Source: Methanoregula sp.
Lineage (GTDB): Archaea; Halobacteriota; Methanomicrobia; Methanomicrobiales; Methanospirillaceae
Direction of reading: 5' to 3'
Length of the DNA stretch: 64,000 nucleotides
NCBI RefSeq assembly: GCF_028679125.1
Contig: NZ_JAJRCG010000005.1
Span: 62,001 to 126,000 of the forward strand
In this document: piece after piece, positions 1 through 64,000 of the stretch
Numbering within the stretch: position 1 is the first letter of the stretch
Layout: every line of letters begins with the position of its first letter
The notes under the pieces: generated by a model
Told to the model about the DNA's origin: nothing
What the model saw: only the letters and a program-made list of their open reading frames with translations
Databases searched by the model: none
Position numbers and translations under genes: made by a program

Positions 1-2
1 CG

Positions 3-899
3 GTAGCAAATGTAGATGCATCTATTTTGAAAATAAAACTGAATGTGGGCTTCGAATTTGCCTCAATGACCAAAATGGATGGTATTTCATTTATTGCCAA
101 TCTCGAAAAGATTCCCCTCAAAAATTTTTACAATTACTGGCGATTCGGTCATACTGTATTGCAGTCCGAAAGATTGTATTTAATAAAAAAATCATTTGAA
201 TTTGACCTTCCGATAAACGAGGCTGGAAAACCCGAAACCAATCACAATTTTTACTTGTTCATTTATGATTTTGTGGAAAAGAATGTTGAAGAATCACTTC
301 GCCTTTTGCGATTATTCAAAGAGGGAAATGTACACATTCCCTACTGGATCGTATACTATTTTGATAAAGATGAACCCATTGTTCTGTTTGCCCGAGGACT
401 ATCTTCATCACAATCACAAAATATCTATCATCTCGATGATATGGAAATTCAATCAGCTCAAAATTTTATTGAAATAACTCTGATTCCCAAACCACCCAAT
501 TACATAACTCTGGCACATGAGAACTATGAAGTATCATATTTTATCGATAATGATTCCCATGCGTTTTTGTCATTGATGATTTCCCTTGAGGTGCTTTTCA
601 AACCGAAACAATATCGAAATTTTTCTAGAATACTTTCTGATGAGGTCGGAATATTACTTGGGAACTCAAATTATGAAATTCAAAACATACGCAATGAGAT
701 TACCAGACTCTATGATAAACGATCAGAATTGGTTCATGAAGGAAAACCGGTTTTTCACTATGCTGGAGAAACAGATGATGTCAAAATTCTTCGACATTAC
801 ATCAGAGAATCTTTGAAAAAAATTATCCGGTTGGATCTTTCAAAGGATGATCTTCTGGAATATCTTGGAAAAATGAATGTCTGCAAGGAATCAGAATGA
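3..899 (+). CDS. Apea-like HEPN domain protein, 5' end probably outside the window
   Basis: The reading frame is already open at the first bases of the window, so the true start may lie upstream; the first usable internal start is a TTG at 27. The C-terminal third matches the Apea-like HEPN pattern: a helical 'SLEVLF' segment, then 'LYDKRSELVHEG' near the end. This contains an R-x4-H motif, the active-site signature of HEPN ribonucleases. The first 170 residues are not recognised. Base composition is strongly AT-rich compared with the genes from 3 kb onward, which suggests transfer. The stop overlaps the next start in an ATGA, so the two are probably translated together. HEPN proteins of this kind often act in defence or toxin systems, but no partner of known function is visible here, so the role is inferred only from the domain. 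Confidence 0.7.
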   Translation, partial: VANVDASILKIKLNVGFEFASMTKMDGISFIANLEKIPLKNFYNYWRFGHTVLQSERLYLIKKSFEFDLPINEAGKPETNHNFYLFIYDFVEKNVEESLRLLRLFKEGNVHIPYWIVYYFDKDEPIVLFARGLSSSQSQNIYHLDDMEIQSAQNFIEITLIPKPPNYITLAHENYEVSYFIDNDSHAFLSLMISLEVLFKPKQYRNFSRILSDEVGILLGNSNYEIQNIRNEITRLYDKRSELVHEGKPVFHYAGETDDVKILRHYIRESLKKIIRLDLSKDDLLEYLGKMNVCKESE

Positions 900-1210
900 A
901 ATATCGCGTAAATCACACAGGAATCGCAATGCGGAATATTTCCCATGTGGTCAATTATGTCAAAGATGATCCTGCAAGATGGTACAAAGTAAATTGGATA
1001 ATCGTCAGTACTTCTCATGCAATTTACATAACACACGGAGCACGTGGACATAAAGTAAGGCAGAAAATTCGCCATAAATTATGGAACATCGCTCAAAGAA
1101 AATATCCCGTTCTTAAACGGTATTCAATTCCCTATGAAGTTTCTGGGGATAGCAAATGCAAAGTTAAATGGTATTATCGGATTTGGGATTTCTTTTCGTT
1201 CTTCCGATAG
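896..1210 (+). CDS. Hypothetical protein coupled to the HEPN gene
   Basis: A 104-residue basic protein whose ATG overlaps the stop of the preceding HEPN-domain gene (ATGA), indicating translational coupling. No signal peptide, transmembrane segment or known motif is apparent; the sequence is rich in Arg, Lys, Tyr and Trp, which would suit nucleic-acid binding, but that is only a guess. It shares the AT-rich composition of its neighbours and ends in an aromatic 'WDFFSFFR' tail. The tight coupling suggests it works with the HEPN protein, for example as partner or antitoxin. That pairing is inference. Confidence 0.5.
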   Translation: MKYRVNHTGIAMRNISHVVNYVKDDPARWYKVNWIIVSTSHAIYITHGARGHKVRQKIRHKLWNIAQRKYPVLKRYSIPYEVSGDSKCKVKWYYRIWDFFSFFR

Positions 1211-1359
1211 GAAAAATAGCAGTTATCTCGCTAGAAATAAAAAATCGGTCTATTAGAAAATTGAATGATAATTAAACGTAATAGAAAACTATCGCATCCA
1301 TTTCGAATAATTAAAGTTACGCCAATCACCATTCTCAACAAAGTGAGAGATTTTATTCT

Positions 1360-2709
1360 ATGAAAAAATGCATGAATTGTGGAGGTCCAAACCCCAACCA
1401 AGAGATATATTGTGATTATTGTGGAGCGTTATTACCGAGTAAACCAACGAATAGGATTATTCACATTATTCGTGGACTGTTCGAAATATTGGTTATTAGA
1501 TTTCAAACAGGATATCTGCAATATATGAAAAAAGTGTCCAATCGGTTTTGCATTTTCCATATCTGGTGGAAATTTCTCTCGTTTTTTATTACATTTTTAT
1601 TCGTATTTATTCCTAGTGCGATTGGGGTCTATTGGATTTTCAAAACGGAAAACCTTCAGGAATTTTTCACAGGATATGATATCTCTATTTTAATATCCAA
1701 TTCGCAGAACAGCTTAATTAATTCAACATCATTTCAGAATTCTATACTCGGAAATCTGATTTATCCAAAGGGTATTACTGACATTGCATTTTTATTTGGT
1801 TGCATTATCGTGTATTGTGCTTTTTTCGAATATGTGAAAAACCGAAATATTTTTGATTCAAACCAAACGACGGATTATGCCAAATTGTTGAATTTTTTTA
1901 CATATGCGTTTTTTGCAAGCCTTTTTTATGATTGTATAATTATTTGGGGTTATTTTCAAGGATGGTTTAAAGATCTATCAAACGATCAATTCATTGAAGT
2001 TTTTTTCTTATTCACAATTGCATTGATGGCATTACTCAACATTATCATTGTCTACTATTTGCGCTCGAAAAATTTTGATAATTATGAAAATCTGGTAAAA
2101 CTATCATTCTACCTAGAAAGGATTAATTTTTCAAAAGATTTCCAAAGCCTATCTATTTACATATTCTTTTTGACGATTCTCGTTCCTTTTTTCGGGGCAT
2201 TATTATCATTTAATATTTTATCAATAATTTTCATTGATCTCCAACTTATCTACATAATTGCGATATTGGGTTTTTTAAATTCACTACCGAGAAATGTATC
2301 AATAATTCAATTTAAAACAGGGGATTCAATACCTGATGCATTTCTTTTACACGATTCAGAAATCGATTCTATCCTAGTTTTAACAACAGAGAATCAGAAG
2401 AAAAAAATTATGAAAGATACTATTTTTTGGACATCCAAAAATAATGAATTGCCACTAAATAACGTTGGAATCACACAAATTGGCAATATAACTATTGTAA
2501 AAAGTGAAGACTGCTTGAATTTGGTGAATGTTTCATGGCCATTATTGTTAATTTTCTCTGCGATTTCGATATTTCTAGGTTATGTCTTAAAAATACTACT
2601 TATTCTCCTTCCAGTTCCCGAATTACGAATTTTAACTTTGATTGTATGTCTGGTTTTTCTATTTTCGTTGGGTATTGTAGGCTATCTAACCTCCAGAGCT
2701 ATTCAATAA
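1360..2709 (+). CDS. Zinc-ribbon multi-pass membrane protein, unknown function
   Basis: 449 residues. The N-terminus has a typical zinc ribbon: CxxC at residues 4-7 ('CMNC') and a second CxxC about 14 residues on ('CDYC'), followed by 'GALLP'. Six to eight hydrophobic helices follow, starting near residue 70 and ending with two at the C-terminus, separated by a soluble stretch around residues 320-390. The zinc-ribbon plus membrane layout is common in archaeal proteins without assigned function. It is preceded by about 150 bp of AT-rich spacer, carries the same low GC as the two genes upstream and is followed by AT-rich intergenic DNA up to 2994, where composition switches sharply to the GC-rich core. 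I do not recognise a family beyond the zinc ribbon. Confidence 0.65.
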   Translation: MKKCMNCGGPNPNQEIYCDYCGALLPSKPTNRIIHIIRGLFEILVIRFQTGYLQYMKKVSNRFCIFHIWWKFLSFFITFLFVFIPSAIGVYWIFKTENLQEFFTGYDISILISNSQNSLINSTSFQNSILGNLIYPKGITDIAFLFGCIIVYCAFFEYVKNRNIFDSNQTTDYAKLLNFFTYAFFASLFYDCIIIWGYFQGWFKDLSNDQFIEVFFLFTIALMALLNIIIVYYLRSKNFDNYENLVKLSFYLERINFSKDFQSLSIYIFFLTILVPFFGALLSFNILSIIFIDLQLIYIIAILGFLNSLPRNVSIIQFKTGDSIPDAFLLHDSEIDSILVLTTENQKKKIMKDTIFWTSKNNELPLNNVGITQIGNITIVKSEDCLNLVNVSWPLLLIFSAISIFLGYVLKILLILLPVPELRILTLIVCLVFLFSLGIVGYLTSRAIQ

Positions 2710-2994
2710 TATCACGCATTTGTTGAGAAACAAATTTTTAATTGGAATGGGACAACCATTATTTAAAAAACACGCCGTTTGATAAGTCACTTTTCAGAAC
2801 CATGTGAGATTACTAGAATAGTTCAAAATTTACGAGGTCCCCATAATCCACATAATGAATGCGTGGTTTTAAATTCAAACCACAGTCTCATCTCACGCAA
2901 CATTACTTCGTACCTGTCCCCGCTCCGGAAACCCTTATCACCCCCCATGCCCTAGGAGCACGTAAACAACACCTCCACCCGCAGGGAACCGCAG

Positions 2995-4473
2995 ATGCTC
3001 GATAAACTCGATCTCACAAAGACAACAGACGAAACAAAATACGAGGCCGCACTCGAAGAGTACAAAGACCGGCTCGGTGTCCTCCAGCGTACCCTCCGCG
3101 AGAAGAAGATCCCCACCATGATCGTGATCGAGGGTTGGAACGCGTCCGGGATCACGATGGCCGTCCACGAGATCGTCCATGCACTCGACCCCCGGGGGTA
3201 TACCCTCTACAAAACCGATAAGCCCACGGAAGAGGAGCGGGTACACCCGTTCCTCTGGAGGTTCTGGCTCCGGATACCTCCCCGGGGGCGCATCACGATC
3301 TTTGCTCGGAGCTGGTACACCCGGGTGATCGCCGAGGAGTCCCATAAGCCCAGCTGGGAAAAATCCTTAAAAGGCCGTGCACGTCAGATCAACACCTTCG
3401 AGCGGCAGCTGGCTGATGACGGGACGGTCATCATGAAATTCTTCCTGCACATCACCAAAGCGGAGCAGAAGAGCCGGCTTGAAGGGAGGGAGGGAAACCC
3501 GCTGACCGCGTGCCTGGTGACGCCATCGATCTGGAACCTCCACCATCATTATGACGACGCACTCCCGGTCTTTGACGATTTTATCCAAAAGACGGACACC
3601 CCTTACGCTCCCTGGACGCTTGTCGAGGCCACTGACCGCAAGTATGCGATCCTGAAAGTCTATGCAACCATCATAAAAACCCTGGAGAAACGGTGCGAAG
3701 CCGCTGAAGACGGGAAGACAAGAAAGCAAAAACCCCTGGAGATGGCAAAGCCGAAAAAGAGCCCGGTGAAGCGCCACTCCCATCCCGACAAGGTCCTGAC
3801 CAAAGAGGAACTCCAGGAGACGCTCTCCCAGCTCCAGGTCGAGATGCTCGAACTGCACTATCTCCTCTTCAAGCGGAGGATCCCGCTGATCATCGTGTAC
3901 GAAGGCTGGGATGCCGCAGGAAAAGGGGGGAACATCACCCGGGTCACGCGCTTCATGAACCCGCTTGGCTATTACGTTGTCCCGGTTGCCGCGCCAACCG
4001 AACACGAGAAAGAACTCCACTACCTGCGGAGGTTCATACAATATTTCCCGATCGGGGGGGATATCGCGATCTTCGACCGGAGCTGGTACGGGCGCGTGCT
4101 GGTCGAGCGGGTAGAGAAGATCTGTCCCGAACCCGACTGGCAGCGGGCATACCAGGAGATCAACGAGATGGAAGAAGAGTTCGTGTACTCTTCCCGGGGC
4201 GGGATCGTCAAGTTCTGGCTGGAGATCAGCAAAGAGGAGCAGCTCAAACGGTTTAATGAACGGGCATCCGATCCCAAAAAAGTGTACAAAATCACGGAAG
4301 AGGACTGGCGGAACCGCGAGAAATGGGACCAGTACAATGAGGCAGTTGACGAGATGCTTGCCCGGACCAGCACGGAGATCGCACCCTGGACCGTTGTCGA
4401 ATCAGATGACAAGTGGTTTGCCCGGGTCAAGGCGCTCAGGACGATTATCGCGGCTGCTCACCGCCTGCTCTGA
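2995..4473 (+). CDS. pap: Polyphosphate:AMP phosphotransferase (tandem PPK2 domains)
   Basis: 492 residues made of two PPK2 (polyphosphate kinase 2) domains, roughly residues 15-230 and 275-490. The C-terminal domain has an intact Walker A ('EGWDAAGKGG') and Walker B/lid region ('FDRSWYGRVLVERVE'). The N-terminal copy is degenerate: its loop reads 'EGWNASGITM', lacking the GKG, and 'FARSWYTRV' replaces the Walker B aspartate with Ala. Two-domain PPK2 enzymes of this class phosphorylate AMP to ADP using polyphosphate, with only the C-terminal domain catalytic, which matches what is seen. The enzyme would be cytosolic and help recycle AMP. The gene stands alone, starts with ATG, and is followed by a T-rich stretch that could terminate transcription. 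It is the first gene with core-genome composition. Confidence 0.93.
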   Translation: MLDKLDLTKTTDETKYEAALEEYKDRLGVLQRTLREKKIPTMIVIEGWNASGITMAVHEIVHALDPRGYTLYKTDKPTEEERVHPFLWRFWLRIPPRGRITIFARSWYTRVIAEESHKPSWEKSLKGRARQINTFERQLADDGTVIMKFFLHITKAEQKSRLEGREGNPLTACLVTPSIWNLHHHYDDALPVFDDFIQKTDTPYAPWTLVEATDRKYAILKVYATIIKTLEKRCEAAEDGKTRKQKPLEMAKPKKSPVKRHSHPDKVLTKEELQETLSQLQVEMLELHYLLFKRRIPLIIVYEGWDAAGKGGNITRVTRFMNPLGYYVVPVAAPTEHEKELHYLRRFIQYFPIGGDIAIFDRSWYGRVLVERVEKICPEPDWQRAYQEINEMEEEFVYSSRGGIVKFWLEISKEEQLKRFNERASDPKKVYKITEEDWRNREKWDQYNEAVDEMLARTSTEIAPWTVVESDDKWFARVKALRTIIAAAHRLL

Positions 4474-4529
4474 CGAATAAATGTTCTCCGGAAAACTTTT
4501 TTGGTATCCTTAGAGAAAAAAAGCTGCCT

Positions 4530-5756
4530 TCAGGATTGCGGAGCAGTCCGGTCTTCCATGATCCGGCCATCCAGGGCAGTCACGAACCGGAGACCGGTGC
4601 AGGCAGTTTCAACAAGTTCATCCATCCCCATCTGCTGCTCCAGTTCTTTCACCTCGTCGAGCACCGCTGCCGTTGCCGGCATCTTCGGCACTGCCCGGCA
4701 GGCAAGATCGCCCGGTTTTGCCTCGAAGGTACCGATCCTCCGGGCGATCGTGATCGTCTCCTCCTTGTCATAGGTGATCAGCGGGCGAAGGATGGGGACG
4801 GTTGCCGCATCGGCAATGACGCCGAGGTTCGCGAGCGTCTGCGATGCCACCTGCCCGAGGTTCTCACCCGTGACAATGGCAAGGGCGCCCTCGTGCGCCA
4901 TCATCCGGCCCGCCACCATCTGCATGAACCGCTTGCAGATCACGCAGCGGTATCGCGGGGGAACTTTGAGCTGGCTCATCCGGTCAAAGAGCGGTTCGTT
5001 GTTGGCAATCACGAGCGAGGCCGGGTTACCGGAACACCAGAGCGAGAGTTTCCGGTGATTGTCGATCGCAGCAGCAGTCACATCGGTGCCGGCCCAGCGC
5101 CCGGCATCGAGATACAGGTGCGTGATCTCGCAGCCCCGTTTCATGGCAAGCCACGAGGCAACGGGAGAGTCGATACCTGCGGAGAGGAGAACCAGGACCC
5201 GGCCCTGCGTGCCCCAGGGCAACCCGCCCGGCCCCGGGATACGCTTGTCATAGACAAGTCCGCCGAAATCCCGGACCTCGACGAAGACCTCGTACTCCGG
5301 TTCATCGAGATCCACCGTAAGTCCCGGGATATGGTCGTAGATGTGCGACCCGACCTCCATCCCCAGTTCCTGGCTGTTGAGGCCGGTCTTGTACTGGCGC
5401 TTGGCACGGACGGCAAAACTCATGCCGGCAGAGAGGTTGGGTAATGCAAGGAAGAGTCCCGCCTCACTGAGTGCTGCCAGATCTGCGGTGGTCCGGATAC
5501 AGATGCTGACATCCACGATGCCGAAGATCCGCGAGACGATCGCTGCAACCTGCTCCGGATCATCGCCATAGATCAGGATCCTTCCCCGGGGCGTCTCGTA
5601 CTTGCAGGTACGGCCGGCAGCAGCAAGGGCTTTACGGATATTCCGCAGGAGCATACCGATAAAATGGCGTTTCACCGGCTCGCTCTTTAAGAAGAGCTCC
5701 CCGTACCGCGCCATGACGAGACGTGTCCCGGCAGGCTCTGCATTTCCTGCTGCCAT
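4530..5756 (-). CDS. thiI: tRNA 4-thiouridine synthase ThiI
   Basis: ThiI adenylates and transfers sulfur to U8 of tRNA; in some organisms it also feeds thiamine thiazole synthesis. The N-terminus 'RYGELFLKSEPVKRHF' is the ferredoxin-like ThiI domain, a THUMP domain follows, and the PP-loop ATPase motif is 'LLSAGIDSPVASWLA'. The segment 'GENLGQVASQTLANL' is another ThiI hallmark. There is no C-terminal rhodanese domain, as usual in archaea. The reading frame is open to an ATG at 5825, but the first residues use rare codons and align poorly, so I place the start at 5756, which leaves 12 residues before the conserved 'LVMARYGE'. It is divergently transcribed from the DUF2150 gene. Confidence 0.93.
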   Translation of the reverse strand: MAAGNAEPAGTRLVMARYGELFLKSEPVKRHFIGMLLRNIRKALAAAGRTCKYETPRGRILIYGDDPEQVAAIVSRIFGIVDVSICIRTTADLAALSEAGLFLALPNLSAGMSFAVRAKRQYKTGLNSQELGMEVGSHIYDHIPGLTVDLDEPEYEVFVEVRDFGGLVYDKRIPGPGGLPWGTQGRVLVLLSAGIDSPVASWLAMKRGCEITHLYLDAGRWAGTDVTAAAIDNHRKLSLWCSGNPASLVIANNEPLFDRMSQLKVPPRYRCVICKRFMQMVAGRMMAHEGALAIVTGENLGQVASQTLANLGVIADAATVPILRPLITYDKEETITIARRIGTFEAKPGDLACRAVPKMPATAAVLDEVKELEQQMGMDELVETACTGLRFVTALDGRIMEDRTAPQS

Positions 5757-5909
5757 ACTCCCGGAACTATTGCCATTCATGAGTGATAACCATTCGTGGT
5801 ATCCTGGGCCGGAAGCGCCCGTCATTTTCCGGGAGCGGGGGTATCCGGTACCCTTTTTCCCGCCTGCACAGCGAAATCATTTAATCACGGGAGGGAATAG
5901 TGTACTGAA

Positions 5910-6545
5910 ATGGCGAAGAAGGCGACAAAAAAAGAGGAAGAGGCGCCGCTCAAGTTGTTCTATATCTTTTACAACCAGGAGCGATGGGACAACTGGCTCA
6001 AAACCCTTGCGGAATCGAGTTTTGAAGTAGATCCCAAGAGCGAGGAGATGCCCGAAGGGTTCCGGATCCTTGACGGGTTCTCGGTGGATATCACGATCGA
6101 GGTCCTGAAGATCGTCAAGCTCTACCAGAACAAGCGGTTCTCCCGCGATGAAGCCATGGACAAACTTGCCGCCGTAGAGGCGATCGTCATGGCAACGCCC
6201 CAGAACCCGGAACTCGAGGAACTGGTCGGGATCCTGCAGCTGCCCAAACTTGCGCTCTTTGCCGGCGTGAGGAAATACATGTCCGGGGAATTTGACAAGG
6301 ATATCAAGACCCTGGTCAAGAAAGGCAAGGACCAGATCGGCAAGGAGGACATGGAAGCCGCACTTGAGACCGCGTCCAATGTCGGGGCTGCGGTCATTGA
6401 CGGCGCAGCCTGCTGCGGGAAATATGTCAAGGACGATCTCGAGAACCCGACCCTCTTTGACGAATGGCTCATCGAATGCGAGCGCATAAACGAGGGAATG
6501 ACCTCGCTCAAGAACTTCGATGAGTCGACAGGAGACGACGATTGA
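5910..6545 (+). CDS. DUF2150 family protein
   Basis: 211 residues, soluble, acidic, starting with a Lys-rich stretch after ATG. The body ('YIFYNQERWDNWL', 'FSVDITIEVLKIVKLYQ', 'AACCGKYVKDDLENP') fits DUF2150, a family found in methanogenic archaea and without assigned function. It contains a conserved-looking Cys-Cys pair near residue 170. The next gene starts within its stop codon (TTGA overlap), so the two form an operon and are probably co-translated. No membrane segments. The family assignment is from memory of the profile, not a search. Confidence 0.75.
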   Translation: MAKKATKKEEEAPLKLFYIFYNQERWDNWLKTLAESSFEVDPKSEEMPEGFRILDGFSVDITIEVLKIVKLYQNKRFSRDEAMDKLAAVEAIVMATPQNPELEELVGILQLPKLALFAGVRKYMSGEFDKDIKTLVKKGKDQIGKEDMEAALETASNVGAAVIDGAACCGKYVKDDLENPTLFDEWLIECERINEGMTSLKNFDESTGDDD

Positions 6546-6994
6546 TCGCTGACCGGGCGCGGTTCCGTCACGCAAAGAAACTCGAGCGGCTCGCCGGCTA
6601 TCGCCTTCCGGAAATGGCGTTCTCGGGCAACATGCTCGAGACCCTCTCTTCGCATATCAATTACGATTCCCTCGACTTCGGGGTCAGGGACCAGATCCTC
6701 GCATTTTTCAATGATTTCCTGCGCTGCACCTGCCGGGATTCCCCGCTCTGCGGCTGCCCGGAGAAGAAGTTTGCCATGAAAGTGATCGAGCTCCGCGAGA
6801 ACGGCCTCGATCACCGGCAGATCGCCTCGTACCTCCTGGACGAGTACGGCATCGAGGTCTTTCCCGCAGATATCCTCTCATTTATGGAGGATACCGTCCA
6901 TGTGCTGGAAGCCACGTCGGACGTGGCACGCCTCCAGGGCCGCGATGCCCTTGCAAAAAAGACCGCCGAGCACATCCACCTTATCGAACGATAA
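6542..6994 (+). CDS. Cys-rich DUF5814-like protein
   Basis: 150 residues, beginning at a TTG that overlaps the TGA of the DUF2150 gene by 4 bp. The central segment 'FLRCTCRDSPLCGCPEKKF' is a four-Cys cluster (C-x-C-x6-C-x-C) that could bind a metal, followed by an all-helical region with 'HRQIASYLLDEYGIEVFPADI', reminiscent of a helix-turn-helix. This arrangement resembles the DUF5814 domain found at the C-terminus of archaeal superfamily II helicases and as stand-alone proteins in methanogens. The function is unknown. An in-frame ATG is not available near the 5' end, so the TTG start is supported mainly by the overlap. The family name is a moderate-confidence recollection. Confidence 0.65.
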   Translation: MIADRARFRHAKKLERLAGYRLPEMAFSGNMLETLSSHINYDSLDFGVRDQILAFFNDFLRCTCRDSPLCGCPEKKFAMKVIELRENGLDHRQIASYLLDEYGIEVFPADILSFMEDTVHVLEATSDVARLQGRDALAKKTAEHIHLIER

Positions 6995-7128
6995 GGGCCG
7001 GGGATTCCCCGTGGCACCAGCGATGTCCTATATAGTTCCTGAGTTGTACGCTATAACAGGCCGCAGGAAAAGGATCCTGCCGGTGACTGTACCGGGCCGG
7101 TTGCAGCAGCACCCCGGGTGACCCATCC

Positions 7129-8832
7129 ATGATCTGGCAATACTCCCCGTATTTCATCGCGTTTATTACCTGCGGGGTGATCCTCTCAATCCTTGCGATC
7201 ACCGGGTGGCTCAACCGTTCCCATATCTGCACCCGCTCGTTTACGATCCTGATGCTTGCGACAAGCCTCTGGTCATTCTGTACCGCGCTTGAACTTGCGA
7301 GCGCTGATCTCCCCACCCAGATGCTGGCCATCTCCATCGAGTATGTCGGCATGGTCATCATCCCTGTCGGGTGGCTGCTGTTCACCCTCGAATATACCGG
7401 GCGGGAGCACTGGATTACGCGATCGAACGTTGCCCTGCTCATGGTGATACCGGTCTTCACGGTTGTTATGGTCGCTACCAACAGCTGGCATCACCTGTAT
7501 TACACCTCGGTGACTGAGATCCTGCACGGCGGTCTCCTGTTTCACGAAGTCACGTACGGCCCCGCGTTCTGGCTGCACAGCATCTACTCGTACCTGCTGA
7601 TCGGTACCGCCATTGTCCTGCTCATCCAGCGGTTTGCCCTGAGCACCGCGATGTACCGCGACCAGATGACGATCATCCTCATCGCCACGCTCATCCCGTT
7701 CCTGTTCAACCTGGCGTTTGTTCTCCGCTTCGGTTTTTCCGGTTTTATCGATCCCTCGCCGTTCGCATTTGCCATTGCCGGGTTTCTTATCCTCTTTGGC
7801 ATGATGCGGTACCAGCTGCTCGATATCACCCCCGTTGCCCAGGATCTGGTCATCGAGAATATGCGTGACGGTGTCGTGGTAATTGACCTCCAGGGCCGGA
7901 TCGTCAGCCTCAATGCCCAGGCTGAACGCATCACCGGCCGATCCCGGAGAGATGCCATCGGCACGACGATCGCGGTGACCCTTCCCTGTTCAGCACCCTT
8001 CCTGGAGACCATTGTCAGCGAGGGGGGTGTTGACGATAAGCAGCACGAGCTCGAACGTGAAACCGGCGGCATAAAGCAGTACTTCGAGATCCGCTGTATC
8101 CCGGTGTACTCGCAAGGCTCTGAACTCCGGGGCCGGCTGGTCCTGATCCGCGACATCACGGAGCAGAAAGTTGCCGAGCTCGGCCTGCTCCGGGCAAAGA
8201 AGAAACTGGAACTGCTCTCCGGTATCACCCGCCACGATATCCTCAACCAGGCAACCGTACTGCTGCTTTCCATCGACAGTGTAAAAGATACGACAAAAGA
8301 TCCCGGGGTACAGGAATGGCTGGACCGGCAGGAGAGTGCGGTACGTATCATCCAGCACCAGATCGAGTTTGCCCGCGATTACGAGAGCCTGGGGGGGCAG
8401 GCGCCACAATGGATGAATATCAACCGGATCTTCTCCTATCTGGTGCCCCTGATGGGTGTCCGGGGCATCACGTTTGTCTCCCCGGAGCAGGATATTGAGA
8501 TATTCGCCGACCCGCTTCTCGAACGCGTCTTTTACAATCTCGTGGACAACTCGTTCCGGCATGGAGAGCACGTGACCATGATCAGCATACGGAGTACGGA
8601 CTCACCGGGTGGCATCACCCTCATCTACGAAGACAATGGTGTGGGCGTGCCCGTTGAAGCAAAACAGAAGATCTTCGAGCGCGGGTTCGGGAAGCACACG
8701 GGACTCGGTCTCTTCCTTGCACAGGAGATCCTGGAGATCACCGGCCTCTCCAGTTCGGAGACCGGTATCCCTGGCACGGGTGTCCGGTTCGAGATCCAGG
8801 TACCTCGGGAGCAGTACCGGATCCGGTCCTGA
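7129..8832 (+). CDS. 7TM-PAS sensor histidine kinase
   Basis: 567 residues. The first 230 form seven hydrophobic helices of the histidine-kinase N-terminal 7TM type ('YVGMVIIPVGWLLFTLEYTG' is characteristic). A PAS domain spans about 237-350 ('VIENMRDGVVVIDLQGRIVSLN'). The phospho-acceptor box near residue 366 is 'GITRHDILNQ', the form common in methanogen kinases rather than the bacterial HisKA 'HELRTP'. The HATPase domain has N-box 'YNLVDNSFRHGEH', G1 'YEDNGVGVP' and G2 'TGLGLFLAQEI'. No receiver domain is attached and no response regulator is adjacent. The C-terminal half closely resembles the kinase at 39779-41263 and the two are probably paralogues. The ligand of the 7TM region is unknown. 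Confidence 0.92.
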   Translation: MIWQYSPYFIAFITCGVILSILAITGWLNRSHICTRSFTILMLATSLWSFCTALELASADLPTQMLAISIEYVGMVIIPVGWLLFTLEYTGREHWITRSNVALLMVIPVFTVVMVATNSWHHLYYTSVTEILHGGLLFHEVTYGPAFWLHSIYSYLLIGTAIVLLIQRFALSTAMYRDQMTIILIATLIPFLFNLAFVLRFGFSGFIDPSPFAFAIAGFLILFGMMRYQLLDITPVAQDLVIENMRDGVVVIDLQGRIVSLNAQAERITGRSRRDAIGTTIAVTLPCSAPFLETIVSEGGVDDKQHELERETGGIKQYFEIRCIPVYSQGSELRGRLVLIRDITEQKVAELGLLRAKKKLELLSGITRHDILNQATVLLLSIDSVKDTTKDPGVQEWLDRQESAVRIIQHQIEFARDYESLGGQAPQWMNINRIFSYLVPLMGVRGITFVSPEQDIEIFADPLLERVFYNLVDNSFRHGEHVTMISIRSTDSPGGITLIYEDNGVGVPVEAKQKIFERGFGKHTGLGLFLAQEILEITGLSSSETGIPGTGVRFEIQVPREQYRIRS

Positions 8833-8860
8833 AAAGGATCGCAGTTTTCCTGTATCCCGT

Positions 8861-9028
8861 TCAGATCGCCTCATGGGTATCCATCGTGACCTTTGCATGA
8901 CAGCGGGGGCACGGCACCTTCACCGGGCGCCGGGATCGTTGGAGCGAGTTGAGACGTATTCCCATATAGGTCCATACATGACTGCACCGGTGGCAGGTCA
9001 CGCGGCAGCTGGTGTACTGGCATTCCAT
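8861..9028 (-). CDS. Small double-CxxC zinc-ribbon protein
   Basis: A 55-residue frame read directly from the minus strand, ATG at 9028 and TGA ending at 8861. It encodes two Cys pairs: 'CHRCSHVW' at residues 12-19 and 'CPRCHAKV' at residues 40-47, with a basic linker between, which is a standard zinc ribbon. Two extra Cys at residues 3 and 8 precede it. The frame is convergent with the upstream kinase and lies in a gap otherwise without genes. Small zinc ribbons of this kind are frequent in methanogens and usually lack an assigned role; nucleic-acid binding is possible. Confidence 0.65.
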   Translation of the reverse strand: MECQYTSCRVTCHRCSHVWTYMGIRLNSLQRSRRPVKVPCPRCHAKVTMDTHEAI

Positions 9029-9120
9029 GATCAGACAACGGAACGATCAGGGTATTAAGCAGCGGATGGGGCGGGGTGAAAGTGCAAGTCCGGATCGCTG
9101 GTATGATTGTGCAGCAGGAC

Positions 9121-9393
9121 TCATTCGCTGCTCTCTCTCTTTGTCCATCTCCTGCTGATACGCGTGGAGCCCTCGTCGCGCTGCGATTCGGCCTGCCCGA
9201 TCAGTTTCCGGAGCATGCAGGGCGTGACAAACTTCCCGCTCATGACATGGATCTTCCTCCGGCCGGTGTCCGGATCCGTCTCGAATGCCAGGATGAAATC
9301 ATTGCTCTCTTCAATTGCAGTCTGCAGTAATGCAGGCAGCAGGTCTGCCAGCGGTCTGCTGCGGTTCACCCTGCGCTTTTTTACCGGTGCCAT
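9121..9393 (-). CDS. Hypothetical protein
   Basis: About 90 residues from an ATG at 9393; the frame remains open to 9420. It begins with a basic segment ('MAPVKKRRVNRSRP'), then an amphipathic helix ('LADLLPALLQTAIEES') and a short beta-like stretch ('DFILAFETDPDTGRRKIHVM'). The opposite-strand frame over the same bases reads as a low-information shadow, so this strand is preferred. No domain is recognised. The tail is charged and probably disordered. Confidence 0.45.
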   Translation of the reverse strand: MAPVKKRRVNRSRPLADLLPALLQTAIEESNDFILAFETDPDTGRRKIHVMSGKFVTPCMLRKLIGQAESQRDEGSTRISRRWTKRESSE

Positions 9394-9689
9394 GCGGAAA
9401 GATAACGGACCGGGGGGCAATAATGGTTGTGCGGGATTGTTCCCTAGTCAATGAATTCTCCGGCAGCAGGTACTCTTACTGGCTGATGACGGGATTACCG
9501 TACCCTGGAAACGATACGGAATCGTTGCGTATTATCATATCACCGCATTTTGATATGCGATTGTAAAACCCGGCATGCTTATGAGAAATCAGGACCAATA
9601 TGTCTGCATGAAAACGGTTCCGGCTTTTTTTCCACCGGGACCGGGCATGATTGACCTGATGGGATAACAATCCCCCATCTTCCGGGAAA

Positions 9690-10706
9690 ATGACCATGGA
9701 CAGAAAATACCTTGTTTTTGGTATCATTGGCGCAGCGGTTCTTATCCTTGCGGCAATCGTTGCTGCCGGTACGGTGCCTCACGAGACGGTGAATCCATCC
9801 GTCTATATCGTGTATGCATCGGAGAAGGGCGACCGGTCGTATACCGACAGTGCATACCAGGGTCTCCTGGCAGCGCAGAAGGACCTGGCCGTTACCCCGA
9901 GGGAGTTCACGCTTGCCGAAAGCAACACCGTTCCGGCGGTTCTTGCAAATGCCAGTGTATCGGAAAGACCCGGTCTTATCATAACGATTGGTTTCCAGTA
10001 CGCCAATTATACGCAGCAGCTTGCAAAGGCCAACCCGGATATCCGGTTCCTTGCCATTGACATGTCGGGGATCGGTTCGGGCAATGTCAGGGCGTATGAG
10101 ATCACTTCCTATGGAGACAGTTTCCTTGCCGGCGTCCTCGCGGCATCGGCGACAAAGACCGGGAAGGTCGGGGTCATCATGGGGATGAAGACGGAACTGC
10201 TCGATGCGTTCCGGCAGGGCTACACGGACGGTGCCCGTGCGGTCAATCCCTCGATCCCGGTCGATTTCGCGTATGTGCAGCAGGATTCCCCGGATGGGTT
10301 CAAGGACCCGGAACAGGCAGGCCGGCTTGCTGAGGCAATGTACCGCAACGGGACGGATGTGATCTATGCCTGTGCCGGGGCCTCCAACCTTGGAATGTTT
10401 GCAGCAGCAAACACCACCCCCGGGAGGTATGCTATCGGTACGGACTCCGACCAGTCACCGCTTGGCCCGGATTTCGTGCTGGCCTCTGCAATAAAACGGG
10501 TGGACCGGGTCGTGTATACCGGCATCGAGGAATATCTGTACGGGTCGTTTGCGGGGGGAGAAAAGATTACCGGGCTCCGGGACGGCGCAACCGGCATTGT
10601 GTATAACCCGAAATTTGCATTCTACAATGAGACCGTCAGTGCATGGGAAGAAAAAGCAGAGGAGGGAGAAGCGAACTATCTTGCCTCCCGTCTGTTGCAG
10701 ATGTAG
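9690..10706 (+). CDS. BMP family substrate-binding protein
   Basis: 338 residues with an N-terminal hydrophobic anchor (residues 6-27) and no lipobox Cys, so probably membrane-tethered outside the cell. The rest matches the basic membrane protein (Bmp/PnrA) periplasmic-binding fold: 'DSAYQGLLAAQKDL', 'LIITIGFQYANYTQQLAKANPDI', 'GVIMGMKTELLDAFRQGYTDGAR', 'VIYACAGASNLGMF' and 'AIGTDSDQS' are family signatures. Bmp proteins bind nucleosides for ABC transporters, but no ATPase or permease gene is nearby, so it may work with distant transporter genes or as a sensor. Two closely spaced ATGs (9690 and 9696) are possible starts. Confidence 0.88.
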   Translation: MTMDRKYLVFGIIGAAVLILAAIVAAGTVPHETVNPSVYIVYASEKGDRSYTDSAYQGLLAAQKDLAVTPREFTLAESNTVPAVLANASVSERPGLIITIGFQYANYTQQLAKANPDIRFLAIDMSGIGSGNVRAYEITSYGDSFLAGVLAASATKTGKVGVIMGMKTELLDAFRQGYTDGARAVNPSIPVDFAYVQQDSPDGFKDPEQAGRLAEAMYRNGTDVIYACAGASNLGMFAAANTTPGRYAIGTDSDQSPLGPDFVLASAIKRVDRVVYTGIEEYLYGSFAGGEKITGLRDGATGIVYNPKFAFYNETVSAWEEKAEEGEANYLASRLLQM

Positions 10707-10824
10707 GGATAATTCCGGATCTCCCGATCTCCCATCCTTTTTTGAATATTCGTTTTTTTTACGTGGTGCTGAACCGGGCACCATGGCCATGAGGCCCGGT
10801 GATCGTGATGCAATTATCTTCAAT

Positions 10825-10843
10825 GGGGGGTCGCGTGGGTACA
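10825..10843 (+). repeat. 19-bp repeat, copy 1
   Basis: The sequence ggggggtcgcgtgggtaca occurs here. An exact inverted copy lies at 10933-10951 and a direct copy with one mismatch at 11031-11049. All three are inside the non-coding gap between the BMP protein and the Yip1 protein. Copies 1 and 2 could pair as a 19-bp stem around an 89-nt loop that itself contains short GC-rich stems. Confidence 0.8.
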
Positions 10844-10932
10844 GTTCTCCGGTCCGGATCCGGGGATGCCCGACGATTTACTCTCGTAATTATCCGGTTC
10901 CGGACGGGAGGTCCGGGCAATAAAAATATTTT

Positions 10933-10951
10933 TGTACCCACGCGACCCCCC
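10933..10951 (-). repeat. 19-bp repeat, copy 2 (inverted)
   Basis: Exact reverse complement of the copy at 10825-10843. It is preceded by an A/T-rich run (taaaaatatttt), which in the other orientation would place a T-run after the stem. Confidence 0.8.
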
Positions 10952-11030
10952 TTTGCCCTTTCCGGTTTTTGAGTGAAAAGGGGTAATTTTCACGTCGTAA
11001 TTTTAGGTATATGCGGACTTTTTGAGGGAG

Positions 11031-11049
11031 GGGGGGTCGCATGGGTACA
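11031..11049 (+). repeat. 19-bp repeat, copy 3 (one mismatch)
   Basis: ggggggtcgcatgggtaca, differing from copy 1 at one central base (g to a). It lies in the same orientation as copy 1, about 90 bp from the 3' end of the convergent Yip1 gene. Confidence 0.75.
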
Positions 11050-11141
11050 CCGTGAGCGGTGGCATCAGGAACCCCGGGCCGGCAATGCTCTGTAAAGAAC
11101 CCAAAACCGATGCTGAAAAAAAGGAGGAAACCGTTACCGGG

Positions 11142-11726
11142 TCAACTGTACGCCGGGACAACCGGGACCGCCGTCACGGTCATGACGGATGAATACAACC
11201 AGGCTGCAAGGAGAACGAGAAGGATCAGCGGGATGATGACGGCAATGACAACCGCAAGGATTGCTTTACCGGTGCTGAGTTCCTGAAGCTCGCGGATCCC
11301 AAGCACGCTTAAGACCAGAGACCAGAGCAGGAAGATGATCCCGATGAACGGGATCCAGCCAAGAAGCATGCGGGGCGTGCTGCCATAAATAACTGCATTT
11401 ACGGTCTGCATAATGCCCTTTCTGCCGCCGAGAATGTACACCCAGAGGTGAATCCATGCGGCAAGGATGAACGTTACGATAAACCCGCCAATCAGCATCA
11501 TGAAGAATACCAGGATCGGAACTGCCACGCCGAGCGACAGTCCGGCAAACATCTCCGTGTTCTCGATCCCGAATGCCGCGATCACCGCGGTCAGGATTGC
11601 ATCGATCAGGAGGAGCACGCCAAAATAGGAAAATACTGTTGTCAGATCCTCGGTTTTTGATTGCCGGAATGTCTCAACGGGATTCAGGAGGAATCCTTTC
11701 ATTTTGGTAAGCAACATATCAATCAT
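11142..11726 (-). CDS. Yip1 family membrane protein
   Basis: 194 residues. A short amphipathic start ('KMKGFLLNPVETFRQSK') is followed by five hydrophobic helices, the layout of the Yip1 domain. Typical features are the 'NPvetF' entry motif and 'GIRELQELSTGKAILAVVIAV' before the last helix. In archaea and bacteria these proteins have no settled function; they are integral membrane proteins. The ATG at 11726 is preceded by a GAGGA ribosome site six bases upstream. The gene is monocistronic and faces the repeat-bearing gap on its 3' side and a long gene-free stretch on its 5' side. Confidence 0.82.
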   Translation of the reverse strand: MIDMLLTKMKGFLLNPVETFRQSKTEDLTTVFSYFGVLLLIDAILTAVIAAFGIENTEMFAGLSLGVAVPILVFFMMLIGGFIVTFILAAWIHLWVYILGGRKGIMQTVNAVIYGSTPRMLLGWIPFIGIIFLLWSLVLSVLGIRELQELSTGKAILAVVIAVIIPLILLVLLAAWLYSSVMTVTAVPVVPAYS

Positions 11727-13229
11727 AAAAAATCCTCACGAATGAGTAGTTGTTGTATTTTTTACATTGATGGATATTTAAACGCTGGGAAGGTGGAAGA
11801 AAAGGAGGGAGAATGTTCCAACACCGGTTACGGATGCGTAGGGGGCTAGGAAAACCTCCCGACACGTTTGATGCCGGACGGTTTGATCCCCTCGGTTGCA
11901 GATGTTACCGGGAAACAGGGAGGAACTGGTGGTGCTGGAGGGTATCCGGCCGGTCTGAACCGTGTCCTGCAATGATTTTTCCGGGTGAACCTGCAATCTC
12001 ATCCAGCGGAAATTTTGTGAAAATGGTTACGGAAAACACGGACGGATAAATTTTTTTTTACAAATCATACCGGTAAATTCGGGGAGGATTTTTCACGTGG
12101 CGGGTATTTTTTAAAATTCTTGTACAGTATCAGGTTTTTTCAGAAATTTTTTTCCAGTCTATTGCGGATAGATTGCGAAATTTTTTTGGGAAATTTTTAA
12201 AAAATTCCGGAGAACGGATTCGATCGATTGCTCTCTTTCAATTCAGTGTCAGGTCAGGAAAAACTCCCGTGTCTGAACCGGATGAATCTCCACTGGTTAC
12301 TGCTTTGCCACGCTCTCCTTAAGGGGCCTGCACCCCCTCCCCCACCCATCCGGGCCCGCAGCAGGCCCGGATCGCCTCTTTTGGAGGTAACCCGACCGGC
12401 CTGTTTTGAGGTATTTTGCGGGAAGTGTCAGGGAAAATCCCTGCACTGCGCCCGATAGGAAAACGGGCGTTTTTCCATGGAGAAAAACCGGCCTGTTTAG
12501 AACCTGTTTCTTTTGAGGATAGGTTGCTGCCGCAGGGTTTGGGATATGGGCTGGAGTTTACGTCGCCGATCGTCATTATCCGACATGCCATGATCACCAT
12601 GAGAGACCTGCATTCCCGTAATCGAATCCGGCCCTGCTACGGCCCCGGATGTATCCCTTTTCCGGAACCCGAGGGAATAATTCCGGAAAATGGGGAAATG
12701 AATCCCGCAGTTCACTCGTTTTTACGTCGGTGGATCAGAGGGCATATTTAGCCACATTATAGCGGCCGAAAAGGAAGGGTCGCGGGTTCCATGAGGTTTT
12801 GGAAGGTGATCTGCGGATGGAGGGGGTGCCATGGCTGATTTGGAGAGGTGTAGGGGATCTACGACGGAGAAATAGGGGTTGCCGATGGGAAGAGTGTGGT
12901 CGTGATCCTATTCTGGGAGATGTGATCCGGGATCTCTCGCTCTCCGTCGGAGAATTCCTGCCGAACTCACCCCCAACCCGCCCGGGAGACATAGTTCCTC
13001 AAAAAAGAGACAGGGTTAGCTCAATTTTAGGTCATTTTTACGTCAGAGACCAGAGACAGAGTCTGGCAGGGTTACAGCGGCCGATCGCCCGGAAAACTGG
13101 CTGGTGGACGTGCCGGAAGAGGGAAAAACCTGTTTTGATTTTAAAATATTATCACACCGTGAAATTTTTTATTACCGGAAATTATTTTCAAATAAATTTT
13201 ATAGGTTCAATACTAATGGAGAATTTGTT
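11727..13229. other. 1.5-kb gene-free stretch before the TerB island
   Basis: No frame here has convincing protein character. The stretch mixes long A/T runs (12045-12200) with GC-rich, low-information sequence (12300-12980). It ends in AT-rich DNA from 13130 that runs into the TerB-family gene; a ggaga site at 13218-13222 serves that gene's ATG at 13230. It may be decayed coding DNA or an insertion boundary, but I could not recognise a parent gene. Confidence 0.5.
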
Positions 13230-15590
13230 ATGGCAGGGTTTATTGATTCTGTCCTAGGTTTATTTGGAAAGAAGAGTGAGTCGTCTTCACAACACAAAGA
13301 CTCAACGAGTACAGAAAAATCTTCAACTAAAATCATTTCCGAAGAAGATTACAGCAATATTCAAATTGTGGATCAAGTCCCCGGTTCTCAAAATATTTCT
13401 AAAACCGATGAACCAGATGATCAATATCAGTCGATTACGGTTCATGGACATTCTATCTACGATCCACCTGTTTCGGTTCCAAGTTATGCAACATCAGGTA
13501 TGACATGGGTTGGAAATGGTCAGTCGATCAGTGTTCAGAGATTTACCATTCACAATCCACTAATGTACTGGTCAAATAACAATTATCCAGATGCTTCATG
13601 TATTGCAACATCGTTGAAGGTCGAAAAACCTGAAAATACAAATGTACCTTCATTACCGTATTGGCCACAATATTCCGGACTAACTCCTGCCCAGAGATGG
13701 AAATATCTCTCGTGGCTCTCGCAGGGAAGAAATAATGACCTGGATGAAATTGGATATGCGTTTATCTTTTTTTATGGTCTTGAGAGACGGGCAATTATTG
13801 AAAAGAAAGACTTTGATATAATTTTAGATGAGGTCAATCGTCTCTTACTGAAGTATCCAACATCGAATTCATTCAACTCATACCTGAATCAATTTAAAGC
13901 GTATATAATTGGCTCTCAACTCAAAGGAATGAACGACGAGGATATCAGGAGATATTTTCCCTCTCTCGATAACCTTGATGAGAGATCAACGAAAATTCTT
14001 ATCTCCTGGTTTTGGTCGAATAATCGGTCACTTCAATGGAAATTATGCTATTCACTTTCAAAAAATTCTCCCGAATTCCAAAAAACCAATATTACAAAAA
14101 AATCCCCTGACTTATTGACGCAATTATTCCGAAAGAAATTCCAACAAAATTTCCCTGACGGAATACAATTTATTTCCGAATTTGAACAATTCCCTTTAAA
14201 TTACCGGCCGGCCAGTCCATCACTTTTACAGTACGGGGGTTACTCCCAAGGCTCGAATTTTATAGAACCGTTATCATTACCTATCCCAAGTCTCAGTTCA
14301 CCACCATTTCAAACCCTGAAAAAAATCTGGATTGATTGCATTGATGAACTTAAACCCGTTGTAAATAAGTTGAATAAAACAGATGGATCGATAACAAGAG
14401 AAGTTTACAGTCTTCTTCCTGATGCGTTAAAAGACGACATTTCCCATCCGGAATTGGAATTATGGCGCAATTTTATCTCATCCAGACCACCCGTTGATGG
14501 ATCAATTATCCTTCAGGTTTCTGATATCGCTCACCTTATCGGGATTGAGAAAAGGAATGTGCTTACATCAAGTCAGAGTAAAACGGTAACCTCGACGGCA
14601 AGTGATTTTGGATGGGCTCTCGTGCCGGATCAAACCATTTCCGGTACATCATATAAGTGGGACGATACGGTTGCACTTATCCCCATCGAAGAGAGAGAGA
14701 AATCAGTTTCAGAAAATTTCCAGAGTGCAGCTTTAATTTTTGAAATGGCACATGGGATCGCGGCGTCTGATGAAACGGTAACTGAAACTGAAGAAAAATA
14801 TCTTCATAATTTTGTTTCTGAACAATTCTCATTGAACCCTTCAGAGATCACATGCCTCAAAGGACTTCAAAAAGTTCTGGAAATTTCGCCGCCAGCCCTC
14901 TCAAAAATTGGTAAACGTTTGAGTAAATACCTGAGTCCGGATCAAAAAATTGCTCTCGCTAACTTCCTCGGAGATATTGTTCTTCTTGATAATAAATTCG
15001 TAAAGGAAGAACAAAAAGCACTGAAAACGGTTTTCAAAGCACTCGAAATTAATCCGACTGTTTCTGAGGAACTAATCAAAAAACTCCTTATCGGACAGAC
15101 TCCTGAAAAACCTGTAACCGTACTCAAATCCGAAGGGATACGAAGTGGAGAAATAATTCCGCCACGAGAGATTACGCCGGAATTCACCATAAACCGGGAA
15201 AAATTAAAACAAACAATGGAGGATACCCGGGCGGTCCAGAATATTCTTGCTTCCGTTTTTGAGCAGGAACAGGAAGAGATAATCCAGAACATGGAACCGG
15301 AAGTCAAAATCCCGGATGCTTCGATACCGATTGATGGCAGGCTCAAGGAGTTAGATCTTCCATTCCCGTCAGAGACCATTCCTATGCTGGATATAAAATA
15401 TCTCTCGATGTTACACGATATTATGAAATCGAACGAGTTGAGCCAGGACGACTTTACCGGTCTCGCCAGAAAACATAACCTGATGCCGAGAGCCGCATTC
15501 GACGACATTAATACATGGGCCGATGAGGAACTGGGCGATTTCCTGCTGGAAGAAAGCGAAAGCCGTATCATAGTCAATTACAAGAAGTGA
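13230..15590 (+). CDS. TerB_N-TerB-TerB_C domain protein
   Basis: 786 residues from the ATG at 13230, chosen because a GGAGA site sits 8 bases upstream and 'MAGFIDSVLGLFGKK' is a natural start; the frame is open further upstream. The disordered first 90 residues precede a TerB_N domain (about 95-300; signature 'YSGLTPAQRWKYLSWLSQGR' and 'FYGLERRAII'). A TerB-like helical domain follows (about 505-640) and a TerB_C domain occupies the C-terminus (about 690-786, 'FDDINTWADEELGDFLLEE'). Tellurite-resistance TerB domains bind metal and lie at membranes or in stress-response complexes; the N/C-flanked form is associated in the literature with ATPase and helicase genes, as here. GC content is well below the core genome, suggesting transfer. 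First gene of a three-gene operon. Confidence 0.88.
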   Translation: MAGFIDSVLGLFGKKSESSSQHKDSTSTEKSSTKIISEEDYSNIQIVDQVPGSQNISKTDEPDDQYQSITVHGHSIYDPPVSVPSYATSGMTWVGNGQSISVQRFTIHNPLMYWSNNNYPDASCIATSLKVEKPENTNVPSLPYWPQYSGLTPAQRWKYLSWLSQGRNNDLDEIGYAFIFFYGLERRAIIEKKDFDIILDEVNRLLLKYPTSNSFNSYLNQFKAYIIGSQLKGMNDEDIRRYFPSLDNLDERSTKILISWFWSNNRSLQWKLCYSLSKNSPEFQKTNITKKSPDLLTQLFRKKFQQNFPDGIQFISEFEQFPLNYRPASPSLLQYGGYSQGSNFIEPLSLPIPSLSSPPFQTLKKIWIDCIDELKPVVNKLNKTDGSITREVYSLLPDALKDDISHPELELWRNFISSRPPVDGSIILQVSDIAHLIGIEKRNVLTSSQSKTVTSTASDFGWALVPDQTISGTSYKWDDTVALIPIEEREKSVSENFQSAALIFEMAHGIAASDETVTETEEKYLHNFVSEQFSLNPSEITCLKGLQKVLEISPPALSKIGKRLSKYLSPDQKIALANFLGDIVLLDNKFVKEEQKALKTVFKALEINPTVSEELIKKLLIGQTPEKPVTVLKSEGIRSGEIIPPREITPEFTINREKLKQTMEDTRAVQNILASVFEQEQEEIIQNMEPEVKIPDASIPIDGRLKELDLPFPSETIPMLDIKYLSMLHDIMKSNELSQDDFTGLARKHNLMPRAAFDDINTWADEELGDFLLEESESRIIVNYKK

Positions 15591-15617
15591 ATTAATTGTC
15601 GGTGAGTGAAGCGGATC

Positions 15618-16964
15618 ATGGGAAAACTTAAACAAAGAGAACGGGACGCGATTATCCAGTCCCTGAGTACGGGGGTTGTTCCAAGGATTGGCCTTGAGCA
15701 TATCCAAGTCGGAAGGAAAAACGAGGTCAACGCAATTTTATCTGACCTGGAAAAAATTCAGAATGATGGGGCGACGATCCGCTTCATCATCGGGCGTTAT
15801 GGTTCGGGTAAGAGTTTCTTCTTAAACCTCTGTCGGATAGTAGCCCTTGAAAAAAAATTTGTCGTGGCCCAAGCAGATATCAGTCTTGAGAGACGGCTAT
15901 ATTCATCGGATAATCATGCACGTGCACTCTATACGGAATTAGTCCACAATTTTGCAGTAAGGGCAAAACCGGAGGGCGGTGCCCTGTCTGGGCTTATCGA
16001 ACGATGGATTTCTGATCTTGATCAGCGTCTCAGGAAGGAGGGAAAGAGTACTGATGAAATCCTTCAACAGATCCCTCAAGAATTGAAATGCCTTCAGGAA
16101 TTTGTCAGCGGGTATGATTTTGCAACCGTTCTCGGTAAGTATTTTGAAGGATACCAGAAAGGTGACGATGCTCTCATGGCTTCAGCAATCCGCTGGCTCT
16201 CGGGAGAATATTCTACCAAGACCGAAGCCCGGCAGGATCTCGGCGTCAGGACGATCATTGAAGATGGCAATATCTATGATTACCTGAAATTGTGGGGTCG
16301 GTTTGTGAAGATGGCCGGGTATTCCGGGCTCCTTGTCAACCTTGACGAGTTGGCAGTACTGTCTCATCGCCTTAATAATGTCCAGGCTCGCAACTCGAAC
16401 TATGAAACAATCCTCCATATCATCAATGATTGCAACCAGGGTGGCGTATCTGGAATAGGATTTATTTTCGCCGGGACTGATGAATGCCTCAAGGACCAGC
16501 GGAGAGGTCTTGTCAGCTATGGGGCCCTTGCCAGCCGACTCGTCACAAGAGATGATTTCAATGTGGCAGGATTGAAAGATTTCAGCGGACCGGTTATCGA
16601 ACTAGAGAACCTGTCAAAGGAAGACACCTATGTCCTGCTTTACAACATCAGGAATGTCTTTGCTTATGAGGATCCGGCAAAATATCTTATGCCAGACAAA
16701 GGCATCGAAAGTTTTCTCCAGCACTGTCAGAAAACACTGGGGGCAGAATTCTTCCTGACCCCCAGAGATATTGTCAGGAGTTATGTCCGCATGCTTTCAA
16801 TTCTCGAACAAAATCCCGGGACCTCGTGGGAGGTCTTGTTGAGTAATACTTCAATCGAGAAATCTCAGGACAATTTAGAACCCTGTGAAAACTCGGAAGA
16901 AAATATTCCGAAAAAAACAATCGTATCAAAACCGGCTGATGAGCTGGTATCCTTCAAATTATAA
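15618..16964 (+). CDS. DUF2791/BrxC-BrxD-like P-loop ATPase
   Basis: About 448 residues; the frame is also open to a GTG at 15606, 15 bp after the TerB-protein stop. The start of the domain, 'RERDAIIQSLSTGVVPRIGLEHIQVGR', is the DUF2791 signature. A Walker A 'GRYGSGKSFFLNL' lies near residue 60 and a Walker B-like 'LLVNLDELAVL' near residue 235. The family includes the BREX ATPases BrxC/BrxD and ATPases found with Lhr-like helicases. The gene sits between the TerB-domain protein and the helicase with 17-30 bp gaps, so the three very likely act together. The last 50 residues are charged and low-complexity. Defence or DNA-processing function is inferred from family and context. Confidence 0.87.
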   Translation: MGKLKQRERDAIIQSLSTGVVPRIGLEHIQVGRKNEVNAILSDLEKIQNDGATIRFIIGRYGSGKSFFLNLCRIVALEKKFVVAQADISLERRLYSSDNHARALYTELVHNFAVRAKPEGGALSGLIERWISDLDQRLRKEGKSTDEILQQIPQELKCLQEFVSGYDFATVLGKYFEGYQKGDDALMASAIRWLSGEYSTKTEARQDLGVRTIIEDGNIYDYLKLWGRFVKMAGYSGLLVNLDELAVLSHRLNNVQARNSNYETILHIINDCNQGGVSGIGFIFAGTDECLKDQRRGLVSYGALASRLVTRDDFNVAGLKDFSGPVIELENLSKEDTYVLLYNIRNVFAYEDPAKYLMPDKGIESFLQHCQKTLGAEFFLTPRDIVRSYVRMLSILEQNPGTSWEVLLSNTSIEKSQDNLEPCENSEENIPKKTIVSKPADELVSFKL

Positions 16965-16981
16965 TTTTTCCGGAACACCTC

Positions 16982-19132
16982 ATGGAAAAAACTGCTTTTT
17001 CATACCTGCATCCAACAATTCAGGAAAAACTGTACAAGATGGAATGGTCGGAACTCAGGCCGATTCAGACGGATGCAATCAGGGCATTGTACATAACCGA
17101 TCATAACCTGATCATTTCAGCAAAAACTGCTTCCGGTAAAACAGAAGCTGCATTCCTTCCGATCCTCTCACTGATTGTCGAGAAGAAAGGAGCCGGAGTT
17201 TCAGCAATATATGTCGGTCCCCTGAAAGCTCTTGTCAACGATCAATTCCAGCGTCTTGAAAAGTTATGCGAACTGGCAGAAATTCCAGTCTTCAAATGGC
17301 ATGGGGATGTTGGAAGCAGCGGGAAGGCGAAATTTTTGAAAAATCCATCCGGAGTTCTCCTCATCACGCCGGAATCAATCGAGTCTTTGTTTATCAATCA
17401 TCCCAATCAGCTCTCCAAACTTTTTGGTTCGCTCTCGTTCATTGTTATTGATGAGATGCACTCGTTCATCGGTTCCGAGCGGGTAGCACACCTGAAAAGT
17501 TTGTTGTCCCGGGTAATCCACAAAAGTCCGAAAGGTCTCCGGCTCATCGGCCTCTCTGCAACCTTTGGTGATCCGGAACTGGTAAAAAAATGGATGCTGC
17601 CTCGTAGCCCTGAGTCTATCAGGGTTATTGAAGACAAAAACGAAAAGAAAGATTTTCAGTATCTCGTCCGGGGTTATGTTCTTGAAAATCCATCCAAAGA
17701 CGAACAAAAGAAAGAGGACCTGACCGCGTCACCGGTGATCGTAGATATTGCCCGGTATTTCTATGGGAAAACCGCTCTGATTTTTGTAAATAGTCGGGAA
17801 CTCCTTGAATTCTATACGGACAGTACGAGAAAATATCTCGAACGAAAGGGCCTGCCGGATTGTTTTCGGATTCATCATGGCTCACTCTCAAAGAGCGAAC
17901 GTGAAGATACCGAAGATGCTCTGAAATCGAACCGGCCGACGGCAACATTCTGTTCGAGTACTCTTGAGATGGGAATCGATGTCGGGAATGTTTCCTGCAT
18001 CGGTCAGATTGGAGCTCCATGGTCGGTAAATTCACTTACCCAACGCCTCGGCAGAAGCGGACGTAAAGAAGGAGAGACATCCATTCTTATCATGTTCATC
18101 ATTGAGAAAGAATCTAAAGAGGATTCTATTGTTGAACGTTTACATCCAGAACTGCTCCGGGCGGTTGCGATGTCAGAGATGATGATCGAGAAATGGAATG
18201 AGCCGCCTCATATTGGATATTTCCATTTTTCAACATTGATCCAACAGGTTCTCAGTGTCATCAAAGAGCACGGTGGATCAACTGCAAAGGATCTCTTTGA
18301 TACGCTCGTAAAAGACGGAGCGTTCCAGAATGTTCAGCTAGAAGATTTCCTCCGGATTTTACGGAATATGGGAGCCGTTGACCTGATCGAACAGGACGAG
18401 AGAGATGTCCTGATTCTTGGTCTTGAAGGTGAAAAAATTGTCAATAATTTTGAATTTTATTCGGCATTCACAACACCGAAAGAGTTCAGTGTCGTGCATA
18501 AGGGAGGAAAGATTGGGAGCATCCAGTCTGCCCCGGATCTTGAGACTCGCCAGTTCCTGATTCTTGCGGGGCGTCGCTGGGAAATCCTTGAGATTGATTT
18601 CAAGCGATGTGAAATTCTTGTCGAGCCTTCAAAAGGAGGTAAAGTGCCAAAATATTTTGGCGGGGGCGGTGCGGATATTCATCACCGTATCCGGAAGAAG
18701 ATGCACGAGATCGTGATCTCTGATTACGTTCCCGCATATCTCAATCTTCAGGCGCAGGTCATGCTCAAAGAAGCACAGCATGCAGCCCGAGAAGCCGGGC
18801 TTGCGGAGAATCCATTTGTTGTCGATGGGCCTTTCACATACTGGTTTACCTGGATGGGGTCGGCAAAACACCGGACACTCTTCACATTAGGAAAAGAGTT
18901 TGCCAAACTGCATGTCGAGGATGAAGAGATCGCATTAAAATTCAAGGGCGTCTCGCCATCCCAGATTCTGGAAAAATACAAAGAGATGCTTGCTTCGTGT
19001 CCATCTCCGGAAGAGATTGCTGAAAAGTTTCAGGGCAGGACACGTGAAAAATACGATCAGTTTGTACCGGAGAATCTACAGATTGCGGAGTATGCAAGAA
19101 AATATATTGATACTGAGATTTCCCTTCCTTGA
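16982..19132 (+). CDS. DEAD/DEAH-box superfamily II helicase (Lhr/BrxHII-like)
   Basis: 716 residues with complete helicase motifs: Q-motif region 'ELRPIQTDAIRAL', motif I 'AKTASGKTEAAFLP' (near 47-60), Ia 'VGPLKALVNDQ', II 'IDEMH', III 'LSATFGD', IV 'ALIFVNSRELLEFY', V 'STLEMGIDVG' and VI 'QRLGRSGRK'. The C-terminal half carries an Lhr-like winged-helix and beta region ('QSAPDLETRQFLILAGRRWEI'). Such helicases translocate on single-stranded DNA. It follows the ATPase gene by 17 bp and completes the operon. In BREX type 2 and related systems a helicase of this kind pairs with a DUF2791 ATPase, but no PglX methylase or PglZ gene is present here. Confidence 0.92.
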   Translation: MEKTAFSYLHPTIQEKLYKMEWSELRPIQTDAIRALYITDHNLIISAKTASGKTEAAFLPILSLIVEKKGAGVSAIYVGPLKALVNDQFQRLEKLCELAEIPVFKWHGDVGSSGKAKFLKNPSGVLLITPESIESLFINHPNQLSKLFGSLSFIVIDEMHSFIGSERVAHLKSLLSRVIHKSPKGLRLIGLSATFGDPELVKKWMLPRSPESIRVIEDKNEKKDFQYLVRGYVLENPSKDEQKKEDLTASPVIVDIARYFYGKTALIFVNSRELLEFYTDSTRKYLERKGLPDCFRIHHGSLSKSEREDTEDALKSNRPTATFCSSTLEMGIDVGNVSCIGQIGAPWSVNSLTQRLGRSGRKEGETSILIMFIIEKESKEDSIVERLHPELLRAVAMSEMMIEKWNEPPHIGYFHFSTLIQQVLSVIKEHGGSTAKDLFDTLVKDGAFQNVQLEDFLRILRNMGAVDLIEQDERDVLILGLEGEKIVNNFEFYSAFTTPKEFSVVHKGGKIGSIQSAPDLETRQFLILAGRRWEILEIDFKRCEILVEPSKGGKVPKYFGGGGADIHHRIRKKMHEIVISDYVPAYLNLQAQVMLKEAQHAAREAGLAENPFVVDGPFTYWFTWMGSAKHRTLFTLGKEFAKLHVEDEEIALKFKGVSPSQILEKYKEMLASCPSPEEIAEKFQGRTREKYDQFVPENLQIAEYARKYIDTEISLP

Positions 19133-20105
19133 TTACGATTATATTGTCCACACATTACAGGAATGTAGGTAAATACAATGTATTTCCGAGAATAGTTTCA
19201 TCAACACAGCAGTCTCCATAACACATATTCCACCCCCGGCAAAATACTAAAAGAGAAAATGCCCCCTCCCAAGACGAACCCTCCGAACAGTGCGGCCTCA
19301 GCTGCCGGATCTCCGGCCCCGACATCACGCCGACCGCCGCGAACGTAAACATCTGGACCGGGCAGGGCCGCACCGGCATCCTGCGCTGGTCCGTTACATT
19401 CATGGAAGGCTGAACGCATATGCCGGGCACGAGCCTGAACGCCGGGGATCCCGGGGGAGCGGCCGTCTCGTTTGAGATGCGGCTCACATGACCTGCGACA
19501 GGTATGAAACCTGTAACGACCCGTCACGGCTCGTGTGCATAAGTTCGGATCTCCACCACGATACCGGGGGGAATCCGGCCGGAGGCAGTGCGCTTCCTCC
19601 ACCAGGAGATCAGGGTATTCCGGAGTACTACCCGGATCTCTGCGTACAGGGCTCCGTTTGCCAATCCGGCGATTCGATATTTTACCTGCACGGGAAATGA
19701 TGTCCACGCACCTGGAAAAGTCGGTGGAAATGCATTATTTTTTAAAAATGAGGTTATTATGGCCGAATTGAACCTGCAAAATAGCGGGCGTCCAGCGCCC
19801 CCTTTTTTCAGACAGGCTTCGGGACGTGAAAAAATAACCTCTGGCCGGAGGCCGCTATGACCGTTTTAGAGGGGGTGCCGGATTTCACGCCGGAGAAGGG
19901 GACACGCATCCTGCCAGCGGGCCCGGCCAGGGTTGCCGGTGCCGGCCTTTGCTCCAGGAAACATTGTGGGGCAGGGGATTTTTTCTGGAGGACGATGGGG
20001 AATTTTTGCAAGCGTTTTTTTACCAAATAATGGAAAGAGAAAAATCATTGTGACAAAAAAGAAAATTTTCCCGGGAATTTTTCCGGCAATCTCCGAAAAA
20101 TGTAT
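19133..20105. other. Gene-free stretch after the helicase island
   Basis: About 970 bp without a convincing gene. Several overlapping frames between 19290 and 19860 encode Arg/Pro-rich shadows, and a fragment such as 'ANVNIWTGQGRTGILRWSVTF' (plus strand, near 19340-19400) hints at a decayed coding sequence that I could not identify. Base composition returns to GC-rich from about 19260. Together with 11727-13229 it flanks the three-gene island with non-coding DNA on both sides. Confidence 0.45.
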
Positions 20106-20822
20106 TCATTTTTTATCTGTCGTTTCAGCAACAGAAACCGGAACAAAATTCTCGATGAACACCTGCCGGCCCCCGATGGTCGCTGCCGTCACGGTCTTCA
20201 GCACCGGGACCGCTGCCCCGGCACGGTTGAGTAAAAAACGCTCGGAATGATCGATGGTCATGCCCAGATCGCTGATCGGGCACGCCCCTTTTTCGGCAGG
20301 ACAGACGAACCTGTGGCAGGAATGCCCGATCATCTCTTTCTCGGTGTACCCGGTGAGCCGCTCCGCTGCCGGGTTCACCGAAATGATCTCGTGCGAAACC
20401 GCATCAACAACCATGATACCGGCCTGGACATGCTCCCAGATCGTGCGGAACTTTTTTTCAGAGCGTTCAATCTCGCTCTGCTGGACGGAGATCTGCAGGG
20501 AGAGAACCGTCGTCACCGCTGCGATAATAATAAAGACCGCGACCCGGGCGAATGCCGCAACGGTATTGTAGGGATTGTACCCGGTAATGGCAACCACCAG
20601 TCCAAAATAGATGATGCCCAGCACTGCAGAAAAAACAACGCCTTTTTTCTGGTACCAGTAGGCTGCAAGGATAATGGGAACATAATAGATGTGCGTGAAC
20701 ACGGTCTGGATACCGTTCTGGAGACAATAGGCAGTGAGGAGAATCACTCCGGCCGAAAACACAAGGAGTAACACCGGCCTCCAGTACTGCCGGAACGTAC
20801 TCTCAACAGGGATCTCATCCAT
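20106..20822 (-). CDS. Membrane PAS-domain sensor protein without kinase
   Basis: About 238 residues from the ATG at 20822; a GTG three codons upstream is possible, but the ATG has a GAGTGAT site before it. The N-terminal 100 residues form four hydrophobic helices ('VLLLVFSAGVILLTAYCL' onward), then a short coiled linker ('LQISVQQSEIERSEKKFRTIWEH'). The PAS domain runs to the C-terminus ('AGIMVVDAVSHEIISVNPAAERLTGY'). It contains 'GHSCHRFVCPAEKGACPI', a Cys/His cluster common in methanogen PAS domains that could bind metal or a cofactor. No kinase or output domain is present, so it must signal through a partner. It may also be a truncated kinase. Confidence 0.82.
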   Translation of the reverse strand: MDEIPVESTFRQYWRPVLLLVFSAGVILLTAYCLQNGIQTVFTHIYYVPIILAAYWYQKKGVVFSAVLGIIYFGLVVAITGYNPYNTVAAFARVAVFIIIAAVTTVLSLQISVQQSEIERSEKKFRTIWEHVQAGIMVVDAVSHEIISVNPAAERLTGYTEKEMIGHSCHRFVCPAEKGACPISDLGMTIDHSERFLLNRAGAAVPVLKTVTAATIGGRQVFIENFVPVSVAETTDKK

Positions 20823-20954
20823 GATAATCACTCTTTTGGGGAACGGTAAAAACCTCCCGTATCCCGCTCAACGGGCCGGGGTGTGCCGGAGATTTCCGGA
20901 TCTGCGTTCCTGTTCTGGTTCGTTCTGCTCTGTACATAGGATCCTCCCTGACCG

Positions 20955-21878
20955 TCACCCGAATGTGGCGGCAATGGTGTGCGGGGCTGCCACGTTCGTG
21001 AGTGCATAGGTGACGGTGACATTAACGGTTGACCCGCTATACACTGTCGTTCCGTCTACGACAATGGTGGAGACTGCCTTCTTCTTTATCGGAACAAATG
21101 AAAACGTCTGGCTTTGGCCTGACGCAACAGATACTGTGCCGGGATTGGCGAGCGGGGTTGGCGGCGAGATGGAAATATATCCCAGCCCGGGGGGGCTCCA
21201 TGAGACGCGGACGGAGTACCCTGGAGCGGGAGTCGTTGTCACAGCAGTAGCAGTTGGCGTTGCTGTTGCAGTCGCTGTTGCAGTCGCGGTTGCAGTCGCG
21301 GTTGCGGTTGAAGTTGCTGTTGCGGTTGTCGTTGTCGTAGTTGTTGTGGCAGGTGTTGTCGTTGTAGTCGTCGTGGTTGCAGATGAAGTAACGGGAATTC
21401 CTGCCGGCAACAGGTCCCATTTCGTGATCAGCAGACCGGACATGAGATCGACAAGGGTCACCCGCAGGCCGGTTGTGGGCAACGGGACACCGGTCACGCC
21501 AGAGAGATCGGAGACGAGGCGGTAATCGGTACCGGTGTAATAGACGTAGACCGTATTACCGGGCCGGAATAGAGGGAGCCCGGCATCAGGAACGGCGGGG
21601 AAGGATCCCGCTGGCGTGATGATCGAGACCTCCGCTGCGCCGGGCATACCGGCATTGCCCGTGAAGTTCAGGGTATCACCGGCACGGTGGAAGATGGCAA
21701 CCGCAGAATAGCCGGGCATTTCTTTTAAGGAGAACTCCGTTGCAAGATAGGAACCCGCGGGAATCTGAGGTATGACGCCAAACACCATCACGAGAATGAC
21801 CGCACCAAGGATCACGACAAGACCGAGTATCAGGATCTCGGCAGCAACCTCACTGACAGCATCCCCGTTGTTATGCAT
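20955..21878 (-). CDS. Type IV pilin-like secreted protein with Thr/Ala-rich stalk
   Basis: 307 residues. The N-terminus 'NGDAVSEVAAEILILG' followed by a 20-residue hydrophobic helix is the archaeal type IV pilin/flagellin-like pattern ('DAVSxV'), cleaved by a prepilin peptidase ahead of the helix. A beta-rich domain follows, then a stalk of almost pure Thr and Ala (about residues 168-215). The C-terminal domain ('SWSPPGLGYISISPPTPL' and 'TVTYALTNVAAPHTIAATF') looks like the InlB-B/bacterial-repeat type. The stalk is encoded by a simple hexanucleotide-like repeat. The product is likely anchored at the surface and glycosylated on the stalk. Neighbouring genes are sensors and exported proteins, not a pilus assembly operon. 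Confidence 0.75.
   Translation of the reverse strand: MHNNGDAVSEVAAEILILGLVVILGAVILVMVFGVIPQIPAGSYLATEFSLKEMPGYSAVAIFHRAGDTLNFTGNAGMPGAAEVSIITPAGSFPAVPDAGLPLFRPGNTVYVYYTGTDYRLVSDLSGVTGVPLPTTGLRVTLVDLMSGLLITKWDLLPAGIPVTSSATTTTTTTTPATTTTTTTTATATSTATATATATATATATATPTATAVTTTPAPGYSVRVSWSPPGLGYISISPPTPLANPGTVSVASGQSQTFSFVPIKKKAVSTIVVDGTTVYSGSTVNVTVTYALTNVAAPHTIAATFG
21240..21370. repeat. Short tandem repeat inside the pilin-like gene
   Basis: On the plus strand this region is built from degenerate repeats of gttgcagtcgcg and gttgtcgttgtc type, encoding the Ala/Thr stalk on the minus strand. The period is a multiple of three, so changes in copy number would alter stalk length without breaking the frame. 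Confidence 0.8.
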
Positions 21879-22085
21879 GGCGGTCTCATGTCACTCTTTC
21901 TTCATAATGATAAAACAGTTTCTATGAAAATACAGGAATGGTGGATAAAAATGTGGCATACCCCCCTGTCGGTAACTCGTGAAATACGTTACCCGTGAGA
22001 AAGATGAACATCCATCAGGTAATTGGAAACATGATGGGATCGTACATCTATAGCATGATCCGGATTCCCGGACAGGAGACGACAC

Positions 22086-22397
22086 ATGTTACTTGTTGAT
22101 GCCAGGTGTACTATTTTACCGGAACGTGAACAGGATTTTATCAGGGAAGTCAAAAAGATCATCCCTTCCGTCCGCAGGGAGGCCGGATGCACGCGTTATG
22201 AACTGGTCTCTGATGCTTACGTTCCCGGGGTATTCCATTTCATTGAAGAGTGGGAAAGCCAGGAACATCTCGATGAACATCTCCAGCAACCCCACATGCA
22301 GGAGTACTTCAGAAAAACTGCAACCTGTCATTCATCCCCGACCGTATTGAAGATCTACGAGGTTATCTCATCGCGATCGATGGCGATGAATCGCTGA
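22086..22397 (+). CDS. Antibiotic biosynthesis monooxygenase (ABM) domain protein
   Basis: 103 residues forming a single dimeric alpha/beta-barrel ABM domain: 'ARCTILPEREQDFIREVKKIIPSVRREAGCTRYEL' at the start, 'FHFIEEWESQEHLDEHLQQPHM' in the middle. The family includes quinol monooxygenases such as YgiN and heme-degrading enzymes; without further motif the substrate cannot be given. The ATG is close to a likely promoter (atctatagcatg near 22046), which suggests a short leader. The gene is isolated and divergent from the pilin-like gene. Confidence 0.82.
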   Translation: MLLVDARCTILPEREQDFIREVKKIIPSVRREAGCTRYELVSDAYVPGVFHFIEEWESQEHLDEHLQQPHMQEYFRKTATCHSSPTVLKIYEVISSRSMAMNR

Positions 22398-22565
22398 CCA
22401 AGCTGATAGTGTAATACTGGAAAGTACGTGCCGGGTGGGGGGAATTAGTCCCCGCCGCGTGGGCATCCCCGGGTTGTGATTCCTCTGAATGACCGGATGG
22501 TTTACACGATATTGATCGCATTTACCGGAGGTGTAACGATACGCTCCGCCACCTTCGCGAGGATC

Positions 22566-23528
22566 TTATCCCGTGTACCCGGCCTTTGCCGCAAGAGCCG
22601 GCACACATGCCATGAGCCAGAACATGACTACTGCCATTGAAAGGAACGCGGCAAGCTGCGGGATCATAGCCGTGATGCCGATCGTTTTCCATACCAAGGG
22701 AATACCTGCATTGACCACGAGGACCGAGAGGATACCGGCAACAACAACGGCTGCCCGCTGTTTCAGGTCCTGCGGGGGGTTCCATCCGCCACGGGAGCGG
22801 AGGAACTCGTAGCCGAAGAGACTCCCGAAGATAATGCCGGATGCACCCCAGGCAAACTGTATCCGGACCGGATTTATTGCTTCTCCTGACTGCTGGAGGG
22901 CAAGATTTGCCCATGCGGAGGGCAGCTGCCAGCCGGCAAGCGAGAGATACGCCGGGATAACAAGCAGGATCGGAATTGCCGCAACTGCGATGAACAGGAG
23001 AAGGCGTACCGGCCGGGATAACCGGGCCGCGAACTCTTCTGCCCTGGGCATCAGAAGCAGGAAGACTGCGAGCAGGAGGAGCCCGATGACCCAGCCCCCG
23101 AGAATATCAAGGGCGAAATGGATGCCGGAGATGATCCGTACCATGCTTGTGGCAAGGAGCAGGATGATGCAGACCAGCACCACCCACCAGCGCCTTATGA
23201 TCGCTGCGATATATCCGTACATGACCGCCCCGGACATAGCGGCGCCGGACGGGAAACCAAAAGAGGAATGCCCGGAATATGCGGTGACTGCCTCCGAGAC
23301 CCAGTACGGCCGGGGCATGTGGCTGAAAAGCTTGACTGCCTCGTTGAGACCGACATTCAACCCGAACACCGTGGCAAGCCGGACCCCGAACCGGGGATGC
23401 AGCCCGAAGGTGATCAGGGAGATAATGAGGAAGTACCACGGCATGGAGTCAAGGAATTCACCCTGGGTGAACAATGCCGTGACGGGAACGGAGAAGGTCT
23501 GGACCGCCACGTTGATTCCGGGGTCCAT
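22566..23528 (-). CDS. PAP2 superfamily membrane phosphatase, motif 2 altered
   Basis: About 320 residues from the ATG at 23528 ('MDPGINVAVQTFSVP', the usual start of methanogen PAP2 proteins); the frame is open to 23900 but the extra part looks non-coding. Eight or more hydrophobic helices. PAP2 motif 1 is 'KLFSHMPRP' (K-x6-RP), motif 3 is 'RIISGIHFALD' (R-x5-H-x3-D). Motif 2, normally PSGH, reads 'PSGAAMSG', so the usual histidine is replaced by Ala. PAP2 enzymes dephosphorylate lipid phosphates such as undecaprenyl or polyprenyl pyrophosphate; loss of this histidine may reduce or change activity. The C-terminal third is an additional membrane region. Confidence 0.83.
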   Translation of the reverse strand: MDPGINVAVQTFSVPVTALFTQGEFLDSMPWYFLIISLITFGLHPRFGVRLATVFGLNVGLNEAVKLFSHMPRPYWVSEAVTAYSGHSSFGFPSGAAMSGAVMYGYIAAIIRRWWVVLVCIILLLATSMVRIISGIHFALDILGGWVIGLLLLAVFLLLMPRAEEFAARLSRPVRLLLFIAVAAIPILLVIPAYLSLAGWQLPSAWANLALQQSGEAINPVRIQFAWGASGIIFGSLFGYEFLRSRGGWNPPQDLKQRAAVVVAGILSVLVVNAGIPLVWKTIGITAMIPQLAAFLSMAVVMFWLMACVPALAAKAGYTG

Positions 23529-24148
23529 CAGCAGATCGAAGACCATGAAGAGTAATACGGAAGATTCCCAGAAGAAGATTGTTCTTTCGCTGGAGATTGC
23601 TATTGCCGGTCCGGATCCACAGGTTCCGATGGTACAGAAGTACCAGCGGGATCCCGGTATAGTCGTACGCAACGGCATGAGTCCGTAGTCCAAACGACCG
23701 GTGCGATCGCGGGGTGCGTCCATGAAAATGGAAAATTCTGCCCGTTTTTTTTCCATGATCCCGCCCTTTATATCGCGGGGGAATAAACCACGTGATAAGT
23801 CCCGGAACTCCCGGACAGGAAATGACCCGATATGATACACCAAATTCCCGGACAACCGCTCCTCAATGGATTTGAGGCTCTGTCCAACAGGGAGAGACAA
23901 TGGTTCCTGGATCGATTGCAGCCGCTCCTGCGGGGATGCATGCGTCCATCATCCCGGTATTGTGAAGGATAATAAAAATCCTCATTCAATCTTCCATTTT
24001 TCTTATTATTCTGAATAGTACCCGACCTGATTCGCAGAGTATCGTCCCGCAGGTTGTACGGAGCAGGGAAACGACCCGGGCGCGGTCAGGAGAGAGACGG
24101 TCGCGACACCAACAACAGGATTTTTCCCGTCTCCGCCACACTATCATT
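23529..24148. other. Intergenic region between PAP2 and SpoIIE-phosphatase genes
   Basis: If the PAP2 protein starts at 23528, this 620-bp divergent region holds no gene I can support. The PAP2 frame itself continues open to 23900, giving a longer alternative start. An A/T-rich element around 23995-24020 could be a promoter for either direction. Confidence 0.4.
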
Positions 24149-26278
24149 ATGAATAATCCCCGGGCCTGGCAGCGGCTGACCGTCAAAGCCAAGATCCTCC
24201 TGGTTTTTTTATCGATATCGATGGCAGCGCTTGGTATTGTCGGCTTTGCGGCGTTCTCAACCATGAGCGATATGGGTACCTATGCCCTCACCAGCAGCGG
24301 CCAGCTGGGCACCCGGGCCGTATCCGACAGCACCACGGCACTGGAAGCGAATGCCGAGTCATCGCTGTTACGCCTCGCAATGGACCAGGCCGATATCAGC
24401 AACGTGATCTTCGAGCAGGTCAATTCCGAGATGGAGACCCTTGCCGGCTATGCAAGTACCGTGCACCAGCGTCCCGGTTCACCTGCAACGCGTGTCCTGT
24501 ATTCCCAGAGCGAACGCCCCCCGGACCCGAAAAATACATCCAACTATTTCCTTGCACCCGGCGTCACCAGGGAATCGGTTGCGGATGAATTATCCGCGCT
24601 TTCAGAGACCGATGATCTGCTCTTGCCCCTGGTGGCATCGGATACCCGTCTCACCCAGGCATATATCGGGACGGGATCCGGCATCCTTTGGAACCACCCG
24701 TGGGATAATGGCATCCCGGCGTCATATGATCCCCGGCTCCGCGACTGGTTCATCAGCGCCCGCGAACACGGTCACCTGGTCTGGTCGGATCCCTATGTTG
24801 ATGCCGGCGGGAAAGGGCTTATGGTCACCTGTTCCCGGGTGGCGGGGATGGATGACGGGAAGGCATGGGTCGTTGGTGCGGACGTGACGCTGGACACGAT
24901 CAATACCCAGATCATCAATACGCAGGTTTCCGACCGGGGATACGCCCTGTTGATCGACAGCCGGGGAAATGTCATCTCCCGTCCGGGCATTGCAGCCACG
25001 GATCGTAAATGGGACGAGTCGTTCACCACGGAAAACCTGCTCACCAGCAACAATGAAGCGCTCAGTGCGGTTGCCCGGGATATGGTGGCAGGAAAGAGCG
25101 GCACGGCACGGGTTCCCCTTGGCGGCGAGGAGAAATACATTGCATACGCCCCGTTAAAAAGCGTGAACTGGAGCCTTGCCATCGTGATGCCGGTCGATGA
25201 TATCATCGCCCCGGCAAAAGAGACCCGTGCACGAATCGTGAATGCAACCGGGGAGACCGGGACGCACCTGGACCAGCAGATGAATGCGGCAAGGAACCTG
25301 TTCTTCGTGCTCTTCGTGATCCTGTTCATCATCGTAACGATACTCTCCATCCTGTTTGCCCAGATCATCACCCGCCCGGTCGAGGAACTCCGGCGAGGGG
25401 CGGAGGCGATAGGTGCCGGCGATCTCGACCACCGGGTCCAGATTGAAACCGGCGACGAGTTTGAAGATCTCGCACACTCGTTCAACACGATGGCAGTCAA
25501 TCTCAAGAACAATATGGATGAACTCCAGCGCACAACCGCAGAAAAAGAGCGGTTCGCAAAAGAGCTGGAGATCGCAAAAGGGATCCAACAGAGTTTCCTC
25601 CCGGATTGTGCGCCGGAGATTGCCGGGATCGAACTCGTTGCAAAGAATGTTCCCGCCCTGGAAGTTGGCGGCGATTTCTATGATTTCATCCCGGTTGCAA
25701 AGGATCGGTGGGGACTGGTGATTGCCGATGTGTCTGGGAAGGGCGTTCCTGCAGCATTGTTCATGGCGCTCTCCCGCACGCTGATCCGGGCAAGCACTCT
25801 CGTCAATGCGGATCCGGCATTGTCAATCGCACATGCCAACAGGATGATCTATGAGGATTCGAAGTCAAGCATGTTCGTCACCCTCTTCTACGCGGTTCTC
25901 GATGCACGGGCAATGACCCTGGACTATGTCAATGCCGGCCACAACCCTCCCCTGCTCCTGAAGGACGGGGCTTTGGCAGTCCGCCTTCTCAAGGCCAAGG
26001 GAATTGCACTCGGGGTTATTGATGAGGTGGATCTCCAGTCGGTCAAGGTAGACCTGAAGCCGGGCGATGTGCTGGTGCTCTATACCGATGGCGTTACGGA
26101 AGCGATCAACAATAATGATGAGGAGTTCGGGGAAGAGCGGCTGTTCCAGGTCATCTCAGCGAACCGCAACCGGCCGGCACAGGAGATCATGGACCAGATC
26201 CTTGCTGCGATCACTGCCCATGCCGGGGATCACCTGCAATATGATGATATCACGATCATGGTCCTTCGGGCAGTATGA
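24149..26278 (+). CDS. Cache-HAMP-SpoIIE (PP2C-type) serine phosphatase
   Basis: 709 residues. One membrane helix near residues 17-36, an extracellular double Cache domain (about 40-370, 'WDNGIPASYDPRLRDWFISA', 'GYALLIDSRGNVISRPG'), a second helix near 385-408, a HAMP domain ('ITRPVEELRRGAEAIGAGDL'), a short coiled coil and a C-terminal SpoIIE/RsbU phosphatase domain (about 490-709). Metal-binding motifs are visible: 'GGDFYDFIP', 'IADVSGKGVPAAL' and 'LYTDGVTEA'. Such proteins sense a small ligand outside and dephosphorylate a partner inside, typically an anti-sigma antagonist; in archaea the target is unknown. No STAS or anti-sigma gene is next to it. Confidence 0.93.
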   Translation: MNNPRAWQRLTVKAKILLVFLSISMAALGIVGFAAFSTMSDMGTYALTSSGQLGTRAVSDSTTALEANAESSLLRLAMDQADISNVIFEQVNSEMETLAGYASTVHQRPGSPATRVLYSQSERPPDPKNTSNYFLAPGVTRESVADELSALSETDDLLLPLVASDTRLTQAYIGTGSGILWNHPWDNGIPASYDPRLRDWFISAREHGHLVWSDPYVDAGGKGLMVTCSRVAGMDDGKAWVVGADVTLDTINTQIINTQVSDRGYALLIDSRGNVISRPGIAATDRKWDESFTTENLLTSNNEALSAVARDMVAGKSGTARVPLGGEEKYIAYAPLKSVNWSLAIVMPVDDIIAPAKETRARIVNATGETGTHLDQQMNAARNLFFVLFVILFIIVTILSILFAQIITRPVEELRRGAEAIGAGDLDHRVQIETGDEFEDLAHSFNTMAVNLKNNMDELQRTTAEKERFAKELEIAKGIQQSFLPDCAPEIAGIELVAKNVPALEVGGDFYDFIPVAKDRWGLVIADVSGKGVPAALFMALSRTLIRASTLVNADPALSIAHANRMIYEDSKSSMFVTLFYAVLDARAMTLDYVNAGHNPPLLLKDGALAVRLLKAKGIALGVIDEVDLQSVKVDLKPGDVLVLYTDGVTEAINNNDEEFGEERLFQVISANRNRPAQEIMDQILAAITAHAGDHLQYDDITIMVLRAV

Positions 26279-26661
26279 CCCGGGGCCGGACTGATCGGCC
26301 ATTCACGAATATCCTTTTTTCACTCCACGTATGAAAGAGAGCAGATGTGTTTAGAGACGTGAGACGATGATTTTGTAAATTTCCCAGGCCGGACCGATCG
26401 CTTTCCTGCGGCGTGCACCGGGATAGTTCCGGAACGGATCCCGCAGACGATGAGCGGTAAGAAGCCGGCACGTGTTCCCGGATTTCCCGCAACGAAGATT
26501 GTTGGCCCGGACAATCCAGATGATTTTTTGGATGTCCCGGTCAAAACAGCGGGTTCGTACTGCTGCAAAAGTATAGCAATGCGTACCGCAGGAACCATTG
26601 AACGTCAGACAATGATCGAAAAAGGTTTTGTCCGGGTAATCTTCGGATATCTTGCGGATGG
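26279..26661. other. Intergenic region, no gene seen
   Basis: 383 bp between the convergent SpoIIE-phosphatase and Cache-lipoprotein genes. A short frame on each strand is open, but neither has a plausible start, composition or motif. A T-run at 26312-26318 could serve as terminator for the phosphatase gene. Confidence 0.4.
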
Positions 26662-28020
26662 TTATTCCCTGATGTTGACCGTCCCGGGTTCCATGTACCG
26701 GCCGGCACCGAGCACCCAGGTCCCGTCAACATCGGTTACGTAACCGATCTTCAGCTGGGTCGTGTTGGTTGATGGATTCTGGGTATAGTACTCGACCATC
26801 CCCGTCCCATTACGGGCGCTGTTGAGGATCGCCTGGAAATGGTATGACCCCATGGCATCGGTTGCATTGAACATATTCACCCCGACAAGATCGGTGCGGT
26901 ACGGCCATGCGAGCACAGTACCGTTGTAATCGTCGGCAAAGATGTAGAGCCCGTCTTTGACAAACGAGCCGTTGGGGTTATTGAACTCGGCCAGCGCCCT
27001 CTTTTTCCCGTTGGCCATTGCATAGGCTTTTGCATCCGCAACAAACTGCCGGAGTTCCGTATCGACAAGTTTGTTCTCGGTCGTATAGATGCCGGCCCCG
27101 ATCCAGTAGGTGTCATCGACCGGGCGCACGTAACTGATCTTGTATCTCACCGTATAATTCCGGGACGGGTCCGGGTACTGGAACAGGAGATACCCGCCAC
27201 CGTCTCTTGCTAGCTGGATCTCGGTCCGGGTATAATACCTGCCGGAAACGTCTTTGAGATTGAAGAAACTGGTACCGGTAAGTTGCGGCTGGTAGGGGAG
27301 CGCAAGTGCATTGCCGGAATAATCCAGGGCGTAGATGTAGAGATCGCCACGGGTGAACGGGCCGGATTTGTTACTGAACGCGGCAAGGGCTGCATCCTTC
27401 CCGTTCTTCTGTGCATATGCTGCGGCAGAGTCCACGAAGTCCTTGATCTCCTGCGTGGTCGATGGAGCCCCGGATGAAGCCGCAACCGACGGGTCGAGGG
27501 GACCATAATAGACGCCGGAGCCCAGCCACCAGTCATCATTCACTTTTGCCACGTACCCGAGTTTCTTCTCGATTGCATTGTTGTGTGCCGGGTTGATGTA
27601 ATAGAACCAGAGAAACCCGGAGCCGTTATTCACGGCATCAATAAATCGCCCGGCATAGAGGTTGCCAAGCGCATCCCGTTCGTTTATCCTGCTCACGCCA
27701 ATCTTTTCCGGGCTGACCGGGTGGGCGAGGGTTGTGCTGTTGAAATCATAGGCATAGATATAGAGTTCGCCCCGGACAAACGAGCCGTTCCTGTTGGAAA
27801 ATTCAGCAAGCGCTGTTTCCTTGTCATGGGTCTGTGCGTACAAAACGGCTTCGTTGACAAACGCGACCAGCGTCTCATTGGTTGTTACATTGACTGCAGC
27901 TGCCGTCACCGTTGCTGTCGGCACGGTTGCGGGAACGGACATGGGCTGGGTGCAGCCGGCAGCAATGAGCAGCAGAACGAGAATGACAGAGAAGGATATG
28001 AGGGGCAGGCCCGGTTTCAT
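26662..28020 (-). CDS. Lipoprotein with three tandem Cache domains
   Basis: 452 residues from the ATG at 28020, chosen because it begins a lipoprotein signal ('MKPGLPLISFSVILVLLLIAAGC', lipobox ending at the Cys). Three repeats of about 125 residues follow, each with a helix 'FV..A..YA..ngk..AL.eF.n..G.F..g.LYIyA.D', a 'ALPY'-like segment and a closing 'WxxGxGxY'. This is the single-Cache type seen in small-molecule chemoreceptor sensors. No intracellular output domain, so the protein may bind ligands outside and hand them to another sensor, for example the neighbouring Cache-SpoIIE phosphatase (inference). A Thr/Val-rich linker follows the lipid anchor. Confidence 0.86.
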   Translation of the reverse strand: MKPGLPLISFSVILVLLLIAAGCTQPMSVPATVPTATVTAAAVNVTTNETLVAFVNEAVLYAQTHDKETALAEFSNRNGSFVRGELYIYAYDFNSTTLAHPVSPEKIGVSRINERDALGNLYAGRFIDAVNNGSGFLWFYYINPAHNNAIEKKLGYVAKVNDDWWLGSGVYYGPLDPSVAASSGAPSTTQEIKDFVDSAAAYAQKNGKDAALAAFSNKSGPFTRGDLYIYALDYSGNALALPYQPQLTGTSFFNLKDVSGRYYTRTEIQLARDGGGYLLFQYPDPSRNYTVRYKISYVRPVDDTYWIGAGIYTTENKLVDTELRQFVADAKAYAMANGKKRALAEFNNPNGSFVKDGLYIFADDYNGTVLAWPYRTDLVGVNMFNATDAMGSYHFQAILNSARNGTGMVEYYTQNPSTNTTQLKIGYVTDVDGTWVLGAGRYMEPGTVNIRE

Positions 28021-28149
28021 GAATACCCGTGGGGTATGAATTCCTATAAACATGCCAGTTCCGGGTATGCGTGCCGGAACAGGCAACGATTCCGGGACTC
28101 ACCCGCGGATATATCTATACCTTCCACCATATACCCGAACTACGATACC

Positions 28150-29121
28150 ATGGTTTCGGGCCTGCACCGGAGACGTGTACCGGGTATTTCTGCGGATTGC
28201 GTAAAAGCAGAGCAGCGGTCGCAGCTGGTCTCACGCACCCTGATGTTCTCCATGCTGGTGACGGTTCTCATCGGGGTTGGGGAACTTATCTTCTGGATCT
28301 TCAGCCGCAACAACCTGTTCCTGATCGAAGGATTCGGTAACCTTGCCTGGCTGGTTCCCGACACGATCATGCTCCTTGCCATCCGGGTCGGCTCAAAGAA
28401 AGCGGACCTGAAGATGAACTTCGGTTACCGCCGGATCGAGACGCTGTTCCTGCTCTTCTTCTCCCTGGCAATCTCCCTGTTCGTCATCCAGATCATCTAC
28501 AAGGCAACGACAAACCCACCGGAACTGCTGCCCGCGGAATACGGCCTGATGACCGTTCTTTTGTCCGCTGCGATCATCGTCATCCTCGCACTTCTCGCCC
28601 AGTATGTCTGGGACGCGGGGAAGAAAAACGGGAGCCGGCTCCTGATGCTGGACTCGATGATCCTCCGGCTGGATATTGCCAGTGCCGCCATCCTCCTGCT
28701 GAGCGGCATCTTCCTGGTTATGGCACCCACGGTTATCGTCATACAGACCGTGCTCATGATCATTGTCGGCCTGGCGCTCCTGGTGTACTGCGTGAACGAG
28801 GCCGTGCAGGCAGCAAAAGAACTGATCGATGCGAGCCCGTCCATCCAGGTGATGAAGTTCATCGGGAAGATCGCAGAAGAGACACCGGAAGTCCGCTTTG
28901 TCTCAGAGCGGCGGATCCGGTCCTACGGGGGTGCAATCGCGGTTGGTCTCACCATCGAGACCGACCCGGATATAACGGTCAGGGACGCCCACCGGATCAC
29001 GTCCATTCTTGAAGAGCGGATCAAGGAGAACGTGGAGAACGTCATCGATGTCCGGATCCGGGTGAATCCTGCCGGAACGTACGAAGCGGAGAAGATAGCG
29101 GGCGGGGATCGGGACCGGTAA
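28150..29121 (+). CDS. Cation diffusion facilitator-like transporter with altered metal site
   Basis: 323 residues from the ATG at 28150; the frame is open much further upstream but overlaps the divergent lipoprotein gene there. Six hydrophobic helices and a C-terminal cytosolic alpha/beta domain ('IRSYGGAIAVGLTIETDPDITVRDAH', 'EERIKENVENVIDVRIRV') define the CDF family, which exports Zn, Fe, Mn or Co against protons. In TM2 the canonical DxxxD/HxxxD is not present: the region reads 'EGFGNLAWLVPD'. In TM5 'LDSMILRLD' keeps the Asp residues but lacks the first ligand (HxxxD). The transported ion is therefore uncertain. Confidence 0.85.
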   Translation: MVSGLHRRRVPGISADCVKAEQRSQLVSRTLMFSMLVTVLIGVGELIFWIFSRNNLFLIEGFGNLAWLVPDTIMLLAIRVGSKKADLKMNFGYRRIETLFLLFFSLAISLFVIQIIYKATTNPPELLPAEYGLMTVLLSAAIIVILALLAQYVWDAGKKNGSRLLMLDSMILRLDIASAAILLLSGIFLVMAPTVIVIQTVLMIIVGLALLVYCVNEAVQAAKELIDASPSIQVMKFIGKIAEETPEVRFVSERRIRSYGGAIAVGLTIETDPDITVRDAHRITSILEERIKENVENVIDVRIRVNPAGTYEAEKIAGGDRDR

Positions 29122-29150
29122 AAGAGGAAATGGGCTGTCAGGTTTCCCGT

Positions 29151-29981
29151 TTACGGGGTACTGCCATCTTCCCTTGTGACCACGACACGCCATTCTGCCC
29201 CATCGATCCCTGCGGTATCCCAGACTGCCAGCTTGGTAACGTTCCGGTTCCATTCCCGGTTCCAGAACGTATATCTCCCGGTACCGGACGGCTCCTGCAC
29301 GACCCGGTTTGCAAATTCCTGCAGGGCGGGATCCGCATAGACAGGATCGGTGAGAATATTTTTCCCGATCTCTTCCGGCGTTGTGTCGTAAATCTCGGTG
29401 CCATCCTTCTGGATGACCCAGACATCATACGATGTCCCGTTGGTCACCGGTCTGACCCGTTGCGCAAGGAAGACTTCCGGCGCGTACGTGATATCAACGT
29501 AGCCGAGGTACTCTCCCGATGTGGAGAATACCGGGTAGGTCTGGAGCATCGCGGTGAACCCTTCCACCAGGGGGAAGACCCCGCTGACTGTCGGCGCCCG
29601 GTCCGCGTTCGCTTTCTGTACGTGTGACTGTCCGCTCAGGTTCGAGCCGACAAAACCGGCATTATCGTCCGGTACGGCAGCCAGGACGATCCCCCCCGGA
29701 GAGAGGGTGAATGAGGTGAGTGTCCACGGGTAGTGCCGGAGGTTTTCGGACATGGCCGCCCCGGCAGCAGGGCCGGAGAGGCCGGTTGCGGAGAGATTAT
29801 GGGAAGTATTCCGGAGCCCTTCTTTGATATCACCAAGACCATTGTTGATGGACATTGAGATCTCTTCTGCCACCGCGTTCATTTCAGCGGTTTCCGGTTT
29901 TGTTGCAGGAGCCGTGCATCCCGCGAGTAAAACCGATGCTGCAAGAATTCCAAGAATCGCCAGACCGGGAATTACCTTCAT
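29151..29981 (-). CDS. Cache-domain lipoprotein
   Basis: 276 residues from the ATG at 29981, where a lipoprotein signal starts ('MKVIPGLAILGILAASVLLAGC'). A helical stretch (residues 35-75) is followed by a Cache-like sensor domain ('YPWTLTSFTLSPGGIVLAAVPDD', 'GEYLGYVDITYAPEVFLAQ', 'SYDVWVIQKDGTEIYDTTPEEIGKN'). It ends in 'EWRVVVTRED'. No cytosolic output. It is convergent with the CDF gene and similar in design to the triple-Cache lipoprotein, so this area encodes several surface ligand sensors. The ligand is unknown. Confidence 0.8.
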   Translation of the reverse strand: MKVIPGLAILGILAASVLLAGCTAPATKPETAEMNAVAEEISMSINNGLGDIKEGLRNTSHNLSATGLSGPAAGAAMSENLRHYPWTLTSFTLSPGGIVLAAVPDDNAGFVGSNLSGQSHVQKANADRAPTVSGVFPLVEGFTAMLQTYPVFSTSGEYLGYVDITYAPEVFLAQRVRPVTNGTSYDVWVIQKDGTEIYDTTPEEIGKNILTDPVYADPALQEFANRVVQEPSGTGRYTFWNREWNRNVTKLAVWDTAGIDGAEWRVVVTREDGSTP

Positions 29982-30249
29982 TGATCTTAAATTGCCGGTA
30001 AAACCCAATGAATATTTCCAGACAGGATAGTGCAACCGACCGGTATTGGTTACATCGTGAGCGGGAGTGCCGGAACTTCCCGCACAAGAAGATCGAAGTC
30101 AGCCGATCGGCTGCGATGGTTGGTAATCGCGACTTGCAGGTACTTTTTCTTCCTGAGGCTGACCGTTGAGGGGATCGCGATCGCCAGCGCCCGGAGTCCG
30201 GTCCCGGTCTACGTGTCCAGGCCGGTGATCCGGGTGTCATCCGGTTCCG

Positions 30250-31398
30250 TCACATAACTTTTGCCACGATGAGCTGAATCTCCGGCAATACCTGGATCTT
30301 AAACGCCTGAAGGGTCCGTTCATTCTTCAGTGATCCCAGCGAGTCGCTGAAATCTGTTAATTTTTCCGAAAGTCCCCTTTCTTTAAAAATATCCGGATAC
30401 AGCAGGTTCGTCAGTTTTTTTGCATCTATCGATAGCAGGAATGCATCGACCGCATCTTCATCAACATATCCGGCGCCGATTTCAAACGGCTTGTGGTTGT
30501 CAAACCGGGTTGCAGACAGTTCCAGGGATTTTTTAATTATTTCCGGCGTGATGAGGGGCGGTGTGGTTATTCCACATCCATTCAGGAACCGGAAATACCG
30601 GGAGTACCAATCGCGTTCTTCTTTTGATCGCGACATGCGTATCGTATCAACGCCTTTTCCAAGATTGAATGCAGAACTGCTGCCAGAATGGGGCAACAAA
30701 TCCGGATTCACTCCCGTATCGGCAATGCCGATCCGGGGACGCCGGATCGGTGCGCCGAAGGCACTGTCCTTGTCGGTTACGAATATGTCATTGACCAGTA
30801 ACCGGAGATAACTCTGTAAGTACAGGACAAGCCGGCTTACCCGGGGTGCCGCAAAACTGGTCTCCGGCGGATATTTTATGGGAGTGTCAATATCCAGCGG
30901 AGATCCATCGGTAACGACCGTGGGACAGAGACCTCCGGGAGTCCCCCGGCTTGATGAGGCCAGCAATTTTTTCTGCTTGTCTGTGGCTCCCACAGAGATC
31001 ACGGGGGGACTGGTTGCCAGGGGTTGCAGGGTTCCCTCTCCGGATACGCCATAATTGCCTGCAGCAACGATAACGGGAATATTTTTTGCATGGAATGCAA
31101 GACAGGTCATCAGTAACGGGTCATCCCCGGGAAGGGAATACGCAGGGCCGAGACTGAGATTGATAGCATCCGGGTCATAACCAGACAGGAAGTCGAGCCC
31201 CTTTAACAACCGGATGTACGATACCGAGTTATCGGTTGATCTTTTTTCTGTGCCATTACAACCGGCAGGTACTACAGCCTGATGAGGCAGAATAAAATAG
31301 GGAAGATGTTTACAGACTTCAGCTTCCGGAGGTAAGTCCCCGACGTTCATCCCGGGAGACAATGAATAGACATCAAATGTTTTCTCTTCTTCAATCAT
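30250..31398 (-). CDS. Subtilase-like (S8) protein with rearranged active-site order
   Basis: 382 residues, no signal peptide. Subtilase hallmarks: 'DAINLSLG' (77-84), oxyanion Asn in 'VIVAAGNYG' (N115), catalytic Ser in 'PPETSFAAPRVSRL' (S181), and the closing helix pair 'ITPEIIKKSLELSATRF' plus 'IGAGYVDEDAVDAFL' (about 283-320). The usual N-terminal Asp and His segments are missing. Instead a perfect Asp-type motif, 'RIGIADTGVNPDL' (D227), appears after the Ser motif, inside an 80-residue insertion. No HGTxVA histidine motif is visible. The protein is either a permuted or inactive protease. It follows the Trypco2-like gene by 66 bp on the same strand, so the two form a probable operon. Cytosolic location is implied. 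Confidence 0.8.
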   Translation of the reverse strand: MIEEEKTFDVYSLSPGMNVGDLPPEAEVCKHLPYFILPHQAVVPAGCNGTEKRSTDNSVSYIRLLKGLDFLSGYDPDAINLSLGPAYSLPGDDPLLMTCLAFHAKNIPVIVAAGNYGVSGEGTLQPLATSPPVISVGATDKQKKLLASSSRGTPGGLCPTVVTDGSPLDIDTPIKYPPETSFAAPRVSRLVLYLQSYLRLLVNDIFVTDKDSAFGAPIRRPRIGIADTGVNPDLLPHSGSSSAFNLGKGVDTIRMSRSKEERDWYSRYFRFLNGCGITTPPLITPEIIKKSLELSATRFDNHKPFEIGAGYVDEDAVDAFLLSIDAKKLTNLLYPDIFKERGLSEKLTDFSDSLGSLKNERTLQAFKIQVLPEIQLIVAKVM

Positions 31399-31464
31399 TC
31401 ATTCACCACTCTGACTCCTTTTTTCCCATACACGTCCTGGATTATCATACGGTATTCTTCTGCA

Positions 31465-31935
31465 TCACTTCCCGATGGTCAGGGTAATGGTATGCGTATC
31501 TTCCAGTTTACCCTTGGGACCGATGAACAGGGATATGCCACCCTCTTTGGTGATCTGGAACTGAAGCGTGATCTGGGCTTTCTCGAGATTATACGCAGGT
31601 GGCGTGGAAGAGGCTTCTTTGATCGTATTCTGGATGATGGTAATTGCTTCAGCTAACTCAGAAGCAATGTCCGGGAGGCTGAACAGTGCAATTCCTTTCT
31701 GGGGAGTGAGTGACAGCGAAATTGTCTGCACATCCTGTCTTGAATAACTCCCGGAAAGACTGAGGTTGATGGGTTTATATTCGAGTTTTCCATCTATGCC
31801 TTTCTGGATGATGGTTTTCAGTTCAAGATCGATCTTACTCACGGACAATCCGGTTGGTGTAATGGATTGCTGGATTGCACTTTTTACCGCCCTGACTATC
31901 GAGATCATTTCTTCCGACATGGAAACCGAACTCAT
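31465..31935 (-). CDS. Tandem Trypco2-like domain protein
   Basis: 156 residues from the ATG at 31935, which has a GGTGA site 6 bases upstream; the frame is open to 31968. The first half has a helix 'MISIVRAVKSAIQQS', then beta strands ending in 'VQTISLSLTP'. The second half repeats the pattern: 'AEAITIIQNTIKEAS', then strands ending in 'THTITLTIGK'. This layout matches the Trypsin-co-occurring domain 2 (Trypco2), duplicated here. Trypco2 is an adaptor-like domain described next to proteases in NTPase-based conflict systems. The gene directly precedes a subtilase-like gene, which supports that reading. The domain call is by pattern, not search. Confidence 0.68.
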   Translation of the reverse strand: MSSVSMSEEMISIVRAVKSAIQQSITPTGLSVSKIDLELKTIIQKGIDGKLEYKPINLSLSGSYSRQDVQTISLSLTPQKGIALFSLPDIASELAEAITIIQNTIKEASSTPPAYNLEKAQITLQFQITKEGGISLFIGPKGKLEDTHTITLTIGK

Positions 31936-32167
31936 AGCATTCACCTGTATCAGAATATACCCCATCACGTATATAAAATAATTTCTTTAATGGAAAGTAT
32001 ACTTTGAGGGTTGCCATGGTACGTATCGGGGGACTGGCGGACTAACCGGCGCCAGAGACGGGTGTCCCAAAGGTTGTATGAGGCAGCTCCCGGGTCGGCG
32101 ATCTTCCGGTCGGGCTCGAGCCGCGGATCATGGTTTTCCTTCCTGAGAGGGTGTGATCCCGGATATC

Positions 32168-32746
32168 CTATCCGATAATCCCTCTCCTGCGTAATTCAAA
32201 ATAACATCTCGCACAAGCGTCCACATCGGCCCCGGCATTATGGCTGCCGGTAAATTCCTCCTGGAACAACTGGAGGTGCAACTCGGTCAGGGTCGGCCAC
32301 TTGTATCCATTCCCGGAGGACTTGGGAATCCTGCACCACGAGACAATCTCCCGGGGTTTCATGGTGCAGAATTTTTGTTTTTCCGCGAGCGTTGTTTCCA
32401 GCCGGCACCGCAGGAATTCCGTAGTGATTATCGGCAGATCGAAATCGACATTATGGGCAACAACCATTGTCGCCTTCGCGACATCCGCATTGAACTGCGG
32501 GAGCACCTTGTGGAGCGACACGCCTTCAGCTTTCGCCCGCTCGGTCGTGATCCCGTGAATCCTGGCAGCGTCCATGGGGATGGTGAAGTCCGTCGGGTAA
32601 ATGATGAAACTGTTCTGACTTTCGCGGTTGCCCTCGTGATCGTATAACGACCAGGCCAGCTGGACGATCCGGGGCCACTTCCCCATATCGTTTGCTGCGG
32701 AGTATTTCGGGAGACCGGTGGTTTCGGTATCGATGAAGAGAAGCAT
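32168..32746 (-). CDS. DEDDh 3'-5' exonuclease
   Basis: 192 residues forming one exonuclease domain of the DNA polymerase III epsilon type. Exo I 'LFIDTETTG' at the N-terminus supplies D and E; Exo II 'VVAHNVDFDLP' supplies D; Exo III 'HNAGADVDACARC' supplies H and D. The length is that of a stand-alone proofreading or repair exonuclease. It is cytosolic and likely involved in DNA or RNA end processing. The gene is monocistronic. Between it and the Trypco2-like gene is about 230 bp of non-coding sequence. Confidence 0.92.
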   Translation of the reverse strand: MLLFIDTETTGLPKYSAANDMGKWPRIVQLAWSLYDHEGNRESQNSFIIYPTDFTIPMDAARIHGITTERAKAEGVSLHKVLPQFNADVAKATMVVAHNVDFDLPIITTEFLRCRLETTLAEKQKFCTMKPREIVSWCRIPKSSGNGYKWPTLTELHLQLFQEEFTGSHNAGADVDACARCYFELRRRGIIG

Positions 32747-33073
32747 CAGGTTTATTCCGGGGGGATAATATTTGGGATTGCCGAAAGGTACTGTCCGGGA
32801 ACTATATTTTGGTCCGGGATTTCTCCTATCATTTCATACCCCGTGTTGAACGGGGATCGCGGGAGGCATCGCTGCCAACGCGGAGTCGTGATCCCGCCGG
32901 GGATTTGCTCTCCCCAACCCATCCCCCGGTCAGAAAAAACACTCCCGCCCATCAGCGAGGTCAGACGTGCCGGGGAGAATCCATCACGAACACGGGGCGG
33001 GGATCGGACCGTACATCCCATAACCCCCAGAAAATCCACAAGCATATTATCCTCGTGATACGATCCTACCCTT
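32747..33073. other. Intergenic region, no gene seen
   Basis: 327 bp between the divergent exonuclease and DUF2769 genes. Only GC-rich low-information sequence is visible, plus a possible TATA-like element at 33045-33060 for the plus-strand DUF2769 gene. Confidence 0.35.
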
Positions 33074-33319
33074 ATGAAAAACAGTGCAAGTATTGTAGAA
33101 GATACAGAAGAGAACCGGCAGATATGCCGGAAGTACTGCGGAATATGCCCGACCTGCAAGCATAACTCCCTTGAAAAATATCAGCCGGATGTACTCTTCT
33201 GCGCACGTGGAGCATCATCGGCCCCGTCGCAGAAAGAGATGAACTGCTATTGTCCGGCCTGCGAAATCTATACAAAGCACAGCCTCGTCATCGGACATTT
33301 CTGCTTCAAACGAGAGTGA
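33074..33319 (+). CDS. Cys-rich DUF2769-type small protein (copy 1)
   Basis: 81 residues starting 'MKNSASIVEDTEENRQICRKYC'. Nine Cys are spaced as in the DUF2769 family of methanogens: 'CRKYCGICPTC', 'LFCARG', 'CYCPAC' and a final 'GHFCFKR'. Cysteines in this pattern could bind iron-sulfur or zinc. The paralogue at 45182-45427 has the same layout and about half of residues identical by eye. The protein is soluble and its role is unknown. Confidence 0.82.
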   Translation: MKNSASIVEDTEENRQICRKYCGICPTCKHNSLEKYQPDVLFCARGASSAPSQKEMNCYCPACEIYTKHSLVIGHFCFKRE

Positions 33320-33746
33320 TTTTTTTCCTGTTGCCTGCACGTGCAACAACGAGTGAATGCCGGCAATCGTGAGAACGCTCACCGGGGGAAGAACCGTTCC
33401 GCGATCCCGGTTTCTGACCGGACTCTTCATCCGGACAATGGTTCGCCAGGAGCGCCCCTGGGCAGGCAGGAACACCCGGACGATGGATGGAAACATCCCG
33501 GCAATAAAAAAGGGCAGGGGTTTATTCTTTTGTAACCGTAATTTTCCTGTAATCGGAGAGCCGGATGAACGGGTGGATCGTGCAGGTGTCGCATTCCCCC
33601 CGGGGGAGTCGGGAAGACCATCCGGGTTATCGGATCGTGGAGTGCCGGCTTCCCTATAAATTTTTTGACGTGTCTGATGCCAAAACCGGCTGAATGAATA
33701 TTACGGGGATGGATGGCCGGAATGACTCATTTCAGGCAAAAAAGGG
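33320..33746. other. Intergenic region, no gene seen
   Basis: 427 bp between convergent genes. Frames on both strands are short or Arg/Pro-rich shadows. An imperfect inverted repeat (gttgcctgcacgtgcaac, near 33331-33348) lies just after the DUF2769 gene and may act in termination. Confidence 0.35.
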
Positions 33747-33938
33747 TTATGATTGTTTTTTAGAATTCATTTTTCTTGTGATATATCCGGCGATACGGTT
33801 CCGGACCCGCTTGCTCCCGATCACTGCTGATTTTCCCAGCTGGATCTTATTCTCTTCGAAATCCTTCGAAAAATACTCTTTCTGCTTAACCAGAAGTGCG
33901 GTACCGAGATTTTTAATATATGACGGTTTGATTCCCAT
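33747..33938 (-). CDS. rps17e: 30S ribosomal protein S17e
   Basis: 63 residues from the ATG at 33938; the frame is open to 34052 but the extra N-terminus is not conserved. 'MGIKPSYIKNLGTALL', 'FSKDFEENKIQLG' and 'VRNRIAGYITRK' match archaeal/eukaryotic S17e, a small-subunit protein absent from bacteria. Its presence is strong evidence that the host is an archaeon. The gene lies 170 bp downstream of the thermosome gene on the same strand; other ribosomal genes are not nearby. Confidence 0.93.
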   Translation of the reverse strand: MGIKPSYIKNLGTALLVKQKEYFSKDFEENKIQLGKSAVIGSKRVRNRIAGYITRKMNSKKQS

Positions 33939-34109
33939 GGATAATTTCTCCGGATGCTGTTCTCTCAATGGGGTGTGAGGGGATAATGATATGCATGGTT
34001 CGCAGCAATGGCCGGAGGATTCCCCCTCCCCATTGCATTGTTCGCCATGCATCCCGCCGGGATATCCCGGGGGTGTTTTACTCAGCCCGACACCGGCCCG
34101 GTTGCGGGA

Positions 34110-35693
34110 TCAGTTTTTGGACTGCGTGATCATCATGTCATCGATACGGATGAGCATGACGGCGGTCTCCGATGCACTCTGGATGGACTGGCGCTTGGAC
34201 CGGAGGGGTTCAATGACGCCTTCTGCGAGCATATCAACGACCTTACCCTCGTAGACGTTCAGGCCGAAATTTTTCCTGCCCGAGGAGTGGACATTCTTGA
34301 GTTCGACCAGCTTGTCGATCGGGTCAAAACCGGAGTTCTCCGCAAGGGCGCGGGGAATGGACTCGTATGCTGCAGCATAGGCCTCAATGGCAATCTGCAC
34401 GCGGCCGCCGACGGTCTGGGCGTACTCGCGGATCTTCATCAGAAGTTCGGTTTCGACTGCGCCGCCGCCAACAACATAGGTACCGTCTTCCATGGCATCC
34501 ATGACAACACGGGTGCCATCGACAACCGCCCGCTCAAGCTCGTCGAGCAGGTAGTCGCTTGTCCCGCGGAGCAGGATGGTCGTGGTCTTCGGGTTCCTGC
34601 ACCCGGATATCCGGGTCACTTTGCCTTCGGTATCCTCTTCAACAAGATCGGCAGTCCCGAGATCCTTTGCCGTGAGCCGATCGGGTTTGTCGACGATAGT
34701 TGCATTGAGCGCCCGGCCCGCATACTTCATATCTTTCTCGGGCACGTCTTCGATTGCAAGGACACCGGCTTTGGCAAGATAGAACTGGGCACTATCCGCT
34801 ATGCCCTTCTGGCAGAGAAGAACGTTTGCGCCGCTGCCAATGATCGCGTCAGCGAGTTTCTTTAATGCCTCGCGCTCCTGCGTATCAAAAGCAGTGATCT
34901 GATCGGCACTGGAGATCTTGATCTTCGATTTGACCTGGGTCTTGGTGATCTCCAGGGGAGTCGCGATGAGGGCGACTTTTGCCTTGACAATCTTTTTGGG
35001 CATTCCGTCATGGACCCGGGTCTTGTCGATGACCACGCCGCGGATCAGTTCGGCGTCGTCCATGGAGGGGCCTTTCTGCTTCTTGATCATCACATCTTCT
35101 TCGTCAACGAGCGTTTTGCCGTCAACGGTCTCGGCTACGGTCATGACTGCGTCGACAATGATGCTGTCAAGCTTGCCTTTCACCTGCTCGATGGATTTGC
35201 CGGTGATGGCGGTGTTGGCGATCTTGAGCAGGCTCTTCCGGTCCGTCGGATCGACCTTGAGCGAAAGACTGTTCACGATCGCAAGCGCCTTCTCCATACC
35301 CATGCGGTACCCCTCCGCGATGACGGTCGGGTGGATGCCCTGTTCGAGCATTGATTCGGCCTGTTCCATGAGAGCGCCAACGAGAATGACTGCTGTCGTG
35401 GTACCGTCGCCGACCTCTTCATCCTGGGCGCGTGCAACCTCGATCACCATCTTCGCGCCGGGGTGCTTCACCGCGATCTCCCCAAGGATCGTTGCACCAT
35501 CGTTGGTGATGACGATGTCACCGGTAGACCCTACGAGCATCTTGTCCATGCCCCGGGGGCCAAGCGTTGACCTGACCGCACCGGCAATAGCCTTTGCAGC
35601 CATAATATTCGAGCGCTGGACTTCCTTCCCGCGAGTCCGGGTTGTTCCCTGCCTGAGAATGATAAGTGGCTGTCCGCCAAGCTGTTGTGACAT
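34110..35693 (-). CDS. ths: Thermosome subunit (group II chaperonin)
   Basis: 527 residues covering all three chaperonin domains. Signatures: 'RSTLGPRGMDKMLV', 'TNDGATIL', 'EVGDGTTTAVILVGAL' (ATP/Mg site with catalytic Asp) and 'GGGAVETEL' in the second equatorial half. The protein assembles into double-ring cages that fold proteins. The C-terminus ends at 'DDMMITQSKN' and lacks the Gly/Met-rich tail common in other thermosomes. ATG at 35693 is preceded by GAGGTAG. It is likely a housekeeping gene, possibly one of several thermosome paralogues in this genome. Confidence 0.97.
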   Translation of the reverse strand: MSQQLGGQPLIILRQGTTRTRGKEVQRSNIMAAKAIAGAVRSTLGPRGMDKMLVGSTGDIVITNDGATILGEIAVKHPGAKMVIEVARAQDEEVGDGTTTAVILVGALMEQAESMLEQGIHPTVIAEGYRMGMEKALAIVNSLSLKVDPTDRKSLLKIANTAITGKSIEQVKGKLDSIIVDAVMTVAETVDGKTLVDEEDVMIKKQKGPSMDDAELIRGVVIDKTRVHDGMPKKIVKAKVALIATPLEITKTQVKSKIKISSADQITAFDTQEREALKKLADAIIGSGANVLLCQKGIADSAQFYLAKAGVLAIEDVPEKDMKYAGRALNATIVDKPDRLTAKDLGTADLVEEDTEGKVTRISGCRNPKTTTILLRGTSDYLLDELERAVVDGTRVVMDAMEDGTYVVGGGAVETELLMKIREYAQTVGGRVQIAIEAYAAAYESIPRALAENSGFDPIDKLVELKNVHSSGRKNFGLNVYEGKVVDMLAEGVIEPLRSKRQSIQSASETAVMLIRIDDMMITQSKN

Positions 35694-36152
35694 GTACTAC
35701 CTCACTGGTTGTATATTCGTTCCTGATATTCCGGCATAGCCGTTCGTACTCCCGGTATGTTACACCCGGTGTCGTGCACGCGTGACCGGGGATTTCCATC
35801 GTTCCCTGTCACGATTTTTTCGTAGGGATAGTGCCGGCCCGGCTGATGACAGCGGATCCCGGATAGCCCTGTAACGGTGAACACTTGGTTCGTGACTTCA
35901 TATGTCTATCTATAGTGCGGGTTTTTCATCTGCCCGCTTTTCTGAACCAGAACGATAGCAATAAATCGCATCTGCTATCCTGCCGATGGGAAGGAGCGGG
36001 GGATCCTGGCTGAAATGTATCCTGCATACTTCACAAAATTCATACCAGCATGCCCTCACGCATTCCTTTATCATCAGGCAACGGGAGTATCAATTATGTC
36101 ACCGCGACACGAACAAAAACCACATTCCCGTGACCCGCAGTCGCATCCCGGG
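35694..36152. other. Intergenic region upstream of the thermosome gene
   Basis: 459 bp, no gene seen. A TATA-like element in 'tctatctatagtgcg' (near 35905) is too far from the thermosome start to assign with confidence. On the plus strand a GGGAG site at 36083-36087 precedes an ATG at 36096 that opens a His-rich frame; see the small membrane protein entry. Confidence 0.35.
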
Positions 36153-36314
36153 TCACTGGATGGCCAGGACAAGGAACGCAACGAGGGTGATGCCCATCAC
36201 CACCCTATGGATCACCAGCAGCCACACCTGCCCCACCACCCGCAGGTACAACCAACGCTTTCTCCACGGCATGATGCCCATTCCCATCCCCATGGCGATG
36301 AGTTGCCGGCCCAT
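36153..36314 (-). CDS. Small one-helix membrane protein
   Basis: A 53-residue frame read directly on the minus strand, ATG at 36314 and TGA at 36153. It starts 'MGRQLIAMGMGMGIMPWRKRW' and contains a hydrophobic helix (about residues 37-52, 'VVMGITLVAFLVLAI'). Codons have very high GC at third positions, as in core genes of this window. The opposite strand over the same bases carries a 94-residue His/Pro-rich frame (36096-36380) with a good ribosome site but poorer codon bias, so only one is probably real. I favour the minus-strand gene. Confidence 0.42.
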   Translation of the reverse strand: MGRQLIAMGMGMGIMPWRKRWLYLRVVGQVWLLVIHRVVMGITLVAFLVLAIQ

Positions 36315-36501
36315 ACCAACCCCCCGGGACCCATCAAGCCCTCCAAGAAGACAACGAAAACCGGGAAATCACAAAAATAACTCCCACACATTTCTATCCG
36401 GGAGATCGGGTATCCTCTCCCGGTAAGAGAACGAGTTCCGGTTTGTGATGGCTGTACCGGGAGATTGCGGGCAGATACCACCGGTTGAAGAGGGGGGATT
36501 T

Positions 36502-36843
36502 TCAATAGGCTTTTGGGAAGCCGGGAACCCGGTCCCGGCTTAATTCAAGAATCTCGTCCGTCTTATCCAGAAGGCCGGCAAGATATGTTTTTGCCCATTC
36601 CTCATGCTCATATTCCAGAAACGGGCGGTAGGATCCCTGTACGGTTGAATTCTCTTTGTCAAATCTCAACAGGCCAACCGGAGAACCGCCATTCTTCACC
36701 AGCTGGTCAAGTTCTTCAAGGGGATGCCTGCGTGAACTGAAGACAAATTTTGTCTCTGTTTCAAACCCGACAGCAATTGCAACGAGCCAGGCATGTTCTG
36801 ATTCTGCACGCATCTCATTTACCAGGTCGGAAGTTTTTCTCAT
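36502..36843 (-). CDS. Hypothetical protein
   Basis: 113 residues, soluble, charged, mixed alpha/beta: a starting helix 'SDLVNEMRAESEHAWLVAIAVGFE', a strand 'TKFVFSS', 'RHPLEELDQLVKNGGSPVGLLRF' and a C-terminal helix. The codon use fits the core genome and the ATG has a GAGTGAG site 3 bases upstream. No family recognised. Confidence 0.6.
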   Translation of the reverse strand: MRKTSDLVNEMRAESEHAWLVAIAVGFETETKFVFSSRRHPLEELDQLVKNGGSPVGLLRFDKENSTVQGSYRPFLEYEHEEWAKTYLAGLLDKTDEILELSRDRVPGFPKAY

Positions 36844-37417
36844 TTCTCACTCTGTTCCGGGAATTGCCGGTCATTGTTTAAATAATGCGTTCATGGGATG
36901 AGCAGCGGTACAGCCGGAAGCGGGTCAGATCAGGATGAAGGTTATAAAACCGGAACAATCCGGAAGAAGTATAGTCTTATGATACACCCCTGCCAGGGAA
37001 CCGAAGGAAAAATGTTCCCTGAAAAATGATTTTTTTAGTTCCGGATGGATGAACATTTTCATCCGCATGAGTGAATCATAAAAAAAAGGTGATTAGGTAA
37101 AGTTCACTTCTAACCCATGGTTAGTATTGAGCCAATTCAGGTTTTTTTTAGATTTGCGCTCCGGAGAACACAAAAATACAGCCCCCCTCTTGCGCCGCCA
37201 GTCCCCGAGGGAGACGGGGCGCTATTAGCGATGCCTCGGCATTACCTTAATCGGGGGCACACACAGGTACAGGTAATACGGCACTATCGCAACCGGGGGA
37301 TGCCCGAGCGGCGGGGGCGGAGGTTTGCCGGGGCCCCCAAGAGAGGTAATGAAAATTTTGTTTCAGGTTTATCGCACGTTTGGTGGATGTTACACAATCA
37401 CCAAAAAAAGGTACGGA
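36844..37417. other. Non-coding region with dispersed repeat copy
   Basis: 574 bp; most of the right half is one copy of a dispersed repeat (see 37079-37410). The left part holds AT-rich DNA and a short hairpin-forming stretch (ggatgaacattttcatcc, near 37045-37062). No gene supported. Confidence 0.5.
37079..37410 (+). repeat. Dispersed ~300-bp repeat, copy A
   Basis: About 330 bp, beginning with ataaaaaaaaggtgatt and ending near the run of A at 37410, that recurs as the reverse complement at 52444-52734. The central 230 bp are nearly identical. The left ends share 'aaaaaaaggtgatt' and 'gagcca', with an insertion in this copy. It contains GC-rich self-complementary stretches (cccccgag, gcctcggc, cccgagcggcggg). 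A frame in both copies stays open, but most of the differences change amino acids, which argues for a non-coding element. Confidence 0.85.
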
Positions 37418-37945
37418 TTACCGGCGCCGGATCACAAAAAGTCCGATGCCGAGAGTAAGGGCCCCGATCACGAACGCTGGATCGAACGGTGATTCCGGTG
37501 TGGGTGTTGGCCATGACGTGGGGACCGTCATTGTTGACCTCCGGATTGTTGTGACCGTTGTCACCGGTACCGTGGGGGTTGTCTCGGCATTCCAATCATA
37601 GGTAACCGGATTGAGCCGGGCATAGAAATCAACCCGCTGGCCATCGATGACCGTGACGGTACCCTTGTATTCATCGTACCCTTTCATCTGGATTCGCACA
37701 TCCAGGGTTCCTGATTTCTCGGAGAAATACGTGATCTTACTGGTTCCGATCTTGACATTGTCCAGCCAGATCGTGGCGCCGCTCGGGACCGTCTCGAAAT
37801 AGACCGTACCTCCGGTTCTTGCAGGAGTTGTTGCCGTGGGGGTTGCGGTTGTCGTATTTTCCGTTGCGGTATCGGCGGTTGCAATCCCTATCGGGAACAA
37901 GAGAAGCAGGAATACCAGACAGATAATGTGGGGAAATCGCTTCAT
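37418..37945 (-). CDS. Secreted PEGA-domain protein with C-terminal anchor
   Basis: 175 residues from the ATG at 37945, where a signal peptide begins ('MKRFPHIICLVFLLLLFPIG'). A Thr-rich linker leads to one PEGA domain ('GTVYFETVPSGATIWLDNVKIG' to 'YARLNPVTYDW', about residues 45-115). A second Thr/Pro-rich linker and a C-terminal hydrophobic helix followed by 'RRR' form a membrane anchor. PEGA domains are found in surface proteins of methanogens. The larger relative at 43993-44958 has the same design with three PEGA units. Confidence 0.85.
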   Translation of the reverse strand: MKRFPHIICLVFLLLLFPIGIATADTATENTTTATPTATTPARTGGTVYFETVPSGATIWLDNVKIGTSKITYFSEKSGTLDVRIQMKGYDEYKGTVTVIDGQRVDFYARLNPVTYDWNAETTPTVPVTTVTTIRRSTMTVPTSWPTPTPESPFDPAFVIGALTLGIGLFVIRRR

Positions 37946-38791
37946 GCCAGTACTTCCTGAACGATGACCTGGACGAACATGGTGCCGGAATCGGTGATTT
38001 TTTATCAACAGGGACGCCGGTTGTTCCCCGGGGGGCTCATTGTACAACTCGGTAAATTGTTGTAAAAAATATGGTTGCCGGCGCTCTTAAAATCATAGGA
38101 TGTTTCCCGTCATCATCTCAAACCCGGGAATTCGGTCAAGGAGGGGCAGCCATAGCCAGGGGATGTAGTTTGTGGAACCCGGGATAATTTCGTACAGTGT
38201 CGATCGTTTTTACATCGACAAATGAGAGGGTACTGGCAGGTGCATCCGGGAGAGCCGGAACCTCCAGAAGGTGTTTGAAGTATGAGATTTTTTCAAGGAT
38301 TATTCCAACGAGGTCTCACTGGATGGATGTGACTGTGATATGGTGAGACCCCGGAATACCACAAGTGTATTCTCTCCTGTTTTGAGCATATCCAGATATA
38401 TGATTTCTGTCCCAATCATCGAACTGGCAATCCCGGGATGCCAACAGAGATCCAGATTTTTATTTTTATAAATCGGTTATTGTGGAACGATAGGATAGTG
38501 TCATTCCGGGAGATGTATAGGTGAAAGATTCGCCAGACTCCGGAAATGTTTCCATCGGAACACGCGTCGCGGAAGGGGGCTCAATCCCACGTACAGGACA
38601 TTGCCTGGAGGCTGGTGAAGAAGAACACGATGAACCACCAGCCATCCCCATTGTTTAAAATCAGGGTACGTTGTCTAACCGGATCGCGTTTGAAAATTTT
38701 CACGCAGGAACCGGGGGGCCGACCGGGTCCCGCGTGAGGGTGCAGTCATGCCAGGGTGCGGGTGCAGCATCCACAAGCCCGCTGTCCGGTG
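37946..38791. other. Non-coding region with a second repeat family
   Basis: About 850 bp without a convincing gene. It contains one copy of the repeat family described at 38277-38434. The rest is AT-rich and shows only short frames. Confidence 0.45.
38277..38434 (+). repeat. Structured dispersed repeat, copy 1
   Basis: About 158 bp, recurring in the same orientation at 41787-41944. Shared blocks: gaagtatgaga, attattccaacgaggt, tggtgagaccccggaata, tattctctc and atatatgatttctgtccc. It contains two stems: ggtctcac (38312-38319) with gtgagacc (38343-38350), and gaata-cac with gtg-tattc (38354-38372). In copy 2 the second stem has changed on both sides and still pairs. Confidence 0.75.
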
Positions 38792-39223
38792 TTATGCACC
38801 GGGAAACGATTGCCCCTCTGCCTGACCCCCATAGGGCATAGAGAAATGGAACTGCTCAATGACCCAGCGGCTCCCGGTGTTTCGCAACACCATTGTTGAC
38901 CTGCCACGCAGGATCTGTTTCTTTGTCCCCTCAACCGTGAATGTGATAGTACATGTTGACGTTGCCCACGCAATCCTGCCTTCACCAGAGATCTTCCGGT
39001 CTGAAAATTCCACCAGCAGAATGGTTGCCTGGCTCATATCACGCTTTATCTGCCGGATAAAGTCCTTATGATCCGCGATCACTTCATCCGGTCCACTGCC
39101 AAATCCGCTGATATCGGGGGAGAATAACGCCGATAGTGTTTTTTTGTCCTTCTTCCGGTATGCGGTGCCATAAGCAGCCATGGTCTCTATTACTTCTGCA
39201 TTCTGGGTTTCCGTCAGTGTCAT
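38792..39223 (-). CDS. SnoaL/NTF2-like family protein
   Basis: 143 residues in the NTF2/SnoaL fold: 'VIETMAAYGTAYRKKDKKTLSALFSPD' (helix and first strand), 'ATSTCTITFTVEGTKKQILRGRSTMVLRNTGSRWVIEQFHFSMP' (curved sheet). The family holds ketosteroid isomerases and many proteins of unknown substrate, so no reaction can be assigned. No signal peptide. A near-perfect 26-bp palindrome lies 242 bp upstream of its ATG and may take part in its control. Confidence 0.82.
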   Translation of the reverse strand: MTLTETQNAEVIETMAAYGTAYRKKDKKTLSALFSPDISGFGSGPDEVIADHKDFIRQIKRDMSQATILLVEFSDRKISGEGRIAWATSTCTITFTVEGTKKQILRGRSTMVLRNTGSRWVIEQFHFSMPYGGQAEGQSFPGA

Positions 39224-39778
39224 AATACTTAGTGATTATTACCGATCAATTATCTTTTTTGGTTTTTTTACCGGAAAACGAAGGGAATACCTGAACATGA
39301 TACGATACCCGGTTTTGTCAGACGGGCTGGGAATGAGGGGGAAATTTCAAAGATATTCGGAATACCCGCCATCTGTTTGGATTACGGTATTCTACCGAGC
39401 ATGGTTTTCAAACAGACCCTCCTAAAAATTTCAATCGCGATCATGAGGTGTCAGTTGGGGAGGCGATTGCAGGATAATTATCCTACAATCGGGTTGAACA
39501 TCCTACAATTGCGATGTCCGGCGTGAGAGGGTTTGCTGATCAACCAGACCCTGCATGAAAAAATGCGCAGGGGGCAAGGGTTGCGTAAAATTTTTATCGC
39601 GGATCGATTGCGAGGCTGATAATGCTGCAACGATTCACTCAGGTTTTTAGAAGGTGGCGTTCACTACCGATATTCACGGAGGAATTATGAGAGAAGCGCG
39701 GGGATCAGGAGATCGGGGCGAATTCCTTTGGGGAACCAGCCTGGGAACAGGCATATTCGCTGCCGCGGGATGGGAAAT
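39224..39778. other. Intergenic region containing a palindrome
   Basis: 555 bp between the SnoaL-like gene and the REC-PAS kinase gene, both on the minus strand. No frame is convincing. The notable element is the palindrome at 39465-39490 with an extra half site to its right. Confidence 0.45.
39465..39490. promoter_or_regulatory. 26-bp near-perfect palindrome with extra half site
   Basis: gattgcaggataattatcct followed by acaatc forms a palindrome with one mismatched pair; the central ggataattatcc is exact. A third half site (tcctacaattgcgat) follows at 39501-39515. The arrangement resembles a dimeric regulator's operator with an additional half site. It lies upstream of the minus-strand SnoaL-like gene, but the regulated gene is inferred from position only. 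Confidence 0.45.
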
Positions 39779-41263
39779 CTACTGAATTTTCCGGTATGCC
39801 CCTTTTGGAACAATCATCTCGAACCGTGCACCCTGGCCGAAAATACCGGTTTCCCGGATGGAGATATCGGTAATACCCAGGATCTCACGGGCGAGGAAGA
39901 GACCCAGACCGGTATTTCTCCCAAAACCTTTCTCGAACAGATGCTTCCTGAATTCATCCGGAATGCCCGTGCCATCGTCCTCACAGACCAGGTGGAGTTC
40001 ACCATCCATCTCCTGAAGGGCAAATGCCATCGTCTTCACGTGTTCGCCATGACGGATGGCGTTATCAATCAGGTTGTAAATCACCTTCTCAAAGAGAGGA
40101 TCGGTAAAGATTTCCCAGCCCGGATCCGCTACCTGGATCGTGATGCCGGGACACGAGTATGCTGCCACCACCTGTCGGATAGAGACTGCCGGGTTCAGCC
40201 AGATGGGGGACTGGATCCCGATCTCCTGGTAATCCCGCATAAACTCGACATGTCGGTTGATGGTTGCAACAATGTCGGTGCACTGTCCGAGATATCCGGT
40301 TGTCTTTGTATCGGTCACTTCATCCCCGGCAAGGGAAAGATACGCATTCAGGGCGGTAAGTTTGTTGAGGATATCGTGCCGGGTGATGCTGTTGAGCATG
40401 CCCAGTTTTTCCAGGGTCTGCTGCATGGCATGTTCGGTCTTTTTCCTCTCCGATATATCGACAAGGATGCCGCGGATACCGGTACAGCGGTTGTTCTGGA
40501 GAACACGCGTCGTGTATACCAGACAGGGGATTCGTGTACCGTCGCGTTTCATGCAGGTATACTCGTGTCCCGCGGTCGTCCCCCCGCGTGCGATCATTCC
40601 GATGCCCTGCCTGACCGGTTCCCGGTCCTCGGGAATGATATGGTCGAACAGGTTCAGGCCACGTTCCAGATCCCCACGGGTATAACTGAAGAACCTGAGG
40701 CTGTTGTCATTGACAAGGGTTAATTTTCCGGTGAGGTCGCATTCAAAGACAATCTCCGGGAGGAGATCGATGAATTCGCGGAATTTTTGCTCGCTTTCCT
40801 GAAGGGCTTCATTTGCCCGTTGCAGATCCCGCGTCCTTTCCTTCACCCGCTCTTCGAGCTTTGCATGTTCCCGCTGGTAGGCCAGGTCAAGCCCGAATTT
40901 GTAGAGGGAGATCTCGATCTCGGTCTGGAGTGCCCGTTCAGATAGGGGTTTGATGAGGTAGCCGTACGGCCGTGTCTTTTTTGCCTGCCCGACAAGTTCG
41001 GGCTCCGCGTATGCCGTAAGATAGATAATCGGGATATTGTGGGTAGAATGGATCTTTTCAGCGGCATCTATCCCGGAGAGTTTTCCTGCCAGGTGGATAT
41101 CCATCAGGATCAGATCAGGTACTCCGGCCTCCACGAGATCGATTGCCTTTTCCCCGGTAGAGGCCACTCCCGCTACCTGGTATCCGAGAGTAGTGAGAAC
41201 CGTTTGTATATCCAGTGCGGTGATCGCATCATCTTCAACGATCAGGATAGTGTTCTTCGCCAT
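39779..41263 (-). CDS. Receiver-PAS-histidine kinase hybrid
   Basis: 494 residues from the ATG at 41263 ('MAKNTILIVEDDAITALDIQ'). A receiver domain (about 1-125) has the acidic pair 'EDD', phospho-acceptor Asp in 'LILMDIHL' and Lys in 'YLIKPLSE'. A coiled linker leads to a PAS domain (about 155-275, 'FIDLLPEIVFECDLTGKLTLVN'). The H-box is 'SITRHDILNKLTALNAYLSL' (around residue 300), followed by HATPase motifs 'YNLIDNAIRHGEH', 'CEDDGTGIP', 'TGLGLFLAREI'. No membrane helices, so it is cytosolic and probably receives phosphate from another kinase. Its kinase half resembles the 7TM kinase at 7129-8832. Confidence 0.93.
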   Translation of the reverse strand: MAKNTILIVEDDAITALDIQTVLTTLGYQVAGVASTGEKAIDLVEAGVPDLILMDIHLAGKLSGIDAAEKIHSTHNIPIIYLTAYAEPELVGQAKKTRPYGYLIKPLSERALQTEIEISLYKFGLDLAYQREHAKLEERVKERTRDLQRANEALQESEQKFREFIDLLPEIVFECDLTGKLTLVNDNSLRFFSYTRGDLERGLNLFDHIIPEDREPVRQGIGMIARGGTTAGHEYTCMKRDGTRIPCLVYTTRVLQNNRCTGIRGILVDISERKKTEHAMQQTLEKLGMLNSITRHDILNKLTALNAYLSLAGDEVTDTKTTGYLGQCTDIVATINRHVEFMRDYQEIGIQSPIWLNPAVSIRQVVAAYSCPGITIQVADPGWEIFTDPLFEKVIYNLIDNAIRHGEHVKTMAFALQEMDGELHLVCEDDGTGIPDEFRKHLFEKGFGRNTGLGLFLAREILGITDISIRETGIFGQGARFEMIVPKGAYRKIQ

Positions 41264-41995
41264 GTAACCTGCTCCATGGATATTGGCAGACATTCTACTT
41301 TGATTTTTTCAGGACCGAAATGCCGTGGCCTCCGGAGAGGCGATGGGGAGCCGGACGAAAAGAGTTCGTTCGTCATTTTTCCTCATCGCTGACATACAGA
41401 TTGATTGCCGATCTCGGTCTTTTGCCGGTTTACGGTGATTGTTTCATTGGTAGATTCTGAAATGCCAATCCGAGAAATCTTTGATCCATGATCTGACGCT
41501 TTTGGGGGCCTGAGATCCTGCCGTGGAGGGCGGTCCTGGTAGCGAATCCTCAGGATTACCGGAAGAATCACGCGATAGTAGAGAATTATCTGCATTTGGC
41601 GTCGCAATACGTCAGGTTCACGAGGGGACCCGGAGTGCAGGTGGGGACAATCGTCGTTTGCTTTCAGTGAGAGATCAATCTTCGAGAACACGAGGATACG
41701 TCTGGCAGGTTTTTGGCATTTTCATGCCGGGATGAGAGATTATACGCAGAGGCTGATGAAAGAGCACTGACTGCCCGGGAGCTGATGAAGTATGAGAAGA
41801 CGTTCCAGGAATTATTCCAACGAGGTCCCACCAGAGATATGACTGGGATAATGGTGAGACCCCGGAATACTCTAAAGAGTATTCTCTCTGGAGTTGAGCA
41901 CCCCACGATATATGATTTCTGTCCCCATCCTCAAACTGCCAGTTCGATTATTGGGACAGAAAAAATAAGCAATGTTTTTTCAAAAACCAATTCTC
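41264..41995. other. Non-coding region with structured repeat copy 2
   Basis: About 730 bp. The right part holds the second copy of the repeat at 41787-41944, ending about 50 bp before the secreted-protein gene at 41996. In the left part of the repeat a frame encodes 'EADERALTARELMKYEKTFQ', which looks like a coding remnant. No intact gene supported. Confidence 0.45.
41787..41944 (+). repeat. Structured dispersed repeat, copy 2
   Basis: Second copy of the family at 38277-38434. The second stem here is gaatactct / agagtattc (41865-41884), a perfect pairing although the inner bases differ from copy 1. The first stem is ggtcccac (41824-41831) with gtgagacc (41854-41861), one mismatch. It lies just upstream of the secreted-protein/wHTH gene pair. 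Confidence 0.75.
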
Positions 41996-42442
41996 ATGTC
42001 GAAAAGACTGGGAGTTGTTGCGATGATGCTTCTGTTGATTGCATCATTCGCAGGAGTATCGGCAAATGAACAAGTATCTGCTGTCAGCAACGGAGGTTAC
42101 AGCGTTGAACCGGTATACGATACCGGCAACGATTTGATACGAATCCAGTCGGTTTATGCAACGATAACCCAGGGCACGACAAACTGGCATACAAAATCCG
42201 TTACCTCCACCATCACTTCATTGAACGTGGATCTGAACTGGGGTACTCCAGCGAATTCACTCCGACTGACCGTGTATTCTCCGGATGGGTACACGTTCGG
42301 TCCCTACTATGACAGTTATGACGGTTCAAATAACGGGCGTATCAACCTGAACATCATCAACAATGATGGTATTGCAAAGGGAACCTGGTATTACGAGGTG
42401 TACGGCTACAGTGTCACAGGATCACAAGGTTATTACATCTGA
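41996..42442 (+). CDS. Secreted protein, PPC-like beta domain
   Basis: 148 residues from the ATG at 41996 (an ATG at 41972 is in frame). A signal peptide 'MSKRLGVVAMMLLLIASFAGVSA' is followed by 'NGGYSVEPVYDTGND' and a beta-rich domain ('SLNVDLNWGTPANSLRLTVYSPDG', 'GIAKGTWYYEVYGYSVTG'). The latter resembles pre-peptidase C-terminal or bacterial beta-sandwich domains that sit outside the cell. The mature start shares the string GGYSVEP with the next gene's product. The pair is 18 bp apart and forms an operon. Confidence 0.75.
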   Translation: MSKRLGVVAMMLLLIASFAGVSANEQVSAVSNGGYSVEPVYDTGNDLIRIQSVYATITQGTTNWHTKSVTSTITSLNVDLNWGTPANSLRLTVYSPDGYTFGPYYDSYDGSNNGRINLNIINNDGIAKGTWYYEVYGYSVTGSQGYYI

Positions 42443-42460
42443 ATTGAGATGTATCATTAA

Positions 42461-43162
42461 ATGAGACATCCATCAATTGTCCTCTTTTTTCTGCTGATGG
42501 TTGGGGTCACTGTCGCAATAGTCCAGGGAGGCTATTCGGTAGAACCCTATTCACCCCAGAGCGGGCCTTCAGATATGCTTGGCGCCGACAGTACAATCTC
42601 TTTTTTTGAACTTCCGCTCTGGATCCAGATTGTCTGGTTCCTCGGCGTTCTTGGGGCAATGGCTGGGGCGATCAAATTCGGACCCCTTGTTTTAGGAAAA
42701 GTCAGGGCAGTCCTGCACAATAAAAACCGTATGGTCATACTGGAATATATTGGGTGCAATCCCGGGTGTACTCTTGCAGATCTTTTAAAAAATACTGACA
42801 TGAACCGGGGAACCGCCAGGTATCATCTTTGCCTGTTACTCATCCAACAAAAAGTAATCAGGAAGAAAAACGGGAAACTGAGTTACCTGTTCACCAATGG
42901 CGGGATACAGCTCAACAGAAAACAAGTCTACGGATATATCATGAATCCCTCAAAGCGGGAGATCATGGATACAATTCTCGGCACGCCGGGCATCAGTAAC
43001 AAGGAACTTGCCGAGCGTCTCGAGGTTACCCAGAGCACGATCTCCTGGCATCTCCAGCCGCTCCTTGACGAAGAGATGGTTGTGACCCGGTGGGACGGCA
43101 GGTACCTGAACTACTTCGTTTCCCCAAAGACGGAGGATATCCTGAATGAATATCGCAAATAA
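42461..43162 (+). CDS. Membrane-anchored tandem winged-helix regulator
   Basis: 233 residues. An N-terminal signal/anchor helix (residues 5-21), then 'QGGYSVEPYSPQSGP' and a second hydrophobic helix (about 52-75, 'LWIQIVWFLGVLGAMAGAI'). The C-terminal part carries two winged-helix DNA-binding domains: 'MVILEYIGCNPGCTLADLLKNT' with 'RGTARYHLCLL' (about 90-145) and 'REIMDTILGTPGISNKELAERLEVTQSTISWHLQPLLDE' (about 165-225). Such membrane-bound two-wHTH regulators are common in Methanomicrobia and sense the cell surface. The upstream secreted protein is the likely partner. Function otherwise unknown. Confidence 0.85.
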   Translation: MRHPSIVLFFLLMVGVTVAIVQGGYSVEPYSPQSGPSDMLGADSTISFFELPLWIQIVWFLGVLGAMAGAIKFGPLVLGKVRAVLHNKNRMVILEYIGCNPGCTLADLLKNTDMNRGTARYHLCLLLIQQKVIRKKNGKLSYLFTNGGIQLNRKQVYGYIMNPSKREIMDTILGTPGISNKELAERLEVTQSTISWHLQPLLDEEMVVTRWDGRYLNYFVSPKTEDILNEYRK

Positions 43163-43271
43163 AAGCGTATATCACCCTTTTTCTCTGTTTTAACGGGATG
43201 GATGGGAAAAATATTTGGTTCATGATCAGGCTTTTTTCAGAGGCGACTGACCCGTTCCATACCTATAACCG

Positions 43272-43595
43272 ATGACAACTGTAATCAGCAGTATGAGCAG
43301 CACAATGGATTTTATTTCCCTGATCCGACCAAAACGCCTGGATTTTCTTACCACGATGACACCAGAAGAGCAGACTGCGATGGAAGAGCACCGGGAATAT
43401 GTCAGGAACATGATTGCACAGGGACAAATATTCCTTGACTGCGGTTCTCCGGATGGCACAATCGGGATACTCATTTATCGTGTGGATTCCGCAATCGAGG
43501 CCCGGCGTCTTTTTTATTCCGACCCGGCAGTCATCGCAGGCATCGGGTATCCCGAGCTGTACCCGCTGACTATCGGGCATCTTGCAGCCAGCTGA
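43272..43595 (+). CDS. YCII-related protein
   Basis: 107 residues from the first ATG; an internal ATG at 43305 ('MDFISLIRPKR') fits the family start better. The body 'FISLIRPKRLDFLTTMTPEEQTAMEEHREYVRNM' with 'GQIFLDCGSPDGTIGI' and 'SAIEARRLFYSDPAVIAG' matches the YCII fold (ferredoxin-like dimer), including the conserved His and the 'DPxxxAG' motif. The family has a few known peroxidase or hydrolase members but generally no assigned function. Confidence 0.75.
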   Translation: MTTVISSMSSTMDFISLIRPKRLDFLTTMTPEEQTAMEEHREYVRNMIAQGQIFLDCGSPDGTIGILIYRVDSAIEARRLFYSDPAVIAGIGYPELYPLTIGHLAAS

Positions 43596-43706
43596 GCGGT
43601 TCGTCCCGTATGTTCCGGCGCAGCCCTGAACCGGGGTAGTCAGACCCCGGGGTCAGACCGATGGCAGCAAAATGAGGTATTTGTGAAAAGACACTAAAAA
43701 AACATC

Positions 43707-43889
43707 ATGACGGAAAAACGAACGTGCGATAAATGTGGGAAAGAGGCGATCGGGTTCCAGTCAATCGGTTGCTGTTTTGCGTATGTCTGCCAGGACCATG
43801 CCGAAAGTCTCCTCCTGGACTTAAAACCCGGGGAGAAGAAGTCATCCGGGGAGTGTTACGTTGAACGATTCGATACCGATGAGCGCTGA
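43707..43889 (+). CDS. Small zinc-finger protein
   Basis: 60 residues. 'CDKCGKEA' at residues 7-14 and 'CCFAYVCQDHAES' at about residues 22-34 give a CxxC...C..CxxH treble-clef/B-box-like zinc site. No other domain. A poly-A run precedes the ATG (ctaaaaaaacatc), and the next gene is a PEGA protein about 100 bp downstream. Function unknown. Confidence 0.6.
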   Translation: MTEKRTCDKCGKEAIGFQSIGCCFAYVCQDHAESLLLDLKPGEKKSSGECYVERFDTDER

Positions 43890-43992
43890 TCATTTCCCCC
43901 GACCTCCACCATCAGCAAGACCTTCCGCTGAATACCTGTAAATTCCTGTCATTCACCCATACTCTTATCATCACCTATCCCTACTTCGCAGT

Positions 43993-44958
43993 ATGTCCTT
44001 CAGACATGTGAAAAGCGTGATACTCGTCACGCTCCTTCTCCTTCTTGCCGTACACGCCCAGGGTCTTGAGCCCGGCAGGATCGTCGTCCACTCAACGCCT
44101 TCGGGCGCAGTCGTGTGTATTGATGCGGTGTACTGCGACACCACGGATGCAATTTTCACGGTCACCGGCAATACCTGGCACTCGGTCATTGTTACGAATA
44201 AAGGGTACGTGGAATGGTCCGACACGGTCTTTGTGAGCTCCAACCAGAACCGCGTGGTTAACGCAGAGATGGAACTCAACCCGTCTGCCACCGTTATCCA
44301 GGTTGATATCACACCGGGCGGCGGGACCATCTGCCTCGACACCAGCCAGTGTCACGCGAACGTTGGAGCGGGAAGCAGCTCCGGCAGCACGCAGTTTACG
44401 GGAGCCAGCGAAGGATATCACACAATAACAGTCGAAAGCCCGTCCGGTTACCTGGATTACTATACGCCGGTGTACGTGTATCTCGCAAAGACCACGTATG
44501 TCACCATTAATTTGAAACCCCTTATCTCCACGGTAACCCACATCACTCCCGTTGTTACTCCCACCAGGGGAACCGGTGTAGTCCGGGTCTACGTGGACCA
44601 GACGGGCAGCACCATCTGCCTTGATAACACGGACTGCAGGATAAATGTTGGCGGGACTGCCGCGGGATCCGGCACGACACTTTTTACCAATGTAACGGCG
44701 AACTATGCGCACTCGATCAGTGTTACCGCGGACGGGTACAGACCCTATGCAACCCAGGTCACGGTAAGCAAAGACCTGGTCACGACCGTGGATGTATCCC
44801 TGCAGCCGCTCGCGGTTGATACAACCACCACAACGACTGGCACACCCGTGGAACCCACCCTCCTGCCATCCCGGGCCGCCGGGCTTGATGCGTTACCGGT
44901 ACTCGGGGCACTCGTCCTGTGCGGTGCGATCTTCCTGTTCCGGAAAAACGGCAGATAA
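43993..44958 (+). CDS. Secreted triple-PEGA surface protein
   Basis: 321 residues with a signal peptide ('VILVTLLLLLAVHAQG'), three PEGA-type domains and a C-terminal helix followed by 'FRKNGR' (membrane anchor). Each unit carries a Cys pair: 'GAVVCIDAVYCDTT', 'GTICLDTSQCHAN' and 'STICLDNTDCRIN', spaced about 90-130 residues apart and probably forming disulfides. Thr-rich linkers join the last PEGA unit to the anchor. The protein sits on the outer face of the membrane. Role unknown. Confidence 0.87.
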   Translation: MSFRHVKSVILVTLLLLLAVHAQGLEPGRIVVHSTPSGAVVCIDAVYCDTTDAIFTVTGNTWHSVIVTNKGYVEWSDTVFVSSNQNRVVNAEMELNPSATVIQVDITPGGGTICLDTSQCHANVGAGSSSGSTQFTGASEGYHTITVESPSGYLDYYTPVYVYLAKTTYVTINLKPLISTVTHITPVVTPTRGTGVVRVYVDQTGSTICLDNTDCRINVGGTAAGSGTTLFTNVTANYAHSISVTADGYRPYATQVTVSKDLVTTVDVSLQPLAVDTTTTTTGTPVEPTLLPSRAAGLDALPVLGALVLCGAIFLFRKNGR

Positions 44959-45181
44959 TCCTTTTTTATAGAGTGCGGTGCGAAGAACTGCCGGCTGCAA
45001 TCCGCCCTGTCGGGCCGGTTCACGCGATCCTGCCGGACAAGGGAGACCGGTTAAAAAATTTGATCGCAATCCATTGATCATCGGGGTTCAGGGAAGGATC
45101 GAAAGGGGAGGATCGGTCTTACGCGTACGAGGTAATCCAACGATAAAAAGATCTATTAGTCAGGATCGTGAATATTTTACC

Positions 45182-45427
45182 ATGTTTGAATCCAATAAAC
45201 CGACAGTAGAAGACACCGAAGAGAACCGGGCAATCTGCAGGCAGTACTGCAAAAATTGCCAGAACTACAAGAAACACAATCTGGAACAATTCCAGCCAAA
45301 CGAACTGTTCTGCGGATGCGGCCAGTCGTCAGAAACGGGCATGAAAGTCATTGGCTGTTTCTGCCCGGCCTGCCCGCTCTTCACGAAGTACCATCTCCGC
45401 GGCGGGTATTTCTGCGTCCGACGCTAG
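45182..45427 (+). CDS. Cys-rich DUF2769-type small protein (copy 2)
   Basis: 81 residues from the ATG at 45182; the frame is open further upstream but the start aligns exactly with the paralogue at 33074-33319. Shared pattern: 'VEDTEENRAICRQYCKNC', 'LFCGCG', 'CFCPAC' and 'GYFCVRR'. The Cys set suggests a bound metal or Fe-S cluster. A TATA-like sequence (tctattagtcaggat region, near 45150) precedes it. Function unknown. Confidence 0.82.
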   Translation: MFESNKPTVEDTEENRAICRQYCKNCQNYKKHNLEQFQPNELFCGCGQSSETGMKVIGCFCPACPLFTKYHLRGGYFCVRR

Positions 45428-45757
45428 ATCTTTTTCTTTGATTATCATTTTATATTCACCCCGTGCCGAAGATCCCTGAAGACCCGGACAGGGAGTAGTA
45501 AATCTCTTAAAACCGCAATTGCGGGAGATCACAGCTGAGACAAACGTGCCCGAACGATATTCCCGGTCAGAGAAGGCACGTGTTGAATGGGATCACCGGA
45601 TCGTACCTGCACGACATATCGACACGAAAGGTTGAGACCGGTATTTCACATCATCATGCCGTGATCCTCCCGGTAAAAACCGGCTCATGGATCCGGGCAC
45701 GTTTCGTCCGGGACAATTTAATAATCCCTTTATCGATGCAGGTGCAACGTCCATGCC
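45428..45757. other. Intergenic region, no gene seen
   Basis: 330 bp between the DUF2769 gene and the MFS gene, both on the plus strand. A small frame at 45580 is open but has no start signal or recognisable content. Confidence 0.35.
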
Positions 45758-47236
45758 ATGGAACCGGCCCCGGCAGATAATCCCGGAAACGGGTATATGC
45801 TCCTGATCGTTTCAATCGCGCTCGCCAATTTTATGGCAGCATTCGATTCAACGATTGTCACGACTGCACTTCCGGTGATTGCAAAAATCTTCAGCCTCCC
45901 GGCATCAATGGCCAGCTGGGTGATCACCGTGTACGTGCTGGTCATGGCTGCGTGCGTGCTCGTGTTCGGCAAACTCTCCGACGTGATCGGGTACAAGAAA
46001 GTGTTCCTGTACGGGTTTGCTCTTTTCACGGTCGCATCGTTCGCCTGCGGGTTCATCCCGGAATTTGTCAGCTCCTTTCCCGTCTTCCTCATCTCGCGTG
46101 CCGTCCAGGCCGTTGGTGCGGTCATGTTCGTGTCCGTGGGACCGGCCATGATCACTGCCTATGTTCCCCTGGCGCTGAAAGGCAAAGCAATGGGTACGAG
46201 CTTTGCGTTTGCAGCCCTCGGGATGACTCTTGCACCGGTGGTCGGAGGGCTGCTCACGCAATACCTCTCCTGGAACTGGATCTTTTACATCAACATCCCC
46301 ATCGGCATTGTCGCCCTTCTCATCGGGGCAAAGGTTATCCCGGCAATGGAAAGTAAACCGCTTGCCCCCGGTTTTGACCGTGCAGGTGCCCTGCTCATCG
46401 CTGTCGGGCTTGCATCGCTGCTCTATGCCATGACCGAAGGGCCGTCCGCCGGGTGGACCGACCCGGTGATCCTTGGATGCCTGGTCGTTGCGATTCTCGC
46501 GCTGTGCGCCTTTGTCCGGTGTGAGCTTACCGCTTCCGACCCGCTGCTCGACCTTCGCCTGTTACAACAGAGAAATTTCTTCCTTACGAACATGGCGATC
46601 GTTCTTGTGATTGTCGCTAATGTCGGAATTCTCTACCTCTTCCCCTTCTATCTCCAGCTCGTGCAGGGGTATTCCCCTTCGGTTGCCGGGCTGATCTTCA
46701 CGTCGCTCTCGGTAGCAGTCATGGCCGGGGGGATCCTGGGCGGAATGCTTTACAACCGCGCCGGGGGGCGTAGGATCAACATCGTTTCCGGGCTCCTGGT
46801 CCTTGCAGGGTATATTCTCCTGATCGGGATCCGGCCGGATTCACCGGTCTGGTTCGTGGTCCTCTGCCTGGTCCTGATAGGTCTGGGTTTTGGCATGCTC
46901 CTGACCTCAGCATCGACCATGACGATGACTGCGGTCCCGAAAAAATACCAGGGCATGGTCTCGGGGTTCATCTGTCTGGAACGGTTCGCACCGCTGACCC
47001 TCGGGATAGCACTCTTCACCATTGCATTTGTCGGGGGCATGAACGCGGTTGCTCCCGGTGGGGGGATTGCATCGGCGGCTCTCGTGAATATCAAAACTGA
47101 TGTGCTCGTAGCCGGGTTTTCGCAGGCATTCCTGTTCGGGTGCATTGTCAGCGTCGTCCTCCTCGCGGTTGCTCTCCTGGCACGCCAGGAGGTTCATCCG
47201 GATTACCAGCCCTCTGGCAATCAGAAGAAGTCCTGA
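45758..47236 (+). CDS. MFS drug exporter, DHA2 family (14 TM)
   Basis: 492 residues with fourteen hydrophobic helices, the EmrB/QacA layout. Motifs: 'MAAFDSTIVTTALPVI' in TM1 (DHA2 motif D1), 'GKLSDVIGYKKVF' (motif A, G-x3-D-x2-G-x-(K/R)-(K/R)), 'LAPVVGGLL' (motif C, G-x-x-x-G-P-x2-G-G-like). The family expels drugs, dyes and other toxic compounds with proton antiport; the substrate cannot be told from sequence. A GCAGGTG site lies upstream of the ATG at 45758. No TetR-like regulator is adjacent. Confidence 0.93.
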   Translation: MEPAPADNPGNGYMLLIVSIALANFMAAFDSTIVTTALPVIAKIFSLPASMASWVITVYVLVMAACVLVFGKLSDVIGYKKVFLYGFALFTVASFACGFIPEFVSSFPVFLISRAVQAVGAVMFVSVGPAMITAYVPLALKGKAMGTSFAFAALGMTLAPVVGGLLTQYLSWNWIFYINIPIGIVALLIGAKVIPAMESKPLAPGFDRAGALLIAVGLASLLYAMTEGPSAGWTDPVILGCLVVAILALCAFVRCELTASDPLLDLRLLQQRNFFLTNMAIVLVIVANVGILYLFPFYLQLVQGYSPSVAGLIFTSLSVAVMAGGILGGMLYNRAGGRRINIVSGLLVLAGYILLIGIRPDSPVWFVVLCLVLIGLGFGMLLTSASTMTMTAVPKKYQGMVSGFICLERFAPLTLGIALFTIAFVGGMNAVAPGGGIASAALVNIKTDVLVAGFSQAFLFGCIVSVVLLAVALLARQEVHPDYQPSGNQKKS

Positions 47237-47378
47237 GAAACAACCACCCACTTTCCCAGGGGATATCCTCCCATCATCGTATCCGTTTACCTGACCGAGG
47301 ACCTTGCTCCCGGTATTATGAACAGTATCGTTAAGCAGGCTCAATTCAGGGATTGTTCATACGATACACAGGTTCCCC

Positions 47379-47528
47379 ATGGTAATCGAAAAAGCCAAAA
47401 AGAATTATTCCGCATATTCACCGGATCTCCCGGGCAGTATCGCAACCGGCAAGACCCTCGATGAGACAAAAGGGGGGATGACCGACGCGGTTGCGATGCA
47501 CATCCCATCGTATGTTGCCAGCGGATAA
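47379..47528 (+). CDS. Short HicB-like antitoxin
   Basis: A 49-residue frame read directly: 'MVIEKAKKNYSAYSPDLPGS' then 'IATGKTLDETKGGMTDAVAMHI'. This is the core of a HicB partial-RNase-H antitoxin ('NYSAYxPDLPGCxATGkT'). The residues usually before this (R-F-P) are present upstream in frame, but the expected ATG reads ATA, so the start is either internal or lost. There is no adjacent HicA toxin, and the usual C-terminal DNA-binding part is missing. It may be a stand-alone HicB-like protein or a relic. Confidence 0.6.
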   Translation: MVIEKAKKNYSAYSPDLPGSIATGKTLDETKGGMTDAVAMHIPSYVASG

Positions 47529-47534
47529 AAAAAA

Positions 47535-47939
47535 TTAAAGAATTCTGCTGCCGGCTTTTGGGCCCGGCTGGCATTCGAACACCTCGGTAATCTTCACGAT
47601 TATAAGGGAACGTGCAGGCAGGGCCGGATTTTTTTTATTGATCTTCTCCTTCATCAGATCGAAATCCTTGCCACTGGTTTTGATGGTTGCGTTACCCTTG
47701 ATCTGGAAGCAGCCCTTGATCTCCGGGCCCCAGATGTAGAGAGCGATCTTCGGGTTTGCACGAAGATTTTCCAGGGATTTGTTCATGAAATTGTCCACAA
47801 TCCAGATCGTATCGTCGCTGATGAGCTCAACAACGCCAATGGGAACGACATTTGGCGTACCCTCTTTGGATGCAGTCGCAACCGGGAAGATCTTCATCTT
47901 GCCAAACGCTTCTTTCATTTCTGCGGATAGTTTTACCAT
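47535..47939 (-). CDS. Pyridoxamine 5'-phosphate oxidase-like FMN-binding protein (copy 1)
   Basis: 134 residues in the split-barrel FMN-binding fold: 'KIFPVATASKEGTPNVVPIGVVELISDDTIWIVDNFMNKSLENL' is the N-terminal half, 'CFQIKGNATIKTSGKDFD' the second. Members bind flavin or F420 and reduce unknown substrates. A paralogue lies at 54973-55371. Its ATG overlaps the end of the small frame 47933-48151, so the two are probably co-transcribed, divergently from the wHTH regulator at 48269. Confidence 0.88.
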   Translation of the reverse strand: MVKLSAEMKEAFGKMKIFPVATASKEGTPNVVPIGVVELISDDTIWIVDNFMNKSLENLRANPKIALYIWGPEIKGCFQIKGNATIKTSGKDFDLMKEKINKKNPALPARSLIIVKITEVFECQPGPKAGSRIL

Positions 47940-48151
47940 GGTAAATTCCTGTGATGAATCCTGTTCTGATACGTACAGTCCGGCACGGTCAACGATGATA
48001 TCAGCAACGGCATTTTCTGTCGAGCCGTCAGGGTTGTGGGTTCCGCATCCGAAAAACAGGCACCCTTGACTGCTTTTTGCAATGCTTCAACCTTTGCCTT
48101 CGATACATCGTTTCCCGTGTGTTTCAGGGCGGCATTTTTTTCGCCGGACAT
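47933..48151 (-). CDS. Small hypothetical protein upstream of the FMN-binding gene
   Basis: 72 residues from an ATG at 48151 that lies about 20 bases from a TATA-like element (aaatatatactt at 48167-48178), as expected for a leaderless archaeal transcript. Two Cys ('GACFSD' and 'PDCTY') are visible; no domain recognised. The stop overlaps the start of the FMN-binding gene. The lack of any family match and a possible frame change near 'LTARQKMP' mean it could also be a decayed gene. Confidence 0.38.
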   Translation of the reverse strand: MSGEKNAALKHTGNDVSKAKVEALQKAVKGACFSDAEPTTLTARQKMPLLISSLTVPDCTYQNRIHHRNLPW

Positions 48152-48166
48152 TAGTCTGGTTGTTAC

Positions 48167-48197
48167 AAATATATACTTGAGCGTCATTAAAATATAC
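48167..48197. promoter_or_regulatory. Divergent TATA-like promoter pair
   Basis: Two TATA-like elements in opposite directions: aaatatatactt (48167-48178) serving the minus-strand small gene plus FMN-binding gene, and ttaaaatatac (48187-48197) serving the plus-strand wHTH gene at 48269. The close spacing suggests shared control, possibly by the wHTH protein itself. Confidence 0.5.
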
Positions 48198-48268
48198 AAA
48201 AGATTCCGGTACAGAAAAATGACCCTCACGTTCAACAGGGGATATGCTGAAACAACGGTGGAATAATC

Positions 48269-49021
48269 ATGGGTGCAGCACTGGGTACATTGAGCGAAAT
48301 CCGCGAACTGAAAGCGGAGATCACCGGGCTCCGGACGGATCTCAGGCGGTTCATCGAGCGGGCAAACCAGCAACATGTCGAGAATGTGCTCGGGGATTTA
48401 AAGAAGAATTATGCCGGCCTGTTTTCGGATCACCAGGTTGAAACTGCCAGGACTGATCTCTCAGCGCACATGGTCGGCGATTGCAGGATGCGGGAGAAAT
48501 GTTATGGCGTATTCATGGAATTTCTTCAGAATACTTCCAGGCATATCAAGGAGGGGCACGTTCCGGATGAGATCATCCAGTCGTACCGCGAACAGATGAA
48601 GACCCTGCGGAGCAAGGGACAACACGACAGGTGCGACACGTGCTTTACCGAAGTCCACCGCCTCTTTGAAAAACAGGTTGACCTCATGCAGTCACTCGGG
48701 ATTTACCAGAATGCCGCAGACCGCACGGGGACTGCTGCAGAAATTGCTGATGAATCGGTGGTGAAGGATCTCCTCGAACCCGTGGCAAATGTCCAGCGGT
48801 TTTTGATCCTCAAATCACTCTCGGTCCAGACCCGGACATTTTCTGATATCTCCCAGTTGACCGGCCTTAAGGGAGGCAACCTCCTCTTCCATGTCCGGAA
48901 ACTTACTGATGCGGGGATGATTCTCCAGCGACACGAGAGGGGAGATTATATCATCACCGACAAGGGATACAAGACGCTCGTAGCAATCTCGGAGCTCAGC
49001 TGCCGGATTAACGGGAATTGA
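48269..49021 (+). CDS. Winged-helix transcriptional regulator with Cys-rich N-terminal domain
   Basis: 250 residues. The N-terminal helical part contains paired Cys: 'DCRMREKCYGVF' (about residues 71-82) and 'DRCDTCFTEVHRLF' (about 117-130), suitable for a metal or redox switch. The C-terminal winged helix is ArsR-like: 'VANVQRFLILKSLSVQTRTFSDISQLTGLKGGNLLFHVRKL' and a wing ending 'YIITDKGYKTL'. A GGTGGA site precedes the ATG. The gene is transcribed divergently from the FMN-binding operon, a classical regulator-target arrangement, so redox-controlled repression is plausible (inference). Confidence 0.8.
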   Translation: MGAALGTLSEIRELKAEITGLRTDLRRFIERANQQHVENVLGDLKKNYAGLFSDHQVETARTDLSAHMVGDCRMREKCYGVFMEFLQNTSRHIKEGHVPDEIIQSYREQMKTLRSKGQHDRCDTCFTEVHRLFEKQVDLMQSLGIYQNAADRTGTAAEIADESVVKDLLEPVANVQRFLILKSLSVQTRTFSDISQLTGLKGGNLLFHVRKLTDAGMILQRHERGDYIITDKGYKTLVAISELSCRINGN

Positions 49022-49486
49022 GTGGGACACCGGGCTCTTCTTCAGAGAAAACACGTGCCCCGGTCCAGCCGGTCGCAATTGCGATCTTTTCGGGAAGTTC
49101 GACCGGAGAGACTCTCATGGTTCCAGCGCTGGATCATAAAAAAGTGATTTTGCCGGTCGGGGACTTCCACAAATGGGACGCGATCGTATCCTGGGACCGG
49201 GAGATGGCCGGAAAGATGGACGTGTGAGTGTGAGTGGAAAATTTTTTAGGATATTTGTACAAATCCTGTGCAGATGACGGGATGCCAGAAAATAACAGGT
49301 ACACGGGAGAAAGAGGTTGAGATTCTCTCCCGGGTGCCTGTTCTCGTGTATCTTCATTCCGGTTAAGATGTCTTCTTGTTGGCCCTGTCAGAAGTGATGT
49401 GCGATCACATCCTGCGAATAGGATCTCTCCCCCGGTGCACAATGCCGGGGTCATCGAAATTTTTTATGGATTCGCGATAATCAGAC
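49022..49486. other. Intergenic region, no gene seen
   Basis: 465 bp after the wHTH regulator. A short frame ends 'VILPVGDFHKWDAIVSWDRE' near 49227 but has no supported start or family. A T-run at 49240-49246 could terminate the regulator transcript. Confidence 0.35.
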
Positions 49487-49705
49487 TCATCCCATGAAAT
49501 GTGCGGATGCTCCTGCCGGTTTTTCGTGCAGGGTTTTCCTGATTGATAACTCACGGGACTGTTTTGCGGTTACCCAGGCACGAAGGGCTTTAAAATCTTC
49601 TGGGTGCATGGGTTCCGGTTCATTGAATTTCCCGGATGCACACCGGGTATAAATGATATCCTGGATCTTTGTTGTCCTGACGAACTGCATGAGATACCTC
49701 GTCAT
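49487..49705 (-). CDS. Small hypothetical protein
   Basis: 72 residues, basic, soluble, with no recognised domain. Its ATG overlaps the stop of the upstream gene (ATGA at 49702-49705), so the two are translationally coupled. A short helix 'HPEDFKALRAWVTAKQSREL' is the main predicted structure. Function unknown. Confidence 0.5.
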   Translation of the reverse strand: MTRYLMQFVRTTKIQDIIYTRCASGKFNEPEPMHPEDFKALRAWVTAKQSRELSIRKTLHEKPAGASAHFMG

Positions 49706-50004
49706 TTGTCACTGATCCGCTCGAGATCACAGAGCCGTACGGATCGATATGCAATCCCGTTGACCGTGTGAGATCGTTCTGGCACATCTGAACGACGGGA
49801 ATTACCCTCAAGTTCGTTAACCAGATAGGTAAGGTTTGCAAGAGCGGTTCCCATCCCCCGGATTTGAGCTGTTTTGTCCTGGTCGTGCCGGCACTCCAGG
49901 TACAGCGATTCCGTTTTTTTCACCAAAATATCGATATGGTTCCTGCATTCCTGCAACGAATCCGTGTACGATCTCCGTATTTTTTGGGGCATTGTTGATA
50001 CCAT
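49702..50004 (-). CDS. Small helical hypothetical protein
   Basis: About 100 residues from the ATG at 50004, chosen for the strong GGAGG site 10 bases upstream; the frame is open to 50040. Mostly helical: 'RRSYTDSLQECRNHIDILVKKTESLYLECRHDQDKT' could form a coiled coil. Two Cys lie in that segment. First gene of a two-gene operon preceded by an AT-rich promoter region (50110-50155). Function unknown. Confidence 0.5.
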   Translation of the reverse strand: MVSTMPQKIRRSYTDSLQECRNHIDILVKKTESLYLECRHDQDKTAQIRGMGTALANLTYLVNELEGNSRRSDVPERSHTVNGIAYRSVRLCDLERISDK

Positions 50005-50120
50005 CAGTGATATGCCTCCTTGTTGGTTGGTGGAGATCACCTCTTATGCTCCATTGTCGGGCGATTTCCCGGATGATTGGTCCGGGTATTGCCCACCCAA
50101 CCCACATATTTCATTTTTAC

Positions 50121-50134
50121 ACTATATACTTAAA
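50121..50134 (-). promoter_or_regulatory. TATA-like element upstream of the 50004 gene
   Basis: On the minus strand it reads tttaagtatatagt, a good archaeal TATA-box match, within an AT-rich block. It would give a leader of roughly 90 bases before the ATG at 50004. Confidence 0.4.
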
Positions 50135-50267
50135 TTAATTTCTATATAGAGGTTATAGGGATCTATTGTTTTTCACCTGGTGAAGAGAGACCCTATGCAC
50201 CATTATGGCAGAATGCCGGTCCTGACGATCAGCAGGAGAAATAGCTGATTGTATCTTCCCCAGGAGT

Positions 50268-50579
50268 TTGATCCTGGAAAAATTCCCCCCACATTCTCCC
50301 GACCGGTCACCTGAAAGAAAATACTTCTCAGGGGGTATTAACAAGCCAGCAGAGATAATTTTTAACGCCATAAATGTCCCCCAAACGGAACGCCCGTATC
50401 CCGAAGAGTATATCAGTCCTGCCCGAAAGGCGATCGACCTCATGAAGGCAAAACAGTACACTGCCGACCATATATCCCGGTATATCACGGGCCCTGATTT
50501 TCTGGGGAGCCGGATACTGTCACACGTGATCACTGTTGGAGAACTGGAACCTGGTATCTCCAATCCGGACTCAAAATGA
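50268..50579 (+). CDS. Hypothetical protein, possible helix-turn-helix
   Basis: 103 residues from a TTG start with a weak ribosome site. The C-terminal half, 'ARKAIDLMKAKQYTADHISRYITGPDFLGSRILSHVI', has helix-turn-helix character and core-like codon use; the first 25 residues are less convincing, so the real start may be further in. No family recognised. The opposite strand also has an open frame but with poorer content. Confidence 0.38.
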   Translation: MILEKFPPHSPDRSPERKYFSGGINKPAEIIFNAINVPQTERPYPEEYISPARKAIDLMKAKQYTADHISRYITGPDFLGSRILSHVITVGELEPGISNPDSK

Positions 50580-50695
50580 CGTGGGATCAGTCATTGACCG
50601 GATGCGTTACCTCTCTCTTTTCCCGGTTCTCACACTACCCGCACAAACTTAAAAACCGGAAACCGGATACAGGACAGAAAAAAAGGGACGGGGAT

Positions 50696-52201
50696 TTATT
50701 CTTTCGTCAGCGTGACCTGCCAGCTATCGTGTGACAGGGCAAGTTCCGGATCTGTTGTGCAGGTATCGCAGACGATTTTTGGGGACTGGAGTGCTCCGGT
50801 ATGGGATGTCGCCGTGCCCGGGTCCGGGACGAGCGGGATATCGGCATCCCGCTGGATGATGTAGCGGTACGGGTCGAGGTTCTCAGAATAGTACTGTTTA
50901 TACTGCTGCCGCTCGGCATCGGTCGCGTTGTACGACCACTCGGCTCCCTCGGCAACGGTCACATCGTTCGGGATCCAGCCATAGCCTGGCAGATAGTATT
51001 CCGACCAGAAGTGGTCGCCCCCGTAACCGGGAACCATTTGCCTGCCACCAGTGGCCCGGGCTGGGATACCGGCAGCCCGGCAGAGGGCGGCAAAGTACAT
51101 GCTCTGCGTCCCGCAGTCGCCAAAGCCGGTGGCGAGGATATAATCCGCTTCCGGCAGGCCCATGGCATTGAGCCGGTCATGGGGAATGAGGCTGTAGGGA
51201 CGGTTGATCACGTACCGGTAGATCATCTGCGCCTTCCTGTACGGGTTGGTCTCGTTCCCGACAATTCCTCGTGCAGTCTCCACGAGTGCCGGTGTCACCG
51301 CGATGTTCCATCCCGAAGCCGTATATTTCCGGTACTCGGGGTCGCTCGTATTGTAACTCCCGACCTTGTCGGGATCGATCACGAACCGCTGCTCGTACGC
51401 GGTGAAGCGGAACTTCGCACTGACGTTTATGAAACTGCCGGTAACCGACTCCAGCGGGATTTCGAGATACGCAAGCCCGATGTCCGCGCCCGTGCCGGTC
51501 GTTGACCTGACATACGCGGCCGGTTCAATGGATACAATGGTGACGTTTTGCTGGGATGCCGTTTCGATGGGCAGGGGGATCCAGAGGCGGAGGGTCCCGC
51601 TCTTCGGGAGTATTCCGGTCGGGATGCTGAGCGTTTCGGTCCCGTCCCAGGTGACGGGGTGAACATAATTGCCGGTCTCCTGCCCTGCGGGTGCGAGGGC
51701 ATAGGGTGTCAGCTGGTCATAGAACGGGGTCTCGTTTATGGCAAGCAGTGTCTTCCGCATGATATCCAGGTTGTGGTACTGGATATTCGGGCCCGTGCTC
51801 TGGAAGTACCAGGTCTCGCCATCGCTCTCGATGCACTGGCTCTGGTTGCAGGCAAGCCACGAGGCCTTCCGTTCTGCCGGAATGCCCGGGAATTTTGTAT
51901 CGATCATCGAGACGATCTGCGAACGGTTGTAGGGGAATTCGCTCGTCATCTGGTGTGCGACCGTGGCACGGTACCGTGCATGCAGCGCCGCAGTCGCGTT
52001 CCCGGCAGCGGTGTAGTTCTGCTGCGCAAGGGAGAAGAGCCGTTCGGCGGCATGGAGGTTGTTGTTCTGGAACTCGTGTTCTCCCGAAAGGAGAAGGGTA
52101 TCGCCCGGTGATGCCGTGACGAGAACCGGCGCGGTTGTGCAGCCGGCGAGAAGCACACAGAGACATACCAGGAGGAGAGTTATGACAAGGATTCGTTTCA
52201 T
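50696..52201 (-). CDS. Transglutaminase-like domain lipoprotein
   Basis: 501 residues with a lipoprotein signal ('MKRILVITLLLVCLCVLLAGC'). A helical N-terminal part and a beta-sandwich (about 170-280, 'SGTLRLWIPLPIE') precede the transglutaminase-like core (about 300-440): catalytic Cys in 'GFGDCGTQSMYFAALCRAAGIPAR', His in 'GGDHFWSEYYLPGYGW' and Asp in 'IPNDV'. Such exported proteins are cysteine proteases or amidases, possibly cleaving cell-surface peptides. The C-terminal tail 'LQSPKIVCDTC' is repeated in a remnant just upstream (52315-52440). A poly-A/T stretch after the stop could terminate transcription. Confidence 0.9.
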   Translation of the reverse strand: MKRILVITLLLVCLCVLLAGCTTAPVLVTASPGDTLLLSGEHEFQNNNLHAAERLFSLAQQNYTAAGNATAALHARYRATVAHQMTSEFPYNRSQIVSMIDTKFPGIPAERKASWLACNQSQCIESDGETWYFQSTGPNIQYHNLDIMRKTLLAINETPFYDQLTPYALAPAGQETGNYVHPVTWDGTETLSIPTGILPKSGTLRLWIPLPIETASQQNVTIVSIEPAAYVRSTTGTGADIGLAYLEIPLESVTGSFINVSAKFRFTAYEQRFVIDPDKVGSYNTSDPEYRKYTASGWNIAVTPALVETARGIVGNETNPYRKAQMIYRYVINRPYSLIPHDRLNAMGLPEADYILATGFGDCGTQSMYFAALCRAAGIPARATGGRQMVPGYGGDHFWSEYYLPGYGWIPNDVTVAEGAEWSYNATDAERQQYKQYYSENLDPYRYIIQRDADIPLVPDPGTATSHTGALQSPKIVCDTCTTDPELALSHDSWQVTLTKE

Positions 52202-52314
52202 GGGGCACCAGTCTGGAGATATATACCGGACGGAACGCCATTATAATTAACGTTGGGAAATGATCTTTGTGTCGATCCCGGTGTGCGGGAGACCGGACCC
52301 GCAAAAAGGGGGAA

Positions 52315-52440
52315 TTATTCCTTTGTGACCGTGATTTTGAATCCGCGAACGAGAATATCATCAGATTTTCTCGGCAGGAATCGCAGGCGATCTTCGGTAC
52401 CTGCACCCACCCGAAATGCGGGACTACCGCATTCTTCTGA
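52315..52440 (-). pseudogene. Tail remnant of a second transglutaminase-like lipoprotein
   Basis: On the minus strand this stretch encodes 'VQVPKIACDSC', then, after one frame change, 'FKITVTKE' and a stop at 52315. The intact gene next to it ends 'LQSPKIVCDTC' ... 'WQVTLTKE', so the two are clearly related. Everything before this point is missing and is replaced by the dispersed repeat at 52444-52734. It looks like a tandem duplicate that lost its 5' part at the repeat. Confidence 0.65.
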
Positions 52441-52443
52441 TCG

Positions 52444-52734
52444 AGGTGTGCCAGAATTTTTTTTAGGAGATTGTGTAACATCCACCAAAAGTGCGATAAA
52501 CCTGAAATAAAGTTTTCATTACCGCTCTTGGGGGCTCCGGCAAGCCTCCGCCCCCGCCGCTCGGGCATCCCCCGGTTGCGATAGTGCCATATTACCTGTA
52601 CTTGTGTGTGCCCCCAATTAAGGTAAAGCCGAGGCATCGCAATGCGCCCCGTCCCCCTCGGGTGACTGGTGGCGCAAGAGGGGGGTATGGTTTTAAATTA
52701 GTGGCTCATATTGAGGAATCACCTTTTTTTATAA
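52444..52734 (-). repeat. Dispersed ~300-bp repeat, copy B (inverted)
   Basis: Reverse complement of the element at 37079-37410, about 93% identical over its central 230 bp by eye. One end lies against the truncated transglutaminase remnant and the other against the stop codon of the M3 peptidase gene at 52735. The remnant is cut exactly where the repeat begins. Confidence 0.85.
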
Positions 52735-54858
52735 TCACCTGCCAGCACCCGGTGCCTGCGACGCATTGATCCCGATAAAGGTGTACAGGGCATTTACCCC
52801 GGGTTTATGGCCAAGGAATTCCTGTAAGAGTGCATTCCCGTCCTCCGTGTTGCCCTTTGAGAGGATATCCTGCCGGAACTTCGTGCCGGTAGTCTGGTTC
52901 GTCATCCCGTCCTTTTTGAATTCGTCCACAATATTGAGGGCATACACTTTCGACCACATATACCCGTAATAGCCCGCATCGTACCCGCCCATGAGATGAG
53001 TGAACGTTGCCGGCATGTGCGTCCCGGCCGTCAGGGATTTGCCGTTCACCTCGGCAAAGGTGTCGGTATAGATGGCTGTCGCGTTCACGGGGCCGTCCGA
53101 AGTATGGAGACGCAGGTCAAAGAGAATGAAGACCAGTTGCCGGCTGAAATCATACCCGTTTCCGGCATTCCTGGCAGCGATGACCTTGTCCCGGAGCGTT
53201 GCCGGGATCTTCTCGGAGGCATTGGTGTAATGGCCGGAGATCGATTCCAGTACCTGCGGGTCGTACACCCATTCCTCCAGCGTCTGCGACGGGGTCTCCA
53301 CAAAGTCCCACTCCACGTTCGTCCCCGACAGGGTGCCATACGGGACATCGGAGAGCATGCTGTGCATGGCGTGGCCGGTCTCGTGGAAGAGTGTTGAAGC
53401 ATCATCAGGGGTCATGAGCGAGGGTTTCTCCGCGGTGGGTGCGGCAATATTGTCAACAATCACTACAACCGGCAGCACGACAGTCCCGTTCCTTATCCGG
53501 TGGTTGATGATCCCGGACTCATAAATGAACTGGTGCTTGTTCTCCCGCGGGTAGAGATCGAGATACAGGTACCCGACCGTTGCATTGTCGGAGACATTGC
53601 TCACCCGGAAGAGCCGGACTTCCGGAGACCAGACGTCCGCCCCCTTCACCTCGTCAAAGTGTATGCCGAACAGGGTACCGTACGTTGCAAACATTCCCTG
53701 CACCACGGTATCAGCCGGGAAGTACTCCTTCACTTCGTTCTCGTCATAGGCAAAGGAGCGTTTCTTCTGCTCGTTCTGGAGGTAGACCACCTCCCACGGG
53801 TCAACAGCCGTTGCAGACGGATCGTATGTCTGTTTGATCTTCAGGAGTTCAGCCATCTCCGCACGGTTCTTCTCCTGCAGGGGCTCTTTCATGGATTCGA
53901 CGAATGCCATGACCGTGGCCGGGTTCTCTGCCATCCTGCCATCCATCTGGTAATCGGCCCACGTAGCATACCCGAGTTCCTGCGCGATCGTGCGGCGCAG
54001 ACCGACCGCTTCTTCGAGAAGTTTCGTATTCGTTTCCGCCTGGCGGCTGTTGTAGGCATCGTACATCTTCAGCCGGGTCAGGTTCCGGTCGGCATTGGTC
54101 ATCACGGCCGTGTAATCCGGGATCTGCATTGTCACAAGATACGTGCCGTTCGCGGTCCGGCTGAAAGCCGCAAGGGTATCGGCAGGGACACCGGCAAGAT
54201 CTTCCTGCGTGAACTCAAGCGTTGTGGTATCGTTGTTCAGGTTCGCATTGAACCGGGTCTCGATTTTGTTCAGGTCTGCCCGCAGGGCCCGGACATGGGA
54301 GAGCCGGTCATCGGGGAGATCGAGGCCGTTCTTCTTAAAAGTCCTGACAGTCACGTTATAGAGCCGCGATTCGCCGGGCGTCCTTGGGGAGGCATTCTGC
54401 AGGGCATTGTACAGGTTGCGCCGGGTCATAACCTCATCCATGAAGTTCTGCGACGATTCCTCAACTGCCATACCCTCGGCCATGATGGCCGGGTCGGGAT
54501 AGACATATCCCATCTGGATGAGCGGGGAGATGGTATCGTAGTAATCCGAGACTGCGGTATCGAATGCGATGAGGGTATTGTCCGTTGTGCGCTGCTGCGG
54601 GGGGATCGCGGCAATAGCCTCAAGTGATGCATTGGCGGCTGCCTGCGCTTCCGTGGCGAGCCGGGTGATCTCCCCGGGGGCGTAATGCGCCCGGATCGGG
54701 GCGGTTGCGTTTACCGGCGTTACCAGGGACGATCCTGCCGGGGGAGGGGTTGTGGCAGCCTGCATGCACCCGGACGCGGCGACGGCAAGAATAATGAGGA
54801 CTGCACAGGCAATGTGACAAAAATTTCCGTGACGTTTCGCTGCATTCATAAAATTCAT
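52735..54858 (-). CDS. M3-family zinc metallopeptidase, lipoprotein
   Basis: 707 residues. An N-terminal signal ending 'AVAASGC' predicts a lipoprotein. The rest matches thimet oligopeptidase/Dcp-type M3 peptidases: 'EFTQEDLAGVPADTL', 'RRTIAQELGYATWADYQMDGRMA', zinc motif 'FHETGHAMHSML' (HExxH with a third ligand Glu in 'FVETPSQTLEEW'), and 'YYGYMWSKVYALNIVDEF' near the end. These enzymes cleave short peptides; the lipid anchor would place this one on the outer face of the membrane. An ATG at 54849 is an alternative start. Confidence 0.93.
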   Translation of the reverse strand: MNFMNAAKRHGNFCHIACAVLIILAVAASGCMQAATTPPPAGSSLVTPVNATAPIRAHYAPGEITRLATEAQAAANASLEAIAAIPPQQRTTDNTLIAFDTAVSDYYDTISPLIQMGYVYPDPAIMAEGMAVEESSQNFMDEVMTRRNLYNALQNASPRTPGESRLYNVTVRTFKKNGLDLPDDRLSHVRALRADLNKIETRFNANLNNDTTTLEFTQEDLAGVPADTLAAFSRTANGTYLVTMQIPDYTAVMTNADRNLTRLKMYDAYNSRQAETNTKLLEEAVGLRRTIAQELGYATWADYQMDGRMAENPATVMAFVESMKEPLQEKNRAEMAELLKIKQTYDPSATAVDPWEVVYLQNEQKKRSFAYDENEVKEYFPADTVVQGMFATYGTLFGIHFDEVKGADVWSPEVRLFRVSNVSDNATVGYLYLDLYPRENKHQFIYESGIINHRIRNGTVVLPVVVIVDNIAAPTAEKPSLMTPDDASTLFHETGHAMHSMLSDVPYGTLSGTNVEWDFVETPSQTLEEWVYDPQVLESISGHYTNASEKIPATLRDKVIAARNAGNGYDFSRQLVFILFDLRLHTSDGPVNATAIYTDTFAEVNGKSLTAGTHMPATFTHLMGGYDAGYYGYMWSKVYALNIVDEFKKDGMTNQTTGTKFRQDILSKGNTEDGNALLQEFLGHKPGVNALYTFIGINASQAPGAGR

Positions 54859-54972
54859 CCGTGATTGTCTGATTCATACGGCGATCCTGATAAATGCATG
54901 CGTTTTTTGGCCGGGGCCGAACGGGGGAAATAAAAAAGGAACGGTGCCGGTATATTCCGGTTACCGGGTTAT

Positions 54973-55371
54973 TCAGAGAATCTTCTTCCCCGCATCGGCG
55001 CCGGGCTTCACCTGGTACACATCGGTAATCTTCATGACCACCGCGGACTTGGGCGCCAGGTCGGTCCTGATTGTCTTTACCCACGCGATATCCTGCTCGA
55101 AGATCGCACCGGATGTATGAATGGTCACTTGTCCCTTGAGCTGGAAGCCGCCCTTCGATCCCCACCATGATACGGCAACCCGGGGGTTCTCTTTCAGGTT
55201 CTTCAGCGTCTTATTGAAGAACTGGTCGGAGATAAGGGCCGTCTCGTCATCAAGCAGCTTGAACGCCCCGATCGGGACCACGTTGGGCCGGCAGTCTTTC
55301 GATGATGTTGCAAGAAAGAATACCTTTGTTCCGGTCAGCGATTCCTTGATCTCGTCAGTCAGGTTCACCAT
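54973..55371 (-). CDS. Pyridoxamine 5'-phosphate oxidase-like FMN-binding protein (copy 2)
   Basis: 132 residues: 'TKVFFLATSSKDCRPNVVPIGAFKLLDDETALISDQFFNKTLKNL', then 'GGFQLKGQVTIHTSGAIFEQD'. The same split-barrel family as 47535-47939, with identical 'PNVVPIG' and 'KITxVxxxxPGxxAGxxIL' ends. A GAGGACC site precedes the ATG. It lies between the M3 peptidase gene and the CO-dehydrogenase operon on the same strand, but a gap of about 70 bp separates it from cooC. Confidence 0.88.
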   Translation of the reverse strand: MVNLTDEIKESLTGTKVFFLATSSKDCRPNVVPIGAFKLLDDETALISDQFFNKTLKNLKENPRVAVSWWGSKGGFQLKGQVTIHTSGAIFEQDIAWVKTIRTDLAPKSAVVMKITDVYQVKPGADAGKKIL

Positions 55372-55444
55372 TGCAGGTCCTCATCCGTTACTCGTCCGGC
55401 AAAGGCAATAAAGAGTCTGGAGTTGTTCGCCGGGGCAGGGAACT

Positions 55445-56323
55445 TCACCGGATATCATTATGTGCATTTTCCAGCCGTACCTGGAGATCCCGGAGGCGTT
55501 CCATAAACGGTGACGGCCCGTCCAGCAGGGGTCGGACATCGGGCTCGCACGCGATCAGGCTCTCGTCCCAGGGAAGGACAAACTGTCCTGAAAAGAGGGC
55601 CATGCTGTCGCCCATGAGTTCCTGCACTTTTGCGATATCGTTCTCCGAGCGCACCCGGTTGATCACGAGCCAGATCGTGCGGATCCCAAGGCCCTTTGCA
55701 AGCTCGGCCGCGTGCCGGGCTACCTGCACAGCGTTGAACGTGGGGTCGGTGACCAGCAGCGCCTGGTCAAACCCCTTCGCAATGGTCCTGCCGAAATGTT
55801 CCACCCCCGCCGGGGTATCCATCAGGATCACCTCGTTTTTTCGGAGGCTGACATAGTGGATGACGGCCTCAAGCAGCGTGTTCTCCGGGCAGAGGCAGCC
55901 GCCGGCCGCCTGCTCGATCGTGCCCATGACCAGCACGTTCACACCGCCCGGGCCCTTTGCCCCGAAGCGCTCCACCACGTCCGCAACATCCGGGTTCAGC
56001 CGGAGCATCATGCCCCACCCGGCGCCGGGCCGGGCCCCGGTCTTCTCCTCCACGTAATCGAAATTTTTCGAGAGCGGGACGATCCGGTCGCTCTCCTCCC
56101 GGGGGATACCGGCCGCGTAAGGGAGGTTCATCTGCGGGTCCTCGTCCACGGCGAGCGTGGTATACCCTTTCTGTGCGTAAAGGTGGGCGAGGAGGGCGGT
56201 GATCGTGGTCTTTCCCACCCCTCCCTTACCGGTGATGACGATGCGGGCCCCCCGGTCCTTTCCCGGGCGGGTGTGCTCCCGGATCGCCCGGGCCGCCCCG
56301 GCGATCCTCTCCCGGTCAGCCAT
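55445..56323 (-). CDS. cooC: CooC-type nickel-insertion ATPase
   Basis: About 292 residues from the ATG at 56323 (an ATG at 56335 is also in frame). A deviant Walker A 'TGKGGVGKTT', 'VDEDPQMNLPYAAGIP' (switch I), 'GCLCPENTLL' with the CxC metal-binding motif typical of CooC, and 'VILMDTPAGVEHFGR' (switch II). CooC is a homodimeric ATPase that delivers nickel to CO dehydrogenase. It is the last gene of the cooS operon and overlaps the preceding gene's stop by about 8 bp. Its N-terminal 25-residue extension is unusual. Confidence 0.92.
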   Translation of the reverse strand: MADRERIAGAARAIREHTRPGKDRGARIVITGKGGVGKTTITALLAHLYAQKGYTTLAVDEDPQMNLPYAAGIPREESDRIVPLSKNFDYVEEKTGARPGAGWGMMLRLNPDVADVVERFGAKGPGGVNVLVMGTIEQAAGGCLCPENTLLEAVIHYVSLRKNEVILMDTPAGVEHFGRTIAKGFDQALLVTDPTFNAVQVARHAAELAKGLGIRTIWLVINRVRSENDIAKVQELMGDSMALFSGQFVLPWDESLIACEPDVRPLLDGPSPFMERLRDLQVRLENAHNDIR

Positions 56324-57152
56324 GATGGCCTGCACCGCCGCTCAGGGCACGGATCTCTTCCTGTGCGATCCGCTTTCCCCGGCACGCAGGGCAGAGTACC
56401 GCTATCTCTTCCTTTAACGAGGGGATGACCCGGGCCAGGGCCGCCGTTGCGAGCCCCTTCGGGGCAAAGAACTCCCCGCAACAGTCGCACTTCGATAAGG
56501 GCACTTTTGTCCCGTTCCAGGATTTCATGATCCGCGTATCCCCGGTATCCTCCATCTCAACGGCGTTCGTAGGGCAGACCTTCACGCACGCCCCGCACCC
56601 GAAGCAGTCCTTCGTGGGTTCGCCATACGGCGTACCAACCAGCGTGTACGGACCACGGTTGACAAAGCCGATCGCGCCGGCCCCCATGATCTCGTTGCAG
56701 GCCCGCACGCAGAGCCCGCAGAGGATGCACTTGTTGTCGAGCGTGTCCGCAGCCTCAAGTTTCTTTAAGAACCGGGTCTTCGTCACGCCGTACCGGGCCG
56801 CCATCGCTTTGAGGATCTCCGACTTCGGGGCCTCGGCAAGGTAGAGCTCGAACAGGATGTTCCGGTACTTTACGATCTCCGGAGTATCGGTGACGATCTC
56901 CAGCCCTTCCGCTGCCCGCAGCGTGCAGGACGTGGTCATCTCCTTCCTCCCGCGTTTCACCACTTCGACCATGCAGAGCCGGCAGGCCCCGTACGGGTCG
57001 AGGGACGGCTCGAAGCAGAGGTGCGGGATCGCGATCTTCTCCCGGATCGCCACCCCGAGCAGGATCTCGCCTTCCTCTGCCGGGCATTTTTTGCCATTGA
57101 TGGTTACGGTGACCTGTTTTTTGGCCGGCCTTCCGGATTCCTTGTGCATCAT
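56316..57152 (-). CDS. HoxU/NuoG-like iron-sulfur protein
   Basis: 278 residues. A plant-type [2Fe-2S] domain (about 13-90) with 'HLCFEPSLDPYGACRLCMVEV', then a NuoG-type linker and two [4Fe-4S] motifs: 'CILCGLCVRACNE' (about 140-152) and 'CFGCGACVKVCP' (about 183-194). The C-terminus adds a second CxxC pair ('CDCCGEFF' and 'CPACRGK'), a zinc-ribbon or extra Fe-S site. There is no H-cluster or molybdopterin domain, so it is an electron-wiring subunit. The start overlaps the stop of the NuoF-like gene (ATGA). Confidence 0.9.
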   Translation of the reverse strand: MMHKESGRPAKKQVTVTINGKKCPAEEGEILLGVAIREKIAIPHLCFEPSLDPYGACRLCMVEVVKRGRKEMTTSCTLRAAEGLEIVTDTPEIVKYRNILFELYLAEAPKSEILKAMAARYGVTKTRFLKKLEAADTLDNKCILCGLCVRACNEIMGAGAIGFVNRGPYTLVGTPYGEPTKDCFGCGACVKVCPTNAVEMEDTGDTRIMKSWNGTKVPLSKCDCCGEFFAPKGLATAALARVIPSLKEEIAVLCPACRGKRIAQEEIRALSGGAGHHG

Positions 57153-58840
57153 GGTTTCACCCGCGTATCGTATTCTTCCCGGAAATACGCTAAGGTTGTC
57201 AGCACGGGGTTCGGCGCCGTCTGGCCAAGCCCGCAGAGCGAGGTTGCCGCAATCGTGTCTGAAAGGAGTGCGAGGGTTTCGATATCCTTCTTCGTACCCT
57301 TCCCGGCCATGATCCGGTTGAGGATGAGGAGCGCGTGTTTGAGTCCCTCACGGCAGGGGACGCATTTCCCGCAGGACTCACCGGTGGCGAAGGTGATGAA
57401 GTAGCGGGCGATGTCCACCATGTCCGTCTCCTCGTCCATCACCACAATGCCGCCGGAGCCCATGATCGAACCAGCTTTGTTGAGGTTCTCGAAGTCCACC
57501 GGGGTATCGAACATCCGGAGCGGGATGCAGCCGCCCGACGGCCCGCCGGTCTGGACGGCCTTGACATGCTTACCATTGGCCCCGCCGTTGCCGATATCCG
57601 ACACGATGGTCTTGAGCATTGTACCGAGCGGCACTTCCACGAGCCCGACGCGGTCGACCTTGCCCACGAGCGAGAAGACCTTGGTACCGGTGTTGCCCTT
57701 CGAGCCGATCTTCGCGTACCAGCCACTGCCGTTCATGATGATGACCGGCACATTGCACCAGGTCTCGACATTGTTGAGGTCCGTGGGGTATCCCCAGAGG
57801 CCGCCCCCGATATCAGTCAGCCGCGGCGGGCGCGGGTGGGGCCGGCCGGTCCTGCCCTCGATGGAGGCAACGAGTGCCGTCGACTCCCCGCAGACGAACG
57901 CACCGGCGCCGGTCGCGATCCCGATATCGAACGAAAAGCCCGTGCCGAAGATATCGCGGCCGAGGAGCCCGTACTCCCGTGCCTGCGCGAGCGCGAGTTT
58001 CAGCCTTTGTATCGCGAGCGGATATTCCGCCCGGATATAGATGAGGCCCGTATCGGCGCCCATGGCAAACGCCCCGATGATCATGCCCTCGATGAGCATG
58101 TGGGGGTCGCTCTCCATCTCGTTCCGGTTCATGTACGCGCCGGGGTCGCCCTCATCGGCATTGCAGATGATGATCTTCCGTTCGCCCGGTGCATCCCGGG
58201 TGATACGCCACTTCTGGCCGGTGGGGAACCCCGCACCGCCCCGTCCCCGGAGCCCGGACGTTTCAACCTCTTTGATGATGGCTTCGGAGTCCATGCCGGT
58301 CAGGGCTTTCCTTGCCGCTGCATAGCCGCCCACCGCGATGTACTCATCGATATCTTCCGGGTTGATCAGCCCGGCGTCCCGCAGGACCACTTTCTTCTGG
58401 CCGGCAAAGAACGGGACCTTTGCATAGAGGGGAATTTTTGTAAATCCTTTGCCGTACTCAATGTTACACCCGGTAATGTGGTCCCAGGACGGGACCCGGC
58501 ACAGGGCCAGCTTCTCCGGCACTTTCCCGTTGCTGACTTCCCTGACAATCTCCTCTGCGTCGGCCTCGGTTACCTTGTGGAGGATCACGAGTGGTTTATC
58601 GGGGATCGTGATGTTCACGAGCGGCTCTTCCTTACAGTAGCCGATGCACCCCGTCTTTGTCAGGATGATCTCTGCCTTCTCCTTTTCGATGATCTCCTGA
58701 AGGCGTTCGTACACCCGGTTTCCACCCACGGCGATCCCGCAGGTGGCAAGGCCCACCGCGATCCGCGGCCGGTCGGGCCGGATCTTCTGCATGCCGGTCT
58801 CCTGTGCCGCCGCGAGGTCGGCTGCGGATACGATCTTCAT
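57149..58840 (-). CDS. nuoF: NuoF/HoxF-like NAD(P)-FMN subunit
   Basis: 563 residues from the ATG at 58840, which overlaps the stop of the NuoE-like gene (ATGA); the frame is open to 58951. An N-terminal thioredoxin-like [2Fe-2S] module (about 30-110, 'CGIAVGGNRVYERLQ', 'TKTGCIGYCKEEPLVNI') is followed by the NuoF core: 'GLRGRGGAGFPTGQKWR' (FMN/NAD site), 'NADEGDPGAYMNR', 'EYPLAIQRLK', SLBB, and a [4Fe-4S] motif 'ESCGKCVPCREG' near the C-terminus. No C-terminal ferredoxin domain as in HydB. It oxidises or reduces NAD(P)H in soluble hydrogenase or formate/CO-linked complexes. Confidence 0.92.
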   Translation of the reverse strand: MKIVSAADLAAAQETGMQKIRPDRPRIAVGLATCGIAVGGNRVYERLQEIIEKEKAEIILTKTGCIGYCKEEPLVNITIPDKPLVILHKVTEADAEEIVREVSNGKVPEKLALCRVPSWDHITGCNIEYGKGFTKIPLYAKVPFFAGQKKVVLRDAGLINPEDIDEYIAVGGYAAARKALTGMDSEAIIKEVETSGLRGRGGAGFPTGQKWRITRDAPGERKIIICNADEGDPGAYMNRNEMESDPHMLIEGMIIGAFAMGADTGLIYIRAEYPLAIQRLKLALAQAREYGLLGRDIFGTGFSFDIGIATGAGAFVCGESTALVASIEGRTGRPHPRPPRLTDIGGGLWGYPTDLNNVETWCNVPVIIMNGSGWYAKIGSKGNTGTKVFSLVGKVDRVGLVEVPLGTMLKTIVSDIGNGGANGKHVKAVQTGGPSGGCIPLRMFDTPVDFENLNKAGSIMGSGGIVVMDEETDMVDIARYFITFATGESCGKCVPCREGLKHALLILNRIMAGKGTKKDIETLALLSDTIAATSLCGLGQTAPNPVLTTLAYFREEYDTRVKP

Positions 58841-59322
58841 GGCTCCCACCCGTACTCTTTCAGGATTGCCGGAAGCTTTTCTTTCGTTGCGTACCCGTAC
58901 AGGTTCCCGTCGATCCGGAGGACCGGTGCCATACTGCAGGCGCCGAAGCACCGGGCGATCTCCAGCGTGAATTTTTTGTCCTCCGTGGTGATAGAGAACT
59001 TGCCGTCCTCCGAGGTATCGCTCTGGATCTTCAGCATCCCCTCGAGAGCGTTGAGGATTGCCGGGGCGCCTTTCACGTGGCAGGCCGTCCCCATGCAGAC
59101 CGTGATGACGTGCTCCCCGACCGGTGTCAGGCTGAAATAGGAGTAGAAGGTGGCGAGGCTGTAGAGCTGCGAGAGGCGCACGTCCAGCTTTTCCGCAAGC
59201 ATGACGAGAGCTTCTTTCTGGATGTACCCGTCCGCGTCCTGGATCTCCCCGAGGATTCCGAGGAGCCGGCCGGCCGGATCGTCATACCGGGCGATAATGG
59301 CATCGAGCGTTGGTTCGTCCAT
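58837..59322 (-). CDS. nuoE: NuoE/HoxE-like [2Fe-2S] subunit
   Basis: 161 residues: helical N-terminus ('LLGILGEIQDADGYIQKEALVMLAEKL', 'ATFYSYFSLTPVGEH') then the thioredoxin-like [2Fe-2S] domain with 'CMGTACHVKGA' and 'CFGACSMAPVLRIDG'. The four Cys ligands are all present. NuoE partners NuoF in NADH dehydrogenase and soluble bidirectional enzymes. Preceded by GAGGACACC at the ATG and placed 42 bp after cooS, so co-transcribed with it. Confidence 0.93.
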   Translation of the reverse strand: MDEPTLDAIIARYDDPAGRLLGILGEIQDADGYIQKEALVMLAEKLDVRLSQLYSLATFYSYFSLTPVGEHVITVCMGTACHVKGAPAILNALEGMLKIQSDTSEDGKFSITTEDKKFTLEIARCFGACSMAPVLRIDGNLYGYATKEKLPAILKEYGWEP

Positions 59323-59364
59323 GGTGTCCTCACAAAAAAATGAGCTGGTTTTAATGGACCCTGG

Positions 59365-61254
59365 TTAAATTCCGAGTGCCTTTCTCTTCCGGTTGATCTC
59401 GGTCTCGAGCAGGTCGGCAGCCTTCAGCGGGTCGGGCTCGACAGCAAACGAGGCGTTCACGATGCCTGTGAGCTGGCTGGCGAGGAGGTTTGTGACATTG
59501 GCGCTGCCGAAGATCTTGGGCGGGATGCCGAGGACCGTGTACACGCCCGAGGCAACGAAGTACGTGCCGATCGAGATCGCTTTCTGCGAGTACCATTCGG
59601 GTGCAGCGCCGCCCAGCGGGAGATCGCTGATGCCGACATTGAGTTCCTTTGCAATGTTTGCGGCAAGGACGAGGATACGCGAGCAGTCAACGCAGGAGCC
59701 CATGTGGAGCACCGGCGGGATGCCGAGCGCGTTGCAGACCGACTTGAGCCCGGGGCCCGCCATATCAGCAGATTCGGGGACGAGCAGGCCCGCCTTCCCG
59801 CAGGCGATCGCGGCGCACCCGGTCTCGACCACGAGGATGTCCCGCTTGATCAGCTCCTTTGCGAGCGTGACATGGCCGTAGTCCTGCTTGATCTTCGGGT
59901 TGTTGCAGCCGACAATGCCGACCGCTCCCTTGATCTTCCCGGCAACGATGGCATCGATCAGCGGCTTGTACGTCCCGCCGAGTGCCTTGCGGATCGCTTC
60001 TTCCGAGAAGCCTGACATCAGTTGTACCGGCTTGTCCGGGATCCGGACCCGGGCCGGGTTCCGGTTCGCGAAGTTGTCGATAGCCAGGCCGATGATCTCC
60101 TTTGCGGTGTCGTAGGCGTTATCCGGCCGGAACTCCTTGTAGATGGAGCCCGGGATCTTCGCCTTCCGGCTGGTGGTGATGACCTTCGTGTGATAACAGC
60201 CGGCTGTCTGGGTGATCGCCGGGAAGATGCACTGGTAATCGATCACCATGGCCTCGATTGCCCCGGTCGCGATCACCAGTTCCTGGTCGAAGAAACTCCC
60301 GGCAAGGGGGATACCGTGCCTCATTAAGAGTTCGTTGCCCGTGCAGCACATCCCGGCAAGGTTGATCCCCTTTGCGCCGGCGTCCTTTGCCCGCTTGACC
60401 AGGGCCGGGTCCGCTGCCGCCTTGACGATCATATCGGAGAGGACCGGGTTGTGCCCGTGGAGGACGATATTGACCTTGTCTTTGCTGATGGTGGCAAGGT
60501 TGATCCAGGCCTTCAGGGGCGTGGGGGTCCCAAAGAGGATATCCGAGGCATCGGTCCCCATCATCGAGCCGCCCCAGCCGTCGGAAAGGGCAGTCCGCAT
60601 CGCGTGCACGAGGATGTTTGCGTAATCCGAGTCAACGCCCATGTGGATCCGGTGCATCGCTTCAACGACTTCGCGGTCGACACCCCGGGGCATGATCCCG
60701 ACCTTCTTCCACATATCTTTGGTCTTCTGCGGGGCACGCTCGGTCATCTGGATCCGGTTCTTCAGCGACCCGTACTCCTCGAGCAGGGCCCGGGCAAGCT
60801 CGCCCGCGATCTCTTCCTTTTTCCGGCCAGATGTTTTGATGCCGTACTCCGTTGCGACCGTGTGCAGTTTGGTCTCGTCAAGGATCTGGTATCCCTGGGC
60901 ATGGCCTTCCGCGGTAGCGAGCATGGCCTCCACGACCTCGCGCCCGTGGTCGTTGTGTGCTGCTGCGCCGGTGGTCAGGTCGTCGAGCAGGTTGCGTGCA
61001 ACAATGAGATCCGCTTCCGCACCGCAGGTGCCCCGCGTGGGACTCTTGCCGAACGGCTCGGTCCGGCAGGGCCCCATGGCGCACCGGTTGCAGCAGACGC
61101 CGAGGTTCCCGAAGCCGCACTGCGGCTGCTGGCCGGCGAACCGGTCCCAGACGGTCTCGATACCATCCTCCATGGATTTTACCATGATCTCCTGGTCGGC
61201 CTTGTCACTCGCTCTCGTTTCCGCGATCTTTTTTCCTGCAGATGTATCGTACAT
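59365..61254 (-). CDS. cooS: Nickel CO dehydrogenase catalytic subunit CooS
   Basis: 629 residues, full length. The N-terminal Cys set (C46, C54, C55, C58, C63, C77 in 'PQCGFGNLGVCCNRCAMGPC') binds the D and B clusters. C-cluster ligands are recognisable: 'LHGHNPVLSD' (His), 'DYQCIFPAI', 'GIVGCNNPK', 'ETGCAAIACGKAG' and 'HMGSCVDCSRIL'. The acid/base Lys lies in 'GAAPEWYSQKAISIG'. CooS interconverts CO and CO2, passing electrons to a ferredoxin. A GGGGGAC site precedes the ATG. It is a monofunctional bacterial-type enzyme, different from the Cdh complex of methanogens. Confidence 0.96.
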   Translation of the reverse strand: MYDTSAGKKIAETRASDKADQEIMVKSMEDGIETVWDRFAGQQPQCGFGNLGVCCNRCAMGPCRTEPFGKSPTRGTCGAEADLIVARNLLDDLTTGAAAHNDHGREVVEAMLATAEGHAQGYQILDETKLHTVATEYGIKTSGRKKEEIAGELARALLEEYGSLKNRIQMTERAPQKTKDMWKKVGIMPRGVDREVVEAMHRIHMGVDSDYANILVHAMRTALSDGWGGSMMGTDASDILFGTPTPLKAWINLATISKDKVNIVLHGHNPVLSDMIVKAAADPALVKRAKDAGAKGINLAGMCCTGNELLMRHGIPLAGSFFDQELVIATGAIEAMVIDYQCIFPAITQTAGCYHTKVITTSRKAKIPGSIYKEFRPDNAYDTAKEIIGLAIDNFANRNPARVRIPDKPVQLMSGFSEEAIRKALGGTYKPLIDAIVAGKIKGAVGIVGCNNPKIKQDYGHVTLAKELIKRDILVVETGCAAIACGKAGLLVPESADMAGPGLKSVCNALGIPPVLHMGSCVDCSRILVLAANIAKELNVGISDLPLGGAAPEWYSQKAISIGTYFVASGVYTVLGIPPKIFGSANVTNLLASQLTGIVNASFAVEPDPLKAADLLETEINRKRKALGI

Positions 61255-61266
61255 TTTTTGTCCCCC

Positions 61267-61881
61267 TCAGTTCTCCCCCGTAAGTTCAGCAAGCCGTGCC
61301 ATGATCGACCGGAAGGCCTTGATGTTGGCCGGCATCTTCGGTGCTTCGGCCCCGGTCTCCTGCGCTGCGATCAGCCGCAGGGTGAAGTCCTTCCTGCTCG
61401 ACCGGATCAGGTCGCCCGCCTCCCCAAAGGTCAGGGCGCCGGTCTTGCAGGCCTCGGCGCACGCCGGGATCGTCCCGGCCCGCTGCCGCTCGATGCAGTT
61501 GTCGCACTTCGCGTTCACCTCGCGGTCCGTGTCCAGCTGGTGGACCGGGTTGAAGCGGATGATGCCGAACGGGCAGGCCATGGCGCAGACCGCACAGCCG
61601 ATGCACCGCTCGTACCGCACAAGCACGGATGCCGTGGCATCATCCCGCACCAGCGCCTCGGTCGGGCAGACCTGCATGCACGGCGCCGGGTCGCAGTGCC
61701 GGCACCGGTTGGGAAAGGTCAGGTAATGCATCCCCGTCTCCACATACACCCTCGGCTGCGACCGTTTCTCTTCCGCAACCGCAGCGAAGAGCTCTTTTTT
61801 CTCCGCGTGCTCGATCGCACACGCGACCTCACAGTGCCTGCACCCGATGCAGAGTTCAGGCGTTACAAAAACAGTTTTCAT
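61267..61881 (-). CDS. cooF: CooF-like polyferredoxin
   Basis: 204 residues from the ATG at 61881, which has a GAGGAGG site 9 bases upstream; the open frame extends to 61998. Four [4Fe-4S] motifs typical of CooF/HycB-type electron carriers: 'CIGCRHCEVACAIEH', 'CRHCDPAPCMQVCP', 'CIGCAVCAMACPFG' and 'CDNCIERQRAGTIPACAEAC'. It takes electrons from CooS and would hand them to the NuoEF-like module. First gene of the operon; cooS follows by 12 bp. Confidence 0.94.
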   Translation of the reverse strand: MKTVFVTPELCIGCRHCEVACAIEHAEKKELFAAVAEEKRSQPRVYVETGMHYLTFPNRCRHCDPAPCMQVCPTEALVRDDATASVLVRYERCIGCAVCAMACPFGIIRFNPVHQLDTDREVNAKCDNCIERQRAGTIPACAEACKTGALTFGEAGDLIRSSRKDFTLRLIAAQETGAEAPKMPANIKAFRSIMARLAELTGEN

Positions 61882-62316
61882 GCACTTGTGCCTCCTCATC
61901 CCGGGGCTTGCGGGCCGGGAACCGCTCGCTTCAACATGTTGGATAAAAGGCTGATTGCGTAGTGGAAGTATATACGACTTTTTATGCTGCACCTGCATTG
62001 GCTTTCAGCAGACTGACCTGGGGGAACCCCTCAGGGAGGATGATGACGATGTGCAGCTGGGTGAGGCGCCTGAACGCCGGCCGGGGCCTCCCTTTGTAAT
62101 CCCCGGAACCAAACCATGCGTGCCGGTGCGATCAGGGTGCGATTATGGCCGAAATAGCGGGGGCTCACATCGGAGAGATGAATTTCATGCCGGAAAAACG
62201 GGGTTTTTGCGTTCCCTGACACCGGGTTAAACTGACTTCACGTATGATGGGGCTGTCAGGGACTGCGGGAAAAATGAAAAAGGAAGTTTTTTCTTCGCGG
62301 TCTGCAACCGGGACTT
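61882..62316. other. Divergent region upstream of cooF
   Basis: 435 bp, no gene seen. It contains the probable promoter of the CO dehydrogenase operon (61967-61980) and must hold the promoter for the plus-strand nuclease gene at 62317. No CooA-like regulator gene is adjacent. Confidence 0.45.
61967..61980 (-). promoter_or_regulatory. Probable TATA box of the cooF-cooS operon
   Basis: On the minus strand the sequence aagtcgtatatacttcc region contains a TATA-like core about 90 bases before the cooF ATG, giving a leader near 60 bases. No clear upstream BRE or operator palindrome was recognised. Confidence 0.4.
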
Positions 62317-63180
62317 ATGACGGATCTCGATCCTTTTTTCCATAAAATAAATTCCTGGTCCTTCACGAGGCACCGGGTCTGGAACCGGTGCCAGCGCCAG
62401 TATTATTTTGAATACATTGCCCCGTACGTCAAATCCAGTCCGGTCGTGGATCCCGAAAGGATCCGGTACCTCAAGAACTTCACGTCAAAATTTGTCGTGC
62501 AGGGCCAGCTCATTCACGATATCATCGACCAGCAGATCCAGTTGCATTGCGAGAACAAGCCAATGGATCCGGCCACGGCAATGAGCGAGTTCTCAAAGAA
62601 AGTTTTGCGGTACAAAAATATCGGCGGCGAAACATTCGCCGAGTACCACAATGGCGAGACGATCCCCTCATCGTTTTATGCATACATTGATGAGAACGGG
62701 AAGACCTGCCTCCAGACATTCTTCGGGAAATGGCCGGACTACAAGGGCCGGGAATGCCTCAGGCACGAGACGTTCGATCATTTCAAAATCGGGGATGTCG
62801 GCGTCATCGTCAAGGTGGATTTTATCGGGAAGATGCCGGACGGCACGCTCCTCCTCTCGGACTGGAAGACCGGGCGGGACGATGATGAATACGAGTCGGA
62901 ACTCCAGATGGCAGCGTATGTGCTCTGGGCAATGCAGTATTACCGGAAAAGTTGTGACGACATCCGCACCGAACTGGTATTTCTGAAGACCGGTGCGACA
63001 AAACCCTATTCCTTTTTCTGGGAGCAGTTATCCGAGATCCAGGAGATGATCCCCCGGGAGTTTGGGGAGATGAATGCGAGTTACGAGTACGGGGATTTCC
63101 CGGCAAAGCCTTCGCAGCGGGAGTGCCTGAGCTGCAAATTTGCGGAGGTTTGTCCGGATAACAGGATACAAAAAAACTGA
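62317..63180 (+). CDS. PD-(D/E)xK nuclease, Cas4/RecB-like with Fe-S type Cys
   Basis: 287 residues. N-terminal 'SFTRHRVWNRCQRQYYFEYI' is the first Cys of the RecB/Cas4 cluster; the nuclease core is 'GVIVKVDFIGKMPDGTLLLSDWKTG' with Asp, Asp and Lys, followed by 'ELQMAAYVLWA' (QxxxY motif). The C-terminus 'CLSCKFAEVC' supplies three more Cys, completing a four-Cys set for a [4Fe-4S] cluster. This is the PD-(D/E)xK family of stand-alone nucleases in DNA repair. No CRISPR or cas genes are seen nearby. Confidence 0.88.
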   Translation: MTDLDPFFHKINSWSFTRHRVWNRCQRQYYFEYIAPYVKSSPVVDPERIRYLKNFTSKFVVQGQLIHDIIDQQIQLHCENKPMDPATAMSEFSKKVLRYKNIGGETFAEYHNGETIPSSFYAYIDENGKTCLQTFFGKWPDYKGRECLRHETFDHFKIGDVGVIVKVDFIGKMPDGTLLLSDWKTGRDDDEYESELQMAAYVLWAMQYYRKSCDDIRTELVFLKTGATKPYSFFWEQLSEIQEMIPREFGEMNASYEYGDFPAKPSQRECLSCKFAEVCPDNRIQKN

Positions 63181-63225
63181 CCGCGGGTTTTTTCTGGTTT
63201 GATTCAATAAAAAACCTGAATGTTT

Positions 63226-63674
63226 TTAGATTTTCACGCGAACCGGATCTTTTATTTTTGAGAAATCGCGATCAAATGTTGCAAGTCCCGAAATTGCATG
63301 GTCCCTGCAGGTCGCGACAATCAGTGCGTCATTAGGAAGTAGCACGTACATCCGGGCTATCTCTTCGATACGCTGAAGATTTGACGAGTCCTTCACGATA
63401 ACAAGACCGGAGAAGAATTCATTCAGGTGGCGGATATATTCATCCGCAAAGCCGTAGCCTTCACTGCGGATGTGCTCCTTGAGTCGGGTGGTGCTGGTAA
63501 TGCCGAATTGATCTTCTGCTATCAGCCGGATCCCGACAAAGAATGCTTCTACATACACGGACATGCTCGCTGCACAGGTGCCGGAGAATGACGAGGAAAA
63601 TCCCGGGCTCTGTCGGTTGTATCGGTTTCAATGATCAGCGGGGGGATAAAAGAGGTATCTGGGAAGAGGTCCAT
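63226..63674 (-). pseudogene. Frameshifted VapC-type PIN toxin
   Basis: The intact part (63226-63564) encodes the C-terminal PIN half: 'LPNDALIVATCRDHAISG' and 'LATFDRDFSKI', with two of the acidic catalytic residues. The N-terminal part starts at ATG 63674 in another frame ('[20 protein letters not shown]'), ending at a stop near 63549. A third frame reads 'FLVILRHLCSEHVRV' between them, so two shifts are needed to restore the domain; the first could be one extra T in a tttt run. It would be an RNA-cleaving toxin if repaired; as read it is inactive. Confidence 0.65.
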
Positions 63675-63850
63675 GACTCATCCCTGAGAGCGCTGATGCG
63701 TTCCGATGCAGGTTTCTTCTTTAACTGTATGGGTTCAAAGGGGAGTATCTTCTCGATGGTCACCCGGATGCGTTCCCCTTCCTTGAGCTGGACCTTGCCT
63801 ACCGGTTTGAGAACATTATTCTCGTAGATGCATTCGATTGCCTTGCCCAT
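63635..63850 (-). CDS. DUF104-type antitoxin
   Basis: 71 residues. '[20 protein letters not shown]' with '[15 protein letters not shown]' is the DUF104 (AF2212-like) antitoxin signature, a small DNA-binding protein found beside PIN toxins in archaea. A GGGGTGA site precedes the ATG. The last 40 bp overlap the start of the frameshifted PIN gene, so the pair was a standard toxin-antitoxin operon. With the toxin broken, the antitoxin appears intact and possibly idle. Confidence 0.8.
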
Positions 63851-64000
63851 TTTTCACCCCGCGTGTACTGGGATATAGGCCGGGGATTATTATAGGGTTT
63901 GTGTACGGCCGGGTACCGGCAAGGCAAAGCAGCGGTCCGGCCGTCAATCACAGGCCAGCCCCGGTCACCCGGGGGATCTTCCTTACCAACGGTCACCTTA

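Follow-up and report, generated by a model that had tools for sequence, protein, structure and literature searches.

Shango was named and tested in papers of 2022-2023, and its P. aeruginosa PA14 version comprises genes for a TerB-like protein, an ATPase and a helicase, in that order, which are reported to act against phages in PAO1 (PMC10250203). According to the same paper, PA14 Shango in PAO1 lowered plating 10-100-fold for many phages, not all, and protected liquid cultures; it also cites another report of Shango in E. coli, where two phages were affected approximately 10-fold. In a 2026 review, the mechanism of Shango is given as unknown. Archaeal Shango is already in print, since PMC11291487 counts the system among 22 whose frequency in Asgard archaea exceeds that in other prokaryotes, and PMC13321033 reports mixed-class genes in Halococcus with a likeness to those of several systems, Shango being one of them. 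In literature searches on Shango with archaea or methanogens, no paper on Shango in methanogens was recognised by its title, and a search by domain names returned no paper combining TerB, DUF2791 and a helicase. Described relatives of the ATPase and the helicase are BrxD and BrxHI, which occur linked in BREX type 2 and for which the authors of PMC12839542 suggest a loading or activating role of BrxD on BrxHI; BrxHII is described there as a different helicase of the Swi2/Snf2 type. SngC, BrxHI, DruE and DpdJ have been grouped in a clade that is potentially distinct (PMC12278908). Hachiman (HamAB) likewise employs an SF2 helicase as its defence motor (PMC12278908), however, HamA is a nuclease, whereas Shango has no recognised nuclease. 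Bunzi, described as another TerB-domain defence system (PMC10952713), is likened to Shango by that domain.

The window, i.e., the whole stretch of 64,000 nucleotides that was analysed, almost certainly harbors a complete Shango locus (SngABC) of a Methanoregula-like methanogen. All three PADLOC family models matched, SngA with E = 8.5e-56, SngB with 5.8e-160 (531 bits) and SngC with 3.3e-237 (788 bits). On the same ATPase the BrxD model reached 159 bits (5.5e-47), and on the same helicase the BrxHI model reached 433 bits (4.3e-130), so that the Shango models exceeded them by more than 350 bits in both cases; the NCBIfam BrxD equivalog, at 156 bits on SngB, stayed below its cut-off of 350. Pfam identified TerB_N (7.6e-28), TerB (8.7e-9) and TerB_C (2.7e-18) in SngA, all over cut-off, BrxC_BrxD (5.5e-141), which we take to be the former DUF2791, in SngB, and DEAD (2.7e-32) plus Helicase_C in SngC, where additional ResIII and Cas3-like_C_2 matches presumably represent helicase parts. 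No nuclease domain was found in the three proteins in Pfam at E up to 1. The genes are adjacent and follow the order A-B-C on one strand, as in PA14 Shango. The window copy thus shares with described Shango the succession of TerB-domain protein, ATPase and DEAD/DEAH helicase, matches to all three family models and the lack of a recognised nuclease or methylase; it differs in its archaeal host, in an SngA without the N-terminal hydrophobic stretch of 15/20 copies, and in that its defence activity is a predicted one. SngB is 87% identical to SngB of two Methanoregula sp. MAGs, and the Shango-bearing genomes G071 and G085 belong to the same genus as the window genome.

The original prediction had described a compact operon for a TerB_N-TerB-TerB_C protein, a BrxC/BrxD-like (DUF2791) ATPase and an Lhr/BrxHII-like helicase, akin to a BREX core but devoid of methylase, PglZ and nuclease genes. 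The open reading frames on the + strand, the Pfam matches and the relation of two of the proteins to the BrxD/BrxHI pair bear this out. The helicase is indeed of the SF2 type (DEAD, Helicase_C), however, it fits the SngC model best, and second best a PADLOC model that bears the label 'BrxHI|BrxHII' and is described as BrxHI. Similarly, the proposed minimal phage-defence system does appear, by its sequence, to be a compact defence module, but not a new one: as the three genes are those of Shango, which was named and tested earlier, the locus represents one more ordinary example of it. It is a clear archaeal case, complementing the activity tests made in bacteria.

Features of the window and of loci in related genomes (L, locus; G, genome; C, contig)
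Feature	Position	Strand	Basis or remark
sngA: TerB_N-TerB-TerB_C protein, 786 aa, ATG	13230..15590	+	Pfam, PADLOC SngA, alignment A1, hydropathy
sngB: AAA+ ATPase, BrxC/BrxD family, ATG 15618	15618..16964	+	Pfam, PADLOC SngB, alignment A2
sngC: SF2 helicase, 716 aa	16982..19132	+	PADLOC SngC, alignment A3
Yip1 gene	11142-11726		nearest gene on one side of the Shango locus
PAS gene	20106-20831		nearest gene on the other side of the Shango locus
Second AT-rich island	window 1-3000		GC 32-35%, three ORFs
PD-(D/E)XK (Cas4-like) gene	window 62317-63180
DEDDh-type exonuclease gene	window 32168-32746
PD-(D/E)XK and DEDDh family genes	L004:6002-7467		directly before Shango
AddAB-like and Mre11/Rad50-like genes beside Shango	L019:1780-6209, 12685-19001; L020:690-5128; L021; L025:6652-13090; L026
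Divergent SngA, 566 aa	L027:6179-7879		G068
SngA frame starting with apparent resolvase	L044:6069-7985		viral contig
SngA split over two ORFs	L049:5633-7985		viral contig
Orphan BrxD behind TPR-repeat gene	L030:5940-9141		G000:C6 about 108.9-112.1 kb
BrxHI-like helicase	L031:7478-9727		G000:C8 about 37.5-39.7 kb

The genes are separated by 27 bp (sngA-sngB) and 17 bp (sngB-sngC), as had been predicted. The frame of sngB is open already from GTG 15606, but the ATG at 15618 was preferred because the relative at L004 starts there. The predicted contrast in base composition was likewise recovered: GC content in 1-kb bins was 38-39% at 13-15 kb and 45-47% at 15-19 kb versus 50-59% in the surrounding bins at 3-13 kb and 19-31 kb, and values below 50% also occurred in remoter bins of the window, at 0-3 kb and in several bins beyond 31 kb. 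The flanks said to be gene-free (11.7-13.2 and 19.1-20.1 kb) hold short ORFs only, and two of these, of 111 and 168 aa, had no match in Pfam (E 0.01) or PADLOC (E 0.001). In the scans made, none of the genes adjoining the window copy was a defence gene, and no PglX/BrxX methylase was found beside the ATPase at this locus, where Yip1 and PAS genes are the nearest neighbours. No empty site could be defined, as in G048 and G073, both single-contig genomes, over 1 Mb separates the best matches to Yip1 and PAS. No direct repeats resembling integration scars were found at the operon borders; two short inexact pairs lie inside the operon. Sigma-70-type promoters and terminators did not score above shuffled sequences, the models being ill-suited to archaea. 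Elsewhere in the window, the three ORFs of the second AT-rich island had no PADLOC match, and in Pfam only the third gave a match, to a zinc ribbon and below the cut-off. The window also carries a PD-(D/E)XK gene and a DEDDh-type exonuclease gene, which stand apart; genes of the same Pfam families and with similar N-termini occur side by side at L004.

Both motor proteins possess intact motifs. SngB carries a Walker A (GRYGSGKS) and a Walker B motif (LDE), and G63, G66, G68, K69, D247 and E248 were invariant in the 15 rows of alignment A2, one of which is an orphan BrxD. The helicase motifs of SngC are TASGKT, DEMH, SAT and QRLGRSGR, with T49, G52, K53, D157, E158, H160, SAT and QR-GRSGR invariant in the 15 rows of alignment A3, including one BrxHI-like row. 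No solved structure matched SngB at E 0.01. For SngC, among the matches listed, the top helicases read as Lhr-like and many others as Brr2, and the protein also resembles ligase-associated and Lhr-type helicases, with scores below their cut-offs.

SngA is the most variable of the three proteins: alignment A1 (12 rows) has a mean column identity of 41%, compared with 63% for A2 and 55% for A3, which comprise 15 rows each; A1 lacks the two most divergent archaeal SngA and A2 and A3 each include one BrxD or BrxHI-like row. The two proteins left out of A1, L018 (G129) and L027 (G068), are too divergent or lack TerB_N; in Pfam at E 0.01, no TerB_N match was obtained for SngA of G068 and no TerB match for that of G129. 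Only the C-terminal part of the SngA model matched the G068 protein, a short SngA which precedes a normal SngB and SngC. Within A1, D514, E521 and E594 were invariant and D587 nearly so. As read from the sequence, the TerB domain contains two D-x6-E motifs, D514/E521 and D587/E594, and these acidic motifs presumably have a metal-binding role. Residues 227-508, which separate the TerB_N match from the TerB match in Pfam, carry no domain assignment. Among solved structures, SngA gave one weak match, to the TerB part (2h5n).

To describe the N-terminus, a hydrophobic stretch was defined as 19 residues with a mean Kyte-Doolittle value of at least 1.8 within the first 120 residues, a threshold that was set after seeing the values. 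Such a stretch was present in 12/16 SngA and in 3/4 plasmid SngA, hence in 15/20 copies, among them that of G068 from the same genus as the window genome, and most SngA copies are therefore likely to possess a membrane anchor. A strong stretch was absent from SngA of the window, G071, G085, G101 and Azospirillum; sngA of G071 starts at a contig end, and its N-terminus may be cut. Docking at the membrane is not universal, as the proteins of the window, G085, G101 and Azospirillum have no such stretch. The N-terminus of the window protein, MAGFIDSVLGLFGKK, contains no membrane helix by hydropathy and could form an amphipathic helix.

Co-occurrence of the three proteins, with the TerB protein as the third part, had been proposed as a test, and it was observed: of the 199 genomes of the class, 13 carry a strong SngB match, the same ones carry a strong SngC match, and each has SngA next to these genes. 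The SngB model, with matches counted at E 1e-3, matched in 131/199 genomes and exceeded 450 bits in 13 (lowest 462.7, next 180.8), and the SngC model gave some helicase match in 199/199 and more than 700 bits in 13 (lowest 708, next 425). SngA was matched in 18/199 genomes, 13 of them those with strong SngB and SngC, while G189, G057, G160, G088 and G151 showed weak partial matches without strong SngB or SngC. In 14 named control genomes, SngA was matched in none, SngB in one (Deinobacterium chartae) and SngC, a general helicase model, in 13. A script recovered the A-B-C order on one strand in 12 fetched relatives, and the same order was present in a Kiritimatiellae bacterium. SngA of G129 was missed by BLAST with the window protein, yet it is the ORF before SngB and contains TerB_N and TerB_C. 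In a sample of the phylum, full SngA together with strong SngB occurred in 4/294 genomes, all belonging to the window's taxonomic order; two more genomes had weak partial SngA, and G228 had a match of 224 bits to the SngB model without SngA. Thus, the window locus combines membership by sequence, the three-gene order and intact ATPase and helicase motifs with a sporadic spread, and in these methanogens the three genes keep together and are scattered, as defence genes are.

Relatives were also found on mobile DNA. A tblastn search with SngB matched 693 of 72,556 plasmid records, a number which may include BrxD-type relatives. All four bacterial plasmid records that were opened contained genes for TerB_N, ATP-binding and helicase proteins in that order, and in one of the four Shango adjoins type I restriction-modification genes. 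In IMG/VR, SngB identified six loci; in five of them an ORF of 731-737 aa, read as a helicase, directly follows, and at L045 the contig ends there. The corresponding search with SngA yielded no confirmed relative. In two viral contigs the sngA gene looks as if interrupted, by an apparent resolvase at the start of the frame (L044) or by a split over two ORFs (L049). In a phage collection, 21 of 50,697 records matched SngC, one of them over 80% of its length. In a tree of SngB, which was built with no BrxD from BREX loci, four orphan BrxD rows were separated from the Shango rows with support 100/100. The sequences of Kiritimatiellae and Cetobacterium were unresolved among the archaeal ones, and G129 clustered with those of bacterial and viral origin (98/99). 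Both G129 and G059 have long branches, and a mutual attraction between G059 and the BrxD rows is possible.

How might these proteins act? We tentatively favor a direct action on viral DNA as a plausible reading. SngB, an ORC/Cdc6-like AAA+ ATPase, would assemble on invading or replicating virus DNA and load SngC; by unwinding or translocation, this SF2 helicase would stall virus replication and expose ends to host nucleases, Shango itself being without a recognised nuclease. SngA, with its two acidic TerB motifs and a likely anchor in most copies, would serve as sensor and scaffold, gating the system by keeping SngB-SngC from acting until infection, in many cases at the membrane. Alternatively, the system might be abortive, with SngA as an effector that harms the cell once SngBC sense viral DNA and with SngBC not acting directly. 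The frequent occurrence of a likely membrane anchor in SngA, its high variability and the reported recurrence of TerB-type proteins in defence would agree with such a role, but no toxin or pore domain was found in SngA in Pfam at E up to 1, and we consider this possible, if rather unlikely.

The surroundings of related copies may bear on the source of the nucleases. The locus had been predicted to be an isolated island, which holds for the window copy, but some relatives lie beside restriction-modification, OLD-like, AddAB-like or Mre11/Rad50-like genes and others beside ordinary-looking genes; L004 (G085), for instance, has OLD-like, MoxR, VWA and NYN/OST-HTH genes near Shango. The AddA/B and Mre11/Rad50 labels are our own and are based on Pfam matches, 'AddB' on PDDEXK_1, 'AddA' on UvrD-helicase plus PDDEXK_1, 'Mre11' on Metallophos and 'Rad50' on AAA_27/AAA_23. 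In G023 and G111 an AddB-like gene comes after SngC in the same orientation; in G071 and G085 it is on the opposite strand, 4-6 kb off. At E 1e-10, AddB-like matches were present in 10/13 Shango genomes and 103/199 overall, and in four of these 10 the gene lies within 10 kb of Shango. The four cases represent two lineages rather than four independent events, and G023 counts by construction, as the query was its AddB-like gene, picked for standing next to Shango; several of the other six genomes are drafts in which the genes fall on separate contigs. Mre11/Rad50-like genes occur near Shango in G023 (Pfam-scanned) and G043 (recognised by N-terminal sequence only). No AddB-like match was obtained in the window's own genome at E 1e-10, and an AddB-like gene is therefore not required for Shango.

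These neighbours could also suggest that the locus is a host operon for DNA maintenance or repair, in which an ATPase-loaded helicase works with recombination nucleases and defence is secondary. AddAB-like or Mre11/Rad50-like genes within about 10 kb in 5/13 genomes (G023, G111, G043, G071, G085), the likeness of SngC to ligase-associated and Lhr-type helicases and the wide occurrence of BrxD/BrxHI-type relatives in the class point in this direction. However, the presence of Shango in so few genomes of the class and the phylum sample, its AT-rich locus, its relatives on plasmids and viral contigs, the lack of an AddB-like match in the own genome and the protection against phages reported in tests (PMC10250203) all argue against it and render this reading improbable compared with direct action in defence. 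That the locus is a degenerate or minimal remnant of BREX type 2, with BrxD and BrxHI left over beside an unrelated TerB protein, is extremely improbable, since the matches to BrxD and BrxHI, a pair linked in BREX type 2 (PMC12839542), score far below those to the Shango models, and BrxD also below its NCBIfam cut-off, the TerB partner is constant (13/13), SngB stands apart from the orphan BrxD rows in a tree that holds none from a BREX locus, and the own genome, given as 94% complete, had no PglZ match at E 1e-3; a minimal BREX is rejected on the model scores and this missing PglZ match. What the locus and BREX type 2 have in common is an adjacent pair of homologous AAA+ ATPase and SF2 helicase, presumably loader and helicase. 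PglZ was matched in 18/99 of the class.

The likeness of SngB to BrxD extends to a second group of genes. Second-tier matches to the SngB model, of 134-181 bits, occurred in 117/199 genomes of the class by our own row count, and the 131 SngB-matching genomes consist of these 117, three with strong matches only and 11 with weaker matches only. The own genome's second-tier ATPase, the one such match tested, was assigned by PADLOC to BrxD with 415 bits, and the second-tier matches in the 117 genomes may represent the same BrxD gene. The second helicase of the own genome is BrxHI-like (PADLOC, 529 bits). As the TPR-linked orphan BrxD shares genomes with an orphan BrxHI-like helicase, and the own genome has no PglZ match, Shango and BREX type 2 might both have recruited an older loader-plus-helicase module of genome upkeep; Shango would then be a membrane-gated version relying on host AddAB-type nucleases, which it adjoins in several relatives. 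We regard this scenario as speculative and unlikely. Together, the likely SngA anchor, the AddAB-like neighbours and the widespread TPR-linked BrxD-type ATPase offer testable ideas on the mechanism of Shango.

At L030 the orphan BrxD gene lies directly behind a TPR-repeat gene, and L032, L034, L036, L038, L040 and L042 are relatives of this locus. A BrxD-type gene stands directly behind a homologue of the own TPR gene in 7/7 genomes, i.e., the own genome and six single- or two-contig relatives, the position of BrxD at L042 being taken from the class-wide SngB-model scan. The BrxHI-like helicase at L031 is located apart from BrxD, and similar BrxHI-like helicases, also apart from BrxD, are present in the six relatives looked at.
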